A stretch of DNA of 64,000 nucleotides from Lachnospiraceae bacterium (GTDB lineage Bacteria > Bacillota > Clostridia > Lachnospirales > Lachnospiraceae): positions 62,001 to 126,000 of the forward strand of contig JAFVSN010000049.1 in the NCBI GenBank assembly GCA_017503735.1, read 5' to 3'. Both the position numbers and the translations under genes were made by a program. Below are positions 1-64,000 of this stretch, piece after piece (positions within the stretch are counted from its first letter, which is position 1; each line of letters opens with the position of its first letter). The notes beneath the pieces are model-generated. The model ran no database searches and was not told the origin of the DNA. It saw nothing but the letters and a program-made list of their open reading frames with translations.

Positions 1-75
1 GAAGTAGGCGGGGGATTGTACCTGTTTGTACCGTTTTGTGGGGAAAGGTTTGATTGGGATAAGGCTGAAGAATAA
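1..75 (+). CDS. C-terminal tail of an upstream protein (partial)
   Basis: Frame 1 is open from the left edge to a TAA at 73-75 and encodes 24 residues ending in FDWDKAEE. The next gene's ribosome binding site (GGAGG, 78-82) begins 2 bases after the stop, the tight spacing expected inside an operon. The tail is too short to assign a family. From context it probably belongs to the same kinase/secretion-associated operon. That the frame is coding is inferred from openness and spacing only. Confidence 0.45.
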   Translation, partial: EVGGGLYLFVPFCGERFDWDKAEE

Positions 76-92
76 GCGGAGGAAAGCGACAT

Positions 93-1943
93 ATGCAAAA
101 GAGATGCAGTAATTGTTTTGAATTATATGAAGATATTGATGAGATGTGTCCACATTGTGGATATTCCTTTGGAGATAAGGCAGAAGAGGCATACTTCTTA
201 CAACCGGGAACGGCATTAAACAGAAACAAGTATATTGTAGGGAAAAAGGTCGGACAAGGTGGTTTTGGCATTATTTATAAAGCGTGGGATACCGGTTTGC
301 AACGGGTTGTTGCGATAAAAGAATTCTTTCCAGTATCTATGGTGACACGTAGTGAAGGACAAAAGGAAGTGATTGTATTCTCATCAAAAAGAGAAAGCGA
401 TTATGTAAAGCATCTTGAAAAATTCCGCAGAGAGGCTAGAATAATGAGTCTCTTTACGGATTCAGTAAACTGTATTAAGACATATGATATTTTTGAGGAA
501 AACGGGACTGCATATATAGTAATGGAATATTGTGATGCTCCAACATTGAAAATTTTTATTAAGGCAAGAAAAGGAGAACTATTGCCGGAGAAAGAAGTGA
601 TTGAAATCATTTCACAGGTGTTGTCCGGCTTACAGGAAATTCATGCAAAAGGGGTTTATCATCTGGATATCGCATTGGACAATATTTTTATTAAACAACA
701 AGAGAATGGAACGAAGATAACGATAATATATGACTTTGGAGCCGCTTGCTTAGAACGTGAACTTAGAAAGAGGCTCGATGATGAAATTGTTGTAAAACCC
801 GGATTTAGTCCGGCAGAACAATACAAAAGGAATGGAAAAATCGGACCGTGGACAGACATTTATGCGGTAGGAGCCAACTTATATTATCTTTTAACGGGAG
901 TGGTTCCGTTAGAGGCAACGGATAGAGAACATGAAGATGCATTGGAGGAGCCGGCAAAGTTAGAGATGATTTCTCCTGCAATTAACAATGCGACATTACG
1001 TGCAATGGCATTAAATCCGGAATTAAGATATAAAAATGCAAAGGAATTCCTAGAGGATTTAAAAAAGGAAAAGGTAAGAAGCGATAAAGAGGAAGCGTTA
1101 CATAGGAAAAAGGCCAGAAATAGATTTGTAGCCTTAGTATCTACTGTGCTTGTAGTAGCGGCGGCACTTATTTTTTTCATCGGCTATACAAAGGGACGTA
1201 TATTTGAGGATGAAATCACTATGTGGGTGGTTTCGGATTCGGATTTGGTTATGGAACGGAAACGTTATGAGGAAGTAATAAGTTCATTTCACGAATATTA
1301 TCCGCAAGTACAAGTAAATTTGAAGGTGATGAGCAGTAGTGAATTAGAATCCGATTTTTTTGCTGTGCGGGATGAAGATAAGCCGGATCTGTTAGAGACA
1401 ACAAAGGCTTCAGAGGAATTACTCGAAAAATGCAAATCGCTTTCTTCTGTGTTAAATGAAAATAAGGGAGGTTTTATTAACGGACTTCGAGAAGAAATTG
1501 TTTCCGATAACGCAAAACAAGTTCCGTTAGGTTTATATATGACGGTAGTGTATAAGCAAGCCAACGTAGATTTGGATATGCTTTCGGCAGTCAGTGCATT
1601 TGACTTTATGAATGATGCGGGCGGATATGTAGAAAGTGATACAACAATATATGCTATGGTGCAGAAAAATGTAGCGGGAAGATATGAGGTTGTTGCAGGA
1701 AACAAGAAGGAAGCATATCTGGCAGAGAAGTTTAGTGTGTTTTCCAGAGGAATCAATAAGGAAAAAGCTGCAAAAGCGTTGTTGGGGTATATGTTAACAG
1801 ATGTGGGACAAGAGAAACTACATATTGCCTATAAGAGTGACTATCTGCCAATATCTGAATCAATATTTGGACTGTATGTAGATGAAGTGTTTAGGGAACT
1901 GGACTTTTTAAAAGAGTCTATAGATGAGTATGTAATAAAGTAA
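93..1943 (+). CDS. Zinc-ribbon Ser/Thr protein kinase with solute-binding-protein-like ectodomain
   Basis: 616 aa. An N-terminal zinc ribbon (Cys5, Cys8, Cys19, Cys22) is followed by a Hanks-type kinase domain of about residues 47-310. It shows the Gly loop GQGGFG (54-59), the VAIK lysine (Lys76), HLD at 190-192 in place of HRD with the catalytic Asp kept, and DFG at 214-216. A single transmembrane helix lies at about 345-367. The outer 245 residues resemble the start and body of family 1 extracellular solute-binding proteins, opening with ITMWVVSDSD, but have no lipobox. The inferred topology is a cytoplasmic kinase with an external ligand sensor. GGAGG at 78-82 supports the ATG. It lies 12 bases before a second zinc-ribbon kinase, so the two are probably co-transcribed. 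Kinase assignment is sure; the sensor role is inferred. Confidence 0.88.
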   Translation: MQKRCSNCFELYEDIDEMCPHCGYSFGDKAEEAYFLQPGTALNRNKYIVGKKVGQGGFGIIYKAWDTGLQRVVAIKEFFPVSMVTRSEGQKEVIVFSSKRESDYVKHLEKFRREARIMSLFTDSVNCIKTYDIFEENGTAYIVMEYCDAPTLKIFIKARKGELLPEKEVIEIISQVLSGLQEIHAKGVYHLDIALDNIFIKQQENGTKITIIYDFGAACLERELRKRLDDEIVVKPGFSPAEQYKRNGKIGPWTDIYAVGANLYYLLTGVVPLEATDREHEDALEEPAKLEMISPAINNATLRAMALNPELRYKNAKEFLEDLKKEKVRSDKEEALHRKKARNRFVALVSTVLVVAAALIFFIGYTKGRIFEDEITMWVVSDSDLVMERKRYEEVISSFHEYYPQVQVNLKVMSSSELESDFFAVRDEDKPDLLETTKASEELLEKCKSLSSVLNENKGGFINGLREEIVSDNAKQVPLGLYMTVVYKQANVDLDMLSAVSAFDFMNDAGGYVESDTTIYAMVQKNVAGRYEVVAGNKKEAYLAEKFSVFSRGINKEKAAKALLGYMLTDVGQEKLHIAYKSDYLPISESIFGLYVDEVFRELDFLKESIDEYVIK

Positions 1944-1955
1944 GGAGATGATTTC

Positions 1956-4900
1956 ATGAAGTTATGTATGGGCTGCATGGAGATGTTTGAGGATAAATTT
2001 GACATTTGCCCGTATTGTGGATACGAGGAAAACTCGTTGCCGGAAGAAGCATTTCATTTGACGCCGGGAACTGTAATTGGTGAGCGTTATATTGTAGGAA
2101 AAGTATTGGGATTTGGTGGGTTTGGTGTAACCTATATCGGCTTTGATCGGGAACTTGAGAAAAAGGTTGCAGTCAAAGAGTATCTTCCAAGTGAATTTGC
2201 GACAAGAACACTCCATCAGACAAGAGTCACCATATATGGAGGAGACAAAACAGAACAATTTGGTCTCGGCATGACGAAATTTGTGGATGAGGCAAGAAAA
2301 TTAGCAAAATTCAGTGAGGATACTGAGATTGTAAATGTCTATGATACCTTTTTGGAAAACGATACGGCATATATCATAATGGAGTACCTTGAGGGTGAAA
2401 ATCTGAAACAGTTGCTTGAGCGGAAAGGAAAGCTTCCATTAGAGGAAGCAGAGGAAATTATGATTCCTATTTACCGCTCGTTGAAAAAAATACATGATGC
2501 AGGTATTATTCACAGAGATATTGCGCCGGATAATATTTTTATTACAAAGGATGGACGGGTAAAGCTTCTTGATTTCGGAGCAGCAAGATATGCTTCGGCA
2601 ACCCATAGCAGAAGTTTGACTGTAATTTACAAGCCGGGCTATGCACCGGAAGAGCAGTATCAAAGTCGGGGGGAACAGGGGCCGTGGACGGATGTATATG
2701 CACTTTCTGCAACACTGTATAAATGTATCACCGGCATTACACCGGATACTTCGCTCGAAAGAAAGGTAAAGGATACTTTAAAGGAACCGTCTAAGCTTGG
2801 AATAGATATTCCTAAGAATAAAGAAATCGCATTGATGAATGCTTTAAACATTCAAGTTGCTTCGCGTACCAAATCCACAGAAGATTTCTTGAAAGAGTGG
2901 GAGTCAAAAAGAGAAGTTATACGAATTGTTGAAAAGATAAAGTCAGTGGATGTGGGTCGCCTTAGTAAAAAGGCAAAAGCAGGGATTATAGCAGGCATTG
3001 TTGCACTGGCAGCGGGAATTGCAGTAGTAATAGGTCTGGGTGGTGTATCTAAAATTACGGATAGTATAAAGATTGCGCAAGGAAACGTACGAGTGCCGTC
3101 GGTGGTAAACGAGCGGTTTGATGATGCAGTTATGATTACAGAGAATGCCGGTATTCATATGATGCAGGAAGATACAAAATACGATGCATTGATTGAGAAG
3201 GGCAAGGTTCTGACACAGAGTGTAGAAGCCGGCCAGCTGATGGATTCGACAAAGAGTCTTATGGTCATTGTTTCAGGCGGTATCCGGCAGATTTATGTGC
3301 CGGAGGTGATTGGAGGTAAGAAAGAGGTTGCATTGTCCACTTTGTCGCAGGAAGGTTTTACTTATCGTGTCGTAGAGGAATATTCGACCGTGGCGGTTGG
3401 TAATGTAATTCGTACGGACTATCTTGCCGGTGAGCAGTGTGACGAGGGAACTGAAATTGTAGTTTTTGTTTCGAAAGGTATAGATCCCGCAACGATTGAA
3501 GTGCCGTCTGAGGATGAAAAGCCTGTAGAGTATGAAGTTGTAGATTACTCAAATATGTCAATTGAAGAAGTCAGTTCTATTCTGGCAGAATACGGAATCT
3601 ATCTGGATTACTCCGAACAGATTGCATCGGAAACGGTAGCAAAAGATTGTATCGTCTCGCAGAAGACACCGATAGGAACAAAACTTACGATGGGCGATAC
3701 TGTAAAGGTAGTAATGAGTACCGGTATTCCGATGGTTAATGTGGGAGACCTTATCGGATGGCAATATGCAGATAGAAAAGAGGCACTTGAACAAGCCGGT
3801 TTAGTGGTGGAAAAAGGGAAAGAAGAATACAGTAATAACCGCGCGAAAGGCTTAATTCTTTTGGTAAAGACAGAATCCGGTGAGGTTGTAACAGATGGTA
3901 TTGCATTGAAAAAGGGTACGAAAATTATTTGTACGATAAGTAAAGGACCAAAGCCGGCGAATACGCCGACGTCAAAACCAACAAATACGCCGACACCGAA
4001 GCCAACGAATACGCCGAAGCCGAAGCCGACAAATACACCGAAGCCGACAAATACACCGACGCCGACAAATACACCGACGCCGGTAGTACACTATCATAGT
4101 TATAGCCCGGCAACTTGTTCAAAACCAAGAACATGCGTGTGTGGGGCAACAGAAGGTTGGGCGTTAGGCCATAACTGGACTGATGCGACGTGTAAAGATC
4201 CAAAGACCTGTACGAGATGTAAGGCAACGGAAGGAAGTGTGTTAGGCCATAACTGGATTGATGCGACGTGTAAAGATCCAAAGACCTGTACGAGATGTAG
4301 GGAAACGGAAGGAAGTGCGTTAGGTCATAACTGGACTGATGCGACATGTAAAGAACCAAAGACCTGTACGAGATGTAAGGCAACGGAAGGGAATGCGTTA
4401 GGCCATAACTGGACTGATGCGACATGTAAAGAACCAAAGACCTGTACGAGATGTAAGGCAACGGAAGGAAGTGCGTTAGGCCATAACTGGAGTGATGCGA
4501 CGTGTAAAGAACCAAAGACCTGTACGAGATGTAAGGCAACGGAAGGAAGTGCGTTAGGCCATAACTGGAATGATGCGACATGTAAAGAGCCAAAGACCTG
4601 TACGAGATGTAAGGCAACGGAAGGAAGTGCGTTAGGCCATAACTGGACTGATGCGACATGTAAAAATCCAAAGACCTGTACGAGATGTAAGGCAACGGAA
4701 GGAGGCGCGTTAGGCCATAACTGGAAAGCCGCAACATGTAAAGAACCAAAGACCTGTACAAGGTGTTGGACGACGGAAGGCAATGCACTGGGACATACGT
4801 TTACATATGGAACAGATTTAAATTGTAAAGTATGTAATGCTGTACTTGGTTATTGGAGTGATTATGGTGCTTGGAGTGCATGGCAGGATGCGAAAGTAAC

Positions 4901-5261
4901 TGCTAGTGTTAGTCGGCAGGTAGAAACGGACAATTATGTAATCGTTGGCTATGATAAAAAGACACAGTACAAGTATAGTAGATATTATGGTCATAATGGT
5001 TCGTTCTGGGTTGCATTAAGTTATAGAAGTGGATATTGCCAGACGTATGAAGATACGGGGTGGCTTGATTATCAACTTTCATGGGATAAGATATGGAGTG
5101 AACCGCAACAGAGATATAACGAAGGATTTGGTTATGGAAAGCTAGGAAATGGATACAAAATCTTCTGGTATAATCAGGAAACACGTGAAGTGGATGATTT
5201 GAATTCTCCGATATACAAAACGCAGTACAGATACAGAGATCGTCATATAATTTACTATTAA
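1956..5261 (+). CDS. Zinc-ribbon PASTA-type Ser/Thr kinase with Cys-rich tandem repeats
   Basis: 1101 aa. An N-terminal zinc ribbon (Cys4, Cys7, Cys18, Cys21) precedes a kinase domain with GFGGFG (52-57), Lys74, HRD at 186-188 and DFG near 206. A transmembrane helix lies at about 340-362. Outside are three or four PASTA-like modules (about 378-665), a Pro/Thr/Lys linker built on NTPTPKPT units, and eight near-identical 26-residue repeats with pattern HNWxDATCKxPKTCTRC. A unique aromatic-rich tail of about 155 residues closes the protein. PASTA kinases of Firmicutes sense wall fragments. The zinc ribbon and Cys repeats are not part of canonical PrkC/Stk1, so this is an accessory paralogue. An AGGAGATGA ribosome site precedes the ATG. 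Confidence 0.9.
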   Translation: MKLCMGCMEMFEDKFDICPYCGYEENSLPEEAFHLTPGTVIGERYIVGKVLGFGGFGVTYIGFDRELEKKVAVKEYLPSEFATRTLHQTRVTIYGGDKTEQFGLGMTKFVDEARKLAKFSEDTEIVNVYDTFLENDTAYIIMEYLEGENLKQLLERKGKLPLEEAEEIMIPIYRSLKKIHDAGIIHRDIAPDNIFITKDGRVKLLDFGAARYASATHSRSLTVIYKPGYAPEEQYQSRGEQGPWTDVYALSATLYKCITGITPDTSLERKVKDTLKEPSKLGIDIPKNKEIALMNALNIQVASRTKSTEDFLKEWESKREVIRIVEKIKSVDVGRLSKKAKAGIIAGIVALAAGIAVVIGLGGVSKITDSIKIAQGNVRVPSVVNERFDDAVMITENAGIHMMQEDTKYDALIEKGKVLTQSVEAGQLMDSTKSLMVIVSGGIRQIYVPEVIGGKKEVALSTLSQEGFTYRVVEEYSTVAVGNVIRTDYLAGEQCDEGTEIVVFVSKGIDPATIEVPSEDEKPVEYEVVDYSNMSIEEVSSILAEYGIYLDYSEQIASETVAKDCIVSQKTPIGTKLTMGDTVKVVMSTGIPMVNVGDLIGWQYADRKEALEQAGLVVEKGKEEYSNNRAKGLILLVKTESGEVVTDGIALKKGTKIICTISKGPKPANTPTSKPTNTPTPKPTNTPKPKPTNTPKPTNTPTPTNTPTPVVHYHSYSPATCSKPRTCVCGATEGWALGHNWTDATCKDPKTCTRCKATEGSVLGHNWIDATCKDPKTCTRCRETEGSALGHNWTDATCKEPKTCTRCKATEGNALGHNWTDATCKEPKTCTRCKATEGSALGHNWSDATCKEPKTCTRCKATEGSALGHNWNDATCKEPKTCTRCKATEGSALGHNWTDATCKNPKTCTRCKATEGGALGHNWKAATCKEPKTCTRCWTTEGNALGHTFTYGTDLNCKVCNAVLGYWSDYGAWSAWQDAKVTASVSRQVETDNYVIVGYDKKTQYKYSRYYGHNGSFWVALSYRSGYCQTYEDTGWLDYQLSWDKIWSEPQQRYNEGFGYGKLGNGYKIFWYNQETREVDDLNSPIYKTQYRYRDRHIIYY
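3955..4085 (+). repeat. Low-complexity Pro/Thr linker coding repeat
   Basis: Short direct repeats built on ACNCCGACNCCGAA-type units encode NTPTPKPT-like residues joining the PASTA region to the Cys-rich repeats. It resembles the spacer of surface proteins that cross the wall layer and is prone to slippage. Confidence 0.75.
4170..4793 (+). repeat. Eight 78-bp in-frame tandem repeats in the kinase ectodomain
   Basis: Eight consecutive 78-bp units each encode 26 residues of the type HNWTDATCKEPKTCTRC plus nine more. A degenerate 75-bp unit precedes them (4095-4169) and a decayed one follows (from 4794). Units differ mainly at residues 4, 10 and 23. Each carries three Cys. The near identity of the DNA points to recent expansion and likely copy-number variation between strains. 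Confidence 0.92.
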
Positions 5262-5330
5262 TCTGCTATTCATACGAAAAAAGATGTGTTCCGTCGCTAA
5301 ATCGGTAGTCTGGAGTAGGTGTGTTGTAAA

Positions 5331-5367
5331 CTGTGTACAGAGGAGTGAGTGAATCTTCTGTACACAG
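5331..5367. other. 11-bp perfect inverted repeat between kinase and helical-protein genes
   Basis: Arms at 5331-5341 and 5357-5367 (CTGTGTACAGA and its complement) enclose 15 bases. No T-tract follows, so it is not a standard terminator. It could be an operator or RNA processing hairpin. The rest of 5262-5426 shows nothing further that I can assign. Confidence 0.5.
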
Positions 5368-5426
5368 GTATATTTGGGAAATGAAGTCTAAAAAACAATT
5401 CAAAAGAAGAAAGGGGGACATAATGG

Positions 5427-6641
5427 ATGGCAGGATTTAGTACTTCGTTGTCGGATATGAAACAGGATGCATATGAGTTAGAAGTAATTGCCTCGAAGCT
5501 GAGAAAGAAGAGTGGAACCTTAGACCGATTAAGTGTAAAGGCACAGGCACACTCACGGAATGCAGGAAGACAGATAGCTAATGCTAACCGTCAACTGGGG
5601 GAAGAAGTCAAGATGATTTCTAAGATGTCTGAAACACTTCAGTGTATCGCGGGGATGTATGATGGGGCTGAAAATGAAATTGCAGGTCTAACGTCGGAGA
5701 TGTTGAATATTGCTAAAAAAATATCCGTCCTTGGTGGGGATGTGGCGACTGGTGGATTGGAGTGTTTGCAAGATGATCTAAAATTAGAAATGGGCATGGA
5801 TGAATATTCAAAAGTTGTGATAGAGTTTATAGGAAATGCATTGTATTCCGGGCTTCTTTCAAAGGATGTTGAAGAGAGAACCAAAGAGCTCATAGAGGGG
5901 GATTATCTTTCTAACAATAATTTTGTGGTTTCCAGTGTGCTTCAAGAAACTAGTGGTTATACAAAAGACTGTCTCGAACCGTTTGAAAATGTACAGAACA
6001 TTATACAATGGCTTGAACAGGATGATGAGATTGAGATTCCTGTAATCGGAAAAATGATAGACTGTGTGAAGACAATTGATTTGGGAATTGATTTAATAAG
6101 AGGTTTTGAGGATTTTGTTGTTGGAATGACACAGGACGATTCGGAGTCGTTGGCTAAAGGTGGTAAAGAACTTACGAAGGCGATGATGAAATATTTAGGT
6201 AAAATAAAGTGGACAAAGCAGGAAAAAGTGATAGCACCAGATATTCTGAATCCCGTAAAACTTTTGGGGAGTTATGCTACAAATATGGTTACGGGATTTA
6301 TTGACGGGATAACTGATGAGAATTCAACAATGCAGGGAATAGTATATGAAACTTTTATAGATTCAGGCTTAAACGTATCTGTTGATGCCGTTGAAGAGAC
6401 AGCAAATGCGGGGATTGGGCTAGTGTATACACCTATATCGTGGGTTGCTGATAAGTTTGGTGTGGATGTAGATTCCGTATATGAAAAGCATTCAGATAAG
6501 AAAGGAGTCTTTGCTGCGATGGATAATGTGAGTCAAGTAGCAGATCTTATAAAAGAAAATAGTTCGTGGGAGTCATGGACCAGCGGCCTGAAAGTTATGG
6601 GTAAAGGAATAAAGAATGGATTAAAAAAATTGTTTTCATAG
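5427..6641 (+). CDS. Alpha-helical protein, possible type VII secretion-associated (LXG/WXG-like) protein
   Basis: 404 aa, no signal peptide and no clear membrane helix. The first 110 residues are predicted to be long amphipathic helices with regularly spaced hydrophobic residues, like the helical N termini of LXG/WXG100-type export substrates, but no WXG motif is present. The ATG at 5427 is supported by AAGGGGG (5411-5417); the ATG at 5423 is in another frame and stops after five codons. The stop overlaps the ribosome site of the DUF4176 gene, indicating translational coupling. DUF4176 proteins commonly sit in type VII secretion loci, which is the main basis for the suggestion. The exact family is not recognised. 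Confidence 0.6.
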   Translation: MAGFSTSLSDMKQDAYELEVIASKLRKKSGTLDRLSVKAQAHSRNAGRQIANANRQLGEEVKMISKMSETLQCIAGMYDGAENEIAGLTSEMLNIAKKISVLGGDVATGGLECLQDDLKLEMGMDEYSKVVIEFIGNALYSGLLSKDVEERTKELIEGDYLSNNNFVVSSVLQETSGYTKDCLEPFENVQNIIQWLEQDDEIEIPVIGKMIDCVKTIDLGIDLIRGFEDFVVGMTQDDSESLAKGGKELTKAMMKYLGKIKWTKQEKVIAPDILNPVKLLGSYATNMVTGFIDGITDENSTMQGIVYETFIDSGLNVSVDAVEETANAGIGLVYTPISWVADKFGVDVDSVYEKHSDKKGVFAAMDNVSQVADLIKENSSWESWTSGLKVMGKGIKNGLKKLFS

Positions 6642-6652
6642 GAGGAAGTGTG

Positions 6653-6925
6653 ATGAAGGAATTTTGGCCGATAGGAACAGTGGTAAAAATACTGGAAGGA
6701 GAAGCGGCAAAATTTATGATAGTAGGATATTTTCCGCAAAATGAGAAAGGGGAACAGCGTGATTATGTATCTGTAAGATATCCTATGGGAGCGTATAATA
6801 ATAATGTTTATTTCTTCTTTAATCATGAGCATATTAAAGAGGTTATTTTTGAGGGATATAAGAGTGAAGAGTTTAAAGCATTTTTACAGATTATGAATCG
6901 TTTGGTTGCCCAAGAAGAGAAATAA
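6653..6925 (+). CDS. DUF4176 family protein
   Basis: 90 aa. PIGTVVKILEGEAAKFMIVG, the YVSVRYPMG segment and YFFFNHEHIKEVIFEGY match the DUF4176 pattern, a small family found beside type VII secretion substrates. Its biochemical function is unknown. GGAGGAAG at 6641-6648 fits the ATG at 6653 better than the GTG immediately before it. It follows the helical protein with no gap and its last 20 bases overlap the next small gene. Confidence 0.8.
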   Translation: MKEFWPIGTVVKILEGEAAKFMIVGYFPQNEKGEQRDYVSVRYPMGAYNNNVYFFFNHEHIKEVIFEGYKSEEFKAFLQIMNRLVAQEEK

Positions 6926-7106
6926 AAGGTTAAGGATTAATAAAGTTAGTTTGGTATTGTTTATTATTCAGGCACTTGCAGTTATTGGATCTATTGCAGG
7001 AGGAAGTTTCTTTGAAATGAGAAATGCATTTGCTTATATTGGATTCCTCTTGCCGACAATTATCGGGGGTATATTGATGCTTGTAAAACGAAAGAAAAAT
7101 TTATAG
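6906..7106 (+). CDS. Small two-helix membrane protein
   Basis: 66 aa from a TTG start. A basic N terminus (KKRNKRLRINK) is followed by two hydrophobic helices at about 14-34 and 41-60 and a C-terminal KRKKNL. It overlaps the DUF4176 gene by 20 bases, so translation would be coupled. I recognise no family. Two-helix proteins of this size are common in type VII secretion-type loci. The TTG start and lack of homology make this moderate confidence. Confidence 0.5.
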   Translation: MPKKRNKRLRINKVSLVLFIIQALAVIGSIAGGSFFEMRNAFAYIGFLLPTIIGGILMLVKRKKNL

Positions 7107-7218
7107 GAATAAAATTTGTGTCAAGTGCATTATGATATGTCATTTGTCCCATTTTATCGGTCATTCGTCGTAAAAAAAGTAATTATCCTTCTTGTATGAT
7201 ATTATGAGTACAACAAAG

Positions 7219-7233
7219 GAAGCCAAGCTTCCA
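7219..7233. promoter_or_regulatory. Short palindrome upstream of the secreted C39-like gene
   Basis: GGAAGC-CAA-GCTTCC lies 38 bases before the ATG at 7271, inside the likely leader. It could be an operator or a weak hairpin. No convincing -35/-10 pair was found in 7107-7270. Confidence 0.3.
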
Positions 7234-7270
7234 AAGTTAAATCATATTATCATGCAAGGAGGAATTTGTT

Positions 7271-8383
7271 ATGGAAAACAAGCAGCATGCAAAGAAGGCA
7301 AACAAGAAGTTAGGAAGAGCAATGGTTGTTATGGCGATGGTCATCGCACTCATGGTCAATTTGTTTCCTCTGAAGGTAAGAGAGGCACAGGCGGCAAGTG
7401 AAGTAATCGGTTACGGTACTTTGAATGCTTCCTGGGTAAATCTCGGTTTAAACTGGAACATGACCGGTGGCACCAGCGGTAAGGTGGTCCGTGGAGAGTC
7501 TTTCGTGGTCTACGAGAAGAAGAATGTAAACGGAACCAATCGTTACTACGTGTACGCAGAAAACGCAGATATCTACGGATACATCTCCGAGCGTTTCATC
7601 AATTATACTCCGTTTAGCGGTGATAAGGATGAAATTATCGGTTACGGAAAGCTGAATGCCTCCTGGGTAAATCTCGGTTTAAATTGGGAAATGACCGGCG
7701 GAACCAGCGGACGTGTTGTGAGCGGAGAGACTTTCCTCGTATACGCAAAGAAGAATGTAAACGGAACCAACCGCTATTATGTGTATGCTGAGAAGGCAGG
7801 TATCTACGGTTATATCTCCGAGCGCTTCATTACTGTTTTGGAAGCAGAAGATGCCGGTGTTGAAGACGAAAATCGTATTGCATTGGATGTTGCTCTTCAT
7901 GTGCAGGAGACTACTACCACTTGCGGTGTTGCCAGTGTTAAGATGGTTCTGGATTATCTTGGTGTAAAGAATTCTTCCGGCCAGCGCATTTCCGAATCTA
8001 CTCTCTGGAAGTGGGCAAACAGTAATGGCGAGGGCACTTATGTATACCGTATCGCACAGACTCTTACCAAGTATGGCGTTGCCTACAAGTATCTCAACAT
8101 GAGTGATGCGGTAAGCGATGATTACTGGGATGAGTTGGAGAAGTCCTTGAAAAATGACAGACCGGTAATCATTCCGATCAAGCCTACCAAGAATAGCTAC
8201 TGGGATTACAATACCGGCCATTACATTGTTGTAACGGGTGTGTATACTGACGGAGATGGTGATAAGCAGGTAATTATCAATGACTGCCACTATAAGTATA
8301 GTGCAGAAGACAAGGTGGTTCCGTTAAAGGAGCTGGTGCGTGTGAGTAAGAATCACAGTGCATATATCATTGTTGGTAAGTAA
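7271..8383 (+). CDS. Secreted C39-like cysteine peptidase with two SH3-like repeats
   Basis: 370 aa. A basic N terminus and hydrophobic core (about 17-34) end in an AQA-A signal peptidase site near residue 41. Two nearly identical 65-residue modules (about 46-111 and 120-186), each starting IGYGxLNASWVNLGLNW and ending GYISERFI, resemble bacterial SH3 wall-binding domains. The C-terminal half fits Peptidase_C39-like folds: Cys in TTTTCGVASVKMVLDYL, His in GHYIVVTG and Asp/Asn in INDCHY. It is inferred to be a wall-attached cysteine peptidase or amidase. AAGGAGG precedes the ATG and a strong terminator follows. Confidence 0.82.
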   Translation: MENKQHAKKANKKLGRAMVVMAMVIALMVNLFPLKVREAQAASEVIGYGTLNASWVNLGLNWNMTGGTSGKVVRGESFVVYEKKNVNGTNRYYVYAENADIYGYISERFINYTPFSGDKDEIIGYGKLNASWVNLGLNWEMTGGTSGRVVSGETFLVYAKKNVNGTNRYYVYAEKAGIYGYISERFITVLEAEDAGVEDENRIALDVALHVQETTTTCGVASVKMVLDYLGVKNSSGQRISESTLWKWANSNGEGTYVYRIAQTLTKYGVAYKYLNMSDAVSDDYWDELEKSLKNDRPVIIPIKPTKNSYWDYNTGHYIVVTGVYTDGDGDKQVIINDCHYKYSAEDKVVPLKELVRVSKNHSAYIIVGK

Positions 8384-8394
8384 GAGGTAAGAGG

Positions 8395-8434
8395 GGCCCC
8401 CCATCGGCAGAATGCCGGTGGGGGCCTTTGTTAT
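8395..8434 (+). terminator. Rho-independent terminator after the C39-like gene
   Basis: A GC-rich hairpin (GGCCCCCC arm, GGGGGCC return arm, inner CGGCA/TGCCG) is followed by TTTGTT. It ends the accessory transcript. Confidence 0.8.
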
Positions 8435-8457
8435 TCGAAATAATAAGTAAACAGTGA

Positions 8458-8489
8458 AAGCAACTTATTTGCTTGTTGCTTTTTTTATT
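8458..8489 (+). terminator. Second hairpin with T-tract
   Basis: AAGCAAC and GTTGCTT arms enclose ten bases and run into a seven-T tract. It acts as a backup terminator or insulator before the toxin-like gene. Confidence 0.6.
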
Positions 8490-8532
8490 GGAAATGCGAT
8501 ATAGTATGATTAGACCGAAAGGGAGGTAGATT

Positions 8533-8913
8533 TTGTGGATGAGGATGGAGGAAGTTACAATGGAATGTGATTACAGCAAAATTGTTTTATACCAGGCAGG
8601 GGAGTTTAATAAACAATATAAGACCGACATATGGAGTAAAGTCAGAATTCTTCCGTTTGTTGAGATAGAGGACGATGAGGTCAGAAGAAGTTTTTTGCAC
8701 TCGGAGTATAAATTGGTGGAAGCCTTGGATCCGATTGTTTTATACCGTACATTCGGAAAATATGCGGGTAAGGGTTCCGGAGCCGGTGGAGCATATGCCA
8801 CTACGGAGTTTGCGGAATCGGTAATTGACGCAAAGATTCGTTTGGCATTACTTCCGAAGTGGGGAAATACAAAGATGTATGAGGGTAAGTTTATTGTCCC
8901 TGCAGGAGAGTAA
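8533..8913 (+). CDS. N-terminal part of a stop-interrupted toxin-like (ADP-ribosyltransferase-like?) gene
   Basis: 126 aa ending at a TAA (8911-8913). The same frame then stays open without another stop to 9252, so this and the next entry read as one gene of about 239 codons broken by a single nonsense codon. The segment IVLYRTFGKYAGKGSGAGG followed by YATTEF, and FIVPAGE continuing after the stop, resemble the toxin tips of polymorphic secreted toxins of the ADP-ribosyltransferase-like group; this match is by eye and tentative. Possible starts are TTG 8533 (GGGAGGT at 8521), ATG 8539, or ATG 8560, which has GGAGGAAG eight bases upstream. Confidence 0.55.
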   Translation: MWMRMEEVTMECDYSKIVLYQAGEFNKQYKTDIWSKVRILPFVEIEDDEVRRSFLHSEYKLVEALDPIVLYRTFGKYAGKGSGAGGAYATTEFAESVIDAKIRLALLPKWGNTKMYEGKFIVPAGE

Positions 8914-8940
8914 TTCTATATCGGTATAGCTGCACCACAG

Positions 8941-9252
8941 GTGACGAAAGGTGGGACAACACTGGAAGGAGGGGCAGAGCAAATATTTATTCCTAAGGCT
9001 ACAGAGAAATGGAATGATTGGGTTTGTGGCTACAGGAGAATCACGGCAAGGCAGTTGGATGCACCTCCGAAGTACCCGTTAAAAAAAGTAGATGAAGAGG
9101 TGGAAAAAGAAAGATTATATCCATTGATGTGCCCTAAATGTACCGGTACGAAGGTAGAAAAACTGTGTATGGCAAGTGATGGTTTCGATAGGGACAATAT
9201 CGGTGAACCGGTATATAGATGTTGCAATCCGGAATGTGGATATATGTGGTAA
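8941..9252 (+). CDS. C-terminal part of the interrupted toxin-like gene, with zinc ribbon
   Basis: 103 aa from the first GTG after the interrupting TAA, but the frame continues directly from the preceding entry (FYIGIAAPQ lies between). GGAEQIFIPKA resembles the end of toxin catalytic domains. It is followed by a zinc ribbon with MCPKC and RCCNPECGYMW. No ribosome site suits an independent start, so separate translation is unlikely. It is probably a decaying gene; a sequencing error at 8911-8913 would also explain it. Confidence 0.5.
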   Translation: MTKGGTTLEGGAEQIFIPKATEKWNDWVCGYRRITARQLDAPPKYPLKKVDEEVEKERLYPLMCPKCTGTKVEKLCMASDGFDRDNIGEPVYRCCNPECGYMW

Positions 9253-9288
9253 TGTAAAAAATGCGGTGAAGATTGTAGAAATTAACAT

Positions 9289-9315
9289 CAGCCCGGACGT
9301 ATCCGGGCTGGTTTT
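9289..9315. terminator. Bidirectional terminator between convergent genes
   Basis: Nine-bp perfect stem CAGCCCGGA/TCCGGGCTG with CGTA loop, followed by GGTTTT. It lies between the interrupted toxin-like gene and the convergent Rpn-family gene and would serve both. Confidence 0.8.
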
Positions 9316-9319
9316 CCGT

Positions 9320-10168
9320 CTATTTGCTTTCCGCAGAGGCTGCATCCAAAAGTGCTTTTAATCGGGCGATTTCCTTGTTTTTTGCTTGAAGTTCCTCGTC
9401 CTTCTCCTGCAATTGTACCTCGGCCCGTTCCAGACGGATTTCAAGACCGCGACGGCATCGACGGGCTTCTTCTACGGCTTCGCAGTAGGTGCGGACACAA
9501 GCGTCATGGTAGGATTGCAACATGGTTTCGGATGCTTCCGCAAGGTATTCGTTTTTTGCAGCTATCATTTTAATCGCCTCCCAGGTGGTTGCTTTAAAGA
9601 GTTGTGCCCAGTGGTCGATTCCGTATTTTCGGTCTTCCTCTGTGACTTTGTCTATCTGGTTTAAGTTTACCACAGCAAGAACGAATTTGTCACTATAAAT
9701 TTCATGATTTTTTACATTCAATAGTTTGTAAGTGGCATAGAATTCGGGCGTAATCCCTTTTAAATCGTAGTCCAGAAAACCGATATGATAGACCGGCTTT
9801 ATATCCAGATAGCTTTGCCCGCTTTTCAGTTGGTCAAAGGTGCGACAAGCATAGCTTAAGGAACGTTCCGACCAGTTATTTTCGTCCATGACCTGAACTT
9901 CGAAATTAAGGATACGATTGTCGTTTAGCATGACCTTTAAATCAAGAATGAACTCCTTGTCTATCGGTGTTTTTCCGTATTCAATCGGATTTAGAACCTC
10001 AACAGAACGGATTTCTTCCGGATGCATGTGAAGAAGTGAGGCACAAAGACCCAGCAGGGCTTTGGGATTGTTCTGGAATACGATATGAAAAAGACAATCA
10101 TTTAAGAGATTATAGTCCAGCTTGCCATAGGCATCTTCTAATGAAGTAAATATGTGTTTTGGCGTCAT
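9320..10168 (-). CDS. Rpn family PD-(D/E)XK nuclease / putative transposase
   Basis: 282 aa. The N-terminal 230 residues match the PDDEXK_2/Rpn family (recombination-promoting nuclease, formerly transposase_31): NDCLFHIVFQNNPKALLGL, then EFILDLKVMLNDNRILNFEVQ, which carries the D...ExQ active-site pattern. The last 60 residues form a Glu/Lys-rich coiled coil. Rpn proteins are DNA endonucleases linked to RecA-independent recombination and phage defence. The start is supported by GGGAGG on the minus strand (10178-10183) and a good promoter further upstream. It stands alone with its own terminator. Confidence 0.87.
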   Translation of the reverse strand: MTPKHIFTSLEDAYGKLDYNLLNDCLFHIVFQNNPKALLGLCASLLHMHPEEIRSVEVLNPIEYGKTPIDKEFILDLKVMLNDNRILNFEVQVMDENNWSERSLSYACRTFDQLKSGQSYLDIKPVYHIGFLDYDLKGITPEFYATYKLLNVKNHEIYSDKFVLAVVNLNQIDKVTEEDRKYGIDHWAQLFKATTWEAIKMIAAKNEYLAEASETMLQSYHDACVRTYCEAVEEARRCRRGLEIRLERAEVQLQEKDEELQAKNKEIARLKALLDAASAESK

Positions 10169-10271
10169 TTGTTATTTCCTCCCTTGTTGTTGAACTATAC
10201 GTTGTGCGCACAGGAAACAGGTGACGATCTGTCACTGAAATAAAATAGAGATAGTAGAATCTACAATAATT

Positions 10272-10300
10272 AGTATAGCAGAAAATGAGGAAAGGAACAA
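10272..10300 (-). promoter_or_regulatory. Sigma-A-type promoter of the Rpn gene
   Basis: On the minus strand TTGTTC (10295-10300) and TATACT (10272-10277) are separated by 17 bases. The leader of about 95 bases contains the inverted repeat GTGAC-GATCT-GTCAC (10221-10235), a possible operator. Confidence 0.6.
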
Positions 10301-10412
10301 GAGGAAAATCCCGCAGTGCGGAATTGATTTAGTAATAAAAAGATGCATCAAACCCAGAGAAATCAGGTGCTTGCGGGGTGCGTAAGGGTGAGAAAAAGTT
10401 TGTGAAAAGTAA

Positions 10413-10436
10413 CCAAAAACACGGGTCGTGTTTTGG
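10413..10436. other. Hairpin in the 10169-10522 intergenic stretch
   Basis: CCAAAAACACG and CGTGTTTTGG form a stem with one bulge, followed by TGGTTTT. It could be a weak terminator shielding the methyltransferase promoter. Apart from this, the Rpn promoter and the downstream promoter, I see no gene in 10169-10522. Confidence 0.4.
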
Positions 10437-10455
10437 TGGTTTTGCTATTTCCGAT

Positions 10456-10484
10456 TTGACTCCCGAATCGCTTTGTGGTATTCT
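10456..10484 (+). promoter_or_regulatory. Promoter of the methyltransferase gene
   Basis: TTGACT (10456-10461), 17-base spacer, TATTCT (10479-10484). It is followed by TCGGGAGGT and the ATG at 10523. Confidence 0.65.
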
Positions 10485-10522
10485 GATGTTGAATTCTATG
10501 TAAAGCTTTTCGGGAGGTTTTT

Positions 10523-11380
10523 ATGGAAAAGTATAGTTATACCGCATTTGCGTATGTATATGATGAGCTCATGGATAATGTGCCTTACGATGAGTGGGCA
10601 GAGTATTTAATCGGGCTTTTAAAGGAGAACGGTGTGGCAGACGGTTTGGTGTGCGAGTTAGGTTGCGGTACCGGGCAGATGACAAGACGTCTGGCGGCAG
10701 CGGGCTATGATATGATCGGCATCGATTTGTCGGAGGATATGCTTGACGTGGCCAGAGAGCAGGAGTACGGGGCATATGAGGGAGAAAGCGATGTTGACGA
10801 GGAAGCAGACCTTGCCGAGCCTTCCATCCTTTACCTGCAACAGGATATGCGTTCCTTTGAGCTTTATGGTACGGTATCGGCGGTAGTCAGCATTTGCGAC
10901 AGTATGAATTATATGACGACCGACGAAGATATGTTACAAGTGTTCCGTCTGGTAAATAACTATCTGGACAAGGACGGAGTGTTTATCTTCGACATGAATA
11001 CCGAGTACAAGTATAAGGAGCTGATGGGGGATACCACCATTGCGGAGAATCGTGAAGATGTCAGCTTTATTTGGGAGAATCTGTACGATGAGGAGAAGCG
11101 GTTAAACGAATATTGTCTGACCTTGTTTGCAAAGGTTGAGGCAGAGGATGAGGACGAAGAAAACGGAGAGAGCGGAAGAACAGCACTCTATGAGAAATAT
11201 GAGGAAGTGCATTTGCAACGGGCATACCCGTTAGAGGAAGTGAAGCGGTTGCTCTCTGAAGCCGGAATGACCTTTGTGGCGGCTTATGACGTACTGACCC
11301 ATGAAGCACCGGGACCGGAGTGCGAGCGGATGTATATCGTGGCGAAGGAAGGGCACCAGAGCGGGAAGACGTATTTGTAG
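10523..11380 (+). CDS. Class I SAM-dependent methyltransferase
   Basis: 285 aa. CELGCGTGQMTRRLA (motif I), GIDLSEDML (acidic end of strand 2) and DMRSFEL place it in the Methyltransf_25-type class I fold. The substrate cannot be told. An N-terminal YTAFAYVYDELMDNVPYDEW is typical of a Firmicutes clade often annotated only as methyltransferase. An acidic insertion near 88-98 and another near 210 (DEDEENGE) lie in loops. The gene is followed 37 bases later by the formyl-THF cyclo-ligase gene, so the two are likely co-transcribed. Confidence 0.85.
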   Translation: MEKYSYTAFAYVYDELMDNVPYDEWAEYLIGLLKENGVADGLVCELGCGTGQMTRRLAAAGYDMIGIDLSEDMLDVAREQEYGAYEGESDVDEEADLAEPSILYLQQDMRSFELYGTVSAVVSICDSMNYMTTDEDMLQVFRLVNNYLDKDGVFIFDMNTEYKYKELMGDTTIAENREDVSFIWENLYDEEKRLNEYCLTLFAKVEAEDEDEENGESGRTALYEKYEEVHLQRAYPLEEVKRLLSEAGMTFVAAYDVLTHEAPGPECERMYIVAKEGHQSGKTYL

Positions 11381-11417
11381 ACGTTTCATGTGATAACATA
11401 GGAGTAAAGGAGATCTT

Positions 11418-12053
11418 ATGAACAAAGACGACAAAAAAACCTTCCGTAAAGCCATGCTTTTAAAGCGGGATGCCATTCCTTACGAAAACAGAATGAAAGC
11501 GGACAACGCCCGAAATGAACATATCCGGAGATGGGAGACCTACAAAGATGCGGAGCTGTTGCTTTTTTACGTAAGTTACCGCAGTGAGGCGGATACGTTA
11601 CAGTTGATAAAAGAAGCACTTGCGGAAGGACGTGCGGTGGCGGTGCCGAAGGTAGTAGGTACCGATATGGTGTTTTACCGGATTACAGAGAGTTCCCAAC
11701 TCGTAGAAGGCTACAAAGGAATTTTGGAGCCGGATACGGAACAAGTGGAAGTGCTTGTGGACTGTGACGGGGGGATTACCGATGCGGACAGAACGGAACC
11801 GCAAGTCGGAGAGAAGAGAGAAGCTTTACCGAACCATACCCTTCTTTTTGTCCCAGGCTGTGCTTTTGACGAAAAAGGCGGACGCATGGGCTATGGCGGT
11901 GGTTTTTATGACCGGTTTATGGAAAAGTACCCGGATGTGTTGCGGGTGGCCCTTGCTTATGAGGAACAGTTGGTGGAAGAAGTGCCGAGAGAGATTCATG
12001 ACAAGCCGGTGGATGCGATTGTTACAGAGTCGCGAATACTGAAGATTTCGTAA
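11418..12053 (+). CDS. 5-formyltetrahydrofolate cyclo-ligase
   Basis: 211 aa. It converts 5-formyl-THF plus ATP to 5,10-methenyl-THF, salvaging the storage folate. The signature MGYGGGFYDRFM near residue 155, the N-terminal KTFRKAMLLKRDAI and VPGCAFDEKGGR are diagnostic for the MTHFS/YgfA family. Length is slightly above the usual 180-195 aa because of a variable loop (about 115-135). AAGGAG lies just before the ATG. It probably shares a transcript with the upstream methyltransferase. Confidence 0.92.
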   Translation: MNKDDKKTFRKAMLLKRDAIPYENRMKADNARNEHIRRWETYKDAELLLFYVSYRSEADTLQLIKEALAEGRAVAVPKVVGTDMVFYRITESSQLVEGYKGILEPDTEQVEVLVDCDGGITDADRTEPQVGEKREALPNHTLLFVPGCAFDEKGGRMGYGGGFYDRFMEKYPDVLRVALAYEEQLVEEVPREIHDKPVDAIVTESRILKIS

Positions 12054-12175
12054 AGCTACGAAAGAACGGAAGCAGTCTCACGTTGAGGAATGTAAATCAG
12101 TGTGTAGGGAAAGCAGACGTAAGTAAAACAGACCGGTGATAATAGAAAACGGTGACAGAAGCGGAGGAAGCAAGT

Positions 12176-12649
12176 ATGGACAGAGGATACGGAGCCAGAG
12201 GAACACGTGCAAAGGAATTGTTTTTGGAAGGGTATAATTGTGCCCAGGCGGTGGTGCTGGCCTATGAGGATTTTTTTGAAGAGAGTCCGGAAACGTTGGC
12301 ACAATTAGTGTCGGCTTTTGGTGGCGGAATGGGAAGACTTCGTGAAGTGTGCGGTTCCGTCAGCGGTATGTTTTTTGTGCTCAGTAAGATTTACGGCTAC
12401 GCAGACCCGAAGGCAAAGGATGGGAAGATGGATTTGTATGCCAGAGTACAGGAATTGGCGGCGCGGTTTAAGGAACGGAACGGTTCTATCGTATGCCGGG
12501 AGCTTTTGGGGTTGTCGGAAAAGGTAAGCGCACCGGTACCGGAGGAACGGACGCCGGAGTATTATAAAAAACGTCCGTGCCCGGATATTATCGCGGATGC
12601 GGCGGATATATTAGAGGAGTATTTAAGAGAGCAGGGGAAGCTGAAATAG
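12176..12649 (+). CDS. C_GCAxxG_C_C family redox-type protein
   Basis: 157 aa from the ATG with GGAGG eight bases upstream; a GTG 24 bases earlier is less likely. GYNCAQAVVLAYED, FGGGMGRLREVCGSVSGM, CRELLG and RPCPDII carry the four-Cys pattern that names the family. These small proteins are found beside redox and metal-related genes; their reaction is not established. A ribosome site and 122-base gap separate it from the folate gene, so it may have its own promoter, though none is clear. Confidence 0.85.
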   Translation: MDRGYGARGTRAKELFLEGYNCAQAVVLAYEDFFEESPETLAQLVSAFGGGMGRLREVCGSVSGMFFVLSKIYGYADPKAKDGKMDLYARVQELAARFKERNGSIVCRELLGLSEKVSAPVPEERTPEYYKKRPCPDIIADAADILEEYLREQGKLK

Positions 12650-12861
12650 GAGCAGAATACCGATATAAGATATAGTGCCGGGGGTACTGCGCCAAAGAAG
12701 CGACAATAAGAGAAATTTTGAAAAAAAGAATAATTTAACAAAATCAAGACACGCTAACCTAGAGTGAATTTTTGGATGTATGACAGAAACGTTTGAAGTG
12801 GCGACGAAGCCCGAAACAGCAAACAGAGTCGGTACAATTCAAAACGATAGGAGGGCGTGTC

Positions 12862-14289
12862 TTGACCGGTTTAAATGAGAATTTTGAAGAGAGTGTAGCG
12901 TATTTTAATAATACGTTGCGGGTAAATGAGAATTTTGACGTACTGTACCATACTTTTGAGATGGGTGGGAAAAAAGCCTGCATGTACTTTATCGACGGCA
13001 TGGTAAAGGATGAGGTCATGCAGAAGCTGTTGCAGTACTTTTTCGGATTAAAAGCAAAGGATATGCCGGAGGATATCCACGGGGTATTAAAGAAGTTTAT
13101 GCCTTATGTGGAGGTGGGATTGATCGAGTCTGCGGACGAGGTGATTCGAAATATTTTGTCCGGTGTTCCGGTGTTGATTTTGGAGGGCTACGGAAAGGTC
13201 ATTTCCATTGATGCCAGAACTTATCCGGCCCGTAGTGTAGACGAACCGGAAAAGGATAAAGTAATGCGAGGCTCCAGAGACGGTTTTGTGGAAACCTTGG
13301 TGTTTAATACGGCATTGATCCGTCGTCGTATCCGGGACCCGCGACTGACCATGTATATTACGGAAGCGGGGACGGTTTCCCATACGGATATTGTGCTTTG
13401 TTACATGGAAGACCGGGTGGAAAAAAAGTTTTTGGAGGAGTTGAAGCGACGTATAAAAAAGATTTCCGTAGAGTCGCTGACTATGAACCAGCAGAGTCTG
13501 GCAGAGTGTCTGTACCACGGAAAATGGTTCAATCCGTTTCCGAAGTTTAAGTTTACGGAACGACCGGATGCGGCGGCAGCGGCGGTGCTGGAGGGTGATG
13601 TCATTATTCTGGTGGACAATGCGCCCCAGGCCATGGTGTTGCCTACCACGATTTTTGATATTGTGGAAGAGGCGGATGATTATTATTTTCCGCCCATCAC
13701 GGGAACCTATCTGCGTCTGACCCGGTTTGTAACCAATATTCTGGCACTGATTTTAACACCGACGTTTATGCTCCTGATGCAACACCCCGAATGGATCAGC
13801 GAGCGGTGGCAGTTTATTGTGGTGAAGGACCCTCTAAATATTCCGCTTTTGTTGCAATTTTTGATTTTGGAATTTGCTTTGGACGGGCTTAGATTGGCTT
13901 CGCTAAATACACCGAACACGTTGAGTTTGCCTTTAAGTGTCATTGCCGGTGTTATCATCGGTGATTTTACGGTGCAGAGCGGTTGGTTTAATTCGGAGGC
14001 AATGTTATATATGGCTTTTGTGGCCATTGCAAATTATACCCAGGTAAGTTTGGAACTGGGGTATGCGCTGAAATTCATGCGGATTGTACTTTTGATTCTG
14101 ACCCATTGCTTTGGTTTGTGGGGGTATATCGGCGGTATTGTCTTGGATGTTCTGGCGATTTCTCTTAACAAAACCATCGGCGGCAGAAGCTATTTGTATC
14201 CGCTTGTGCCGTTAAAACCGAGACAGCTTATGCAAAGGATTTTCCGTGTTCCGTTGCCGAAAAGCGAAAATCAGAAGGCGGCAAGATAG
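12862..14289 (+). CDS. spoVAF: GerA-family spore protein, SpoVAF-like
   Basis: 475 aa from TTG with AGGAGGG six bases upstream; an in-frame TTG at 12793 would add 23 residues but has no ribosome site. The cytoplasmic N-terminal half contains DEPEKDKVMRGSRDGFVE and RRRIRDPRL, and the ERPDAAAAAVLEG segment precedes five or six membrane helices, all as in SpoVAF/GerAA proteins of spore germination and Ca-DPA release. No gerB or gerC partner lies beside it, which favours SpoVAF over a germinant receptor subunit. It would act in the spore inner membrane. The region 12650-12861 has no other gene. Confidence 0.8.
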   Translation: MTGLNENFEESVAYFNNTLRVNENFDVLYHTFEMGGKKACMYFIDGMVKDEVMQKLLQYFFGLKAKDMPEDIHGVLKKFMPYVEVGLIESADEVIRNILSGVPVLILEGYGKVISIDARTYPARSVDEPEKDKVMRGSRDGFVETLVFNTALIRRRIRDPRLTMYITEAGTVSHTDIVLCYMEDRVEKKFLEELKRRIKKISVESLTMNQQSLAECLYHGKWFNPFPKFKFTERPDAAAAAVLEGDVIILVDNAPQAMVLPTTIFDIVEEADDYYFPPITGTYLRLTRFVTNILALILTPTFMLLMQHPEWISERWQFIVVKDPLNIPLLLQFLILEFALDGLRLASLNTPNTLSLPLSVIAGVIIGDFTVQSGWFNSEAMLYMAFVAIANYTQVSLELGYALKFMRIVLLILTHCFGLWGYIGGIVLDVLAISLNKTIGGRSYLYPLVPLKPRQLMQRIFRVPLPKSENQKAAR

Positions 14290-14296
14290 AAAAAAA

Positions 14297-14357
14297 GAGC
14301 TGTACCGTTGGGCTCCGGTCACTAAGTTCCGGAGAAAACGTGTACAGCTCCTTTTGT
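14297..14357. terminator. Terminator between convergent spoVAF-like and CE15 genes
   Basis: GAGCTGTAC (14297-14305) pairs with GTACAGCTC (14342-14350), with an inner CTCCGG/CCGGAG stem, and is followed by CTTTTG. An A-run precedes the left arm, so it can work in both directions. Confidence 0.8.
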
Positions 14358-14415
14358 ATGCAGACACGAGGCATGTCTGACAAAACAGTTCTATTTTATG
14401 GGTTTCGCCATTTGA

Positions 14416-16692
14416 CTAACGATACCAGTCTTTGTTGAATTCATCAAAAATCGGATCATAGTTTTTGTCCTCTTCAAATACGGAAGTGGTCAGATCATTC
14501 AGATTAAGTTCCGGTTCTTTGCCGTAAACATGATAATTGAAATAATCAATCATGTAGTTCATATCTTCGGCAATTACAGCGTGTCCTTCTCTGTGAATGT
14601 TAATCGCAATGTGTTCCGTAAGGCCAAGGAATTCGTAAATGGATTTGGTTGCCTTGTAGCACAAGTGCATGGACGGTGCATTTACCCAGTCTTCGTTTAC
14701 ACAGGAACCGATGATAAACAGGTAACGGTCGTCATCGGCACACAGGGAAGCCAGCATATACTGATCCACCGGTAAGTAGGTGACATCGGAGAAGTTTAAG
14801 AACATATCGTTAAACCATCCTTGTTCTCCGGAGGATTGTAAGCTGCTGAGCGGTTCGTTTGCACCGTAGGTATATGCAATCGAGCCCATTTCGGACGAAA
14901 AGTCGTAGGTCTTTCCGGTGGAGGTGTAACGATATACCGCAAGTCCGCCGGCACCGGAACAGGACGGAGCCACCATCTTAAATCTAGGTTCAAATGCACC
15001 GCATACGGAAGCTGCTTTACCCCAACGGGAAACACCGGTAATAATGGAATTCTCCCCATTGATATGTAATTCTTCACCGAGTCCTGCTTCCAACGCATCC
15101 AAAACTTTGGAAGCACCCCAGGACCATGCCATCAAAACGCCGGTCTGCTCTTTCCAGCTTTCCCCGTACGGATACAGGTCGTAGAAGGCACCCACATGTT
15201 TGTTGTCATCGGAGGCAATTTCATACGTGTTTAGGATTACGGTCGCATAGCCTTTCTCTACTGCCAGTCCTTCCTGGATACCGCTGTGCATACCGACGAT
15301 AACCGGCCAACCACCTGCCGGCATTTCACACTTGGTAGCATCCGGAACGGATACGGTGACAGTAAAGGAAGCGGTTTTTCCTTCCCGTTCCACGGTGATT
15401 TTCAGTTTGTTGCCGTTTAAATCATAGGACAGGGTTTCACCGGTGCCGTCACGCCATACGCCGTACATGTAGTATTGGTACATGTCGGTTATTTCTTCCG
15501 CACGCTTCTCCCAATCCTCGGTAGTTTCCACATATGTACCGTCTAAGAAAAGATACGGGTCCGGCAGGTTTTCGTTTGCGGTAAGTTTTTTGGCGGACAC
15601 ATACCCGCTGCCGTCGTTTAACTGTCCCACAGCATCTTTTAAATTTGCCAACGCAAGGTCAATCTCTTCCTGTGTTGCGGTTTCCTTTGCCAGAAGAGTT
15701 TCCGCAGTCTGTATCGGGGCATCCAGAACTTCCGGATTTCCGTACAAGGAAAGATTATATCCTTTCACTTGTTTTAAATAACCTTCCAACGGTCCTTTTA
15801 CAATTTTGTTTTCGGTTCCTTCTTTGCAGGTTAAAATCACTTCGCCTAAGGCTGCCGGCTTTTCCCATGCGGTACCGGTTTTATCGAAAACGGTAACGGT
15901 ACCGACGCGCATCCCGTTGTTTCCGGCTTCGTTTACCTGTAAGTCGAATCCCATTACGGTTCCGTTTTCCGGAATTGCACTCCACATAACACCGGCTTCA
16001 ATCAGGTAACCGATTTGTTTGCCGTTTTCATCGGTCAGTACCTTTGTAGCTGTTACAAAACGGGTCGGATCACCGGCATCCGTACTTTGTTCGTTATCGA
16101 AGTTGACACGGTAATGTATGTCATCAGACTGATAGGTAGCAGCTTTATCGTTGCATTCATCTAAAAATACTTCTACGGAATCTTGCTCGTAGGCATTTCC
16201 GCTGGATTTATTCAGTACGGAATCCGTCACCACCGTCAATGTATAGAGAAATCCTTCATCCCACATTACCTTAAATAACGGGCGGGCCTTTATGGCCGGG
16301 GAGGAGTAGAGTTCCGGAGAAATCACGGCAGCTGTTTTCCATACATCATCCAATTCGCCGTCCAGAATCGGAGAACCGTATACGGCATTGATTCTGCCGG
16401 CATCGTCAAAGGCCGCGATTTTTGCTTCTGTCGGTAATTCCATTGCCGGCTCCGGAGCTTTGGTCGGCACAGGAGTGGCGGTCGGTTTCGGAGTAGCGGT
16501 CGGTTCCGGTGTGGCAGTCGGTTTCGGCGTACTCGTTGGCTCCGGCGTACTTGTAAGTTCTGTTTCCTCGGTAGGAGCGGTTGTTTCCGAAGGTTCTTTT
16601 GTGCTTGTCGGTTCGGTTTTACTGCATGCTGTAAAGCAAAGAGTAAGTAACAGAATCATTGTGGTACATATAACTTTGTTTTTGCGTTTCAT
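14416..16692 (-). CDS. Lipoprotein glucuronoyl esterase (CE15) with CBM9-like module
   Basis: 758 aa. A lipoprotein signal ends at Cys23 (FTAC), followed by a Thr/Pro linker of TPEPTATPKPT units. A CBM9/DOMON-like carbohydrate module spans about 95-300 (PILDGELDDVWKTA, DSVEVFLDE). A short helical region leads to a C-terminal CE15 esterase domain (about 370-750) with nucleophile motif GVSRWGK (Ser555) and the late His in REGHAV (His704). CE15 enzymes cleave esters between lignin alcohols and 4-O-methyl-glucuronate on xylan. It is anchored outside the cell and transcribed divergently from a GH115 alpha-glucuronidase, which supports glucuronoxylan debranching. Confidence 0.87.
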   Translation of the reverse strand: MKRKNKVICTTMILLLTLCFTACSKTEPTSTKEPSETTAPTEETELTSTPEPTSTPKPTATPEPTATPKPTATPVPTKAPEPAMELPTEAKIAAFDDAGRINAVYGSPILDGELDDVWKTAAVISPELYSSPAIKARPLFKVMWDEGFLYTLTVVTDSVLNKSSGNAYEQDSVEVFLDECNDKAATYQSDDIHYRVNFDNEQSTDAGDPTRFVTATKVLTDENGKQIGYLIEAGVMWSAIPENGTVMGFDLQVNEAGNNGMRVGTVTVFDKTGTAWEKPAALGEVILTCKEGTENKIVKGPLEGYLKQVKGYNLSLYGNPEVLDAPIQTAETLLAKETATQEEIDLALANLKDAVGQLNDGSGYVSAKKLTANENLPDPYLFLDGTYVETTEDWEKRAEEITDMYQYYMYGVWRDGTGETLSYDLNGNKLKITVEREGKTASFTVTVSVPDATKCEMPAGGWPVIVGMHSGIQEGLAVEKGYATVILNTYEIASDDNKHVGAFYDLYPYGESWKEQTGVLMAWSWGASKVLDALEAGLGEELHINGENSIITGVSRWGKAASVCGAFEPRFKMVAPSCSGAGGLAVYRYTSTGKTYDFSSEMGSIAYTYGANEPLSSLQSSGEQGWFNDMFLNFSDVTYLPVDQYMLASLCADDDRYLFIIGSCVNEDWVNAPSMHLCYKATKSIYEFLGLTEHIAINIHREGHAVIAEDMNYMIDYFNYHVYGKEPELNLNDLTTSVFEEDKNYDPIFDEFNKDWYR

Positions 16693-16849
16693 CCCATAGT
16701 ATCCTTTCTCTGTTTCATGTTAAATTAAGCATTATTATTGTACGATATTTGTTGAGGTTTTGCTAGTGTTATTTTGCTAAAAATACAACTTTTTTACTTG
16801 TTGTCTGTCTACAATATTTGTTTTATTTGGTATCACAGTAAAAATTTTG

Positions 16850-16878
16850 TTGTTTCCTATCCTTAAGTGTGCTATCAT
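16850..16878 (+). promoter_or_regulatory. Promoter of the GH115 gene in the divergent intergenic region
   Basis: TTGTTT (16850-16855), 17-base spacer, TATCAT (16873-16878), 51 bases before the ATG. The 237-base divergent region 16693-16929 is AT-rich and must also hold the esterase promoter; I could not place that with confidence. Confidence 0.5.
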
Positions 16879-16929
16879 AAAATTGATAAGGTGTTGTCTG
16901 GAAAAGATAGCCGGTGAAAGGAGAAAATC

Positions 16930-19779
16930 ATGGGTTTTAAGTTGGTTCACGGGAGCAGTGCAATCCCGTTTGTGGTAGAGAAAGAAGCATTTGAGGGGGT
17001 ACGTCTGATTGCCGGTAAGGTTTGTAAAGATGTGCAGTCGGTGGCTGGGAAACTCCCGAAAATAGAACAGCCGAAAAAGGTGAAAAAACCGGCAGGGTGC
17101 GTACTTGCGGCAACCGTGGGACACAGTCCGATTCTGGATTTGTATGAGAGCGAAGGATTACTTGACTTGTCCGAAATTAAGGGGAAGAGAGAAGTTTATA
17201 AAATCGTAGTGGTTGGAGAAGGCAATAAGGCTGTCCTTGTGGTTGCCGGCAGTGACAAGCGGGGAACTATTTACGGTTTGTTCCATATCTCCGAGTGTAT
17301 CGGAGTGTCTCCGTTGGTGTACTGGGCAGATGTGCCGCCGGTAAAATGTAAAGAGCCGGAGGTGTCGGATGCGCAGATGATTACCTCCAAGGAACCGTCG
17401 GTAAAATACAGAGGTTTCTTTATCAATGATGAATGGCCGTCCTTCGGAAATTGGACGATGGAGAAGTTCGGCGATTTTAACGCAAAGATGTATGACCATG
17501 TGTTTGAGTTGTTGCTTCGTATGAAGGGGAATTATTTATGGCCGGCTATGTGGTCAGCTTCTTTCCCGCTGGACGGACCGGGACTGGCAAATGCTGAGCT
17601 GGCGGATACATACGGCGTGGTAATGGGAACGTCCCATCATGAACCGTGTCTGCGTGCCAGCGAGGAATGGGACAAGGTAAGAGGACCGGAGACCCGGTTC
17701 GGAAATGAGTGGAATTATTACACCAACCGGGACGGCTTGTTAAAGTACTGGGAAGAGGGACTTGCCCGCAGCGGTAAGTTTGAGAATATTATTACCATCG
17801 GGATGCGTGGAGAACGTGACAGCTCCATGCTGGGACCGGATGCTACCCTGGAGCAGAATATCAGTCTCTTAAAGGATATCATTACAGAGCAGAGAAAGCT
17901 GATTGCAAAGCATGTAAATGAGGATACCACAAAGGTGCCGCAGATGCTGGCACTTTATAAAGAGGTAGAAGCGTACTACTACGGAGATGAAACCACCGCA
18001 GGCTTAAAGGATTGGGATGGGTTAGACGGTGTGACCCTGATGCTTTGCGAGGACAATTTCGGTAATATGCGTACCCTTCCGACAAAGGAACTGCGGGAGC
18101 GTAAGGGTGGTTACGGTATGTACTATCACTTTGACTACCATGGTGGTCCGGTTTCTTATGAATGGGTGAATTCCACGCCGATTGCAAAGGTGTGGGAACA
18201 GATGTCTATGGCATATGATTACGGTATCCGTGATATCTGGATTGTGAATGTGGGTGATTTAAAACCACAGGAGTTTCCGCTTTCCTATTTTATGAATCTT
18301 GCCTATGATTTCGGGAACAACGGAACCACCGCACCGAATCGGACCGAAGCTTTTACGGATGCTTTCGTGAAGCAACAGTTCGGGGGCGGTTTTACGGAGG
18401 ATGAGTTAAAGGAGATTTCTTATATTTTAAAGGAATATACGAGATTAAACGGAATCCGTCGTCCGGAGGTGATGACGGCAAAGGTATATCATCCGGTACA
18501 TTACGGGGAAACAAAAAAGATTAGAGCCCGTGCAAAGGCGCTTACGGAAACCGCAACAAAGTTATATTCCGCATGTAAAAAGGAATACAAAGCGGCTTTT
18601 TGTGAGCTGGTGTATTACCCGGCAGCGGCTTCCGCAAATCTGATTTTGATGCAGACCGCATCTTCGTTAAATCAGTTTTACGCATGGCACGGCATGACCG
18701 TGGCGAACCGGTATGCCAAGGAAATCGAGACTGCCATTGCCCGTGACGGTGCATTGACGGCGGAGTATCATAAGGTGGCAGACGGTAAGTGGAATCACAT
18801 GATGTCCTCCGCACACATCGGGTTCCGGGCATGGAATGACGAAGGCTGGCAGTATCCGGTGGCACAAACGGTTTACGGTGTAAAGGGCGCCAGACCTGCC
18901 CTGCGTTTGTCCGGCGAGAGCAGAGTATATCTGGGTGGTAACCTGGCGGTGGAGGCACCGCGGGCAGGCGGAACGGTTCTTGTGGAGCTGTTAAACGGCG
19001 GAACGGAGCCGGTAGAGTTTACGGTTACCGCAGAGGGTGAGTGTTCCACGGACATTGTGCAAGGTTCTTATACAGAGAGTGGATTGCTTACCGTAAATGT
19101 GACCGGAGGAGAGGCCGGAGCGGCAGGAACGGTTACGATTTCGGCAAACGGCAGACGGTTTGAACTGAAGGTAGAACGTGTAGCACCGGCTCTTGTGAAG
19201 CTTTGTAAGGGAAGTTTTACAAAGGCGTACACCAAGCAGGTACAGGGAATCGGTGATTATGCGATGTTTGAGGCAGGAGATTTTGTGGAAAGCCGGAAGG
19301 AAGGTACTGCAGAGTATGTTCTTTTGACAAATTACGGTCGTACCAAGGATTCCGTGAAGGTATATCCGACAACGGAAGGTTTTTCCGCAGAACAGGCGCT
19401 AAAACACGAAACCGCAGAACTGTCCTATTTACTGGAGGTGGCGGAAGACGGAGAATACGGCGTAGTTGTATATGTTGCACCGACCAATCCGTTGTATCCG
19501 GGGGATGAACAGCGTTTGGCATTGACGGCAAATGAGGATGCGACACAGGTATTTACGACGCTTCCGGACAATTTCCAGGCCGGAAATTGCCACAATAATG
19601 AATGGAATATAAATGTATTGGACAATATTAGACAGTGTAAGTTGACCGTTACATTAAAGAAAGGGGAAAACCGCCTGAGAATAGGTGCGGTGGATGCCGG
19701 TGTGGTAGTGCAGAAGCTTGTTGTGTACCCGCTTGCGAAACCGCTTATGGAATCCTATCTCGGACCGTGCGGTGAGTAG
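16930..19779 (+). CDS. GH115 xylan alpha-1,2-glucuronidase
   Basis: 949 aa. An N-terminal alpha/beta domain (GSDKRGTIYGLFHISE) leads into the catalytic core with FFINDEWPSFGNW, MKGNYLWPAMWSASF and GVVMGTSHHEP, all hallmarks of GH115. C-terminal beta domains follow from about 650. The enzyme removes 4-O-methyl-glucuronate side chains from xylan or xylo-oligosaccharides. There is no signal peptide, so it is inferred to act in the cytoplasm on imported oligosaccharides, complementing the surface CE15 esterase encoded divergently. GAAAGGAG lies just before the ATG. The stop is 4 bases from the following HD-domain gene. Confidence 0.92.
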   Translation: MGFKLVHGSSAIPFVVEKEAFEGVRLIAGKVCKDVQSVAGKLPKIEQPKKVKKPAGCVLAATVGHSPILDLYESEGLLDLSEIKGKREVYKIVVVGEGNKAVLVVAGSDKRGTIYGLFHISECIGVSPLVYWADVPPVKCKEPEVSDAQMITSKEPSVKYRGFFINDEWPSFGNWTMEKFGDFNAKMYDHVFELLLRMKGNYLWPAMWSASFPLDGPGLANAELADTYGVVMGTSHHEPCLRASEEWDKVRGPETRFGNEWNYYTNRDGLLKYWEEGLARSGKFENIITIGMRGERDSSMLGPDATLEQNISLLKDIITEQRKLIAKHVNEDTTKVPQMLALYKEVEAYYYGDETTAGLKDWDGLDGVTLMLCEDNFGNMRTLPTKELRERKGGYGMYYHFDYHGGPVSYEWVNSTPIAKVWEQMSMAYDYGIRDIWIVNVGDLKPQEFPLSYFMNLAYDFGNNGTTAPNRTEAFTDAFVKQQFGGGFTEDELKEISYILKEYTRLNGIRRPEVMTAKVYHPVHYGETKKIRARAKALTETATKLYSACKKEYKAAFCELVYYPAAASANLILMQTASSLNQFYAWHGMTVANRYAKEIETAIARDGALTAEYHKVADGKWNHMMSSAHIGFRAWNDEGWQYPVAQTVYGVKGARPALRLSGESRVYLGGNLAVEAPRAGGTVLVELLNGGTEPVEFTVTAEGECSTDIVQGSYTESGLLTVNVTGGEAGAAGTVTISANGRRFELKVERVAPALVKLCKGSFTKAYTKQVQGIGDYAMFEAGDFVESRKEGTAEYVLLTNYGRTKDSVKVYPTTEGFSAEQALKHETAELSYLLEVAEDGEYGVVVYVAPTNPLYPGDEQRLALTANEDATQVFTTLPDNFQAGNCHNNEWNINVLDNIRQCKLTVTLKKGENRLRIGAVDAGVVVQKLVVYPLAKPLMESYLGPCGE

Positions 19780-19783
19780 AAAG

Positions 19784-20443
19784 ATGAAGCTGACGTACGA
19801 AGCAGTAAAAGCAAATCCCAGTGTACAGACGTACATTAAAAAAGCGGATGAATCCTTGAAAGCACTGGGGTACACGGAGCACAGCTTTGCTCATGTGACA
19901 AAGGTTGCTATGGTAGCCAGCCATATTTTGCAGACCCTCGGTTACAGTGAAAGGGAAATTGAACTGGCAAAGATTGCCGGATATCTTCATGACATCGGGA
20001 ATGTGATTAACCGGATTGACCATGCCCAGAGCGGTGCCGTGATGGCCTTTCGTATTCTGGATAAGATGGGAGCAGACGAGGAAGATATTGCTACGATTAT
20101 TACCGCTATCGGTAATCATGACGAGTCCACCGCCTACCCGGTAAATCCGGTGGCGGCGGCGCTGATTCTGGCGGACAAGACCGATGTGCGTTATACCCGT
20201 GTGCGCAACCAGGATTTTGCTACCTTTGATATTCATGATCGGGTAAATTATTCGGTGAAGGAATCGGAGGTACTTGTACGCAAGGGTGAGTGTATCGAAC
20301 TTAGGCTGACCATAGATACAAAGGAATGTTCCGTGGCGAATTATTTTGAAATATTTTTAAACCGGATGATTCTTTGTAAGAAGGCAGCGGAGCATTTGGG
20401 CGAAGTGTTCCGGCTGGTAATCAACGGACAACAGTTGATGTAG
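19784..20443 (+). CDS. HD-domain phosphohydrolase
   Basis: 219 aa. HSFAHVTKVAMVA, AGYLHDIGNVINR (HD) and AIGNHDEST supply the metal-binding His/Asp set of HD superfamily phosphohydrolases. No GYP or synthetase motif is present and the nucleotide substrate is unknown. The ATG is 4 bases after the GH115 stop; an in-frame GTG at 19772 would overlap it. Coupling to the GH115 gene looks positional rather than functional. Confidence 0.82.
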   Translation: MKLTYEAVKANPSVQTYIKKADESLKALGYTEHSFAHVTKVAMVASHILQTLGYSEREIELAKIAGYLHDIGNVINRIDHAQSGAVMAFRILDKMGADEEDIATIITAIGNHDESTAYPVNPVAAALILADKTDVRYTRVRNQDFATFDIHDRVNYSVKESEVLVRKGECIELRLTIDTKECSVANYFEIFLNRMILCKKAAEHLGEVFRLVINGQQLM

Positions 20444-20505
20444 GTCTTTGTAAAAGCCGGCTTGGAACAATAGGGATAAAGTCATGCGAGAAAAGGGGGA
20501 ATTGC

Positions 20506-22200
20506 ATGGTTACGTGGTTTTATTTGATTGCTTTGTTGATTGCCGTAATTATGACGGGAACTATCTTGGTAAAGAACAAGAAAGTGGATAATGCATTCGT
20601 ACTGTTTTGTGTGCTTTTGACGATTAATTGCGCCGGACGGTATTGGATGGCGATTTCGCAGACGGTGGAAACTGCCATACTGGCAAATAAAATTTTATAT
20701 GTGGGAGCATGTTATCTTCCGTGCGTGATTTTCTGGGTAGTAACCAGGCTGTGCAGTATAAAAGTCAATCGGTATTTTAATTATTTTTTGCTTGGTTATG
20801 CCACGGTAGTGATGTTTTTTGTTTTGACAATCGGTCACAATGATTGGTATTATGTGTCGGTTAACTTGGTACGGAAAAACGGATTTACCCGATTAATAAA
20901 AGAGTACGGAACCTTCCATTTTTTGTATCCGGTGATGATGGTGATGTACAGTATAATGCTGATTTCGTTTGTTTTCTTTGCAATTAAGAAAAGAAGAGAG
21001 ATTTCCACAAGAACGGTAGTTATCATGAGCTGTCTTTGCTCTGCTGTGTTTCTTACCTATCTTTTTGAAAAGCTGATAGATTCCGAGGTGAGTTATCTTT
21101 CAATCGGTTATATTATCGGGATGGTTCTTCTTATGGGATATTATGACCGGATTAATATGTATGATATGTCGGCGAACATTGTAAGTTCCGTAGACCAAAT
21201 GAAAGAGTACGGGTACATAGTGTTGGATAAAAAGTGCCGGTATGTCAGCGCGAATATGTACATAAAAGAGATATTTCCGGAAATTGAGCAGTGGGTTGTG
21301 GATAAGGTAGTACCGGAAAGTGACAGTCATCTTTATCGGAAGGTAATCCGTGGACTGCTGGATGAAAATGACGAGATAAGGACGAATCGTACAATAGAAG
21401 CAAATGACCGTTATTTTCATGTGGATGTGCGGGAACTGTCCTACGGAAGAAAGAAGCACATCGGATATCTGATTGCCTTTGTTGACCGGACGGCGGAGAA
21501 GAAATACTATAATGCCATCGAAGAATACAATACGAAACTGGAACAGGAAGTCGACGAAAAAACAGAACATATTGTCCACATGAAAGATATGCTGGTGCTT
21601 GGCATGGCGGAAATGGTTGAAAGCAGAGATGCCAATACCGGTGGTCACATTAAGCGAACCAGTGAAGTGGTACGAATTTTTGCGGAAAAGCTGATGTCCT
21701 GTGAGGAAAAATTCGGCTTTACAAAGGAATTTTTAAAGCTGGTAACCAAAGCGGCACCGATGCATGATTTGGGCAAGATTGCCATTGACGACGCGGTACT
21801 CCGGAAACCGGGAAAATATACGGAGGAGGAGTATGCGGAAATGAAACGTCATTCTGTGGAAGGCGCCCGGATAGTGAAGAATATTCTGGATGGTGTAGAA
21901 GATGAAGCCTTTGTACGGGTGGCGAAAAATGTGGCTTTCTTTCATCACGAAAAGTGGAACGGACAGGGCTATCCGTTAGGGAAAAAGGGAGAAGAGATTC
22001 CGCCGGAGGCCCGTATTATGGCTTTGGCAGATGTGTTTGACGCGCTTGTAAGTAAACGTTGCTATAAGGAAGCCTTTTCCTATGACGAGGCCTTTTCCAT
22101 TATGGAAGAGTCTTTGGGACAGCAGTTTGACCCGGAACTGGGCAAGGTTTTTATGGAGTGCAGACGGGAACTGGAAGCGTTCTATGATGAGAATAAGTAA
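20506..22200 (+). CDS. Membrane HD-GYP cyclic-di-GMP phosphodiesterase-like protein
   Basis: 564 aa. Seven predicted N-terminal membrane helices (about 1-220) form a sensor like the histidine-kinase 7TM module. A PAS-like segment (about 225-335) and a short coiled coil follow. The C-terminal HD-GYP domain has GHIKRTSEVV, HDLGKIAIDD, HHEKWNGQGYP and ALADVFDALVS, so the HD and GYP signatures are complete. HD-GYP enzymes hydrolyse cyclic-di-GMP or related dinucleotides. AAAGGGGG precedes the ATG, 62 bases after the HD-domain gene, so the two may share a transcript. Confidence 0.9.
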   Translation: MVTWFYLIALLIAVIMTGTILVKNKKVDNAFVLFCVLLTINCAGRYWMAISQTVETAILANKILYVGACYLPCVIFWVVTRLCSIKVNRYFNYFLLGYATVVMFFVLTIGHNDWYYVSVNLVRKNGFTRLIKEYGTFHFLYPVMMVMYSIMLISFVFFAIKKRREISTRTVVIMSCLCSAVFLTYLFEKLIDSEVSYLSIGYIIGMVLLMGYYDRINMYDMSANIVSSVDQMKEYGYIVLDKKCRYVSANMYIKEIFPEIEQWVVDKVVPESDSHLYRKVIRGLLDENDEIRTNRTIEANDRYFHVDVRELSYGRKKHIGYLIAFVDRTAEKKYYNAIEEYNTKLEQEVDEKTEHIVHMKDMLVLGMAEMVESRDANTGGHIKRTSEVVRIFAEKLMSCEEKFGFTKEFLKLVTKAAPMHDLGKIAIDDAVLRKPGKYTEEEYAEMKRHSVEGARIVKNILDGVEDEAFVRVAKNVAFFHHEKWNGQGYPLGKKGEEIPPEARIMALADVFDALVSKRCYKEAFSYDEAFSIMEESLGQQFDPELGKVFMECRRELEAFYDENK

Positions 22201-22239
22201 GACGACGGGATATTTCTTCACGTTACTGTAAAAAAGTGC

Positions 22240-22268
22240 TTGCATTCTAAGAAAAGAAGCGTTACAAT
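22240..22268 (+). promoter_or_regulatory. Promoter upstream of folA-ilvE
   Basis: TTGCAT (22240-22245), 17-base spacer, TACAAT (22263-22268), 33 bases before the folA ATG. Confidence 0.6.
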
Positions 22269-22301
22269 AAGTTTCATATTAGTAAGAAAGGCAGGGTGCA
22301 G

Positions 22302-22802
22302 ATGAAGCTGATTGCTACCGTAGATAACAATTGGGCCATCGGAAATAAAGGAGGACGACTGGTTCGTATTCCGACAGACGAGCGTTTCTTTCGTTTTGAG
22401 ACTATGTATAAGACGGTGGTAATGGGACGCTGTGTGCAAGAAGAGTTTTCTGCAGGACAGCCGCCTCGTGACCGTAACAACATTATTTTAACGAAAAAGA
22501 AAGAGTTAAAGTTAAATGATGTGACTGTGGTACATAGTTTTGAGGAGGCAATGGAAGCGATTTCGCAGTATCCGACCGACCAGGTGTATGTCATCGGCGG
22601 TGCATCGGTGTTCGAGCAATTTTTACCGTATTGCGACGAAGCCTTTATTACAAAGATTGATTATGAATATGATGCGGACACATTTTTCCCGAATCTGGAT
22701 CAGGACCCGGATTGGGAACTGGCAGACGTTTCCGATGAGCAGACCTATTACGATTTGATTTACGAGCGTTGCCGTTATGTCCGTAAGAAAACAAATAGTT
22801 GA
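22302..22802 (+). CDS. folA: Dihydrofolate reductase
   Basis: 166 aa. MKLIATVDNNWAIGNKG at the N terminus, VVMGR and VYVIGGASVFEQFLPYCDEAFIT are the substrate and NADPH-binding motifs of DHFR. It reduces dihydrofolate to tetrahydrofolate. The ATG at 22302 is preferred to a GTG two codons earlier. The usual Pro-Trp near the active site (LPW) is replaced by LVRIP, a mild divergence. It lies 14 bases before ilvE, so both are probably on one transcript. Confidence 0.88.
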   Translation: MKLIATVDNNWAIGNKGGRLVRIPTDERFFRFETMYKTVVMGRCVQEEFSAGQPPRDRNNIILTKKKELKLNDVTVVHSFEEAMEAISQYPTDQVYVIGGASVFEQFLPYCDEAFITKIDYEYDADTFFPNLDQDPDWELADVSDEQTYYDLIYERCRYVRKKTNS

Positions 22803-22816
22803 AGGAGGATGTTACC

Positions 22817-23887
22817 ATGTTAAACATCAGAATTGAGAAGACTACCAATCCGAAGCCGTTGCCGACTCCGGACAACCCGTTAAAGTTCGGTACCATTTTT
22901 ACCGACCACATGTTTATTATGAATTATGAGACCGGCAAGGGTTGGTTTGACCCGCGCGTCGTACCGTATCAGCCGATCGTTCTTGAACCGTCCGCTATGG
23001 TATTCCATTACGGTCAGGAAATGTTCGAGGGCTTAAAGGCTTACCGTGCCGATGACGGCAGAGTGCTTTTGTTCCGTCCGGATATGAATGCAAAGCGTAC
23101 CAACAACACCAACAAGAGACTGTGCATTCCGGAGCTTCCGATTGAGGATTTTGTTGAGGCGGTTAAGGCAGTTGTTAAGGTTGATGAGGCATGGGTTCCG
23201 AATAAGCCGGGTACTTCCTTGTATATTCGTCCGTTCATCATCGCAACCGACCCGTTCCTTGGTGTACGTCCGTCCGATACTTATCAGTTCATTATCATTC
23301 TTTCTCCGGTTGGTCCGTACTATCCGGAAGGTCTTAACCCGGTTAAGATTTGGATTGAGGATGACTATGTAAGAGCTGTAAAGGGAGGTATCGGTGAAGC
23401 AAAGACCGGCGGTAACTACGTAGCTTCCATGGCAGCTCAGATGAAGGCACATGACGCAGGCTATTCCCAAGTATTGTGGCTGGACGGCGTAGAGCGTAAG
23501 TATATTGAAGAAGTAGGTGCAATGAACATCTTCTTTAAGATTAACGGTACCATTGTTACTCCGATGTTAAACGGCAGTATTTTACCGGGTATCACCAGAA
23601 ACTCTGTAATTGAGCTTTGTAAAGAGTGGGGCCTCCCGGTAGAGGAGCGTCGTGTATCCGCTCAGGAGTTAGTAGACGCATACGAAGCGGGTACTTTGGA
23701 AGAAGTATTCGGTACCGGTACCGCAGCGGTTATCTCTCCGGTAGGCGCGCTTCGCTTCGGTGACCGTGTAATGCAGATCAAGGACGGTTCCATCGGTGAA
23801 TACAGCCAGAAGCTGTACGATACCATCACCGGTATTCAGCTTGGTAAGATTAAAGAAACCAAGGGCTGGGTAGTTGAGGTTAAGTAA
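22817..23887 (+). CDS. ilvE: Branched-chain amino acid aminotransferase
   Basis: 356 aa. It transfers amino groups between glutamate and 2-keto acids of Leu, Ile and Val. FHYGQEMFEGLKAYR, the PLP-lysine region GGIGEAKTGGNYVASM, and EEVGAMNIFF with GTGTAAVISPVG are diagnostic fold-type IV motifs. GAAGGAGG precedes the ATG at 22817. Codon use is strongly biased, as in highly expressed genes. A strong hairpin follows. Confidence 0.95.
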   Translation: MLNIRIEKTTNPKPLPTPDNPLKFGTIFTDHMFIMNYETGKGWFDPRVVPYQPIVLEPSAMVFHYGQEMFEGLKAYRADDGRVLLFRPDMNAKRTNNTNKRLCIPELPIEDFVEAVKAVVKVDEAWVPNKPGTSLYIRPFIIATDPFLGVRPSDTYQFIIILSPVGPYYPEGLNPVKIWIEDDYVRAVKGGIGEAKTGGNYVASMAAQMKAHDAGYSQVLWLDGVERKYIEEVGAMNIFFKINGTIVTPMLNGSILPGITRNSVIELCKEWGLPVEERRVSAQELVDAYEAGTLEEVFGTGTAAVISPVGALRFGDRVMQIKDGSIGEYSQKLYDTITGIQLGKIKETKGWVVEVK

Positions 23888-23908
23888 ATAAATTGTAATA
23901 ATTACTAT

Positions 23909-23937
23909 TTCGTCGCCACCTTATGGGTGGCGACGAA
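23909..23937 (+). terminator. Hairpin after ilvE
   Basis: A perfect 12-bp stem (23909-23920 with 23926-23937) has a 5-base loop. The T-tract is poor (AGCATAGTATT), so it may act as an RNA-stabilising end as much as a terminator. The 165 bases between it and the repeat array show no gene. Confidence 0.6.
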
Positions 23938-24102
23938 AGCATAGTATTAGGGTGTTCTGGAAACTTCTTTTTAGTAAATCTGGTTAATTTCATTTTATTT
24001 TTGCTCAGTTCGGGTGTTGATTCTCTTGGAGATTAAGAAAAATAGGGACTATGGGGAAATATATTTGGAGTACGGGAGAATTTTAAGAGTATGGCGACAA
24101 GT

Positions 24103-24516
24103 TACCATGATGTAAGGCAAACGTGGTTTTCTCATGGTACACATATTTTGTGTGGGAGCTAGGTTACCATGAGAATTCGGCGTAAGTGCTTTCTCATGGT
24201 ATGGAAAACAAGAAGATTCTCGGGTGTTACCATGAGGAACAAGGATAGGAGGGGATATCATGGTAAGAATGTAAAGTAGATTCTTAAGTTGTACCATGAA
24301 ATGATGAAAAAAGAGTTCTATCATGGTAGTGATTCAGACGTGATTGTATAAAAGTACCATGAAGAAGCAGTAAAAGTGTTCTTTCATGGTAAAGCGGAAG
24401 GAGGGAACAGATTTGTGTGCCATGAGAAATATGAAAAAAGGTGATTTCATGGTAAAAAGGAAAGGGTGTATTTTGAATGTGCCATGAAAAACGAAGAAAA
24501 GGAGATATTCATGGTA
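24103..24516. repeat. Array of seven 37-bp inverted-repeat units with 62-64 bp period
   Basis: Seven units begin at 24103, 24165, 24228, 24292, 24355, 24418 and 24480. Each is TACCATGA (TGCCATGA in the last two), 21-22 variable bases, then TCATGGTA. Units are separated by 25-26 variable bases. The 14 alternating half-sites fall every 29-34 bases, mean 31.2, about three DNA turns. Only the 8-base arms are conserved; loops are purine-rich and differ in sequence. In units 6 and 7 the arm change keeps a G-U pair in RNA. Unit 2 extends to 11 paired bases. The array ends 41 bases before the ATG of a nuclease-like gene. No matching repeats were noticed elsewhere in the window. Confidence 0.9.
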
Positions 24517-24557
24517 TAAGTTTTGTAGACAAGAAAAAAGAAAGGTTGGGGTGAACT

Positions 24558-25364
24558 ATGGACAGAGAAAGTAGATTTGAATTGGAACAGGAAAGAGATG
24601 CTTTGGTAAAACTTGTGCCAAAACTTGAGAAGGAAATTGCAAAAGCACCGGAAGGTGGGCTTGTGGTGTTAAAAGCAAAGGGGAGATATCCACAGTACTA
24701 TCTCTACACGGAAGGAGACAGAGAAAAAGGGAAGAATGGGAAATATTTGCCTAAAAAAGAAATGAAGTTTGTGCAACGTCTTGCACAAAAGCAATATGAA
24801 ATTGAAATCTTGGAATGTGCAAAGAAAAGAGCAGATGCAATCTCTGCATTTCTGAAGCAGTATCAAGAGAATGATACAGAAGCAGTTTATGAGAAGTTGT
24901 CGGAGGAGAAAAAGAAGTTGATTCTTCCTTGGTTTGAAACAGAGGAAATTTTTTTTAATAAGTGGAAAGAAAAAATGCGGGGAAGCGCAAATGAATTTCC
25001 GAAAGAAATCGAATTATATACAGAAGCCGGGGAATGTGTGCGGTCAAAGTCCGAGAAAATTTTGGCAGATGGATTCCGACGCATGGGAATTCCTTATGTC
25101 TATGAGCCGGAACTGGAGCTGGCGGACGGAAGTCGGATATATCCGGATTTTGCACTGTTACATAAAAGGAAGCGTAAGACAATTTATTTTGAACATTTCG
25201 GAATGATGGATGTTCCGGAGTATGGCATAAGAGCAATAAAGAAGATAATGAAGTATGAAGAAAACGGGTATTGGTTTGGAGATAACTTTTTATGTACCTT
25301 TGAGACATCAGAGAATCCGTTAGATATGCGAATTGTGGAAAAGATGTTGAAGCATTATTTTTGA
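24558..25364 (+). CDS. PD-(D/E)XK-like nuclease family protein downstream of repeat array
   Basis: 268 aa. The N-terminal half is helical, Lys/Glu-rich and contains YPQYYLY and GKYLPKKEMKFVQRLAQKQY. The C-terminal domain (about 155-268) shows VRSKSEKILADGFRRMGIPY, YEPELELADGS, YPDFALLHK and YFEHFGMMD. The spacing of Glu, Asp and Glu fits a PD-(D/E)XK/VSR-like nuclease core, with E-H-F in the ExK position. I recognise the family as a multi-copy hypothetical of Lachnospiraceae; its role is unknown. The gene stands alone, immediately after the inverted-repeat array, with a weak ribosome site (GGTTGGGGTG). A functional link with the array is inferred from position. Confidence 0.75.
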   Translation: MDRESRFELEQERDALVKLVPKLEKEIAKAPEGGLVVLKAKGRYPQYYLYTEGDREKGKNGKYLPKKEMKFVQRLAQKQYEIEILECAKKRADAISAFLKQYQENDTEAVYEKLSEEKKKLILPWFETEEIFFNKWKEKMRGSANEFPKEIELYTEAGECVRSKSEKILADGFRRMGIPYVYEPELELADGSRIYPDFALLHKRKRKTIYFEHFGMMDVPEYGIRAIKKIMKYEENGYWFGDNFLCTFETSENPLDMRIVEKMLKHYF

Positions 25365-25465
25365 TATGATAGACTAACAAATGAGAGATGAATTACGCTT
25401 TACCGAATAGATCATGTGCAAAATGAGAGGAAATTGACGAAAATGAGTGTACGGAGGGAAGAAGG

Positions 25466-26380
25466 ATGAACGAAGAGAAGATAATAAAACTTTGTATAAA
25501 ATGCTTTTCAGAGCAACCAAAAAACATAACCCGTTGCACCGTAGGTCATGGAAACTATGTATATATCGTAGAACTTTCGGATAGGAAAGTCGTGGTACGC
25601 TGCAGTGAGGAGATAGGAGCATATAAGGACACGATTTACTGGCTGGAGAAGCTTGAGACGATTGATATTCCTGTGCCGAGAGTACTGGAAAAAGGTGTGT
25701 ATGAAGGCTATGAATATTTGATTTTAACTTACTTTGAGGGGCAGGATATCGGTCTTGTATATACAAAGTTGACCGATGCAGAAAAACGGGAGATTGCGAA
25801 AACGGTAGTAGAGATTCAAAATAGGGTGGCGGTGCTTCCGTTAGAGCATATTTCTGCAGATTGGTCTTGGAAGGTGTCTTATGTGGAGGATAGTTTGAAT
25901 AGGTCGAAGGAGCGCATCATTGCAAACGGATGTTATTTCGAGCCGGAGAAGGTGGATCGGCTTATGGAAGTCTCAAAGGAGCCGGAGCTGGCGGAGTATT
26001 TTGAAACAATCAAGCCAGTTGCGTATCTGGATGATATCAGTACCAAAAACTTGTTAATTCATGAGGGCCGGGTAACCGGTGTGATTGATATTGACTGGAT
26101 GGGCGAGGGAGACAAACTGACCTTCGTGGCATTGACGAAAATGGCGCTTATGAATATGGGCTGTGATACGGACTATGTGACCTATTTGCTTGACGAGATG
26201 CGTTTGACGGAAATGGAGAAAAAGGCCTTTGTGTTTTATACGTTACTGTGCTGTGTGGATTTTATGGGAGAACGGGGCATGTGGTTTGGGGATAAGCAGG
26301 TGCCGGTGAGTGAAGAAATTGTGGAAACAATGAACGGGATTTATGAGAAGTTGTGGGAGGAGTATGAGACGCTGTTCTGA
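25466..26380 (+). CDS. APH-like phosphotransferase family protein
   Basis: 304 aa. A kinase-like fold of the aminoglycoside phosphotransferase type: VYIVELSDRKVVVRCSE gives the nucleotide-binding lysine/arginine region. LDDISTKNLLIHEGRVTGV followed by IDIDW corresponds to the HGDxxxxN catalytic loop and DxD magnesium site, with Leu-Asp-Asp replacing His-Gly-Asp. The substrate could be an antibiotic, a sugar amine or a small metabolite and cannot be told. GGAGGGAAG precedes the ATG. The gene after it encodes an acetyltransferase, a common pairing in resistance-like gene sets, but this is only suggestive. Confidence 0.75.
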   Translation: MNEEKIIKLCIKCFSEQPKNITRCTVGHGNYVYIVELSDRKVVVRCSEEIGAYKDTIYWLEKLETIDIPVPRVLEKGVYEGYEYLILTYFEGQDIGLVYTKLTDAEKREIAKTVVEIQNRVAVLPLEHISADWSWKVSYVEDSLNRSKERIIANGCYFEPEKVDRLMEVSKEPELAEYFETIKPVAYLDDISTKNLLIHEGRVTGVIDIDWMGEGDKLTFVALTKMALMNMGCDTDYVTYLLDEMRLTEMEKKAFVFYTLLCCVDFMGERGMWFGDKQVPVSEEIVETMNGIYEKLWEEYETLF

Positions 26381-26455
26381 TAGAATGGAATAGAGGTGTT
26401 TCATGGTGTGAAAGGACATAAAATACCGAAGTGAAACAAGGAAAGAGGGAATGTC

Positions 26456-27235
26456 ATGTTTGAGAAAGTGACAATTGAATCGGAATTGAGAAAAATGCTT
26501 GCTCTTGATTTTAACTGCAATGCAGACGATTTTGACAAAAAAGAAAACATCATCGTCGTTCCGAAGGAACTACCGGGACGACGTGAGTATACGCCGAAGA
26601 AAGCGTTCTTTTCCATGGTCACTATGGGAAAGAATGTGGTGATGAATGCGCCGGAGGAGATGCATGAATGGCTGGTGAACTGGGGCAAAGGAAGAGAAGG
26701 CATCTGGCTGTTTGAGCATCACAACATGATGGAATTGGAAGAGGAGCTTACAAAGTACGGAAAGCGCTTGTGGCAAAGTCATCATATGTTTCTGCCGAAG
26801 GCGCGGATGGAAGAGGTAGATGCTCTTGTAGAGATGCAGGCAACGAATAATGGACTTAAGATACAGTGGTTCGAGCAGGAAGAAATTCAGCCTTTGTACG
26901 GTAGGGAGGAGTTCCCCAATGCGCTGTGTGATTGCTTCAAGCCGGAGAGACCGGATGTGTTGGCAGTGGGAGCCATGCATGAGGGACAGATTGTCGGTCT
27001 GGCGGGATGCTCTGCGGATACGAAGCTGTTTTGGCAAATCGGTATTGATGTATTGCCGGAGTGGAGAGGTAAGGGAATTGCAACGATGTTGGTAAAGCTT
27101 TTGAAAAATGAAGTTTTCCGGAGAGGCGCGATTCCGTTTTACGGAACCAGTTTGTCAAATCTGGGTTCCTGGCATGTGGCACTGGGTAGCGGGTTCTATC
27201 CGGCCTGGGTTGAGATCGCAACGAAAGAACAGTAG
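26456..27235 (+). CDS. GNAT family N-acetyltransferase
   Basis: 259 aa. The C-terminal half has the acetyl-CoA motif IDVLPEWRGKGIATMLVKLL and ends TSLSNLGSWHVALGSGFYPAW, a GNAT domain of the GCN5 type. The N-terminal 130 residues are an extra domain seen in a Firmicutes subgroup. The acceptor is unknown. AAAGAGGG lies before the ATG and the gap to the APH-like gene is 75 bases. Confidence 0.8.
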   Translation: MFEKVTIESELRKMLALDFNCNADDFDKKENIIVVPKELPGRREYTPKKAFFSMVTMGKNVVMNAPEEMHEWLVNWGKGREGIWLFEHHNMMELEEELTKYGKRLWQSHHMFLPKARMEEVDALVEMQATNNGLKIQWFEQEEIQPLYGREEFPNALCDCFKPERPDVLAVGAMHEGQIVGLAGCSADTKLFWQIGIDVLPEWRGKGIATMLVKLLKNEVFRRGAIPFYGTSLSNLGSWHVALGSGFYPAWVEIATKEQ

Positions 27236-27312
27236 GAAATGTAATATGTAGTATACAGATTTTTATGTGGTTCGGATGGTTTTTCCGGTATGGGACTTTG
27301 TAAAGCCGATAC

Positions 27313-27341
27313 TTGAAAACTTCCGAACTTTCTGTTATACT
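27313..27341 (+). promoter_or_regulatory. Promoter of lepA
   Basis: TTGAAA (27313-27318), 17-base spacer, TATACT (27336-27341). The leader of about 100 bases has no obvious ORF. Confidence 0.65.
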
Positions 27342-27447
27342 ACCTTTATTATGGGTTTTTGTGCTCTTGTGTGCACGAGCCTGAACGTGAATTAGTTTAC
27401 AGGACGGGCAAAATGTGGCTTGTCTTGTTTGAAAGCGAGGATTTTGT

Positions 27448-29259
27448 ATGGCAGCGGACCAGACAAAGATTAGAAATTTCTGTATTATTGCGCATATCGA
27501 CCACGGTAAGTCTACGTTGGCGGACCGTATTATTGAAAAGACCGGTTTACTTACCAGTCGTGAAATGCAGGCGCAGGTATTGGACAATATGGATTTGGAG
27601 CGTGAGCGCGGTATTACCATTAAGGCGCAGACTGTTCGTACGATTTATAAGGCAAAGGACGGCGAGGAGTATGTGTTTAACTTAATCGATACACCGGGTC
27701 ACGTAGACTTTAACTACGAGGTGTCCCGTTCCCTTGCGGCGTGTGAGGGCGCGATTCTTGTGGTGGATGCGGCACAGGGTATCGAGGCTCAGACTCTGGC
27801 GAATGTGTACCTTGCACTGGATCACAATCTTGATATTATGCCGGTCATCAATAAGATTGACCTGCCGAGTGCAGATCCGGAGAGGGTTATCAATGAGATT
27901 GAGGATGTCATCGGTTTGGAGGCACAGGATGCTCCGCTGATTTCAGCCAAGAACGGTATCAATATCGAGGATGTGCTGGAGCAGATCGTGGCAAAGATTC
28001 CGGCACCGAAGGGGGATGTGAACGCACCGCTGAAGGCGTTGATTTTTGACTCCGTATACGATGCGTATAAGGGCGTTATTATTTTCTGTCGTGTCATGGA
28101 AGGTAGCGTAAAGGCAGGTACCCGTATTCGCATGATGGCAACCGGCGCGGAAGCGGAGGTTGTGGAGCTCGGTATTTTCGGACCGGGTCGTTTCATTCCG
28201 TGTGACGAGCTTTCCGCAGGAATGGTAGGTTATATTACCGCCAGCCTGAAAAATGTAAAGGATACTCGTGTGGGTGATACGGTGACGAGTGCCAAGGAGC
28301 CGTGTGCCGAGGCACTTCCGGGTTATAAGAAGGTAAATCCGATGGTATACTGCGGTATGTATCCGGCAGACGGTGCGAAGTATCCGGATTTGAGAGATGC
28401 TTTGGAGAAGCTTCAGTTAAACGATGCAGCATTGCAGTTTGAACCGGAGACTTCCATTGCGTTAGGCTTTGGTTTCCGTTGCGGTTTCCTTGGACTTCTT
28501 CACTTAGAGATTATTCAGGAACGTTTGGAGCGTGAGTACAACTTAGACCTTGTGACCACCGCACCGAGCGTAATTTACAAAGTATATAAGACCAACGGCG
28601 AGGTGATTGAGATTACCAACCCGTCCAATCTTCCGGACCCGTCGGAGATTGAGCATATGGAGGAGCCGTTTGTTTCCGCGGAGATTATGGTAACCACGGA
28701 GTTTGTGGGTGCGATTATGACTCTTTGTCAGGAACGTCGCGGTATTTACCTTGGCATGGAATACATGGAGCAGACGAGAGCACTCCTTAAGTATGAACTT
28801 CCGTTAAACGAAATTATTTATGATTTCTTTGATGCATTAAAGTCTCGTTCCAGAGGTTACGCGTCCTTTGACTATGAGCTTAAGGGTTATGTACCGAGTG
28901 AGCTGGTAAAGCTTGATATTCTTGTTAACCGTGAGGAAGTGGATGCCCTGTCCTTTATCGTACACGGCGAGACCGCTTACGAGCGCGGCAGAAGAATGTG
29001 CGAGCGTTTAAAAGACGAGATTCCGAGACAGCTGTTCGAGATTCCGATTCAGGCGGCTATCGGTAGCAAGATTATTGCCCGTGAGACTGTTAAGGCAATG
29101 CGTAAGGACGTACTTGCAAAGTGTTACGGCGGTGATATTTCCCGTAAGAAGAAGCTTCTGGAAAAGCAGAAGGAAGGTAAGAAGCGTATGCGCCAGGTGG
29201 GTAACGTAGAGATTCCGCAGAAGGCGTTTATGAGTGTGTTGAAGTTGGATGAAGAGTAA
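27448..29259 (+). CDS. lepA: Elongation factor 4 (LepA)
   Basis: 603 aa, the usual length. [15 protein letters not shown] (G1), DTPGHVDF (G3) and NKIDLPSA (G4) define the GTPase; the LepA-specific C-terminal domain is present ([19 protein letters not shown]). LepA back-translocates or rescues stalled ribosomes. In many Firmicutes it precedes hemW and the hrcA operon; here two acetyltransferase genes intervene before hemW. GCGAGGA lies upstream of the ATG. Confidence 0.97.
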
Positions 29260-29268
29260 TAGCAGAAA

Positions 29269-29404
29269 GGGGGCTGTCGCATTAAGATGCGTGCCCCCTC
29301 TCTTGCTTATCGGTATCGGAATATAAGAGACCGACTTTTGTTCATCTACAAGGACAACGCAAGAGTTCGCCGCGCCCGAGCCTGCGCGTATCTTAATGCG
29401 ACAG
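29269..29404. repeat. 131-bp element bounded by 18-bp inverted repeats, with terminator-like ends
   Basis: Arms at 29274-29291 and 29387-29404 are inverted copies with one mismatch (CTGTCGCATTAAGATGCG type). The left end itself forms a hairpin (GGGGGC/GCCCCC around CGCAT/ATGCG) followed by TCTCTTG, likely the lepA terminator, and a T-run (CAATTTTTTC) follows the right end. The shape is like a small non-autonomous mobile element or extragenic repeat. It holds no credible gene. Confidence 0.7.
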
Positions 29405-29433
29405 TCCTTTCAATTTTTTCAGGAGATGGTACT

Positions 29434-29907
29434 ATGAATATAATAGAAGCAACCTATGATGATGCAGATCTTGTCGGAGAGGTCCATTCTTTGGCATGGA
29501 AGCAGGCATACAAGGATATTTTCCCAACAGAATATATAATGGCTGATACGACAGAAAAAAGAAAGCAAGAGTTCTTAGAGTCGTTCCGTAAAGAGAGTTG
29601 TAAATACTACCTGGTGTATGAGAATGGCTGTTGCGCTGGTGTGGTAAAAGCTATTCTTGACAATTCAGTGTGTGAAATATCTAGCATCTATTTTTTAAAT
29701 GAATATCGGAATAAAGGGTTGGGTACAGAGACTACAACTCGATTAAAAGAAATATATAAAGATTATCGAATTGTGCTTTGGACATTAGAAATGAATACTG
29801 CGGCACGAAATTTTTATGAAAAAAACGGATTTGTTATAACTGCAAATACAAGAAATATTAATAGAGGGAAAGCGTTTGTGCAAGTGCAGTATGAATTTAA
29901 AAAGTGA
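29434..29907 (+). CDS. GNAT family N-acetyltransferase
   Basis: 157 aa. Canonical GNAT: N-terminal EATYDDADLVGEVHSLAWKQ, ISSIYFLNEYRNKGLGTETT as the acetyl-CoA loop and NTAARNFYEKNGF near the end. The start is the ATG preceded by AGGAGAT; the frame is open further upstream only through the inverted-repeat element. Base composition is AT-richer than the flanking lepA and hemW. The substrate is unknown. Confidence 0.85.
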   Translation: MNIIEATYDDADLVGEVHSLAWKQAYKDIFPTEYIMADTTEKRKQEFLESFRKESCKYYLVYENGCCAGVVKAILDNSVCEISSIYFLNEYRNKGLGTETTTRLKEIYKDYRIVLWTLEMNTAARNFYEKNGFVITANTRNINRGKAFVQVQYEFKK

Positions 29908-29993
29908 TTGCATAAAAAGAAATGATATGATACACTGAAATCAGAAAAAGGAACAACCGCCCATAAGGTGGGTTGACTTGGTTGATTAGGCAG

Positions 29994-30040
29994 AAAAACC
30001 ACCCATGTAACCGGCCAAAGTTAATAGGGTGGTTTTTCTA
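29994..30040 (+). terminator. Terminator between the two GNAT genes
   Basis: AAAAACCACCC (29994-30004) and GGGTGGTTTTT (30027-30037) form an 11-bp stem with a 22-base loop. Upstream segments AACCGCCCA and GGTGGGTT could pair in competing ways, so an attenuator is possible. Confidence 0.7.
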
Positions 30041-30071
30041 TGTTTATTTACTTATGGGAGAGGGTATCAGC

Positions 30072-30482
30072 ATGGATTTTACAGTAAAAGAATATAGCGC
30101 ATACAACGAAGAAGAGATATTAAACTTATACCAAAGTGTCGGTTGGTTAAATTATGTGAACCAGCCGGAGATGCTTAAAAATGCGTATGCGAATTCATTG
30201 AGGATATTCGGAGCATATGAAAATGAGAAATTGCTTGGGATTATCAGAGTTGTGGGGGATGGTCATTCTATTGTGTTTATTCAGGACATTGTAGTTCTGC
30301 CGGAATATCAGCGACATGGTATCGGTACAGCACTGCTGAAAAAGGTTCTTGATACCTATGCGCATGTTTATCAGAAAACTTTGCTTACCGATGATACGGA
30401 AAAAACAATTCTTTTTTATAAATCCTTAGGGTTTCAGATGGATACGGAAATAGAGTGTAGAGCATTTATGAAAATGAGGTAA
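30072..30482 (+). CDS. GNAT family N-acetyltransferase
   Basis: 136 aa. VGWLNYVNQPEMLKNAYANS, VVLPEYQRHGIGTALLKKVL and FYKSLGFQMD fit the short GNAT type related to YwnH/aminoglycoside-like acetyltransferases of Firmicutes. It starts after GGGAGAGGG and ends 5 bases before hemW, so it is read through into hemW. The substrate is unknown. Confidence 0.84.
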   Translation: MDFTVKEYSAYNEEEILNLYQSVGWLNYVNQPEMLKNAYANSLRIFGAYENEKLLGIIRVVGDGHSIVFIQDIVVLPEYQRHGIGTALLKKVLDTYAHVYQKTLLTDDTEKTILFYKSLGFQMDTEIECRAFMKMR

Positions 30483-30487
30483 TCAGT

Positions 30488-31798
30488 ATGAAGAAAAAAG
30501 AAGTAGCAGAAAAACGTCCCTTGGGACTTTATATCCACATTCCTTTTTGTGTAAAGAAGTGTGCTTATTGTGATTTCCTTTCCTTTGCGTCGGACGATGC
30601 CACAAAGGAACGGTATGTGAATGCTCTATGTGAGGAAATTCGGGCAAATAAGGGAAGCACGGAAGAATATACGGTAGAAACCGTTTATTTCGGCGGCGGT
30701 ACGCCGTCAGTTCTTTCTGTGGAACAGCTTGGAAAAATATTCGGAGTGATTCTGGAAACTTTTTCTGTGCGAGGATTTGAAGAAGGAAAAACGGGAAAGA
30801 AAGAAAAGAAGAAACTACGTCTCGGGAAGAAAAAAGCAGAGGAACCGGAACAGACAGAGACTCCGGAAGAACGCTTGCAACGTGTCCTTGCCGGTGAACT
30901 GGCAGAAGTTACCATTGAAGTAAATCCGGGAACGGCGGATGCGGAGAAGTTTGCGGCACTTTACGAACTTGGTTTTAATCGTCTCAGTATGGGACTGCAA
31001 TCTGCTATAACGGAAGAATTGAAATGTCTCGGACGAATTCACACAAAAGAGCAATTTGCGGATTGTGTGAAGGCTGCGAGAGAAACCGGATTTCGGAATA
31101 TCAGCGGAGATTTAATGTCCGGTCTTCCGGGACAGACGGAAAGTACGCTTACAGAAAGCATTCGTTTCCTTTTGGCACAGCAACCGGAGCATATTTCGGT
31201 ATACAGTTTGCAGATAGAGGACGGTACCGAATTTGCAAAACGATACGGAGAGGACGGACCGGAGCGGTCAAAGCTTCCGGACGAGGATGCGGACCGTGCG
31301 ATGTATGAATTAACGGGAAAACTTCTGGAAGAAGCCGGGTATAAGCGTTATGAGATTTCTAACTATGCAAAGCCGGGCTTTGAGAGCCGTCACAACAGTT
31401 CTTATTGGAAAGGAACGGAGTATTTGGGAATTGGTCTCGGTGCATCGTCCCTGATGTCCAATGCGAGATTCCATAATACTACGGACATGGAAGAGTACAT
31501 TGCAGGAGCATCTGATCCGTTTTCACTGCGGGAAGACATGGAACGTCTGGTACAAAAAGAGCAGATGGAGGAGTTCATGTTCCTGGGACTTCGGATGTGC
31601 AAAGGGATTGAAAAAGCGGAATTTAAACGTCGTTTTAAATGTGATATTGAAACAATTTACGGAGATGTGATGAAACGATTAGTATCGCAGGGAGTACTTG
31701 CGGAAGCAGAGGGAAGAGTGTTTCTGACTGCCAGAGGAATTGATGTGAGCAATGTGGTACTGGCGGAGTTTTTGTTGGAGGAGTTTGTAAGGAGATAA
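30488..31798 (+). CDS. hemW: Radical SAM heme chaperone HemW
   Basis: 436 aa. GLYIHIPFCVKKCAYCDF carries the CxxxCxxC cluster motif; YFGGGTPSVL, NPGTADAEK and LSMGLQS are HemW/HemN motifs. The Cys after the cluster typical of true HemN is absent, favouring HemW, which hands heme to apoproteins. A Lys/Glu-rich insertion at about 100-140 makes it longer than the usual 375-390 aa. Its position downstream of lepA agrees with the Firmicutes lepA-hemW order. Confidence 0.9.
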   Translation: MKKKEVAEKRPLGLYIHIPFCVKKCAYCDFLSFASDDATKERYVNALCEEIRANKGSTEEYTVETVYFGGGTPSVLSVEQLGKIFGVILETFSVRGFEEGKTGKKEKKKLRLGKKKAEEPEQTETPEERLQRVLAGELAEVTIEVNPGTADAEKFAALYELGFNRLSMGLQSAITEELKCLGRIHTKEQFADCVKAARETGFRNISGDLMSGLPGQTESTLTESIRFLLAQQPEHISVYSLQIEDGTEFAKRYGEDGPERSKLPDEDADRAMYELTGKLLEEAGYKRYEISNYAKPGFESRHNSSYWKGTEYLGIGLGASSLMSNARFHNTTDMEEYIAGASDPFSLREDMERLVQKEQMEEFMFLGLRMCKGIEKAEFKRRFKCDIETIYGDVMKRLVSQGVLAEAEGRVFLTARGIDVSNVVLAEFLLEEFVRR

Positions 31799-31803
31799 GA
31801 ATA

Positions 31804-31846
31804 GCCGCTATTCGGAATAAAACCGGGTAGCGGCGTTTCCTTTTTA
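31804..31846 (+). terminator. Terminator of hemW
   Basis: GCCGCTA (31804-31810) and TAGCGGC (31828-31834) form the stem; GTTTCCTTTTT follows. Confidence 0.7.
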
Positions 31847-31911
31847 CAGGAAACATCGCGTTGTAAGAGTACTCTCTGTTTTAAATCTTTGGAGGAATGA
31901 ATTAAAAGAAC

Positions 31912-31966
31912 TTGACAAGATGCTCCTACAGGTGTAGTATTGTACGTGGATACTACATTTGTAGGA
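31912..31966 (+). promoter_or_regulatory. BlaI-regulated promoter with two operator boxes
   Basis: TTGACA (31912-31917), 17-base spacer, TAGTAT (31935-31940). A BlaI-type box (31924-31939) overlaps the -10 and a second (31951-31966) overlaps the ribosome site; both fit TACTACA-NN-TGTAGGA, in opposite orientations. Occupancy would block polymerase and possibly translation, giving autorepression of the blaI-M56 pair. Confidence 0.85.
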
Positions 31967-31976
31967 GGGAGACAAA

Positions 31977-32339
31977 ATGAATTTATCGGAACGTGAATGG
32001 ACTGTATTAAATGCCCTGTGGAAAACAAACGGGGCAGAACTGGGAATTCTTGTGAATGAGCTTTACGCAGAGACAGGATGGAGCAGAAATACGGTCCTTA
32101 CTTATTTGACGCGGATGGAAGCAAAGGGACTTGTACGAATTGATAAAAGCACAACACCTCACAGTTATCATGCAACGCTTGATAGGGCGAGTTGTCAGAA
32201 GAAAGAGCGTCACAGTTTTTTGAATCGCGTGTATAGCGGCTCCACGGGAGAGTTGATTGCGGCATTTTTAAAGGAAGAACCGATTTCAAAAGAGGAAAAA
32301 GAACGCCTTCGTAAGTTACTTGACGATATGGAGGTGTAG
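31977..32339 (+). CDS. BlaI/MecI family transcriptional repressor
   Basis: 120 aa. LSEREWTVLNALWKTNGAEL and TGWSRNTVLTYLTRMEAKGL form the winged helix of BlaI/MecI; the C-terminal part (HSFLNRVYSGSTGELIAAFL) is the dimer and cleavage region. It should bind the two palindromes in its own promoter. It lies 3 bases before the M56 metallopeptidase gene, the standard two-gene signalling unit. Confidence 0.92.
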   Translation: MNLSEREWTVLNALWKTNGAELGILVNELYAETGWSRNTVLTYLTRMEAKGLVRIDKSTTPHSYHATLDRASCQKKERHSFLNRVYSGSTGELIAAFLKEEPISKEEKERLRKLLDDMEV

Positions 32340-32342
32340 AAT

Positions 32343-34298
32343 ATGTTTGACATTTGGAGTTTTATGATTCAGACACTTACTGTATCGGGAGCGGCGGTAT
32401 TGATTCTGGGAGTAAAAGCCTTATTTAAAGATAAGCTACCGCCGAAGTGGCAATTCGGAGTTTGGAGTGTATTGGGGATTCTTATGTTGTTTCCGACGGG
32501 ACTGGGAGGTCGTTATAGTTTGTTTCGATGGCAGTTTCTTGTAGAATTGCTGAAATTGTGGGTAGGAGAGTACAGCGTTACAAGGGTGTGGTTTCCGGTC
32601 CCGGTAATATATAAACTGCCGGAAACCGTTGCGGATTGGATGTTTGTCGGATATGTATGCGGTGTGCTTGTGTCCGGGCTACGGTATGTTGTTTCTTATG
32701 TGAAATTGAGAATCGTGTTGCACATGGGTAGAGAGATTTCTGCAGAACGAAGGGAACGTTTTCGTGAGTTTGCGGGAAAGTATGAAGTAGAGCTATGCAG
32801 GGTGATAGAGGTTCCGGGGCTTTCCGGTGCTTTCGTATGCGGCGTATTGCGTCCTGTGTTGGTTTTGCCGGAGGGGGAGGACCCGGATGACAAAATCATT
32901 TTACACGAATTATTTCATTTGAAGCATAAGGATGTACTGTGGAACGTCATCATCTGCATATTCCGATGCTTACATTGGTGTAACCCATTGATTGTATATT
33001 GTGCCAACCGTGCCATAAACGATATGGAGTCCCGTTGTGATCAGTATGTTTTGGAACAGTTGGAAGGGGAAGAACGCAGGGAATACGGCCGTATTTTGCT
33101 TTCTATGGCGAATGACCGGTTCGCGAGGACGTCAGGAAGCACCTGTATTAATAATGGTGGAAAGAATATTGGGAAACGGATTGAGGCTATCGCACGATTT
33201 AAAAAGTATCCGAAGGGAATGGGGTTGGTTTCTGTCTGTGTCTTAATTCTACTGGCATTTCCCCTTGTGATGGGAGTGCGGCCGGTTGTTGCGAGTGATT
33301 TCCGGGATTCCGTAAGACTATCCTTTGCATCGGCGCGAAGTACGCCTTGTACTACCTATGGGGGGGCTTTTGATGCTTACGCAAAGTCGATACTTGCACA
33401 AAATGGATATTATCGTGCTATGTGTGCCTCGGAACAGTTACAGAAGGAACTTTTTCAGGAAATGCAGAAGAAGGAAGGAGCGGCGTGGTATCTTCCTTTT
33501 TGGAAGTGTGGTCTTATAGTTCCGCCGGATGTACAGAAAGGGTATGCAGTGTTTAATCTTACACAAGAGGGAGAGAACGCATATGAGGGTATGCTGGCAG
33601 TGATGCTTGCGTATCCGCCGGGACCGCCGGAGGAGCAGAACGGTGATGAAGAAAAGCTCTGGCTTGCGGTACAGAATGTTCGTGTGGAAAAGGATTATGA
33701 CAGATGGGTTGCGCTTCCGTTAGAGGAGTTCCGCTATGTAGAAACAAAGAATTATAGCTTTGCCTGGGGGTGCAAGGAACTTCCGGGGATTGTTTATACA
33801 GGAGAAGTGGGAGGGTTTCGAATTGAGAATGTATTCCAAAGGGTACATGTGATGGAACATCCGGCGACGATACAGGGAAAGGCTGCTCTTACATTTGATT
33901 CGTGTTATGAAACAACGCCGAAGCCAAGCGGTGAGTTTACGGAAGTGACAGAGATGCAATATGTAAATTGTACTTATTTGGGAGATGAGGAACAAAAAGA
34001 GACTATTACAAGAATCGGAGTTTCGCTAGCTCCGGTTTATGAAGGCGAAGCACCACCGGAGGTTTTGCGGATGCCTTACGGAGCAGATATGGCAGGCAGT
34101 TCCAATTCCGGGGAGCAATGGGGCAGTAGGGATGTAAAGCCCGGTTGGGGGCCTACGGTGGAACTGAGCGGAGGAGGAACCGTTGTCCCGGCGGATATGG
34201 CAGAAGAACTCCCGATGTACTATGTTACCGAACTGTATCTAAACGGTGAAAAAGTTGCGGAAGTAGATTTGACGTTGCAGAAGGGAGATAGGGAGTAA
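32343..34298 (+). CDS. M56 family (BlaR1/MecR1-like) membrane metallopeptidase with unusual C-terminal domain
   Basis: 651 aa. Four membrane helices flank a cytoplasmic gluzincin domain with HELFHLKHKD (zinc and catalytic residues, about 195-204). The last membrane helix is at about 300-320. The external part (about 330-651) lacks the penicillin-binding-protein-like fold of BlaR1, with no SxxK/SxN/KTG set that I can find, and is not a domain I recognise. On sensing a signal it would cleave the BlaI-type repressor encoded upstream. The stop overlaps the next start by one base. Confidence 0.85.
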   Translation: MFDIWSFMIQTLTVSGAAVLILGVKALFKDKLPPKWQFGVWSVLGILMLFPTGLGGRYSLFRWQFLVELLKLWVGEYSVTRVWFPVPVIYKLPETVADWMFVGYVCGVLVSGLRYVVSYVKLRIVLHMGREISAERRERFREFAGKYEVELCRVIEVPGLSGAFVCGVLRPVLVLPEGEDPDDKIILHELFHLKHKDVLWNVIICIFRCLHWCNPLIVYCANRAINDMESRCDQYVLEQLEGEERREYGRILLSMANDRFARTSGSTCINNGGKNIGKRIEAIARFKKYPKGMGLVSVCVLILLAFPLVMGVRPVVASDFRDSVRLSFASARSTPCTTYGGAFDAYAKSILAQNGYYRAMCASEQLQKELFQEMQKKEGAAWYLPFWKCGLIVPPDVQKGYAVFNLTQEGENAYEGMLAVMLAYPPGPPEEQNGDEEKLWLAVQNVRVEKDYDRWVALPLEEFRYVETKNYSFAWGCKELPGIVYTGEVGGFRIENVFQRVHVMEHPATIQGKAALTFDSCYETTPKPSGEFTEVTEMQYVNCTYLGDEEQKETITRIGVSLAPVYEGEAPPEVLRMPYGADMAGSSNSGEQWGSRDVKPGWGPTVELSGGGTVVPADMAEELPMYYVTELYLNGEKVAEVDLTLQKGDRE

Positions 34299-34879
34299 TG
34301 GGTAATGAGAAACGGTATACCGGAATAGGGAAGGTGGCTTGGGGATATCTTTTTGTTTACTTTAATTTAAAAATCAATTCGGTCAGCCTTCTTCCTGCCT
34401 TTGTGGGGTACTTGTTGTTCTTATCCGCAATTGGGGATCTGCGGGAGGATGAACGGGAACTGGAGTTACTAAAACCGTTGGGCATTATTTTGGCAGTGTG
34501 GCACGGACTGAACTGGCTGGGAAGCTTTTGGAATGCCGGGCTGGGCGGAAAGTGGCAGGTGGTGGATATCTTGATTGGTATGATAAATCTTTATTTCCAC
34601 TTCCAATTGCTTACTAATCTGGCGTCCGTTGCAAGGAGATATCAATCGGAGAGACAGGTGTTTGATAAGAAGCTTTTAGGGTATCGTACCGTGCAGACTG
34701 TGATTCTGACTGCCTTGATTGTGATTGGTCATTTTTTTGAGTGGATAGGAAATTTCGGAACCGTGGTTTCTGCACTGGCAGTCCTAGTATATCTTGTGCT
34801 TGGAATTGCGTTGATGAGGGTGTTGTTTGCGTTTAGGCGGTGTTTGAGGGAAGATAGGCAGGGGACCGAGTATCTATAG
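34298..34879 (+). CDS. Polytopic membrane protein of unknown function
   Basis: 193 aa with about five or six hydrophobic helices (near 20-38, 55-75, 85-105, 130-150, 155-180). It overlaps the M56 gene by one base (TAATG), so it is translationally coupled and probably the third member of the blaI operon, perhaps the effector or immunity component. I recognise no family. Confidence 0.7.
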   Translation: MGNEKRYTGIGKVAWGYLFVYFNLKINSVSLLPAFVGYLLFLSAIGDLREDERELELLKPLGIILAVWHGLNWLGSFWNAGLGGKWQVVDILIGMINLYFHFQLLTNLASVARRYQSERQVFDKKLLGYRTVQTVILTALIVIGHFFEWIGNFGTVVSALAVLVYLVLGIALMRVLFAFRRCLREDRQGTEYL

Positions 34880-34914
34880 TGTAAGGAAATGCAATATGGT
34901 AAAAGGAGAAAACC

Positions 34915-35586
34915 ATGAAAGTGATTGTATTTGACTTAGGCGGCACTTTGATGCAGTATGTGGGGATGCCGCATTCCTGGGTAGAGTTTTATGCCCAGGG
35001 ATTTGAAGCAGTATGTCGAAAGTTTGACTGCCATATGACGCAAGATGAGATTGCACGGTCGATACAGTGCCTGACAGAAATGAATCCCAGAGTAAATTAC
35101 CGGGAGGAAGAATATTTGCCGGAGGAAATGTTTGCGAAAGCGATGGCTCACTGGCCGGAGAAATTGCCGGTGGAAGAATGTGTTCAGGTGTTCTGGGATG
35201 GTTTGGAGTTACGAGCGGAGCTTTATCCGGATACTATTTCTATATTGCGTGATTTGAAAGAAAAAGGATATAAGATAGCTGCTTTGACGGATTTGCCCAG
35301 CGGATTTCCGGATGAGTTCTTCCGACAGGATATTGCGGAACTGATGGGATATTTTGATTATTACGTTTCGTCGGCAATTTCCGGTGTCAGAAAACCCAAC
35401 GATGGTGGACTGCGAATGATTGCAGATAAGTTTGGAGTGCCGGTTACGGAACTTATTTTGGTAGGGGACGAGGAAAAAGATTTCCGGACGGCAGAACGGG
35501 CAGGTTGTAGGTTCGTTCGGATTGACCGGAGCGGAACATCGGAAGGCAGTATAAGAAGTCTGGAGGAACTGTTAGAAATAATATAA
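34915..35586 (+). CDS. HAD-superfamily hydrolase
   Basis: 223 aa. Motif I FDLGGTL (the second Asp is replaced by Gly), motif II ALTDLPSGFP, motif III Lys in SGVRKPNDGG and motif IV VGDEEKDFRTA. These fit a class I HAD phosphatase of the YjjG/PGP kind. Change of the second motif I Asp, normally the acid/base, may reduce phosphatase activity. A ribosome site AAGGAG precedes the ATG. Confidence 0.85.
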   Translation: MKVIVFDLGGTLMQYVGMPHSWVEFYAQGFEAVCRKFDCHMTQDEIARSIQCLTEMNPRVNYREEEYLPEEMFAKAMAHWPEKLPVEECVQVFWDGLELRAELYPDTISILRDLKEKGYKIAALTDLPSGFPDEFFRQDIAELMGYFDYYVSSAISGVRKPNDGGLRMIADKFGVPVTELILVGDEEKDFRTAERAGCRFVRIDRSGTSEGSIRSLEELLEII

Positions 35587-35606
35587 GGTAGAAAGCATAT
35601 TTTTTG

Positions 35607-35694
35607 TTGACAATTTGTAGAAAATTATGTATACTGTTTATAAAGTTAGCGAATGCTAACTTTATAAAATATTACGAAGTTAGCCGGTGCTAAC
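35607..35694 (+). promoter_or_regulatory. Strong promoter with two GTTAGC-N4-GCTAAC operators (metal-regulator-like)
   Basis: TTGACA (35607-35612), 17-base spacer, TATACT (35630-35635). A 13-bp perfect inverted repeat (35638-35650 with 35655-35667) sits on the start site, and a second GTTAGC-CGGT-GCTAAC copy lies at 35679-35694. The core resembles DtxR/IdeR/MntR-type boxes. The genes it controls (DUF2325, DUF3793) are often near ferrous-iron transport genes in Clostridia, so iron or manganese control is inferred. Confidence 0.75.
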
Positions 35695-35722
35695 CTTTGA
35701 GAAATAAGCGGAGGTGTACAGA

Positions 35723-35998
35723 ATGAGTGTTGCAATTGTTGGAGGAAATGAGTGCATGGTTCGTAAGTATACGGAGCTATGTGGGAATTATAAGTGTAAA
35801 GCGAAAGTGTATCCCAAGATGACAAGCGAGTTAAAGAATATGGGTTCACCGGATTTGTTGGTGTTATTTACCAATACAGTGTCACACAAAATGGTGCACT
35901 GTGCGTTGGGAAAAGTAAGAGAACATACGAAAATTGCCCGGTCACATAGCAGTTCTATAGCGGCACTCAAAAAAATTCTTGAGGAACATATGGTATGA
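35723..35998 (+). CDS. DUF2325 domain protein
   Basis: 91 aa from the ATG with GCGGAGG eight bases upstream. SVAIVGGNECMVRKYTELC and the SHSSSIAALKKILEEH end match DUF2325, a small Rossmann-like domain with conserved Cys and His. Function unknown; it recurs with DUF3793 in metal-responsive operons. It heads the transcript from the palindrome-controlled promoter and is 12 bases before the DUF3793 gene. Confidence 0.83.
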   Translation: MSVAIVGGNECMVRKYTELCGNYKCKAKVYPKMTSELKNMGSPDLLVLFTNTVSHKMVHCALGKVREHTKIARSHSSSIAALKKILEEHMV

Positions 35999-36010
35999 GG
36001 AGGGATTAAG

Positions 36011-36565
36011 TTGTCGGAAGAGTTATTGGTTAAACATTGTTCGCCTACACTTGCGGGAATAAAAACAGGAAATCTGTTTACTTGCGAATATAATGACGAA
36101 AAGAAGCTGAGAGAATGTATTCGTTGTTGGAACCGGACTTTGACAAAGAAGGGGGTACGTGCGGTTCCGTTGCGTTTTTGGGAAAGACGTGCATTGATTT
36201 ATGTGTATCGCCCTTCAAGGCTGGATGCGGATTTCAGACATGGTATGTCGGAGCAACTGTTACAGGAAAGAGGATATTGTAAAGAGAAGCCGGGAAACTG
36301 TGTGGTTCACTTGATAAAGCGGTTACATGAATATGAAATGTTTCCGCATGAGATAGGGTTGTTTTTAGGATATCCGCCGGAGGATGTCAGCGGGTTCATA
36401 GAAAATCATGCGGATGGCTATAAGTGGGTCGGTAGTTGGAAGGTATACGGTAATGAGGAAGCAGCGAAAAAAACGTGTGCAAGATACAAAAAATGTACGG
36501 AGGTATATCGGAATCTGTTTGCGGAAGGAAAAACCATAGAGCAGCTTACGGAAGCCGCACGATAA
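36011..36565 (+). CDS. DUF3793 family protein
   Basis: 184 aa from TTG with AGGAGGG upstream. LVKHCSPTLAGIKTGNLFTC, LIYVYRPSRL and HEIGLFLGYPPEDVSGFI are the conserved DUF3793 segments. These proteins occur beside feo genes and flavodoxins in Clostridia; the biochemical role is unknown. Co-transcribed with the DUF2325 gene. Confidence 0.85.
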   Translation: MSEELLVKHCSPTLAGIKTGNLFTCEYNDEKKLRECIRCWNRTLTKKGVRAVPLRFWERRALIYVYRPSRLDADFRHGMSEQLLQERGYCKEKPGNCVVHLIKRLHEYEMFPHEIGLFLGYPPEDVSGFIENHADGYKWVGSWKVYGNEEAAKKTCARYKKCTEVYRNLFAEGKTIEQLTEAAR

Positions 36566-36594
36566 AAAACTTGCTTTTTTTCTGATTTTGTGTA

Positions 36595-36739
36595 TTAATA
36601 GAGATAGAGAATAAGTATACTGCCACCGGGTAGTGAATGCGAAGCATTCGTAGCACATCGTTAGGTCTTAGAAGATGTGTTTGCGAGTGCTTTATCTTTT
36701 ATTAGCAAATATGATAAGATAAAGAGAAGGAGAACTCTA
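36595..36739 (+). ncRNA. Structured leader upstream of pnuC (possible cis-regulatory RNA)
   Basis: Three potential hairpins: GAATGC-GAA-GCATTC (36635-36649), AGCAC/CACATC with GATGTG/GTGCT (about 36651-36692), and CTTTATC with GATAAAG before the ribosome site. No match to a riboswitch consensus that I know. The position before a vitamin transporter gene makes metabolite control possible but unproven. Confidence 0.35.
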
Positions 36740-36742
36740 TAT

Positions 36743-37468
36743 ATGAAAAAGATGACGACCTATTTCACTAAAACAGAATTTGCGCTATGGCTCGGTTCTA
36801 TTGTTTTGATATTAACTGCATTTTACCTGTTTGATCGAGAAAGCTACCTGACAATGATTGCCTCCTTAATCGGCGTGACCTCCCTGATTTTTGCGGCAAA
36901 GGGGAATCCGGTGTCTCAGGTGTTGATGATTGTGTTTAGTATTTTGTATGGAATTATCTCTTTTTCTTTTGCTTATTATGGGGAAATGATTACGTACCTT
37001 GGAATGACGCTTCCGATGTCGCTGGTGGCGTTGGTGGCGTGGCTTCGTCATCCTTATGAAGGAAAGAAATCAGAGGTAAAGGTAAACCGAATCGGAAAGA
37101 AGGATATTGTATGGATGGTATGTTTGACGGTGGCGGTGACCGTCGCCTTTTACTTCATATTAGAGGCTTTTGATACGGCAAATCTTATACCGAGTACGAT
37201 TTCTGTAACTACCAGTTTTCTGGCGGTGTTTCTGACCTTTCGGCGCAGCCCGTATTATGCTTTGGCATATGCGGCAAATGATATTGTATTGATTGTACTT
37301 TGGGTGTTGGCATCCTTGAAGGATATTCACTATGTATCCGTGGTGGTTTGCTTTGCGGTATTTTGGGTGAATGATATGTATGGATTTGTCAGTTGGCGGA
37401 GAATGGCAAATCGACAGCATGTGTCAAAGGAAAACATAGAAGATATGGAAACAGAAGGTGCGAGGTAA
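36743..37468 (+). CDS. pnuC: PnuC-type nicotinamide riboside transporter
   Basis: 241 aa, about seven membrane helices. The repeated layout, LIFAAKGNPVSQVLMIVFSI, NDIVLIVLWVLASL and the terminal W-N-D-M-Y-G-F-V-S-W-R-R-M region fit PnuC (SWEET-like fold), which facilitates uptake of nicotinamide riboside for NAD salvage. GAAGGAG precedes the ATG; a longer in-frame extension upstream runs through the structured leader and is rejected. Confidence 0.88.
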   Translation: MKKMTTYFTKTEFALWLGSIVLILTAFYLFDRESYLTMIASLIGVTSLIFAAKGNPVSQVLMIVFSILYGIISFSFAYYGEMITYLGMTLPMSLVALVAWLRHPYEGKKSEVKVNRIGKKDIVWMVCLTVAVTVAFYFILEAFDTANLIPSTISVTTSFLAVFLTFRRSPYYALAYAANDIVLIVLWVLASLKDIHYVSVVVCFAVFWVNDMYGFVSWRRMANRQHVSKENIEDMETEGAR

Positions 37469-37483
37469 AAAATGTGAGTTTCC

Positions 37484-37508
37484 TGTAACGAATTGCATCA
37501 AATTCGGA
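37484..37508 (+). promoter_or_regulatory. Possible ECF-type promoter of the sigma/anti-sigma pair
   Basis: TGTAAC (37484-37489) and CGGA (from 37505) with a 15-base spacer resemble ECF -35 (TGAAAC) and -10 (CGTC) elements. Autoregulation is usual for such pairs. The match is weak. Confidence 0.35.
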
Positions 37509-37540
37509 TTAACATAGTAGAAAGCACAAAGGAGGAGACG

Positions 37541-38017
37541 ATGGAAGAGCTTTACAAACAAAACGCAAGAATAGTCTATCATTTCCTCTATACCAGGTGT
37601 AAGGATGAAGCTTTGGCGGAGGAATTGTTGCAGGACACGTTTTTAAAGGCCTTTGAGTCCATGGAACGGTTTGACGGGAGCTGTAAGATTTCTACCTGGT
37701 TGTGCCAGATTGCAAGGCATCTGTTGTATCAGCATTGGGAAAAGGCAAAGAAAGTGTCCTTTGAGGAACTTCCGGAAGAGATGCCGGCAAGGTCTGATAC
37801 AGAGCAGCAGGTACTACATAAGGTGGAGCTTTCGGAGGTGTTGGATGTACTGAACCGGATGTCGGAGGATGTGGTGCAGGTGGTAAAGCTTCGTACCATG
37901 AGTGAGTTGTCATTTAAGGAAATCGGAGCTATGTTAGGAAAGAGTGAAAACTGGGCACGGGTGACGTTTTTCCGTGCAAAGAAGCAATTGTTACAGGAGG
38001 TGCGATATGAAGATTGA
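37541..38017 (+). CDS. ECF-type RNA polymerase sigma factor
   Basis: 158 aa. Region 2 (FLYTRCKDEALAEELLQDTFLKAFESMERF) and region 4 (LRTMSELSFKEIGAMLGKSE) of a sigma-70 ECF factor. The ATG at 37541 has GGAGGAG upstream. The next gene starts inside its last codons and encodes a zinc-finger anti-sigma, so the pair forms a membrane-linked signalling switch. The signal is unknown. Confidence 0.92.
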   Translation: MEELYKQNARIVYHFLYTRCKDEALAEELLQDTFLKAFESMERFDGSCKISTWLCQIARHLLYQHWEKAKKVSFEELPEEMPARSDTEQQVLHKVELSEVLDVLNRMSEDVVQVVKLRTMSELSFKEIGAMLGKSENWARVTFFRAKKQLLQEVRYED

Positions 38018-38819
38018 TTGTGGGATTGTGCAGGATTTGATTCCCTCCTATGCGGACGGGCTGTGTTCAGAGGTCTCCAAGCAGTGCGTGGAGGAGCATA
38101 TAAAGGAATGTGAGGTGTGTCGGGCATTCTTTGAGGAGTGCCGGATGGTAGAATTTTCCGGAAAGGTGCTTGAGGAACAGCAACTGGACGGACTGCGGAA
38201 GGTGAAGAAGAAGCTGAAGCTGCAGAATATGTTCAGTTATGGATTGTTGTTGGTTGTGATATTGTTTGCGGCGTACTTTTTTACGACGAATATCGGAGCA
38301 ATCGGGGTACGATGGTATTACGGCCTTTACGGGGTGGCACTTGCGGCAACCTTTGTGGTAACGATGCATGGGAAAGTAAATGTGAAATACGAAAAAGTGG
38401 AGAAAGGAATGACCGGACTTTCCTTGGGAGCAATTGTATATGCGCTGTTTTGGTATTGCATTATGATGATTCCTACGGGGGACGGGAATGTGCCGTTAGG
38501 CCTTGAACTTGGTCAGGTGGGGCCGTTTTTACATGGGCATACCGGAATTGCCCTTGCGGTGGAAATTGCGGTGTTTGCGTATACCATGGTGCGCTATATG
38601 AAGCGGGATATCGTATGTCGCGGAACGTTATTAATCAGTCTGACCGGACTCTTTTTTATCCTTGCCCAGACGACACTTTTGGGAAGCTTGAGTGAGTTGG
38701 AGACCCATATGAGAGATTTCACGGAAGCGGCGGTAGTGATACTGGGAGCCGGAGCGGCATGTGGTCTGGTGCTGTGGGGTGTGGGAAAATGCGAAAAAGA
38801 AAAACGAAATAAAAGATAG
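38007..38819 (+). CDS. Zinc-finger anti-sigma factor, membrane-bound
   Basis: 270 aa. N-terminal zf-HC2/ZAS domain (CGIVQDLIPSYADGLC, HIKECEVC) binds the upstream sigma factor; about six membrane helices follow from residue 75. It overlaps the sigma gene by 11 bases with ACAGGAGGTG as ribosome site, giving coupled synthesis. The multi-helix part is unusual compared with single-pass RsiW types and probably senses a membrane signal. Confidence 0.87.
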   Translation: MKIDCGIVQDLIPSYADGLCSEVSKQCVEEHIKECEVCRAFFEECRMVEFSGKVLEEQQLDGLRKVKKKLKLQNMFSYGLLLVVILFAAYFFTTNIGAIGVRWYYGLYGVALAATFVVTMHGKVNVKYEKVEKGMTGLSLGAIVYALFWYCIMMIPTGDGNVPLGLELGQVGPFLHGHTGIALAVEIAVFAYTMVRYMKRDIVCRGTLLISLTGLFFILAQTTLLGSLSELETHMRDFTEAAVVILGAGAACGLVLWGVGKCEKEKRNKR

Positions 38820-38820
38820 C

Positions 38821-38849
38821 TTGTCCTTTGAAGAGAATGGTGCTATACT
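38821..38849 (+). promoter_or_regulatory. Promoter of the 38.9-kb hypothetical gene
   Basis: TTGTCC (38821-38826), 17-base spacer, TATACT (38844-38849). It starts right after the anti-sigma stop. Confidence 0.6.
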
Positions 38850-38914
38850 TGTTTTGAGATGTTAATCTTGCAAGTAAGAAAAAATGTATGTAACTATGAT
38901 AGAGGGAGGAGACT

Positions 38915-39394
38915 ATGTACAAACATTACGACAAGGACGGTGCGGCAATCAGTCTGCATGACAGCAGTGCCGAAAAGGCAACTTTTGAAAACGGTGTATT
39001 GACCTTTTATTTCCCACAGGACGGATTTTGGGTGCTTTCGGAACACGAGGCGAATTCTACGGTCGAACCGGTACGGACGGATGCCTCCGAGGTTAGGTTT
39101 CATTTATTATATGAAGACGCAGAGGATGATTTAAAATGCTATGTGTTCGATAAGAAATCGGCGCGAAAGACCGTGCGGAAGGAATGGACTGTTTCGGAAC
39201 TGGTCACGGCGTTAAATAGCGGAAAGTATCGGTTGGAGTTTCTGTACCGTTATGTGGGCGGATATAAGGAACAGGTATTTACATGTGAGTTACTGAGTGA
39301 TAAGAAACCGTACCATAGAGAATGCCAGTTGTGGCTGAGTGTGCGGGATGTGACGTATTGTTGGAATGAATTGTGGGATGGGGAGAAAAACTAG
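38915..39394 (+). CDS. Hypothetical cytoplasmic protein
   Basis: 159 aa, no signal peptide or membrane helix. Predicted mainly beta: LTFYFPQDGFWVL, RFHLLYEDAEDDLKCYVF, YRLEFLYRYVGGYKEQVF, ending LWLSVRDVTYCWNELW. The style is like small immunity-type or DUF proteins of Lachnospiraceae, but I recognise no family. AGGGAGGAG precedes the ATG. It has its own promoter and is followed by the first small-RNA-like element. Confidence 0.65.
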   Translation: MYKHYDKDGAAISLHDSSAEKATFENGVLTFYFPQDGFWVLSEHEANSTVEPVRTDASEVRFHLLYEDAEDDLKCYVFDKKSARKTVRKEWTVSELVTALNSGKYRLEFLYRYVGGYKEQVFTCELLSDKKPYHRECQLWLSVRDVTYCWNELWDGEKN

Positions 39395-39523
39395 TGGCGC
39401 TTTAAGAAAAAGAATGCTATACTGAAATAAAGAAAGTGCTACCGATAGAACGGTTGCCCTGAAATTTGACGAATTACAAAAAAGTAACGGTCAGCTTACC
39501 AGGCGAGGACCGTTACTTTTTTT
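39395..39523 (+). ncRNA. Small-RNA-like element, copy 1 (promoter, conserved 38-nt core, terminator)
   Basis: An extended -10 (TGC-TATACT, 39415-39423) precedes a core from about 39430 with GCTACCG/CGGTTGC pairing. A terminator stem follows (39484-39492 with 39508-39516) and a seven-T tract. Copy 2 at 41511-41639 has an identical core, a shared upstream stretch, and a compensatory G-C to T-A change in the stem. The transcript would be about 94 nt. I know no family for it. Confidence 0.65.
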
Positions 39524-39663
39524 GTACAGACATGCGAAACACTGCTTGCATGACCATAGATATAGTTTGTGCAAAACCGCAAGAAATGAGAAGACACTTG
39601 TCCGAGCATGGTAGTATACTGGATACATCGGACCGATACTACTTACGAAAGGCGGTTTAACAG

Positions 39664-40551
39664 ATGAATAACTTACAGTTAATTGAACAGGTACTGTATT
39701 ATATCGATGAACATATCAGTGAACCGATTACTTTTGAGCATCTGGCAGAGAAGTTCGGGTATTCGGCATTTCACTTTCACAGGATTTTTTCTACGGTGAC
39801 GGAGCAGACCATAACGGATTATATGAAGAAGCGTAGGTTGACTTTGGCGCATATGCAACTTTGTGAAACCGAGAAGACTGTTACCGAGATTGCGTATTCC
39901 ACAGGATTCAGCAGTATCCAGTCCTTTAACAGAACCTTTAAAGAAACCTTCGGAATGACACCATTGGAAGCAAGAAAGAGGAAACCGAAGATTACATATC
40001 GAAGTGTGGAAACAATCGTTACAGGGTTCACCAAGCGTGTGTATATGGAGGGTGAATTTTCGCTCACACCGCATTTTGAAGAACGAGATGAATTTTTGTT
40101 GGTGGGGTATCGCGGACATACGAGGAATGGGTACGATGTGATCGGTGAAGCATGGTACAATCTGAAAACCAATATGGCGAAGATTGCACGAAAGAATCCG
40201 AATACCATGTACGGATTTGAGGATTATATGGAGGAGTTTTCGCAAGAACCGTTACAGTTTTATTATATGGCGGCAGTAGAGGCTGATCCGGAGGCCGCGG
40301 TGCCGGAGGGAATGGTAGCCAAGAGAATACCGAAGGCATTGTATGCGGTTTTTACCGTGAACGGAAATAACGGGAACTGTGAAATCGGAAAAGCATTTCA
40401 ATATATTTATCAGGTATGGCTTCCGCAGTCGGAGTATTGTTTGGATGAAATGTTTCTTGCAGATTTTGAGTATTACGATGAACGTTGGGACTGTCAGTCG
40501 GGAGCGGCGCAGATGGAACTATATATTCCGGTAAGAAGATTGGAGGAATAA
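39664..40551 (+). CDS. AraC family regulator with GyrI-like effector domain
   Basis: 295 aa. Two helix-turn-helices (ITFEHLAEKFGYSAFHFHRI; VTEIAYSTGFSSIQSFNRTF) at residues 15-105 are followed by a GyrI-like small-molecule-binding domain (about 125-290). This is the Rob/SoxS-like layout of multidrug-response activators. Separated by 2 bases from the GNAT gene, so it probably controls an operon with the GNAT and MGMT-like genes. The 140-base stretch before it contains a short spurious frame. Confidence 0.9.
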   Translation: MNNLQLIEQVLYYIDEHISEPITFEHLAEKFGYSAFHFHRIFSTVTEQTITDYMKKRRLTLAHMQLCETEKTVTEIAYSTGFSSIQSFNRTFKETFGMTPLEARKRKPKITYRSVETIVTGFTKRVYMEGEFSLTPHFEERDEFLLVGYRGHTRNGYDVIGEAWYNLKTNMAKIARKNPNTMYGFEDYMEEFSQEPLQFYYMAAVEADPEAAVPEGMVAKRIPKALYAVFTVNGNNGNCEIGKAFQYIYQVWLPQSEYCLDEMFLADFEYYDERWDCQSGAAQMELYIPVRRLEE

Positions 40552-40553
40552 CG

Positions 40554-41123
40554 ATGGCATTTTGTGATCTATTTAAAGAGTTTCAGCCGATTCGTGTGGA
40601 TGAGGATATCTATTTGCGACAGACCGATCCGAAGAAAGATGCCAGACCTTTCTGGGAAATCTACTATGATGAAGAGAATTTCAAATACTTCGGTTTATAT
40701 AAAAGACCGGGGGACTGGAATGAGGAACGAGAACTCAGAGTACAGGAAAGCCGTCTCAAAGGCTTTCGCGGAAAGCGGGAGTATACCTGGGTGGTTACGT
40801 TAAAGGGAGAAACCATAGGACAAATTCAACTTTTTAATTTCGGGAATCACAATACTTTGGCAGAAGTAGGGTATTTTATAAAGAGAAAGTATTGGAATCA
40901 GGGGATTAATACAAAGGTGTTAAAAGCAGTGTGCCGGTTTGGATTTGAAGTTATGGGGTTAGAGCGGATTGAAGCAAATGCCCATGTAGATAATATTGGT
41001 TCTAACAGAACTTTGGTGAAAGCCGGTTTTACCAAGGAAGGAACCTTGCGTCGGCGTTTTTGTTTAAACGATAGAAATGAAGATGGGAATATCTATTCCA
41101 TTTTGAGGGATGATATTGTATAG
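40554..41123 (+). CDS. RimJ/RimL-type GNAT acetyltransferase
   Basis: 189 aa from the ATG with TGGAGGAA upstream. DIYLRQTDPKKDARPFWEIY, VGYFIKRKYWNQGINTKVLK, NAHVDNIGSNRTLVKAGF are signatures of the Acetyltransf_3 group that modifies ribosomal protein N termini or drugs. Sits between AraC/GyrI and MGMT-like genes in one probable operon. Confidence 0.87.
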   Translation: MAFCDLFKEFQPIRVDEDIYLRQTDPKKDARPFWEIYYDEENFKYFGLYKRPGDWNEERELRVQESRLKGFRGKREYTWVVTLKGETIGQIQLFNFGNHNTLAEVGYFIKRKYWNQGINTKVLKAVCRFGFEVMGLERIEANAHVDNIGSNRTLVKAGFTKEGTLRRRFCLNDRNEDGNIYSILRDDIV

Positions 41124-41148
41124 AAAAATATTTGAAGGAGTAGTACGA

Positions 41149-41484
41149 ATGCGGCCATCCACATTTGAACTTATTTATAATGTTGTCAAACAAATCCCCA
41201 AAGGCACCGTCGCTACCTACGGTCAGGTGGCATCCCTCGCCGGTAATAAACGCTGGGGGAGGGTGGTCGGCTATGCCCTGCATGCCAATCCGGACCCGGC
41301 GCATATTCCGTGTCACAGGGTTGTGAATCGGGAAGGTGCGGTGTCAGAAGCCTTTGCCTTCGGCGGAGGGAACCGGCAGGTGGAGCTTCTGCGAGAGGAA
41401 GGCGTGGAGGTTGTTGATAAGAAGGTGGATTTAGAGAAGTACCGTTGGAAGCAAATGACACTGGAGATGCTGGAAAGGGAATAG
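41149..41484 (+). CDS. MGMT-like DNA alkyltransferase domain protein
   Basis: 111 aa. The DNA-binding domain of O6-alkylguanine transferases: PKGTVATYGQVASLAG and HIPCHRVVNREG with the acceptor Cys intact (IPCHR). It lacks the N-terminal domain of full Ogt, like alkyltransferase-like proteins, but those have Trp for Cys. Direct repair or damage sensing is possible. GAAGGAG precedes the ATG; the gene follows the GNAT gene by 25 bases. Confidence 0.88.
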   Translation: MRPSTFELIYNVVKQIPKGTVATYGQVASLAGNKRWGRVVGYALHANPDPAHIPCHRVVNREGAVSEAFAFGGGNRQVELLREEGVEVVDKKVDLEKYRWKQMTLEMLERE

Positions 41485-41510
41485 AATGTCTGTTACACAA
41501 AAGTTCTTAG

Positions 41511-41639
41511 TTGCATTTTATTAAAAAGAGTGCCATACTGAAACAAAGAAAGTGCTACCGATAGAACGGTTGCCCTGAAATTAACGGATTACAAAAAAGT
41601 AACTGTCAAGTTTTCGAGGCTCGGACAGTTACTTTTTTT
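41511..41639 (+). ncRNA. Small-RNA-like element, copy 2
   Basis: TTGCAT (41511-41516), 17-base spacer and CATACT (41534-41539, with upstream TG) form a promoter. The core from about 41546 is identical to copy 1 for 38 bases. The terminator stem (41599-41607 with 41624-41632) is followed by seven T. It lies between the MGMT-like gene and the hrcA promoter. Together with copy 1 it brackets the AraC-GNAT-MGMT genes in direct orientation. Confidence 0.65.
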
Positions 41640-41667
41640 GCGTTTCTAAAATTTTTTTACTTACCGC

Positions 41668-41737
41668 TTGACAAATCTTTCCCGTGGTGTTATCTTATAG
41701 ACACAAGGTATTAGCACTCCATCGAGTCGAGTGCTAA
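41668..41737 (+). promoter_or_regulatory. hrcA operon promoter and CIRCE operator
   Basis: TTGACA (41668-41673), 17-base spacer, TATCTT (41691-41696). A perfect CIRCE element follows: TTAGCACTC (41711-41719), nine bases, GAGTGCTAA (41729-41737). HrcA binds CIRCE and represses the operon until heat shock. Confidence 0.96.
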
Positions 41738-41797
41738 CAAACAGAAAAGGACACCGAGTAGCACGCAAACCAAGGAGAAGGGGACAGGAGGTATCCG

Positions 41798-42823
41798 GTG
41801 GAATTAGATGAGAGAAAACTTAAGATTTTACAAGCGATTATCAAGAACTACCTTGAAACCGGTGAGCCGGTAGGCTCCCGTACCATTTCGAAGTTCACGG
41901 ATTTAAATTTAAGTTCCGCCACCATTCGAAATGAAATGTCTGATTTGGAAGAACTGGGGTATATTGTACAGCCTTACACTTCCGCAGGCCGCATTCCTTC
42001 CGATAAGGGCTATCGCCTTTATGTGGATACCATGATGCAGAGTCGCATGCTGGAAGTAGAGCAGATGTGGGATGCATTAAACGATAAAGCAGATAAGATG
42101 GAGACCTTACTTCAGCAGGTGGCAAAGCTGTTGGCGGTAAATACCAACTATGCAACGCTTGTTACCGGACCGCAGTATCGGAGCCGGAAAGTAAAGTTCA
42201 TTCAGCTTACGGATGTGGATGAGACCCAGCTTTTGGCGGTGATTGTTTTAGAGGGCAACATCGTAAAGAATAAGATGCTTCCTCTGGCGGCGGGCCTTGA
42301 GAAAGAAGATATCTTAAAATTAAATATCGTACTTAACACCTACCTGACGGGATTGGATATGTCCGAGATTAACCTTTCGGTCATTGCAAAGCTGAAGGAA
42401 CAGTCGGATGGATTGGGAAATGTGATTACGGAACTGTTGGATGCCATTGCACAGGCTATCAGTGAGGAAGAAGATATTCCGGTTTACACCAGCGGCGCGA
42501 CGAATATTTTAAAGTATCCGGAGCTTTCCGACCATCACGTTGCCAGCGATTTGCTTTATGAACTGGAAGAAAAGAAATACCTGACGGATTTGTTAAACGA
42601 GAACAGCGAGGAGCACGGCATTCAGGTATATATCGGTCAGGAGACCTCGGTGGAGTCCATGAAGGATTGTTCCGTGGTAACCGCTACTTACGAGATAGAG
42701 GACGGCATTTACGGTCGTATCGGTATTGTAGGACCGAAACGTATGGACTACGAAAAAGTAGTAGGTACGCTCCAGACCTTAAAGACACAGTTGGATGATA
42801 TTTTTAAGAAGAATAAAGAGTAA
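41798..42823 (+). CDS. hrcA: Heat-inducible transcription repressor HrcA
   Basis: 341 aa from GTG with CAGGAGG upstream. Winged helix LKILQAIIKNYLETGEPVGS and NLSSATIRNEMSDLEELGYI, then the HrcA C-terminal GAF-like domain. It represses the dnaK operon through the CIRCE site in its own promoter and depends on GroEL for folding in relatives. First gene of hrcA-grpE-dnaK-dnaJ. Confidence 0.97.
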   Translation: MELDERKLKILQAIIKNYLETGEPVGSRTISKFTDLNLSSATIRNEMSDLEELGYIVQPYTSAGRIPSDKGYRLYVDTMMQSRMLEVEQMWDALNDKADKMETLLQQVAKLLAVNTNYATLVTGPQYRSRKVKFIQLTDVDETQLLAVIVLEGNIVKNKMLPLAAGLEKEDILKLNIVLNTYLTGLDMSEINLSVIAKLKEQSDGLGNVITELLDAIAQAISEEEDIPVYTSGATNILKYPELSDHHVASDLLYELEEKKYLTDLLNENSEEHGIQVYIGQETSVESMKDCSVVTATYEIEDGIYGRIGIVGPKRMDYEKVVGTLQTLKTQLDDIFKKNKE

Positions 42824-42840
42824 CAAGAAAGGTGAGTAAC

Positions 42841-43488
42841 ATGGCAGAACAGGATGTGAAGAACCAGGACGTGACCATGGAAGAAGCAGAAGAAACTGTA
42901 GCAGAGACCATGGAAGCACAGACCGAAGAAACGGTTGACGGGGGCACGGAAGAAACTGCAGATACCGCAGAAACGCAGGAAACGGAAAACGAGGAAGCAG
43001 CCGAGTCTTCCAAAGAAGGCAAGGGTCTTTTCAAGAAAAAGGAAAAGAAAGACAAGAGAGACGAACAGATTGCGGAGTTAAATGACAGAGTGCTTCGCCA
43101 GATGGCAGAGTTCGAGAATTTCAGAAAGCGTACCGAGAAAGAAAAGGCAATGATGTTTGAAATCGGTGCAAAAAGCATCGTAGAAAAGCTTCTTCCGGTG
43201 ATCGATAACTTTGAGCGCGGACTGGCGGCTCTTTCCGAAGAGGAGAGAAACGGCGCATTCGCTCAGGGCATCGAAAAGATTTACAAGCAGCTTCTGACGG
43301 AGCTTGCGGAAGCAGGTGTTACACCGATTGAAGCGGTAGGCAAAGAATTCAATCCGGATTTTCATAATGCGGTAATGCACATAGAAGATGAAAATTTTGG
43401 TGAGAATATAGTGGCAGAGGAGTTCCAGAAGGGTTACATGTATAAGGATTCCGTGGTACGCCACAGCATGGTTAAAGTAGCGAACTAA
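42841..43488 (+). CDS. grpE: Nucleotide exchange factor GrpE
   Basis: 215 aa. A long acidic, disordered N terminus (Glu/Thr-rich, about 1-65) precedes the coiled coil (RQMAEFENFRKRTEKEKA) and the beta domain with NPDFHNAVMHIEDENFGENI. It exchanges ADP on DnaK. The ATG at 42841 is three codons after a GTG; AAAGGTGA fits the ATG. Confidence 0.95.
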   Translation: MAEQDVKNQDVTMEEAEETVAETMEAQTEETVDGGTEETADTAETQETENEEAAESSKEGKGLFKKKEKKDKRDEQIAELNDRVLRQMAEFENFRKRTEKEKAMMFEIGAKSIVEKLLPVIDNFERGLAALSEEERNGAFAQGIEKIYKQLLTELAEAGVTPIEAVGKEFNPDFHNAVMHIEDENFGENIVAEEFQKGYMYKDSVVRHSMVKVAN

Positions 43489-43501
43489 AATATTTATATA
43501 G

Positions 43502-45385
<1,884 letters not shown>

Positions 45386-45463
45386 GAGCAATCTCAGTAG
45401 AGATTAAGTTCTGAATAGAGGAGTAAGGGCAGAAAGCGCGTTTATTCCGTGGATTAGAATGAC

Positions 45464-45497
45464 TATGGCGCAGGGGGTAAATATCCCCTGTGCCATA
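45464..45497 (+). terminator. Hairpin between dnaK and dnaJ
   Basis: A 13-bp stem with one G-U pair (45464-45476 with 45485-45497) is followed by AAAGTGTTTT. It can act as a partial terminator or stabilise dnaK mRNA, lowering dnaJ relative to dnaK. Confidence 0.6.
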
Positions 45498-45558
45498 AAA
45501 GTGTTTTAAGGAAGAGGCACCTTTGAGACGGAAACGGTGTGAAACGGAGGAGTTTAAG

Positions 45559-46707
45559 ATGGCTGACAGTAAGCGGGACTACTATGAAGTCCTTGGCGTG
45601 TCCAAGACCGCTACGGACGATGAAATAAAGAAAGCGTACCGCCAGACGGCAAAGAAGTATCATCCGGATATGAACCCGGGAGATAAGGAAGCGGAGGCAA
45701 AGTTTAAAGAAGCTTCCGAAGCGTATGCGATTTTAAGTGATGCGGAGAAGAGAAGACAGTACGACCAGTTCGGTCACGCAGCGTTTGAACAGGGCGGTGG
45801 CGGAGCCGGTGGGTTTGATTTCTCCGGCATGGATATGGGCGATATCTTCGGCGATATTTTCGGTGATTTATTCGGTGGCGGAAGAAGAAGCAGAGGAAAT
45901 ACCGGTCCGCAAAAAGGGGCCAATGTACGCACCGGTATCCGTATTACCTTTAACGAAGCGGTATTCGGTACCGAAAAGGAATTGGAATTAAACTTAAAGG
46001 AAAAGTGTGATACCTGTAGCGGAAGCGGTGCAAAGCCGGGAACCCAGAGTGAGACGTGCGGAAAGTGTGGCGGTAAAGGTCAGGTTGTATATACCCAGCA
46101 GTCCCTCTTCGGTATGGTGCGTAATGTGCAGGCTTGTCCGGATTGTCGCGGCGCAGGTAAGATTATTAAGGAAAAGTGTCCGGATTGCTACGGCAACGGG
46201 TATGTAACGAAGCGTAAAAAGATTCAGGTTACGGTTCCGGCCGGTATTGATCACGGTCAGAGTATCCGTATTCGTGGCAAAGGGGAGCCGGGAGTAAATG
46301 GCGGTGAGCAGGGGGATTTGCTTGTAGAGGTATCGGTAAGTTCCCATCCGATTTTCCAGCGTCAGGATTACGATATTTATTCCACGGCACCGATGTCCTT
46401 TACTCAGGCGGCCCTGGGTGGTGACGTGCGCATCAGTACCGTAGACGGGGATGTATTATACACCATTAAGCCGGGGACCCAGACCGATACGAAGATTCGT
46501 CTGCGTGGAAAGGGTGTGCCGACCCTTCGGAATAAGGATGTTCGCGGTGACCACTATGTAACCCTTGTGGTACAAGTGCCGTCGAAGCTGACTTCCGAGC
46601 AGAAGGAGCTTTTGGAAAAGTATGCGGAAGCTTCCGGAGAGAAAGACGGAGGTGCACCGGATAAGGGCGGAAATAAAGGTAAGAAATCAAAATTGTTCGG
46701 AAAATAA
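45559..46707 (+). CDS. dnaJ: Chaperone DnaJ (Hsp40)
   Basis: 382 aa. The J domain has HPD in [10 protein letters not shown], followed by a Gly/Phe region, four CxxCxGxG zinc motifs ([32 protein letters not shown]) and the C-terminal substrate domain. ACGGAGGAG precedes the ATG. Last gene of the operon; a terminator follows. Confidence 0.97.
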
Positions 46708-46717
46708 ATGAAAAGCG

Positions 46718-46745
46718 GAACCGGGATAAGATTCCCGGTTCTTTG
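46718..46745 (+). terminator. Terminator of the hrcA-dnaJ operon
   Basis: GAACCGGGA and TCCCGGTTC form a 9-bp stem with a 6-base loop, followed by TTTGTGTT. Confidence 0.8.
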
Positions 46746-46761
46746 TGTTATGTGGTTTTGA

Positions 46762-46790
46762 TTGAATAGTGAGGGAAGATATGGTATACT
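46762..46790 (+). promoter_or_regulatory. Promoter of prmA
   Basis: TTGAAT (46762-46767), 17-base spacer, extended -10 TGG-TATACT (46782-46790). The leader is about 155 bases, with no gene seen in it. Confidence 0.6.
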
Positions 46791-46951
46791 AAGCACGGTA
46801 ATGGTCGTTGGTGGTTGTGTTCACCGGGAGCAAATGCTTATGGTACTGCAGAAGTCGATGTTACCGGTAATATCAGATGGTTTTTGGTCGGTCCTGATTT
46901 TGTTTATGTTGTGCGACCGGCGTTATGGATAACTTAGTAAGGAGACAGATT

Positions 46952-47953
46952 ATGAAATGGATTAAAATGGAAATGCAAACGACAACGGAGGCGGTGGACT
47001 TAGTAAGTTCCATGCTTGCCGACCTTGGGGTAGAAGGAATTGAAATCTCGGATTTTGTGCCTCTTTCCGAGGAAGATAAACAGAAGATGTTTATCGATAT
47101 CCTGCCGGAACTTCCGGAAGATGACGGAAGTGCGGTAGTAAGCTTTTATTTGGATACCGATACGGATATTGAGGAATTAAAAGCAAATATTGCGGTGGAA
47201 CTTTCCGAACTTCGTCAATTTGTGAATGTGGGAAGCGGTGTGCTTTCTGTTTCCGAAACCGAGGACAAGGATTGGATTAACAACTGGAAGGAGTTTTTTA
47301 AACCGTTCCGCGTGGATGACAGCATTGTAATCAAACCGACCTGGGAGACGTTGACCGAGAAAAAGGATGGCGATCTGGTGGTGGAAATCGACCCGGGGAC
47401 CGCGTTCGGTACCGGTGCCCATGAGACTACAAAGCTTTGTATCTGGAATTTAAAGAAATATTTAAAGAAGGGCGACTTGGTATTTGATGTGGGCTGCGGA
47501 AGCGGGATTCTTTCCATTATTTCCAGAATGTTAGGTGCGGATTATGCAGCGGCGGTGGATATCGACCCGATTGCGGTAGGTGTAACCGCAGAAAATGCGG
47601 AAGTGAATAAACTGGCGGCAGCGATATGTGAAAAGGACGAAAAGGGATTGCCGGTATTTACGGGAAAGAGCGGTCTTATTGAAGTGGCAGACGGTAATGT
47701 GATCGGAGATGAGGCTCTTCGGGCGGCGGTAGGACTTCAGAAATATGATATTGTGGTAGCAAATATTTTAGCGGATGTGATTATTCCGTTGTCCGGTGTG
47801 GCAAGGGAATTTATGAAGCCGGGAGCACTCTTTATCAGTTCCGGTATCATCAACATGAAGCAGGAAGCGGTTGAGGAGGCACTTCGTGAGAACGGGTTTG
47901 AAATCGTGGAAGTGGTAACTCAGGGAGACTGGGTGTCTATCGTGGCAAAGTAA
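46952..47953 (+). CDS. prmA: Ribosomal protein L11 methyltransferase
   Basis: 333 aa. The N-terminal L11-recognition domain (MKWIKMEMQTTTEAVDLVSS) leads to a class I methyltransferase with DPGTAFGTGAHETT, VFDVGCGSGILSI and VVANILADVI, the PrmA set. The ATG with AAGGAG at 46939 is preferred; an in-frame ATG nine codons upstream has no ribosome site. Downstream of dnaJ as in Bacillus. Confidence 0.95.
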   Translation: MKWIKMEMQTTTEAVDLVSSMLADLGVEGIEISDFVPLSEEDKQKMFIDILPELPEDDGSAVVSFYLDTDTDIEELKANIAVELSELRQFVNVGSGVLSVSETEDKDWINNWKEFFKPFRVDDSIVIKPTWETLTEKKDGDLVVEIDPGTAFGTGAHETTKLCIWNLKKYLKKGDLVFDVGCGSGILSIISRMLGADYAAAVDIDPIAVGVTAENAEVNKLAAAICEKDEKGLPVFTGKSGLIEVADGNVIGDEALRAAVGLQKYDIVVANILADVIIPLSGVAREFMKPGALFISSGIINMKQEAVEEALRENGFEIVEVVTQGDWVSIVAK

Positions 47954-47968
47954 GAGAAAGGAAAAACT

Positions 47969-48715
47969 ATGTATCGTTTTTATATCGAACCGTCCCAAAA
48001 GCAGGGCGACATCATCGAGATTATGGGGGAAGATGTCAATCATATTAGAAATGTGCTTCGCATGAAAAACGGTGAAAAGTTTATGTTGTGTGACGGAGCC
48101 GGTACGGACTACTTGTGCGAGCTTTCCGGAAGTAAGGAGCGGAATTTAGTTGCTACCGTTTTGGAAGAAAAGAAATCCGATACGGAGCTACCGGTGCGAC
48201 TTGTGCTGTTTCAGGGATTGCCGAAAAAGGATAAGATGGAGCTGATTATTCAAAAGGCAGTAGAACTGGGTGCGGCGGAGATTGTGCCTGTTATGACGAA
48301 GCGTACGATTGTAAAGACCGAGGGTGGCAAGGAAGAAAAGAAGCTGACCCGTTGGCAGGCCATTGCGGAAAGTGCGGCAAAGCAGTCTGGGCGCGGTGTG
48401 ATTCCGACGGTTGCGAAGGTACATACGTGGAAAGAAGCACTTGCGTCCATGAAGGATTTAGACTATAATGTAATTCTGTATGAAAACGCGGAGGGCATGA
48501 AGCCCACAGCGGAATGTCTGAAGAATGCAGGCAAAAAGGGCAGCATCGGAATCTTCGTAGGACCGGAAGGCGGCTTTACGGAAGAAGAGGTAACACAGTG
48601 TAAGGAACAGGGGGCGGAGTGTCTTTCTCTGGGGAAACGCATTTTGCGAACGGAGACGGCGGGACTTGCCATGCTGTCTATGTTGATGCTGTCGATTGAA
48701 TGTAGGAAAGAATAG
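47969..48715 (+). CDS. rsmE: 16S rRNA m3U1498 methyltransferase RsmE
   Basis: 248 aa, SPOUT fold. N-terminal PUA-like domain (MYRFYIEPSQKQGDIIEI, HIRNVLRMKNGE), then RWQAIAESAAKQSGRGVIP, FVGPEGGFTEEEV and LGKRILRTETAGLAML, which form the trefoil knot. It follows prmA by 15 bases, the usual pair. Confidence 0.96.
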   Translation: MYRFYIEPSQKQGDIIEIMGEDVNHIRNVLRMKNGEKFMLCDGAGTDYLCELSGSKERNLVATVLEEKKSDTELPVRLVLFQGLPKKDKMELIIQKAVELGAAEIVPVMTKRTIVKTEGGKEEKKLTRWQAIAESAAKQSGRGVIPTVAKVHTWKEALASMKDLDYNVILYENAEGMKPTAECLKNAGKKGSIGIFVGPEGGFTEEEVTQCKEQGAECLSLGKRILRTETAGLAMLSMLMLSIECRKE

Positions 48716-48723
48716 GAGATTTC

Positions 48724-49923
48724 ATGGAAGCGTATTTGGATAATTCGGCTACAACTAAAATTAATGACGACGTGCTGGCTTTGATGGAGCGTGTGTATCG
48801 GGAGGATTTCGGCAATCCGTCTTCCCGCCACAAAAAGGGCATGGAAGCGGAGCGTTATATAAAGACTGCGAAGGAACAGATTGCGGCAACCTTAAAGTGT
48901 AAGCCGGAGGAAATTTTCTTTACGTCAGGCGGTACCGAGTCCAACAATATGGCCTTAATCGGTACAGCACTTGCCAATAAGCGCAGCGGAATGCATATCA
49001 TTACCACTTCCTTCGAGCATCCGTCGGTATATGAGCCGATGTTTTTCTTGGAGGAGCTGGGCTTTCGTGTGACCTATTTGGCACCGGGACCGGAAGGGAC
49101 CGTTACGGTGGATGCCTTAAAGGAAGCACTTTGTGAGGACACGATTTTAGTATCGGTGATGGCGGTGAACAATGAAGTCGGTGCGGTGCAGGATATTACG
49201 GCACTGGGAGCTGCGGTGAAGGAATATAACCCGGCCATATTGTTTCATGTGGATGCCATTCAGGCTTACGGAAAGTTTCGGATTTATCCGAAGAGACAGA
49301 ACATCGATTTGCTTTCGGTCAGTGCTCATAAGCTTCACGGACCGAAGGGCTGTGGCTTTTTATATGTAAGAGAAAAGACGAAAATAAAACCGATTCTTCA
49401 CGGCGGCGGTCAGCAAAAGGGCATGCGGTCCGGTACGGAAAATGTGCCGGGAGTAGCGGGGCTTGGTTTGTCGGCAGAGCTTGCAAATAAGGATATTGAA
49501 AGCGTACAGGAGCATTTATTTGAGCTCAAGAAATATTTTGCGGAAGGTCTTGCGAAGCTTCCGGATGTGACGGTGCATTTGGTAGATAATAAAGACGGCA
49601 CACCGGTGGGGGCAGAGGAATGGGAAAAAAGACTCAGAAAAACGGCGCCTCATATTATGAGTGTGGGCTTTGCGGGGGTACGGAGCGAAGTTTTGCTTCA
49701 TGCTTTGGAGGAAAAGGGAATCTATGTATCCTCCGGTTCGGCTTGCTCGTCGAACCATCCGGCAGTCAGCGGAACATTAAAAGCGATTGATGTAAAGAAA
49801 GAATTGCTGGACGCTACGGTGCGGTTCAGTTTTTGTAAGGATACGACAAAGGAAGAGCTGGAGTATACGCTTTCTGTGTTGAAGGAGTTATTACCGCAGC
49901 TTCGGAGGTTTTGGAGAAAGTAA
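48724..49923 (+). CDS. Cysteine desulfurase (NifS/IscS type)
   Basis: 399 aa. Class V aminotransferase fold: YLDNSATTKINDDV, FTSGGTESNNMALIGTA, PLP-Lys in SAHKLHGPKG, and the mobile Cys in SSGSACSS. It delivers persulfide sulfur. The next gene is thiI, so it probably supplies ThiI for 4-thiouridine in tRNA. Only 8 bases from rsmE. A Lys-rich insertion near 305-320 is in a loop. Confidence 0.93.
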   Translation: MEAYLDNSATTKINDDVLALMERVYREDFGNPSSRHKKGMEAERYIKTAKEQIAATLKCKPEEIFFTSGGTESNNMALIGTALANKRSGMHIITTSFEHPSVYEPMFFLEELGFRVTYLAPGPEGTVTVDALKEALCEDTILVSVMAVNNEVGAVQDITALGAAVKEYNPAILFHVDAIQAYGKFRIYPKRQNIDLLSVSAHKLHGPKGCGFLYVREKTKIKPILHGGGQQKGMRSGTENVPGVAGLGLSAELANKDIESVQEHLFELKKYFAEGLAKLPDVTVHLVDNKDGTPVGAEEWEKRLRKTAPHIMSVGFAGVRSEVLLHALEEKGIYVSSGSACSSNHPAVSGTLKAIDVKKELLDATVRFSFCKDTTKEELEYTLSVLKELLPQLRRFWRK

Positions 49924-49995
49924 TAAGAACTGTGTAACAGTATCGGGTGGTATGATAACCATTGCCGGACGATAAAGAGAAAATTGGAGGAGAGT

Positions 49996-51174
49996 ATGTA
50001 TCAGGCTTTTTTGGTAAAGTACGGTGAAATCGGATTAAAGGGAAATAATCGTCACATTTTTGAAAATGCATTAAAAAACAGAATTATGGACAGTCTGCGT
50101 CCGCTGGGCGAGTACATTGTAGTACGGGAGCAGGGAAGAATTTTTGTGGAGTGCCCGAAGGGCTATGATTACGAGGATACGATAGAAGCGCTGGGCCGTG
50201 TGTTCGGTGTGACCGGCTTTTGTCCGGTCAAGGTGGTAGAGACCACGGATTGGGAGACCGTAAAGCAGGCAACCGGTGATTTTGTGGAAGAGATGTATCC
50301 GCAGAAGAACTTTACCTTTAAGGTGGCTGCAAAGCGTGCGGACAAGCACTATCCGATTACATCCCCGGAAGTATGTGCCAAGGTGGGTGAGTATTTGTTG
50401 TCCCGTTTTTCGGAACTATCCGTAGATGTACATGCTCCACAGGAAGTGATTACGGTGGAAATCAGAAATCGTGCCTATATTTATTCCAAGGTTCTGGCAG
50501 GGCCGGGCGGAATGCCGGTGGGCACTGCGGGAAAGGCGATGCTTTTGCTTTCCGGCGGTATCGACAGTCCGGTGGCAGGTTATATGATTTCAAAGCGTGG
50601 TGTTGCAATTGAGGCAACCTATTTCCATGCACCGCCGTACACCAGTGACCGTGCCAAGGAAAAGGTGGTGGACTTGGCCAGAATTGTCAGCCGTTATACC
50701 GGTCCGATTCGCCTCAACATCGTAAATTTTACGGACATTCAGTTAGCTATTTATGAAAAATGTCCGCATGAGGAACTGACCATTATTATGCGTCGTTACA
50801 TGATGCGTATTGCGGAGCATTTTGCAAATAAGAGTGACTGTCTCGGAATGATTACCGGTGAAAGTATCGGTCAGGTGGCCAGCCAGACCATGCACAGCCT
50901 CCTTACGACCAACGCGGTATGCGAACTTCCGGTATACCGTCCGTTAATCGGTATGGACAAAGTAGAAATCATCGACATTGCCCAGAAAATCGGCACCTTC
51001 GAGACATCCATCCTGCCGTACGAGGACTGCTGTACCATCTTCGTAGCAAAACACCCGGTAACCAAACCGATCTTGTCCGTAATCGAAAAGTCTGAGGAAC
51101 TTTTGGCTGACGTGATAGATGACTTGATGAGGGAAGCGATCGAGACGACGGAAGTTATTGAAGTAAAGGCTTAA
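49996..51174 (+). CDS. thiI: tRNA 4-thiouridine synthetase ThiI
   Basis: 392 aa. NFLD/THUMP domains at the N terminus, PP-loop LLLSGGIDSPVAGYM, and the C-terminal YEDCCTIFVAKHPVTKP. No rhodanese domain, as usual in Firmicutes, where a dedicated cysteine desulfurase supplies sulfur; that gene is immediately upstream. TTGGAGGAG precedes the ATG. Confidence 0.95.
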   Translation: MYQAFLVKYGEIGLKGNNRHIFENALKNRIMDSLRPLGEYIVVREQGRIFVECPKGYDYEDTIEALGRVFGVTGFCPVKVVETTDWETVKQATGDFVEEMYPQKNFTFKVAAKRADKHYPITSPEVCAKVGEYLLSRFSELSVDVHAPQEVITVEIRNRAYIYSKVLAGPGGMPVGTAGKAMLLLSGGIDSPVAGYMISKRGVAIEATYFHAPPYTSDRAKEKVVDLARIVSRYTGPIRLNIVNFTDIQLAIYEKCPHEELTIIMRRYMMRIAEHFANKSDCLGMITGESIGQVASQTMHSLLTTNAVCELPVYRPLIGMDKVEIIDIAQKIGTFETSILPYEDCCTIFVAKHPVTKPILSVIEKSEELLADVIDDLMREAIETTEVIEVKA

Positions 51175-51241
51175 GTGTTCTTACAGAGGGATTGTGTTAG
51201 AGTAATAGATTATACCGAGTTTTTTTATGCAGACTTCAAAG

Positions 51242-51316
51242 AAGCAAAAATTGGAGTGGTCTTTTTGAAGTTTTGTATGCCGGCATACAAAACTTCGAAT
51301 ACTCCGATTTTTGCTT
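51242..51316. repeat. Large hairpin with a 30-bp perfect palindrome
   Basis: Outer arms 51242-51257 and 51301-51316 pair with one mismatch; inside lies a perfect 30-bp palindrome at 51267-51296 centred on GCCGGC. It belongs to a structured 51.2-51.45 kb stretch with further stems (GTGCG/CGCAC near 51327-51347, and 51400-51430). No gene is supported in 51175-51510. A mobile extragenic repeat or structured RNA is likely. Confidence 0.7.
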
Positions 51317-51399
51317 GGGCAATGCGTGCGACACGGTGCTACGCACCTATCCACACCTCGTGGCATAGCCACTCGGTCGTGGACGCGCTCGCATAATCT

Positions 51400-51430
51400 G
51401 AGATTTTCGGAAGTAAACTTCCAAAATCTC
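51400..51430. repeat. Second hairpin of the structured intergenic region
   Basis: GAGATTTTCGGAAG pairs with CTTCCAAAATCTC with one bulge around a short loop; flanking GCATAA/CTATGC extend it. Confidence 0.6.
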
Positions 51431-51452
51431 TTCTATGCTCACTTTGTCTGCA

Positions 51453-51482
51453 CGCAAAGAAAGAGGATACCACAGTATCCTC
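51453..51482 (-). terminator. Terminator of the HPr-like gene
   Basis: On the minus strand GAGGATA (51482-51476) pairs with TATCCTC (51469-51463) and is followed by TTTCTTTG. Confidence 0.75.
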
Positions 51483-51510
51483 CCCGTTTGTAACAATACC
51501 TTATTTTCGA

Positions 51511-51744
51511 TTATTCAACGATGTACGGAGCCAATGCGGTAAGAATTGCTTCCAAATGGTCCTGTGCATGAACGTTTAAGTCAATCGGCTTAGAAAGGTC
51601 TAAGCTGAAAATACCCATGATGGACTTTGCATCGATGACATATCTTCCGGAAACTAAATCGAAATCGGAATCAAACTTGGTGATTTCGTTTACGAAAGCC
51701 TTTACCTTGTCGATAGAGTTTAAGGAAATTTTTACGGTCTTCAT
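51511..51744 (-). CDS. HPr-like protein lacking the phospho-histidine (Crh-like)
   Basis: 77 aa. Alignment by eye with HPr places VIDAKSIMGIFSLDLS on the regulatory Ser46 region, with the Ser kept. The His15 region (HPr GIHARPA) reads SIDKVKA, so the PTS phosphoacceptor His is absent. This is the pattern of Crh, which works only in carbon catabolite signalling through HPr kinase. AAAAGGAGGGG precedes the ATG on the minus strand. It is transcribed alone, opposite to its neighbours. Confidence 0.83.
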   Translation of the reverse strand: MKTVKISLNSIDKVKAFVNEITKFDSDFDLVSGRYVIDAKSIMGIFSLDLSKPIDLNVHAQDHLEAILTALAPYIVE

Positions 51745-51915
51745 AGTTACCCCTCCTTTTTTGTTAGTAGAGATACTTACTCAAATAAAGTATCTTTATA
51801 CCTATATAGTACCGTTTGCTGATAAAAATGTCAATATACAAATGTGATAAAAAAGTTAGTTAATTTTGTTGAAAAGTGTAAAAATGTACGAAAACTTATG
51901 AGAGGAGTGCAGGAA

Positions 51916-53358
51916 ATGGATGATGAGAAGTGTATCATAGAAGGAAAGAAAGTAGCGTTTCTTACACTCGGCTGTAAGGTGAATGCTTATGAAACCGAAG
52001 GAATGCGGGAATTGTTTCTAAAAGCGGGAGCAACAGAAACCGATTTTGATAAAGAAGCGGATATTTATGTGGTAAATACCTGCTCCGTGACCAATATGGC
52101 GGACCGGAAATCAAGACAGATGTTGCACCGGGCAAAGAAAAAGAACCCGGAAGCTTTGATTGTGGCAGTGGGCTGTTATGCCCAGGCGGCGGGGGAACGT
52201 CTTTCCGAACAGGAAGGAATCGACCTGGTGGTAGGAAATAACCGGAAAGCAAAGATTGTGGAATTAGTCGCTACGATGCTTACCAAAAAGGAAATCAATC
52301 GCTGTGCATTACCGGATATCGGGAAAGAAAATCAGTACGAGGAATTACCGATTGAAACCGTAACGGAACGTACAAGAGCCTATATAAAAATCGAAGACGG
52401 TTGTAATCAGTTTTGCAGCTATTGTATTATTCCTTACGTGAGAGGAAGAGTACGTTCCAGAGGGAAGCTGGAGATATTAAATGAAATTGCCCGGTTGGCG
52501 AAAGAAGGTTATAAAGAAGTGGTTTTAACCGGAATTCATCTTTCTTCTTACGGATTGGAAAAGAAAAAAGGAGGGGAACAGAATCAGACGGAGGAAATCG
52601 TTTCGGAATTTGATGTGACATTAACCGGTGCAAAGAAGGAGGAAGAGACCGTGCTTCCGCTTCTTGCTCTTTTACGGGAAGTGCAAAATGTCGAGGGAAT
52701 TGAACGAATCCGTCTCGGATCGCTGGAACCACGGATTATGACCGAAGCATTCGTACGGGAACTGGCATCGTTGTCCAAGGTATGTCCTCACTTCCATTTG
52801 TCTTTGCAAAGCGGTTGTGATGCGACCTTAAAACGTATGAACCGGAAATATACTACCGCAGAATATATGGGAGCGGTGGAAAATCTGTGTCGTTATTTCC
52901 GAAATCCCGCAATTACTACCGACATTATCGTAGGGTTTCCGGGAGAAACCGATGAGGAGTTCCGGGATTCCCTGCAATTTGCAAGGGATGCGGCATTTTC
53001 GCAGATTCACATTTTTAAATATTCCAGACGCCGGGGAACTGTGGCAGACCGGATGGACGGACAGATTCCGGAACCGGTCAAAGCGGAGCGAAGCGATGCA
53101 ATGGAACAGGTAGAGAAAAAATTACGGACGGCTTACATGGAAGCGTGGTTTGGCGAAAAAGAAGAAGTGCTTTTGGAAGAGGCGGTAGTTTTGCCGGCGG
53201 ATAATAAACGTTATATGGTAGGGCATACCACCCGTTATGTGAAGGTATATGTGCCGGACGTGGGTGGTGAATTACGAGAAAACGAGACGGTTTCGGTAAT
53301 TGTATCAGACTGTCTTTGTTCTGATGGTGTCCTGGCTGAAATAAGCAGAGAGTCTTAG
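51916..53358 (+). CDS. mtaB: tRNA t6A37 methylthiotransferase MtaB
   Basis: 480 aa. MTTase N-terminal domain (KVAFLTLGCKVNAYETEG, three Cys), radical SAM motif CNQFCSYC, PYVRGRVRSR, and a C-terminal TRAM domain. It converts t6A to ms2t6A at position 37 of tRNA. The ATG at 51916 is preferred to a GTG 24 codons upstream. A Glu/Lys-rich insertion near 215-245 lengthens it. mtaB follows rsmE in Bacillus; here three genes intervene. Confidence 0.93.
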   Translation: MDDEKCIIEGKKVAFLTLGCKVNAYETEGMRELFLKAGATETDFDKEADIYVVNTCSVTNMADRKSRQMLHRAKKKNPEALIVAVGCYAQAAGERLSEQEGIDLVVGNNRKAKIVELVATMLTKKEINRCALPDIGKENQYEELPIETVTERTRAYIKIEDGCNQFCSYCIIPYVRGRVRSRGKLEILNEIARLAKEGYKEVVLTGIHLSSYGLEKKKGGEQNQTEEIVSEFDVTLTGAKKEEETVLPLLALLREVQNVEGIERIRLGSLEPRIMTEAFVRELASLSKVCPHFHLSLQSGCDATLKRMNRKYTTAEYMGAVENLCRYFRNPAITTDIIVGFPGETDEEFRDSLQFARDAAFSQIHIFKYSRRRGTVADRMDGQIPEPVKAERSDAMEQVEKKLRTAYMEAWFGEKEEVLLEEAVVLPADNKRYMVGHTTRYVKVYVPDVGGELRENETVSVIVSDCLCSDGVLAEISRES

Positions 53359-53397
53359 AACGAATGAAGATGTCCTTTAAAAATATATGGAAAAGGA

Positions 53398-53426
53398 TTG
53401 AATTTTTTCCAAAAATATATTATGAT
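53398..53426 (+). promoter_or_regulatory. Promoter of the ireB-ruvX-DUF1292 operon
   Basis: TTGAAT (53398-53403), 17-base spacer, TATGAT (53421-53426), 56 bases before the ireB ATG. Confidence 0.6.
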
Positions 53427-53481
53427 GAATAATAATGGGACAGATTGCGGCAATGATTATTACGGAGGAGCGTGTAGACCT

Positions 53482-53739
53482 ATGCAGGAAACGAATCACA
53501 CACAGTTTTTTAAAGTGGAAAAAAATGTTGCACCGGATGTGCGGGAGATTTTGGCTACGGTACATCGTGCGTTGACAGAGCAGGGCTACAACCCGGTAAA
53601 TCAGATTGTCGGATATATTATGTCGGGAGATCCTACCTACATTACCAGCCATGAGAATGCAAGAAGCTTAATCATGAAGGTAGAACGGGATGAAATTATT
53701 GAAGAACTTTTGCGCAATTTTATCAAATACGAATTATAG
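53482..53739 (+). CDS. ireB: IreB family regulatory phosphoprotein (DUF965)
   Basis: 85 aa. TQFFKVEKNVAPDVREIL, LTEQGYNPVNQIVGYIMSGD and PTYITSHENARSLI are diagnostic. In Enterococcus IreB is phosphorylated by the PASTA kinase IreK and affects cephalosporin resistance. GGAGGAG is upstream of the ATG; longer in-frame starts run into the promoter. Heads the conserved ireB-ruvX-DUF1292 set. Confidence 0.94.
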   Translation: MQETNHTQFFKVEKNVAPDVREILATVHRALTEQGYNPVNQIVGYIMSGDPTYITSHENARSLIMKVERDEIIEELLRNFIKYEL

Positions 53740-53769
53740 GATTCGCAGAAAGTAACGCGAGGTGGAAGT

Positions 53770-54210
53770 ATGCGGATTATGGGTTTGGATTTTGGTGCGG
53801 CGACGGTAGGAGTGGCAATCAGTGATGCACTTTTGCTTACGGCACAAGGGATAGAGACCATTCGGAGAGAACAGGAATTACAACTCCGTAAGACTTATCG
53901 GAGAATCGAAGAATTGGTACAGGAGTACGAAGTGGAACGGATTGTTGTGGGATATCCGAAACATTTAAACAATTCCGTGGGGGAACGAGCAAAAAAAGCC
54001 GAAGAATTTGCGGATGCATTAAGAAGAAGAACGGGACTGACCGTAGAGTTACAGGATGAGCGTTTGACAACCGTGGAAGCGCATCGGATTTTAGATGCAG
54101 GGAATGCGGGACTTGAGAAAAAAAGAGAAGTTGTGGATAAACTGGCAGCAGTATTGATTTTACAAAGTTATTTGGACCGGATGAATTATAAAGTCGGAGA
54201 GGAAGTTTAA
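53770..54210 (+). CDS. ruvX: RuvX/YqgF pre-16S rRNA nuclease (Holliday junction resolvase-like)
   Basis: 146 aa. RNase H-like: [36 protein letters not shown] and [15 protein letters not shown] carry the acidic active site. It matures the 5 prime end of 16S rRNA. 30 bases after ireB; the next start follows its stop directly. Confidence 0.95.
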
Positions 54211-54483
54211 ATGGAAAGAAATCAGGATATCATTACCTTTACAACAGAAGATGGAGATGAAGTGAAGTTTCATGTAATCGAGGAGACTCGGATTAACGGA
54301 AGAGACTATCTTTTAGTGTTGGACGATATCGAAGACGAGGAACAGGAAGCATTGATTTTAAAGGATGTTTCCGCAGATGGGGAGTCCGAGGCAGTATATG
54401 AAATTGTTGAGGATGAGAAAGAATTAAAGGCAGTAGCGGATTTATTCAGCGAGCTTTTGGAAGATACGGAATTTGTATTCTAA
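54211..54483 (+). CDS. DUF1292 domain protein (YrzB-like)
   Basis: 90 aa, very acidic. ITFTTEDGDEVKFHVIEETR and YLLVLDDIEDEEQEALILKD match DUF1292. Function unknown. It begins at the base after the ruvX stop, so it is coupled. Confidence 0.92.
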   Translation: MERNQDIITFTTEDGDEVKFHVIEETRINGRDYLLVLDDIEDEEQEALILKDVSADGESEAVYEIVEDEKELKAVADLFSELLEDTEFVF

Positions 54484-54794
54484 ATTTGTAGTTTGTAGTG
54501 AATTTTTTTTTTGAAACAGGGAATTATTTAGTAAGAAATAGATGCATTGTGAAACAGGAGTGAATCAGTTTGTGTCCAAGTCGGATACATGACCTTTGGC
54601 CCCGGGCGTTTTTTGTGTATAAAAATGGCGGTGTCGAAGTTGTCATGTATTTGTGTAAGAAGATTACAGAGGCAGAACGTGCGTGATATGTAGACTGGAA
54701 AATAGTGCTGGCAACCGCATTCGGCGCGAGAGTCCGTAAGGCGGACTCTTTGTTATACTTTGTTTTGCGATGCACCGAATATGGAGGTGCAATT
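54484..54794 (+). other. 311-base leader region of the RNase J gene
   Basis: No gene seen. It holds a 9-bp inverted repeat (54585-54593 with 54642-54650) around CCCGGGCG and a T-run, and a hairpin AGAGTCCG/CGGACTCT (54729-54749) followed by TTTGTTAT. The latter could attenuate transcription just before the gene. No clear sigma-A promoter was found. Confidence 0.45.
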
Positions 54795-56525
54795 TTGAGA
54801 AGAAGAGGAGTCAGAGCGGCAGTAGCTGCGATGGAAGAAGAACAGTTTATTGTGGAAGAGCAGGTGGCAAAACCGAAGCTTCGTATTATTCCGCTTGGCG
54901 GGTTAGAGCAAATCGGCATGAATATAACCGCTTACGAATACGAGGATAGTATTATTATTGTAGACTGCGGTTTGGCATTCCCGGAAGATGATATGCTGGG
55001 AATCGATTTGGTTATTCCGGATATTACCTATCTGAAGGATAACATTGATAAGGTAAAAGGCTTTTTGATTACCCATGGTCACGAGGACCACATCGGTGCA
55101 TTACCGTATGTTTTAAAGGAAATCAATGTACCGGTATATGCAACGAAACTGACGGTGGGTGTCATTGATAACAAGCTGAAAGAACATGGGTTATTAAAAA
55201 CCACAAAGCGTAAAGTGATTAAGTATGGGCAGTCCGTGAATTTGGGTGCATTCCGTATCGAATTTATCCGTGTGAATCACAGCATTGCGGACGCGGCGGC
55301 ATTGGCGATTTTTACTCCGGTGGGAACCATTGTGCATACCGGTGATTTCAAGGTGGATTACACGCCGATGTTTTCCGATTCCATTGATCTGCAGCGTTTT
55401 GCGGAGTTGGGAAAGAAGGGTGTGTTGGCATTGTTGGCCGACTCTACAAACGTAGAGCGCCCGGGCTTTACCATGTCGGAGCGTATGGTGGCAAAGACCT
55501 TTGACACGATTTTTGCGGAAAACATGAATCATCGTCTGATTGTGGCAACCTTTGCTTCCAATGTAGACCGTGTACAGCAGATTATCTATACAGCAGAAAA
55601 ATACGATCGTAAGGTTGTGATTGAGGGCCGCAGTATGGTCAACATTATTTCTACAGCGGCGGAGCTGGGATATATCAATATTCCGGACAATATCATGATT
55701 GATATCGAGCAGATTAAGAATTATCCGGACGAAAAACTGGTACTCATTACTACGGGGAGCCAGGGGGAGGCCATGGCGGCGTTGTCCCGTATGGCAAATT
55801 CCACCCATAAAAAGGTGTCCATTGTGCCGGGGGATGCGGTCATTTTAAGTTCCCATCCGATTCCGGGAAATGAAAAGCAGGTTTCTAAAATTATTAATGA
55901 GCTCACCAGAAAGGGAGCCAGAGTGATTACGCAGGACACTCATGTTTCCGGTCATGCCTGCCAGGAGGAAATCAAGTTAATTTATGCCCTTACAAAGCCG
56001 AAGTACGCGATTCCGTTACACGGAGAGTATCATCATCGTGTGACCCACGGTCAGTTGGCACAGAGCATGGGTGTGGAGAAGGACAATGTGTTTATCCTTT
56101 CTTCCGGAGATGTGTTGGAACTTGACGGTGAATGCGGCAGTGTGGTGGATAAGGTAGAAGCCCAGGGGATTTTTGTAGATGGTCTCGGTGTGGGTGATGT
56201 AGGAAATATTGTACTTCGAGATCGTCAGCATTTGTCCGAAAACGGATTGATTATTATTGTGCTTACTTTGCAGAAGTATACCAATGAAGTTCTGGCGGGA
56301 CCGGATATTGTGTCCAGAGGTTTTGTTTATGTGAGAGAATCGGAGAATCTGCTGGATGAAGCTAGAGAAGTGGTGATGGATGCACTTGACCGGTGCATGA
56401 TGAAAAATGTATCCGATTGGGGTAAAATTAAAAATGCCATGAAGGATTCTTTGAGCGAATATCTTTGGAAAAAAATGAAGCGTAACCCGATGATTCTTCC
56501 GATTATTATGGAGGTAGATGCATAA
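54795..56525 (+). CDS. rnj: Ribonuclease J
   Basis: 576 aa from TTG with GGAGG at 54783-54787; an ATG at 54831 has no ribosome site. Metallo-beta-lactamase core with LITHGHEDHIGALPY, VNHSIADAAAL, HTGDFKVD and the beta-CASP domain (VIEGRSM, VSGHACQEEIKLIY, PLHGEYHH). It is a 5 prime exo- and endoribonuclease for RNA decay and maturation. It interrupts the ireB-ruvX-DUF1292 and mltG-like order of Bacillus. Confidence 0.95.
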   Translation: MRRRGVRAAVAAMEEEQFIVEEQVAKPKLRIIPLGGLEQIGMNITAYEYEDSIIIVDCGLAFPEDDMLGIDLVIPDITYLKDNIDKVKGFLITHGHEDHIGALPYVLKEINVPVYATKLTVGVIDNKLKEHGLLKTTKRKVIKYGQSVNLGAFRIEFIRVNHSIADAAALAIFTPVGTIVHTGDFKVDYTPMFSDSIDLQRFAELGKKGVLALLADSTNVERPGFTMSERMVAKTFDTIFAENMNHRLIVATFASNVDRVQQIIYTAEKYDRKVVIEGRSMVNIISTAAELGYINIPDNIMIDIEQIKNYPDEKLVLITTGSQGEAMAALSRMANSTHKKVSIVPGDAVILSSHPIPGNEKQVSKIINELTRKGARVITQDTHVSGHACQEEIKLIYALTKPKYAIPLHGEYHHRVTHGQLAQSMGVEKDNVFILSSGDVLELDGECGSVVDKVEAQGIFVDGLGVGDVGNIVLRDRQHLSENGLIIIVLTLQKYTNEVLAGPDIVSRGFVYVRESENLLDEAREVVMDALDRCMMKNVSDWGKIKNAMKDSLSEYLWKKMKRNPMILPIIMEVDA

Positions 56526-56527
56526 TT

Positions 56528-56932
56528 ATGGCGAGACAGTCACAACAAACGAAAGCGGCACTTGATATTTTAGGCTATTTTCTCGGAATATTACTAAATT
56601 TAGTGTTTTATGCCGTTGTTGCATTCGGTATTTATTTTGTTGCAACAAATGTATATGAATATTCGTATCAGGTGTTTGGGGATCGTGTATGTGAGGCGGC
56701 GCCGGGACGTGACGTAGAGATTCATATTGAAGAAGGTGAGTCCACCATGGACATCGCGGAAAAGCTTTATATGAATAAACTTGTGGTGAATAAAACAACC
56801 TTTTATTTAAAGGTACAGTTATTTGAATACAAAATTATGCAGGGAACCTTTTTACTGAATACATCCATGACCTATGATGAGATACTGGATGTGATAACGG
56901 ATTTATCGAATGCACTGCCGGAGGGAACGTAA
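56528..56932 (+). CDS. Shortened MltG/YceG-like membrane protein
   Basis: 134 aa. One membrane helix (about 13-41) then a LysM-like subdomain, with IHIEEGESTMDIAEKLYMNK and GTFLLNTSMTYDEILDVI, as in the N-terminal part of endolytic transglycosylase MltG (YrrL). The catalytic Glu domain is entirely missing, and the next gene overlaps its stop, so this is the natural end. Position matches mltG in the Bacillus yrr cluster. It may bind glycan or modulate division rather than cut. Confidence 0.78.
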   Translation: MARQSQQTKAALDILGYFLGILLNLVFYAVVAFGIYFVATNVYEYSYQVFGDRVCEAAPGRDVEIHIEEGESTMDIAEKLYMNKLVVNKTTFYLKVQLFEYKIMQGTFLLNTSMTYDEILDVITDLSNALPEGT

Positions 56933-57597
56933 TGATTGTGAGCGAACGATTGTCAGAGTATATTAAGGCATTGGAATGTGATTTGCCGGAATACCTGGAT
57001 GAATTGGAACAAAGAGCACTTGCGGATGAAGTACCGATTATCAGAAAGGAAGCGCAGTCTTTACTGCGTTTCCTTTTGTGCTTATTAAGACCGAAAAAGA
57101 TTTTGGAAGTAGGTTGTGCGGTCGGGTTTTCTTCGGCATTTATGAGTGAGTATATGCCGGAGGACTGCACCATTACCACCATTGAAAAAGTCGAGATGCG
57201 GATTAAGGAAGCAAAGAAGAATTTGGCAGCCATTCCGAAGGCCGATAAGGTGACCCTTCTTTGCGGGGATGCCAATGAGGTATTAAAGGAACTGGCAGAA
57301 AAAGGGGAGTCGTATCCGTTTATTTTTATGGATGCGGCAAAGGGGCAGTATATGAACTTTCTTCCGTATTTGATGCGGTTGTTGCCGGAGGGGGGGATCC
57401 TTATTACGGATAATGTATTGCAGGAAGGAACAATCGTGGAGTCAAAATATACGATTCCGCGACGGGAACGTACCATTCACATGCGAATGAGGGAATATGT
57501 TTACACCCTAAAGCATATGGAGGAACTGGAAACGGTGGTACTTCCGGTAGGGGACGGCGTGACCTTAAGTGTAAAGAAGAAAATGCCGGAGAAGTAG
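56932..57597 (+). CDS. Family 3 O-methyltransferase (YrrM-like)
   Basis: 221 aa. ILEVGCAVGFSSAFMSEYMP, IEKVEMRIKEAKKNL, FIFMDAAKGQYMNF and GGILITDNVLQEG fit the Methyltransf_3 group; YrrM (TrmR) of Bacillus methylates 5-hydroxyuridine in tRNA. It starts on the last base of the preceding stop and precedes a U32 protein, whose E. coli and Bacillus relatives make ho5U, so a linked tRNA modification role is likely. Confidence 0.88.
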   Translation: MIVSERLSEYIKALECDLPEYLDELEQRALADEVPIIRKEAQSLLRFLLCLLRPKKILEVGCAVGFSSAFMSEYMPEDCTITTIEKVEMRIKEAKKNLAAIPKADKVTLLCGDANEVLKELAEKGESYPFIFMDAAKGQYMNFLPYLMRLLPEGGILITDNVLQEGTIVESKYTIPRRERTIHMRMREYVYTLKHMEELETVVLPVGDGVTLSVKKKMPEK

Positions 57598-57660
57598 CGT
57601 GCGGTAACACCACACGGAGACAGCCGGACGGACACAATAAATCAGAAAGCAGGAGATAAT

Positions 57661-58899
57661 ATGAGCCAAAGAAAGAAACCGGAGCTTTTGCTTCCGGCGG
57701 GAAGCCTTGAAGTATTAAAAATAGCGGTAAAATACGGTGCCGATGCGGTATATATCGGAGGAGAGATGTATGGACTCCGTGCAAAAGCACATAATTTTTC
57801 CAAAGAAGACATGATAGAAGGGATTGCCTATGCGCATGCCCATGGAGTAAAGGTATATGTAACGGCAAATATTACAGCCCATAACCGTGACTTAAAAGGG
57901 GTAGAGGAATATTTTACGGAGCTAAAAGAGGTGGCTCCGGATGCCCTTATTATTTCCGATCCGGGAGTGTTTGAAATTGCGAGGGAGATTTTGCCGGACA
58001 CGGAACTTCATATCAGTACCCAGGCAAATAACGTGAATTATCGTACCTACCGGTTCTGGCACCGTCTCGGAGCAAAACGCGTGGTGTCTGCAAGAGAACT
58101 TTCCATGGACGAGCTTTCCGAACTCCGCCGTAATATTCCGGAGGATTTGGAAATCGAGACGTTTATTCACGGAGCTATGTGCATCTCCTATTCCGGAAGA
58201 TGCCTTCTCAGCAATTATTTTACGGGACGGGATGCAAACTTGGGAGCGTGCACCCATCCTTGTCGTTGGAAGTATTATATTATGGAGGAAAGCCGTCCGG
58301 GAGAATATCTGCCGGTGTTTGAAAACGAGCGGGGAACCTATATTTTTAATTCCAAGGATTTGTGTATGATTGAGCACATTCCGGAGCTTATAGCAGCCGG
58401 AATTGATAGTTTTAAAATCGAGGGTCGTATGAAGACGGCACTTTATGTTGCCACGGTGGCACGAACCTATCGTCAGGCAATTGATGATTTTTTTGAAAGT
58501 GAAGAAACGTATAGAGAACGTCTGCCGTATTACAGGGAGGAGATTTCCAAGTGTACGTACCGCAGTTATACCACCGGATTTTTCTTCGGAGCACCGGGAA
58601 GTGATGCCCAGGTATATGAGAATAATGATTACAATAAGGAATATACCTATCTCGGTTTTCCGGTGGAGGTGACAGAGGACGGACGCCTTTATATGGAGCA
58701 ACGGAATAAATTTTATGTGGGAGATACGGTTGAAGTAATGCGGTTTAACGGGGAAAGTTGTTATGCCAAAGTGTTAGCCATTACGGATACGGAAGGAAAT
58801 GCCATGGAGAGCTGTCCGCATCCGCAACAGATGCTCTATGTAACGTTGGATTGTAAGGCAGAACCGCTTACAATAATGAGAATGAAAAACGAATCGTAA
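57661..58899 (+). CDS. U32 family protein (tRNA hydroxylation TrhP-like)
   Basis: 412 aa. ELLLPAGSLEVLKIAVKYGA, YIGGEMYGLRAKAHNFS, VYVTANITAHN and the U32 signature ETFIHGAMCISYSGRCLLS with C-T-H-P-C following. Named as peptidases, members next to TrmR-like methyltransferases take part in prephenate-dependent uridine hydroxylation. CAGGAGA precedes the ATG. Confidence 0.92.
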   Translation: MSQRKKPELLLPAGSLEVLKIAVKYGADAVYIGGEMYGLRAKAHNFSKEDMIEGIAYAHAHGVKVYVTANITAHNRDLKGVEEYFTELKEVAPDALIISDPGVFEIAREILPDTELHISTQANNVNYRTYRFWHRLGAKRVVSARELSMDELSELRRNIPEDLEIETFIHGAMCISYSGRCLLSNYFTGRDANLGACTHPCRWKYYIMEESRPGEYLPVFENERGTYIFNSKDLCMIEHIPELIAAGIDSFKIEGRMKTALYVATVARTYRQAIDDFFESEETYRERLPYYREEISKCTYRSYTTGFFFGAPGSDAQVYENNDYNKEYTYLGFPVEVTEDGRLYMEQRNKFYVGDTVEVMRFNGESCYAKVLAITDTEGNAMESCPHPQQMLYVTLDCKAEPLTIMRMKNES

Positions 58900-59018
58900 G
58901 AGAGGGCGTTTTTGGAATAGGAGACTTTTTGCACCAAATGAGAAAAGTTTGGAGGGCGACAGGCACGGGTCATGTTTTGACATCATAGGCTGTTAGAAAG
59001 AACGGTCGGAGGCATGGC

Positions 59019-59672
59019 GTGTTATCTTTTCCGAAACCGCTTGATGCAAAAGAAGAAGAGTCTTTATTCGCAGAATTTCGTGCGGGGGATAAAAAAGCAC
59101 GGGATGTGTTGATTGAGCATAATCTTCGTTTGGTGGCGCATATCGTGAAAAAGTATACGCAGCCGGAGAAAGATTGCGAAGATTTGATTTCTATCGGTAC
59201 GGTGGGGTTGATTAAAGCAGTGGATTCCTTTGACGGTTCCAAAGGGATTCGTCTCGGAACTTATGCGGCCAGATGTATTGAGAATGAACTGCTGATGTTT
59301 TTCAGAGCAGGGAAGAAAACAGCAAAAGAGGTCTATCTCTATGACCCTATCGGAACAGATAAAGAGGGAAATGCAATCAATTTATTGGAAGTGATTGTGG
59401 CGGAGGAAGAAGATTATACCGAGCAATTTGAACGAAAAGAGAAACTGGCGGTGTTACCACAGTTACTTAAGAATCATTTGGAGGAACGCGAACGGGAAAT
59501 CATTTCACTTCGTTACGGAATCAGCGGCGGAAGGGAGTTGACCCAAAGGGAAATTGCGGACCGCCTTGCCATCAGCAGAAGTTATGTGTCCCGTATAGAA
59601 AAAAAAGCACTTCGGAAGCTGCGGGAAGAATATGAGAAAATGGAATCCGAAAAAGGGAAGGCGGAGTTCTGA
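59019..59672 (+). CDS. sigK: Sporulation sigma factor K
   Basis: 217 aa from GTG with CGGAGG upstream. IEHNLRLVAHIVKKYTQPEK, CEDLISIGTVGLIKAVDSF, YAARCIENELLMFFRAGKKT and TQREIADRLAISRSYVSRIE match SigK region by region. The N terminus starts MLSFPKPLDAKEE, with almost no pro-sequence. The gene is uninterrupted, with no skin-like insertion. SigK directs late mother-cell transcription. The 119 bases upstream hold no clear promoter. Confidence 0.9.
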   Translation: MLSFPKPLDAKEEESLFAEFRAGDKKARDVLIEHNLRLVAHIVKKYTQPEKDCEDLISIGTVGLIKAVDSFDGSKGIRLGTYAARCIENELLMFFRAGKKTAKEVYLYDPIGTDKEGNAINLLEVIVAEEEDYTEQFERKEKLAVLPQLLKNHLEEREREIISLRYGISGGRELTQREIADRLAISRSYVSRIEKKALRKLREEYEKMESEKGKAEF

Positions 59673-59709
59673 CCGTAATGCAGAGGTACAAAAGGAAAAG
59701 GAGGTTACT

Positions 59710-61164
59710 ATGCCGGAAACACTGTTGCAGAAATTAAAAGAATATGACAAAACTATGCTTCCGATGCATATGCCGGGGCATAAGCGTAACCTCGCTCTTT
59801 CCGGAAAAGACGGCTATCTTTCCGCACTTTGTGCCGATTGTGATATTACGGAGATTGCGGGGTTTGATAATTTGGCGGAGCCGGAGGAGGTGTTGCTGTC
59901 TTTAAAGGAACGTGCCGCAAAACTTTGGAAAAGCGAAGAGGCTTATCCACTGGTAAACGGCAGTACCTGCGGGATTTTGGCAGCAATTTACGCTACGGTT
60001 TCAGCGAACGATAAGGTGCTCATGGCAAGGAATTGCCATAAGTCCGTGTATAACGGAGTTCGCATCGTAAATGCAAAGGTGGCCTATTTACAACCGGAGA
60101 GGGAAACGGAGACGGGGGCTTGCGGTGCGGTGACACCGGAGACGGTAGAAGCAGCATTACAGAAGAATAAAGATACAAAACTGATTATAGTTACAAGTCC
60201 GACGTATGAGGGGATGGTAAGTGATGTGGAGGGCATCTGTAGGGTTGCACATTCCTATGGAGTGCCGGTGCTGGTGGATTCCGCACATGGGGCACATTTC
60301 GGTTTCGGAAGATTTCCGAAAGGTGCGGTGGAATGCGGTGCGGACCTGGTGGTACATAGTTTACATAAGACCTTACCGTGTCTGACGCAGACGGCAATTC
60401 TTCACAGATCCGGAAACTTGATCGCCGGGGAAGCGGTACAAACGGCGGTTAATATGTTCCAGACCAGCAGCCCTTCGTATTTACTGCTGGCATCCGTTGA
60501 AGGTTGTATCGGACTTTTGGAAGAACGGGGAGATGCTTTGTGCGGAGAATGGAAGGAAGCACTGGAAGAGTTTTATAGGGGAGCCGGTTTGTTACAGCAT
60601 ATCAGGGTTATCGGCGACGAAAAAACAACCGGAGATTATAAGAGAGGAACAGCGGTATACGACAGAGACCCCGGAAAGCTCGTAATTTTGACCCGGGGAA
60701 CGGAGATGACAGGTCCCCAGCTGATGGATCGATTGCGGGAAACGTATCGGATTGAGCTTGAGATGGCAGCGGAACAGTACGGTCTTGCCATGACAGGGGC
60801 AGGAGATACAAAAGGAAGCCTTGCACGCTTATTACAGGCGTTACTGGATATAGACGCACAGTGCGGAAAGGGCGAGGTTTGTGAGAGTTTTTATCCGAGC
60901 TTACCGCCGGTTCGTATGCGTGTGGCAGATGCGGAGCAACTTTTCAAGAAGGAGTACAGATGGGAAGATGCAGTCGGAAGGATTGCGGGGGAGTATGTAT
61001 GGGCTTATCCGCCGGGAGTACCGCTTTTGGTTCCGGGAGAAGAAATAACGGAGGAACTGATTTGTTTTCTGATGCGAAAGGAGGCAAGCGGTGTACGAAT
61101 TCACAGAACAGGCGGTGGGAACCAAGAAGCAATCCGTTGTATTGAGCGGGAAGGTACGCTATAG
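59710..61164 (+). CDS. Orn/Lys/Arg decarboxylase family protein
   Basis: 484 aa. PMHMPGHKRN, ITEIAGFDNL, YPLVNGSTCGILAAI, SPTYEGMVSDVEGI and the PLP-Lys in HSLHKTLPCLTQT define the fold I family (SpeA/YaaO/Cad type). It decarboxylates a basic amino acid, probably arginine or lysine. AAAAGGAGG precedes the ATG at 59710. It follows sigK closely, a common Clostridia neighbour. Confidence 0.9.
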   Translation: MPETLLQKLKEYDKTMLPMHMPGHKRNLALSGKDGYLSALCADCDITEIAGFDNLAEPEEVLLSLKERAAKLWKSEEAYPLVNGSTCGILAAIYATVSANDKVLMARNCHKSVYNGVRIVNAKVAYLQPERETETGACGAVTPETVEAALQKNKDTKLIIVTSPTYEGMVSDVEGICRVAHSYGVPVLVDSAHGAHFGFGRFPKGAVECGADLVVHSLHKTLPCLTQTAILHRSGNLIAGEAVQTAVNMFQTSSPSYLLLASVEGCIGLLEERGDALCGEWKEALEEFYRGAGLLQHIRVIGDEKTTGDYKRGTAVYDRDPGKLVILTRGTEMTGPQLMDRLRETYRIELEMAAEQYGLAMTGAGDTKGSLARLLQALLDIDAQCGKGEVCESFYPSLPPVRMRVADAEQLFKKEYRWEDAVGRIAGEYVWAYPPGVPLLVPGEEITEELICFLMRKEASGVRIHRTGGGNQEAIRCIEREGTL

Positions 61165-61207
61165 GAATGAATGGTGTGAGAAAATATAATATCCCGTAAC
61201 ATAGCGG

Positions 61208-61237
61208 TTGACAAATTCCGTGGCTTTGGACTATAAT
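61208..61237 (+). promoter_or_regulatory. Promoter of the SCIFF precursor gene
   Basis: TTGACA (61208-61213), 18-base spacer, TATAAT (61232-61237): a consensus sigma-A promoter, implying strong expression. Confidence 0.8.
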
Positions 61238-61278
61238 AGATGCAATGACGAAGATTCTACATAAAGGAGTATGAAATA

Positions 61279-61554
61279 ATGAACAGAATTAATACACTGA
61301 ATACCAGAGATTTAAGCGTAAGCCTTACCGACGGAGGATGCGGCGAGTGCCAGACTTCCTGCCAGTCTGCTTGTAAGACTTCTTGTGGTGTGGCAAATCA
61401 GCCGTGTGAAAACACCGGTAGCCGTATTAAGACCTTAAACACCCGTAGCCTTAGCGCAAGCCTTGCTGACGGTGGATGCGGTGAGTGCCAGACTTCCTGT
61501 CAGTCTGCTTGTAAGACCTCTTGCGGCGTAGCAAATCAGCCGTGTGAGCGCTAA
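61279..61554 (+). CDS. scfA: SCIFF ranthipeptide precursor, tandemly duplicated
   Basis: 91 aa made of two SCIFF units fused head to tail. Each has the leader motif I-x-TLNTR and a core with six Cys. Cys are at 21, 24, 28, 32, 36, 43 and again at 67, 70, 74, 78, 82, 89, an offset of exactly 46 residues (138 bp). Residues 19-44 and 65-90 are identical. The usual SCIFF is about 46 aa with six Cys. The second unit lacks its own start Met, so both are translated as one chain. The maturase downstream would form thioether links. AAAGGAG precedes the ATG. Confidence 0.93.
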   Translation: MNRINTLNTRDLSVSLTDGGCGECQTSCQSACKTSCGVANQPCENTGSRIKTLNTRSLSASLADGGCGECQTSCQSACKTSCGVANQPCER

Positions 61555-61580
61555 GAGTAGTATTTGTAAAGTAAATGCGG

Positions 61581-61618
61581 ACCGCCGGATTCCGGTAATG
61601 GAATTCGGCGGTTCTTTC
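61581..61618 (+). terminator. Attenuating terminator between scfA and scfB
   Basis: A 13-bp stem with one G-U pair (61581-61593 with 61600-61612) is followed by TCTTTCTG. It would give much more precursor than maturase mRNA. Confidence 0.75.
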
Positions 61619-61687
61619 TGCTATCGCAGAAAGCGTCGCTTTGCGGAGGAAACGCATCGATGAGTGTATTAGAAAAGGAGAGATTCT

Positions 61688-63058
61688 ATGATACATCAGT
61701 ATAAGATGAACGGGTATAACATTGTGATTGACGTATTCAGCGGTTCCATTCATGTGGTAGATGAGGTGGCATATGATATCATAGCATTATACGAGACCAC
61801 ACCGGCAGAACAGATTGTGGAACAGATGGTAGAAAAGTATAAGGACCAGAATCTGTCTGCGGAGGAAGTGAGTGCTTGTCTTCATGACATAGAGGCACTT
61901 GTGGCAGCGGGTCAGTTATTCTCGAAGGATATTTACGGAGATAAGGCAGGCGTATTAAAAAACAGAAGCAATGTGATTAAGGCACTGTGCCTTCATGTGG
62001 CACATACCTGTAATTTGAATTGTAATTATTGCTTTGCAGCCCAGGGGAAATATCAGGGAGAGCGTGCCCTTATGTCCTTTGAAGTGGGAAAGCAGGCATT
62101 GGATTTTCTGATTGCCCATTCCGGTACAAGAACCAATCTTGAAGTAGATTTCTTCGGCGGTGAGCCGCTTATGAATTGGGATGTGGTGAAGGAACTGGTG
62201 GCTTATGCCAGAACACAAGAGCCGATACATAACAAGAAGTTTCGTTTCACCTTAACAACCAACGGTGTGCTGGTGGATGATGATGTAATTGAGTTTGCCA
62301 ATAAAGAGATGCATAATGTGGTATTAAGTCTGGACGGACGGAAAGAGGTTCATGACCGCTTGCGAAAGAATTACGAGGGCAAAGGAAGTTATGATACCAT
62401 TGTTCCGAAGTTCCAAAAGTTTGTGGAAAGTCGCGGAGGAAAAGACTACTATATGCGCGGAACTTTTACTCATAATAATGTAGACTTTACCGAGGATTTG
62501 TTCCATATGGCGGATCTCGGTTTTACGGAGTTGAGTATGGAACCGGTAGTTTGTGCGCCGACAGATCCGTATGCGCTGACCGAGGAGGATTTGCCGAAGC
62601 TCTTTGACCAATACGAACTTTTGGCAAAAGAAATGATAAAGCGTAAGAAGGAAGGCAGAGGATTTACTTTCTACCATTATATGATTGATTTGTCCCACGG
62701 CCCGTGTATTTATAAGCGTATTTCCGGTTGCGGTTCGGGCACGGAGTATCTGGCTGTGACTCCGTGGGGGGATTTGTATCCGTGCCATCAATTTGTAGGG
62801 GACGAAGCGTATCTGATGGGAAATGTTTGGGACGGCGTGACCAACATCACTATGCAGGAAAAGTTTCGTGGTTGCAATGCTTACTCCAGACCGGAATGTA
62901 ACGATTGCTGGGCAAAGCTGTATTGCTCCGGTGGTTGTGCGGCCAATGCATATCATGCTACGGGAGACATTACCGGTGTTTATGAGTATGGCTGCAAGTT
63001 GTTCCGGAAGCGGATGGAATGTGCCATTATGATAAAGGCGGCGGAAGCAGAGATGTAA
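61688..63058 (+). CDS. scfB: SCIFF radical SAM maturase
   Basis: 456 aa. N-terminal peptide-recognition (RRE-like) region (about 1-95), radical SAM motif CNLNCNYC at about 110, DFFGGEPLMNW, and a SPASM domain with GCGSGTEYLAVTPWGDLYPC and CNDCWAKLYCSGGC. It installs thioether crosslinks (Cys to Thr or similar) on SCIFF peptides. It lies 133 bases downstream of the duplicated precursor. Confidence 0.95.
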   Translation: MIHQYKMNGYNIVIDVFSGSIHVVDEVAYDIIALYETTPAEQIVEQMVEKYKDQNLSAEEVSACLHDIEALVAAGQLFSKDIYGDKAGVLKNRSNVIKALCLHVAHTCNLNCNYCFAAQGKYQGERALMSFEVGKQALDFLIAHSGTRTNLEVDFFGGEPLMNWDVVKELVAYARTQEPIHNKKFRFTLTTNGVLVDDDVIEFANKEMHNVVLSLDGRKEVHDRLRKNYEGKGSYDTIVPKFQKFVESRGGKDYYMRGTFTHNNVDFTEDLFHMADLGFTELSMEPVVCAPTDPYALTEEDLPKLFDQYELLAKEMIKRKKEGRGFTFYHYMIDLSHGPCIYKRISGCGSGTEYLAVTPWGDLYPCHQFVGDEAYLMGNVWDGVTNITMQEKFRGCNAYSRPECNDCWAKLYCSGGCAANAYHATGDITGVYEYGCKLFRKRMECAIMIKAAEAEM

Positions 63059-63080
63059 CTAAAGACAGAAGCGAACAAAA

Positions 63081-63127
63081 GGCTATCTTGCAAACGATTG
63101 AAATCGGAAACAAGATAGCCCTTTTAT
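63081..63127. terminator. Bidirectional terminator between scfB and the AI-2E gene
   Basis: GGCTATCTTG (63081-63090) and CAAGATAGCC (63111-63120), with an inner CGATT/AATCG stem, followed by CTTTTATTT; A-rich on the other side. Confidence 0.8.
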
Positions 63128-63137
63128 TTGGAACAAA

Positions 63138-64000
63138 TTATGTTGTGATATCATGGTCGGATGCATTTTGAACCGGCTCTTTTTGTCCGTTTTGTTTGCT
63201 TTTCTTCTTTGGACGGGAGCCTTTGTTTGTTTGCAAAATCGGCTTTGACTGTAACTCCAATTCCGCTTCATGAACGGTTTGGGAAAAGGTAGTGTCTTCC
63301 GGAACAGTAACTTTAAATTGTTTTGTATAAAGCTCCGGCTTACCGGAGAGGGAAGAAGCGGCAGGCGTACAGTAATGCAATTCGCCTGCGGTATAATCAA
63401 TGGAAGTTAAATCAATATAGTTTTTATGTCCCGGAGGGAGTCCTTTCTTTTTCAGGCGGTAATGGATAAAACAGCGGAATAAGTAACTGATAACCGCAAA
63501 AGTAGGTACACCGAGGAACATACCCATAAAGCCGAAGAAACCTCCGCCGATGGTAATGGATACAACAACCATCAGAGGGGAAATGCCGGTGGAATCTCCG
63601 AGAATTTTCGGCCCTAAAATATTACCGTCGAACTGTTGCAGGCAAATGATAAAAATAACAAAGACGATCATTGGTTTTAAGTTTGTCGGATCTGCCAGAA
63701 GAATTAAAACGGCAGACGGAATCGCACCGATAAACGGACCGAAGAACGGTATAATATTGGTAACGCCCACAATGACACTGACAAGTAACGTATACGGGGT
63801 GTTAAAAATGCTGAGACCGATAAAACATATGATACCGATAATCAGGGAATCCAAAAGTTTTCCGGAAATAAAACCGCTAAAGATTTTATTACAGCGGGAA
63901 GCCATTTTAAGAACCGTATTTGCTGTTTGCGGTTTAAATGCCACATAGGCAAACCGTTTTGCTTTTGCGGTATATTTTTTTTTGCTGGACAAAATGTAAA
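63138..64000 (-). CDS. AI-2E family transporter (partial, N terminus outside the window)
   Basis: At least 287 residues; the frame is open to the right edge, and the family usually has 340-400 aa, so the start lies beyond it. IIPFFGPFIGAIPSAVLILL, DGNILGPKILGDSTGISPL and GGGFFGFMGMFLGVPTFAV are AI-2E (PerM) signatures, with about five membrane helices visible. The last 110 residues form a charged cytoplasmic tail (KKKSKQNGQKEP). The substrate is uncertain: autoinducer-2 export, Na/H antiport or other. Confidence 0.9.
   Translation of the reverse strand, partial: YILSSKKKYTAKAKRFAYVAFKPQTANTVLKMASRCNKIFSGFISGKLLDSLIIGIICFIGLSIFNTPYTLLVSVIVGVTNIIPFFGPFIGAIPSAVLILLADPTNLKPMIVFVIFIICLQQFDGNILGPKILGDSTGISPLMVVVSITIGGGFFGFMGMFLGVPTFAVISYLFRCFIHYRLKKKGLPPGHKNYIDLTSIDYTAGELHYCTPAASSLSGKPELYTKQFKVTVPEDTTFSQTVHEAELELQSKPILQTNKGSRPKKKSKQNGQKEPVQNASDHDITT

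Follow-up and report, generated by a model that had tools for sequence, protein, structure and literature searches.

The window, a stretch of 64,000 nucleotides from a Lachnospiraceae bacterium (contig JAFVSN010000049.1, positions 62,001 to 126,000), carries a regular array of short alternating sites between an ilvE-type gene, whose product is a class IV aminotransferase according to Pfam, and the gene of a 268-aa nuclease-like protein. The array lies downstream of a terminator-like inverted repeat, which was not among the calls of the terminator scan. The features of the locus are listed in Table 1.

Table 1. Array, neighbouring gene and adjacent inverted repeat (positions in the window)
Feature	Position	Strand	Half-site starts	Basis or context
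Perfect 13-bp inverted repeat with 5-base loop, terminator-like, without T run	23908–23938			3' of ilvE-type gene
Array of 14 alternating half-sites (seven TACCATGA-N21/22-TCATGGTA units, period 62–64 bp)	24103–24516			Sequence
Unit 1	24103–24139		24103, 24132	Sequence
Unit 2	24165–24201		24165, 24194	Sequence
Unit 3, 38 bp	24228–24265		24228, 24258	Sequence
Unit 4	24292–24328		24292, 24321	Sequence
Unit 5	24355–24391		24355, 24384	Sequence
Unit 6, left site TGCCATGA	24418–24454		24418, 24447	Sequence
Unit 7, left site TGCCATGA	24480–24516		24480, 24509	Sequence
Gene of putative cognate PD-(D/E)XK-like protein, 268 aa	24558–25364	+		Profile, PADLOC, PHROGs, fold
N-terminal region, residues 1–115: helix, three short strands, long helix (predicted)	24558–24902	+		Model
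C-terminal nuclease-like domain, residues 156–268	25023–25361	+		Model, conservation

The half-sites are 8 bp long and 12 of the 14 are exact; units 6 and 7 deviate in their left site. They are separated by inserts of 21–22 and 25–26 bp, with a mean half-site step of 31.2 bp. A preliminary description of this DNA had reported 14 half-sites with a period of 62–64 bp, ending 41 bases before the ATG at 24558, and the array was re-found with exactly these properties. One detail had to be amended, as the extent originally given (24103–24557) takes in a leader at 24517–24557 that follows the array proper. The unit length of 37 bp holds for six of the seven units, unit 3 being one base longer.

The model of the 268-aa protein (pLDDT 89) contains the alpha-beta-beta-beta-alpha core of PD-(D/E)XK enzymes with the acidic triad E166/D197/E212. 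Residues E166, D197, E212 and H213 are invariant in 72/72 homologues; the lysine position of the PD-(D/E)XK motif is not kept, since position 214 varies, though H213 is invariant. The best Foldseek match was a Bax1 complex (E 1.6e-3), and the fold also resembles the catalytic domain of the homing endonuclease I-Bth0305I and TnsA, with middling Z values. PADLOC matched the C-terminus of PDC-S68. Together with PHROGs, the fold and the invariant triad, this match supports the assignment to PD-(D/E)XK-like proteins made in the preliminary description. No Pfam or NCBIfam match above the cut-off was obtained in the family members scanned.

Arrays beside homologous genes

A family profile built from 16 members matched in 51 of 120 genomes of Lachnospiraceae, some of the matches being C-terminal domains of large proteins or fragments. 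Among 398 genomes drawn from the phylum, 22 gave a match, which was near full-length in five, all of the same family; the others were partial or corresponded to the C-terminal domain of a large protein. At least 14 family matches, among the matches listed, start less than 700 bp from the first base of their contig, as is expected beside repeats. Eight plasmid records matched, all with the C-terminal part only, and three phage records, two of them C-terminal. The third, MT839528.1 (L139), is an unannotated 4.2-kb gut contig filed as a phage, which encodes a near full-length relative (92% coverage, 31% identical); no array was detected at this homologue.

The gene family is usually accompanied by an array of alternating sites. 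After removal of eight duplicate loci, a motif-blind detector found five or more sites in regular alternation in the 700 bp upstream of the gene in 42 of 65 homologues and in 0/195 shuffles, a count that overstates independence because the homologues are related. An array of at least five sites on either side was present in 47/65, and downstream alone the figure was 9/62. Control windows in other genomes held an array in 1/141 cases. Of the 246 control windows from the window's own genome, eight did, seven of them corresponding to known TACCATGA arrays and one to a coding tandem repeat. A stricter test, which required four sites with an exact 6-mer, was positive upstream in 28/55, downstream in 8/54, in coding sequence in 0/55 and in shuffles in 0/550. 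Homologues with less than 400 bp of upstream sequence (7/62 for the exact 6-mer and 7/72 for the motif-blind detector) are excluded from these ratios, and their arrays count for the periods. In a wider search run without a shuffle control, five-site chains also turned up at 2 of 15 loci that have the C-terminal domain alone, whole or in part.

The two detectors err in different ways. The exact 6-mer detector missed shorter or looser cores; the motif-blind one found more arrays and also flags ordinary tandem repeats, for example near position 4200 of the window. The reading frame at 1956–5261 of the window encodes an 1101-aa protein, serine/threonine-kinase-like from reading of its sequence, in which a 78-bp in-frame tandem repeat is present in 8.2 copies (4145–4780).

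In 35 of 45 upstream arrays the array ends 11–153 bp before the gene start, and the median distance from array to start is 72 bp, the starts being estimated from the profile match, which for the window gives 47 instead of 41. The preliminary description had tied the array to this gene family and had named homologues without an array and arrays equally frequent away from the gene family as observations against the link. The upstream, either-side and control-window counts speak for it; in part the adverse observations were also made, since for 18/65 homologues a five-site array was detected in neither of the flanking 700-bp stretches and the genus of the window has arrays far from the gene.

The periods of the arrays are close to whole numbers of helical turns. 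Among 55 arrays, 19 had periods of 51.5–54 bp, one of 56, 21 of 62–64 and 14 of 72–75 bp. The vector length at 10.5 bp was 0.88 with a phase of 0.16 bp, a value found in 0/200,000 uniform draws, although such draws, too, treat related homologues as independent. When periods of 34–104 bp were allowed, 56 arrays fell at 42 (1), 52–54 (19), 62–64 (20), 72–75 (13) and 83.5–86 bp (3) and none between, that is, at four to eight turns of 10.5 bp. The array at 56 bp (L086) moved to 42 bp with more sites in this wider search; its five-turn class was kept in the kinship test below. Sites within one array are not independent because of tandem duplication, and in 31/55 arrays the inserts are at least 60% alike. 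Since perfect tandem repeats could mimic alternation, and the motif-blind detector flags them, the periods were retested on the 24/55 arrays with inserts less than 60% alike; the vector length was 0.91 (0/100,000). The whole-turn periods support the earlier proposal that the sites lie on one face of the DNA.

Motifs differ between lineages and are unrelated between distant ones. As judged by sequence comparison, motif and period follow the kinship of the proteins. The same period class was shared by 8/8 protein pairs with at least 60% identity, by 94% of 31 pairs at 50–60% and by 28% of 724 pairs at 30–40%. Motif similarity likewise climbs with protein identity, and Mantel tests gave 0/5,000 for period and for motif (48 arrays, with L016 and L024, near copies of the window, omitted). 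The period class has to change 10 times over a 70-protein tree, compared with 22.1 times after shuffling, and 0/200 shuffles were as low. When each protein region was correlated with the motif, no one region was singled out. Within a single genome, paralogues go with different motifs; examples are G106, G293, G074, G076 and the window's genome, where the paralogue is accompanied by ACCAA/TTGGT sites with a 53-bp period.

Arrays with the core TACCAT occur in at least six of the ten genomes of the window's genus, among the matches listed. Five of these hold a gene of the TACCAT clade (at least 52% identity; in G003 the frame is broken), and in the sixth, G001, the array follows an ilvE-type gene and lies 0.2 kb from the contig end. 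The genus genomes without TACCAT arrays have either no gene (G002, G006) or distant ones only (G004, G008). Genome G005, where the own gene stands by TACCATT sites and the array at rplA reads TACCATGA, fits co-evolution less well. In G003 (MAG RGIG7215), where the nuclease-like gene is broken (L024, 4720–5525), 2/14 array sites read TACCCTGA.

Dispersed arrays in the genome and genus

In the window's own genome the pattern TACCATGA-N15-30-TCATGGTA has 40 occurrences on each strand reading, which are clustered, and the reversed control has none; the array in the window is therefore not due to chance. Eight multi-unit arrays (C9, C11, C25, C32, C35, C37, C46 and the window's C56) and a lone unit (C38) account for the 40 units, so that seven multi-unit TACCATGA arrays are located on contigs other than that of the window. 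The genome also contains at least two TACCAT arrays of a related kind. Exact units were found in 4/61 genomes (the own genome and 60 relatives), all four among the ten of the window's genus, with 40 units in the own genome (G000), 41 in G007, 8 in G003 and 2 in G005. A scan of the GTDB contig collection, from which the window's own record is possibly excluded, returned 12 stretches with the two-unit pattern, all from three Lachnospiraceae bacterium MAGs. Genome G009 has TACCATT(G) arrays at four dispersed places in addition to that at the gene. Two arrays of two species (C50 of G000 and C37 of G007; L104 3572–3910 and L105 3546–3886) have TACCATT sites on one strand and TACCATGA on the other; their left neighbours differ, and exceptions to the alternation are one in ten or none.

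The arrays occupy the gene junctions rplA/rplJ, pheT/sigma factor, PadR-like regulator/sigma factor, ilvE/268-aa gene and others, where the gene names, except for the ilvE-type one (class IV aminotransferase), come from reading the open reading frames. The flanking genes differ from place to place, and a single common neighbour gene for the dispersed arrays was rejected. No promoter was consistently placed at a fixed position beside the arrays, and the dispersed arrays have no constant relation to promoter-like sequences. In the rplA–rplJ gaps without a TACCATGA array (G001, G002, G004, G006 and G009; G008 was left out, as the stretch could not be delimited), the exact 6-mer detector found no array of another motif.

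Eight dispersed arrays have a common plan of 12 sites over 393–395 bp, with steps of about 29-33-30-33-30-76-30-33-30-33-29, which is nearly a mirror image about a centre of 67–69 bp. The within-unit step is 29 or 30 bp in 117/117 cases at 20 loci, and the between-unit step is 32–34 bp in 88 cases and longer in 11. This regularity is partly built in, as imperfect sites were admitted only at steps of 28–31 or 33–34 bp, exact sites being unrestricted. After subtraction of the normal gap, the longer gaps in TACCATGA arrays amount to 4.0–4.2 turns (nine cases), 3.0 turns (one) and 1.1 turns (one) at 10.5 bp per turn. At one locus (L023) a single step links two sites of the same orientation. The central gap is nearly constant at 75–77 bp, start to start, in L005, L006, L012, L015, L017–L020 and L022, and no common sequence was apparent in these gaps by eye. 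Positional information is restricted to T(A/G)CCATGA; two bases further on, A is favoured (169/237).

Dispersed sites in the window's genus are kept, and the intervening DNA drifts. The junctions rplA/rplJ, pheT/sigma factor, PadR-like/sigma factor and ilvE/268-aa gene and the C25 locus hold arrays in sister species. At these five loci, eight comparisons between species pairs, which have species in common and are thus not independent, gave 731/758 identical site positions (96%) against 1361/2208 insert positions (62%), the flanks giving 3879/5290; 115 columns with conflicting site labels were set aside. An alignment-free comparison of two arrays of equal length gave 92/96 identical positions in sites and 171/298 in inserts. 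Whole units have been gained or lost between sister species. The site and insert identities, and the recurrence of arrays at 42/65 homologues, bear out the view of the preliminary description that this is a maintained system.

Other motifs were looked for away from their genes in the same manner. The TTACATA motif of G133 forms an array at its own gene only, plus one lone unit; no site of the G016 motif TTACGTACTACA was found away from its gene, nor was any array of the ACCAA/TTGGT motif of the own-genome paralogue. The array beside the gene is thus the general feature, and the trans arrays look like something added in the TACCAT lineage; the sample of three other motifs is small, and the trans arrays may be special to one genus.

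Possible functions and related systems

Taken together, the sequence comparisons make it rather probable that the array is a set of double-stranded DNA binding sites for the adjacent protein or its close copies. The neighbouring protein is the likeliest reader, since motif and period follow the kinship of its own gene; a different protein with the same inheritance could also be the binder. Whole-turn periods, free inserts and conserved half-sites would be expected where a protein binds cooperatively along one face of double-stranded DNA. Dimers or oligomers of the protein would each read a half-site, possibly being joined via the long N-terminal helix, and neighbouring half-sites would face one side of the helix, allowing cooperative binding along about 400 bp. 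The typical position of the array just before the gene suggests autoregulation or restraint of the nuclease, and self-control of the gene is probably the role of the array. When bound, it would limit the expression of its own gene and tether a potentially harmful nuclease to a fixed platform. In the window's genus the additional trans arrays might be docking places that act on the chromosome, in local organisation or regulation, or else products of nuclease-driven spread. As the dispersed arrays have no fixed promoter relation, chromosome organisation or enzyme-driven spread is as likely for them as gene control.

A broader interpretation is put forward tentatively. The gene, with its coiled coil and PD-(D/E)XK domain, and its own helically quantised array may constitute a new class of system, present several times per genome, in which the protein and the sequence and pitch of its array diverge jointly to give mutually private pairs. 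The array would restrain the nuclease as a DNA antitoxin or a docking rail, and in one genus the rail would have been copied to about ten chromosomal places, where it would now be under selection.

The strongest rival to binding by the adjacent protein, which we nevertheless regard as unlikely, is a spread similar to that of REP/RAYT elements, where a domesticated or selfish nuclease would cut at or near the sites, copying and lengthening the arrays, so that the dispersed arrays would be its offspring and not a host device. According to PMC2817692, in REP/BIME–RAYT systems the enzyme gene is flanked by short alternating repeats that co-evolve with the enzyme and have dispersed copies. Here, too, alternating cognate repeats flank the gene in 47/65 homologues, the motif co-evolves and dispersed copies exist in the genus. 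The gain and loss of whole units between sister species, the near-identical units in many arrays, the invariant acidic triad and the middling fold likeness to I-Bth0305I and TnsA are also consistent with spread. However, there are about ten arrays per genome and not hundreds, the three other motifs have no dispersed arrays, the dispersed sites persist at orthologous places as the DNA around them drifts, and helical quantisation is not required for such a process. REP/RAYT is the nearest analogue, but the enzyme and the repeat differ. RAYTs are IS200/IS605-type tyrosine enzymes, and the protein considered here is PD-(D/E)XK-like, with no Pfam match to IS200/IS605 tyrosine (HUH) enzymes. A REP is a palindrome of 20–40 bp whose head is conserved, for example as GT(A/G)G, whereas the half-sites described here have about 5–12 bp, longer inserts, whole-turn spacing and motifs that are unrelated between distant lineages. 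The dispersal known from REP/BIME–RAYT is seen here for TACCAT in the window's genus and for none of the three other motifs.

The existence of arrays far from the gene would also suit a different host DNA-binding protein, the nuclease-like gene being a common neighbour or target of that regulator. We consider this quite unlikely, because a shared regulator would not make motif and period follow the kinship of the gene, nor would it give paralogue-specific motifs.

It is very unlikely that the array works as transcribed RNA, that is, as a row of hairpins, a small-RNA precursor or a guide array of the CRISPR or TIGR-Tas type. The transcript does fold better than shuffles (z −7.0, 0/100); this was discarded as evidence for an RNA role, since such a value is what an array of inverted repeats gives. 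The minimum-energy fold mostly pairs arms of different units. In three orthologous cis arrays, read in the orientation of the gene, the left arm alone was changed in 7 units (TGCCATGA, with a G-U pair kept) and the right alone in 3, as an RNA hairpin would permit; in the dispersed arrays, for which the reading strand is arbitrary, the right arm alone was changed in 11 units and the left alone in 4. The quantisation of the period to helical turns, the drift of the inserts at orthologous loci and the near-identity of units in many arrays, which leaves no guide diversity, argue against RNA, and no Rfam match was found in 23800–25500 at E up to 1. The small RNAs or hairpins entertained in the preliminary description are accordingly not supported as the main reading.

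The CRISPR-like and TIGR-like readings fit poorly in anatomy as well. CRISPR arrays have direct repeats, unique spacers and cas genes, whereas the sites here are inverted and 8 bp long, the inserts are near-identical in many arrays, and PADLOC gave no Cas match on 16 family members. TIGR-Tas arrays consist of edge and loop repeats with spacers of about 9 nt in 36-nt units. They likewise vary in motif between loci and flank a gene, and a second kind has palindromic stem-loops (PMC12045711). The resemblance lies in short two-part arrays next to a gene, but here the sites are inverted and the units have 42–86 bp. The Tas proteins have a Nop domain, in some cases along with HNH or RuvC; Pfam gave no Nop match in 16 members of the present family, a search that may miss a diverged Nop. 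A likeness of the fold to TasH was tied with SerRS, LidA and Rad50 and represents a generic coiled coil.

Chance or decaying satellite DNA, which would accord with the near-identical tandem units of some arrays and with the score of the coding tandem repeat, is of negligible probability in view of the reversed, shuffle, coding and control-window controls, the site against insert identities and the quantised periods of diverged arrays, in agreement with the preliminary description.

Multi-site operators of the Lrp type have sites on one helix face about three turns apart and serve autoregulation. In contrast to them, the present half-sites alternate, stand in rows of up to 21 and have lineage-private motifs, and we know of no regulator of this multi-site kind with a nuclease domain. 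The PD-(D/E)XK endonucleases Bax1, I-Bth0305I, TnsA and PADLOC PDC-S68 are proteins other than the 268-aa protein, and to our knowledge none of them has cognate site arrays of such a kind. No description of this gene–array system was among the papers listed by an open-access library, which has no preprints and lacks most subscription journals. The category is called new because REP/RAYT shares the logic and not the enzyme class or repeat anatomy, and because TIGR-Tas has no matching unit and no Nop match was seen in the family members scanned.

If the proposed pairing is true, the family offers dozens of natural protein–DNA pairs with co-diverged recognition sequence and geometry, from which it could be learned how a nuclease-fold protein changes its site. 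The arrays at 4, 5, 6, 7 and 8 turns, with none found between, would be clean evolutionary evidence for helical phasing in bacteria. The pairing would also raise the question of chromosome organisation, nuclease self-control or the spreading of repeats in one of the major gut families, and suggest a role for a widespread gene family whose scanned members have no Pfam or NCBIfam match above the cut-off.

A further arrangement was observed at three loci (L128, L130 and L134), where a stand-alone N-terminal domain of about 100 aa is encoded immediately ahead of a PF12281 nucleotidyltransferase gene, in the manner of a toxin–antitoxin pair. The wider search gave no array chain at L128 and L134; at L130, four alternating TTTAACC-type sites were recognised upstream by eye, and the wider search returned a five-site chain.
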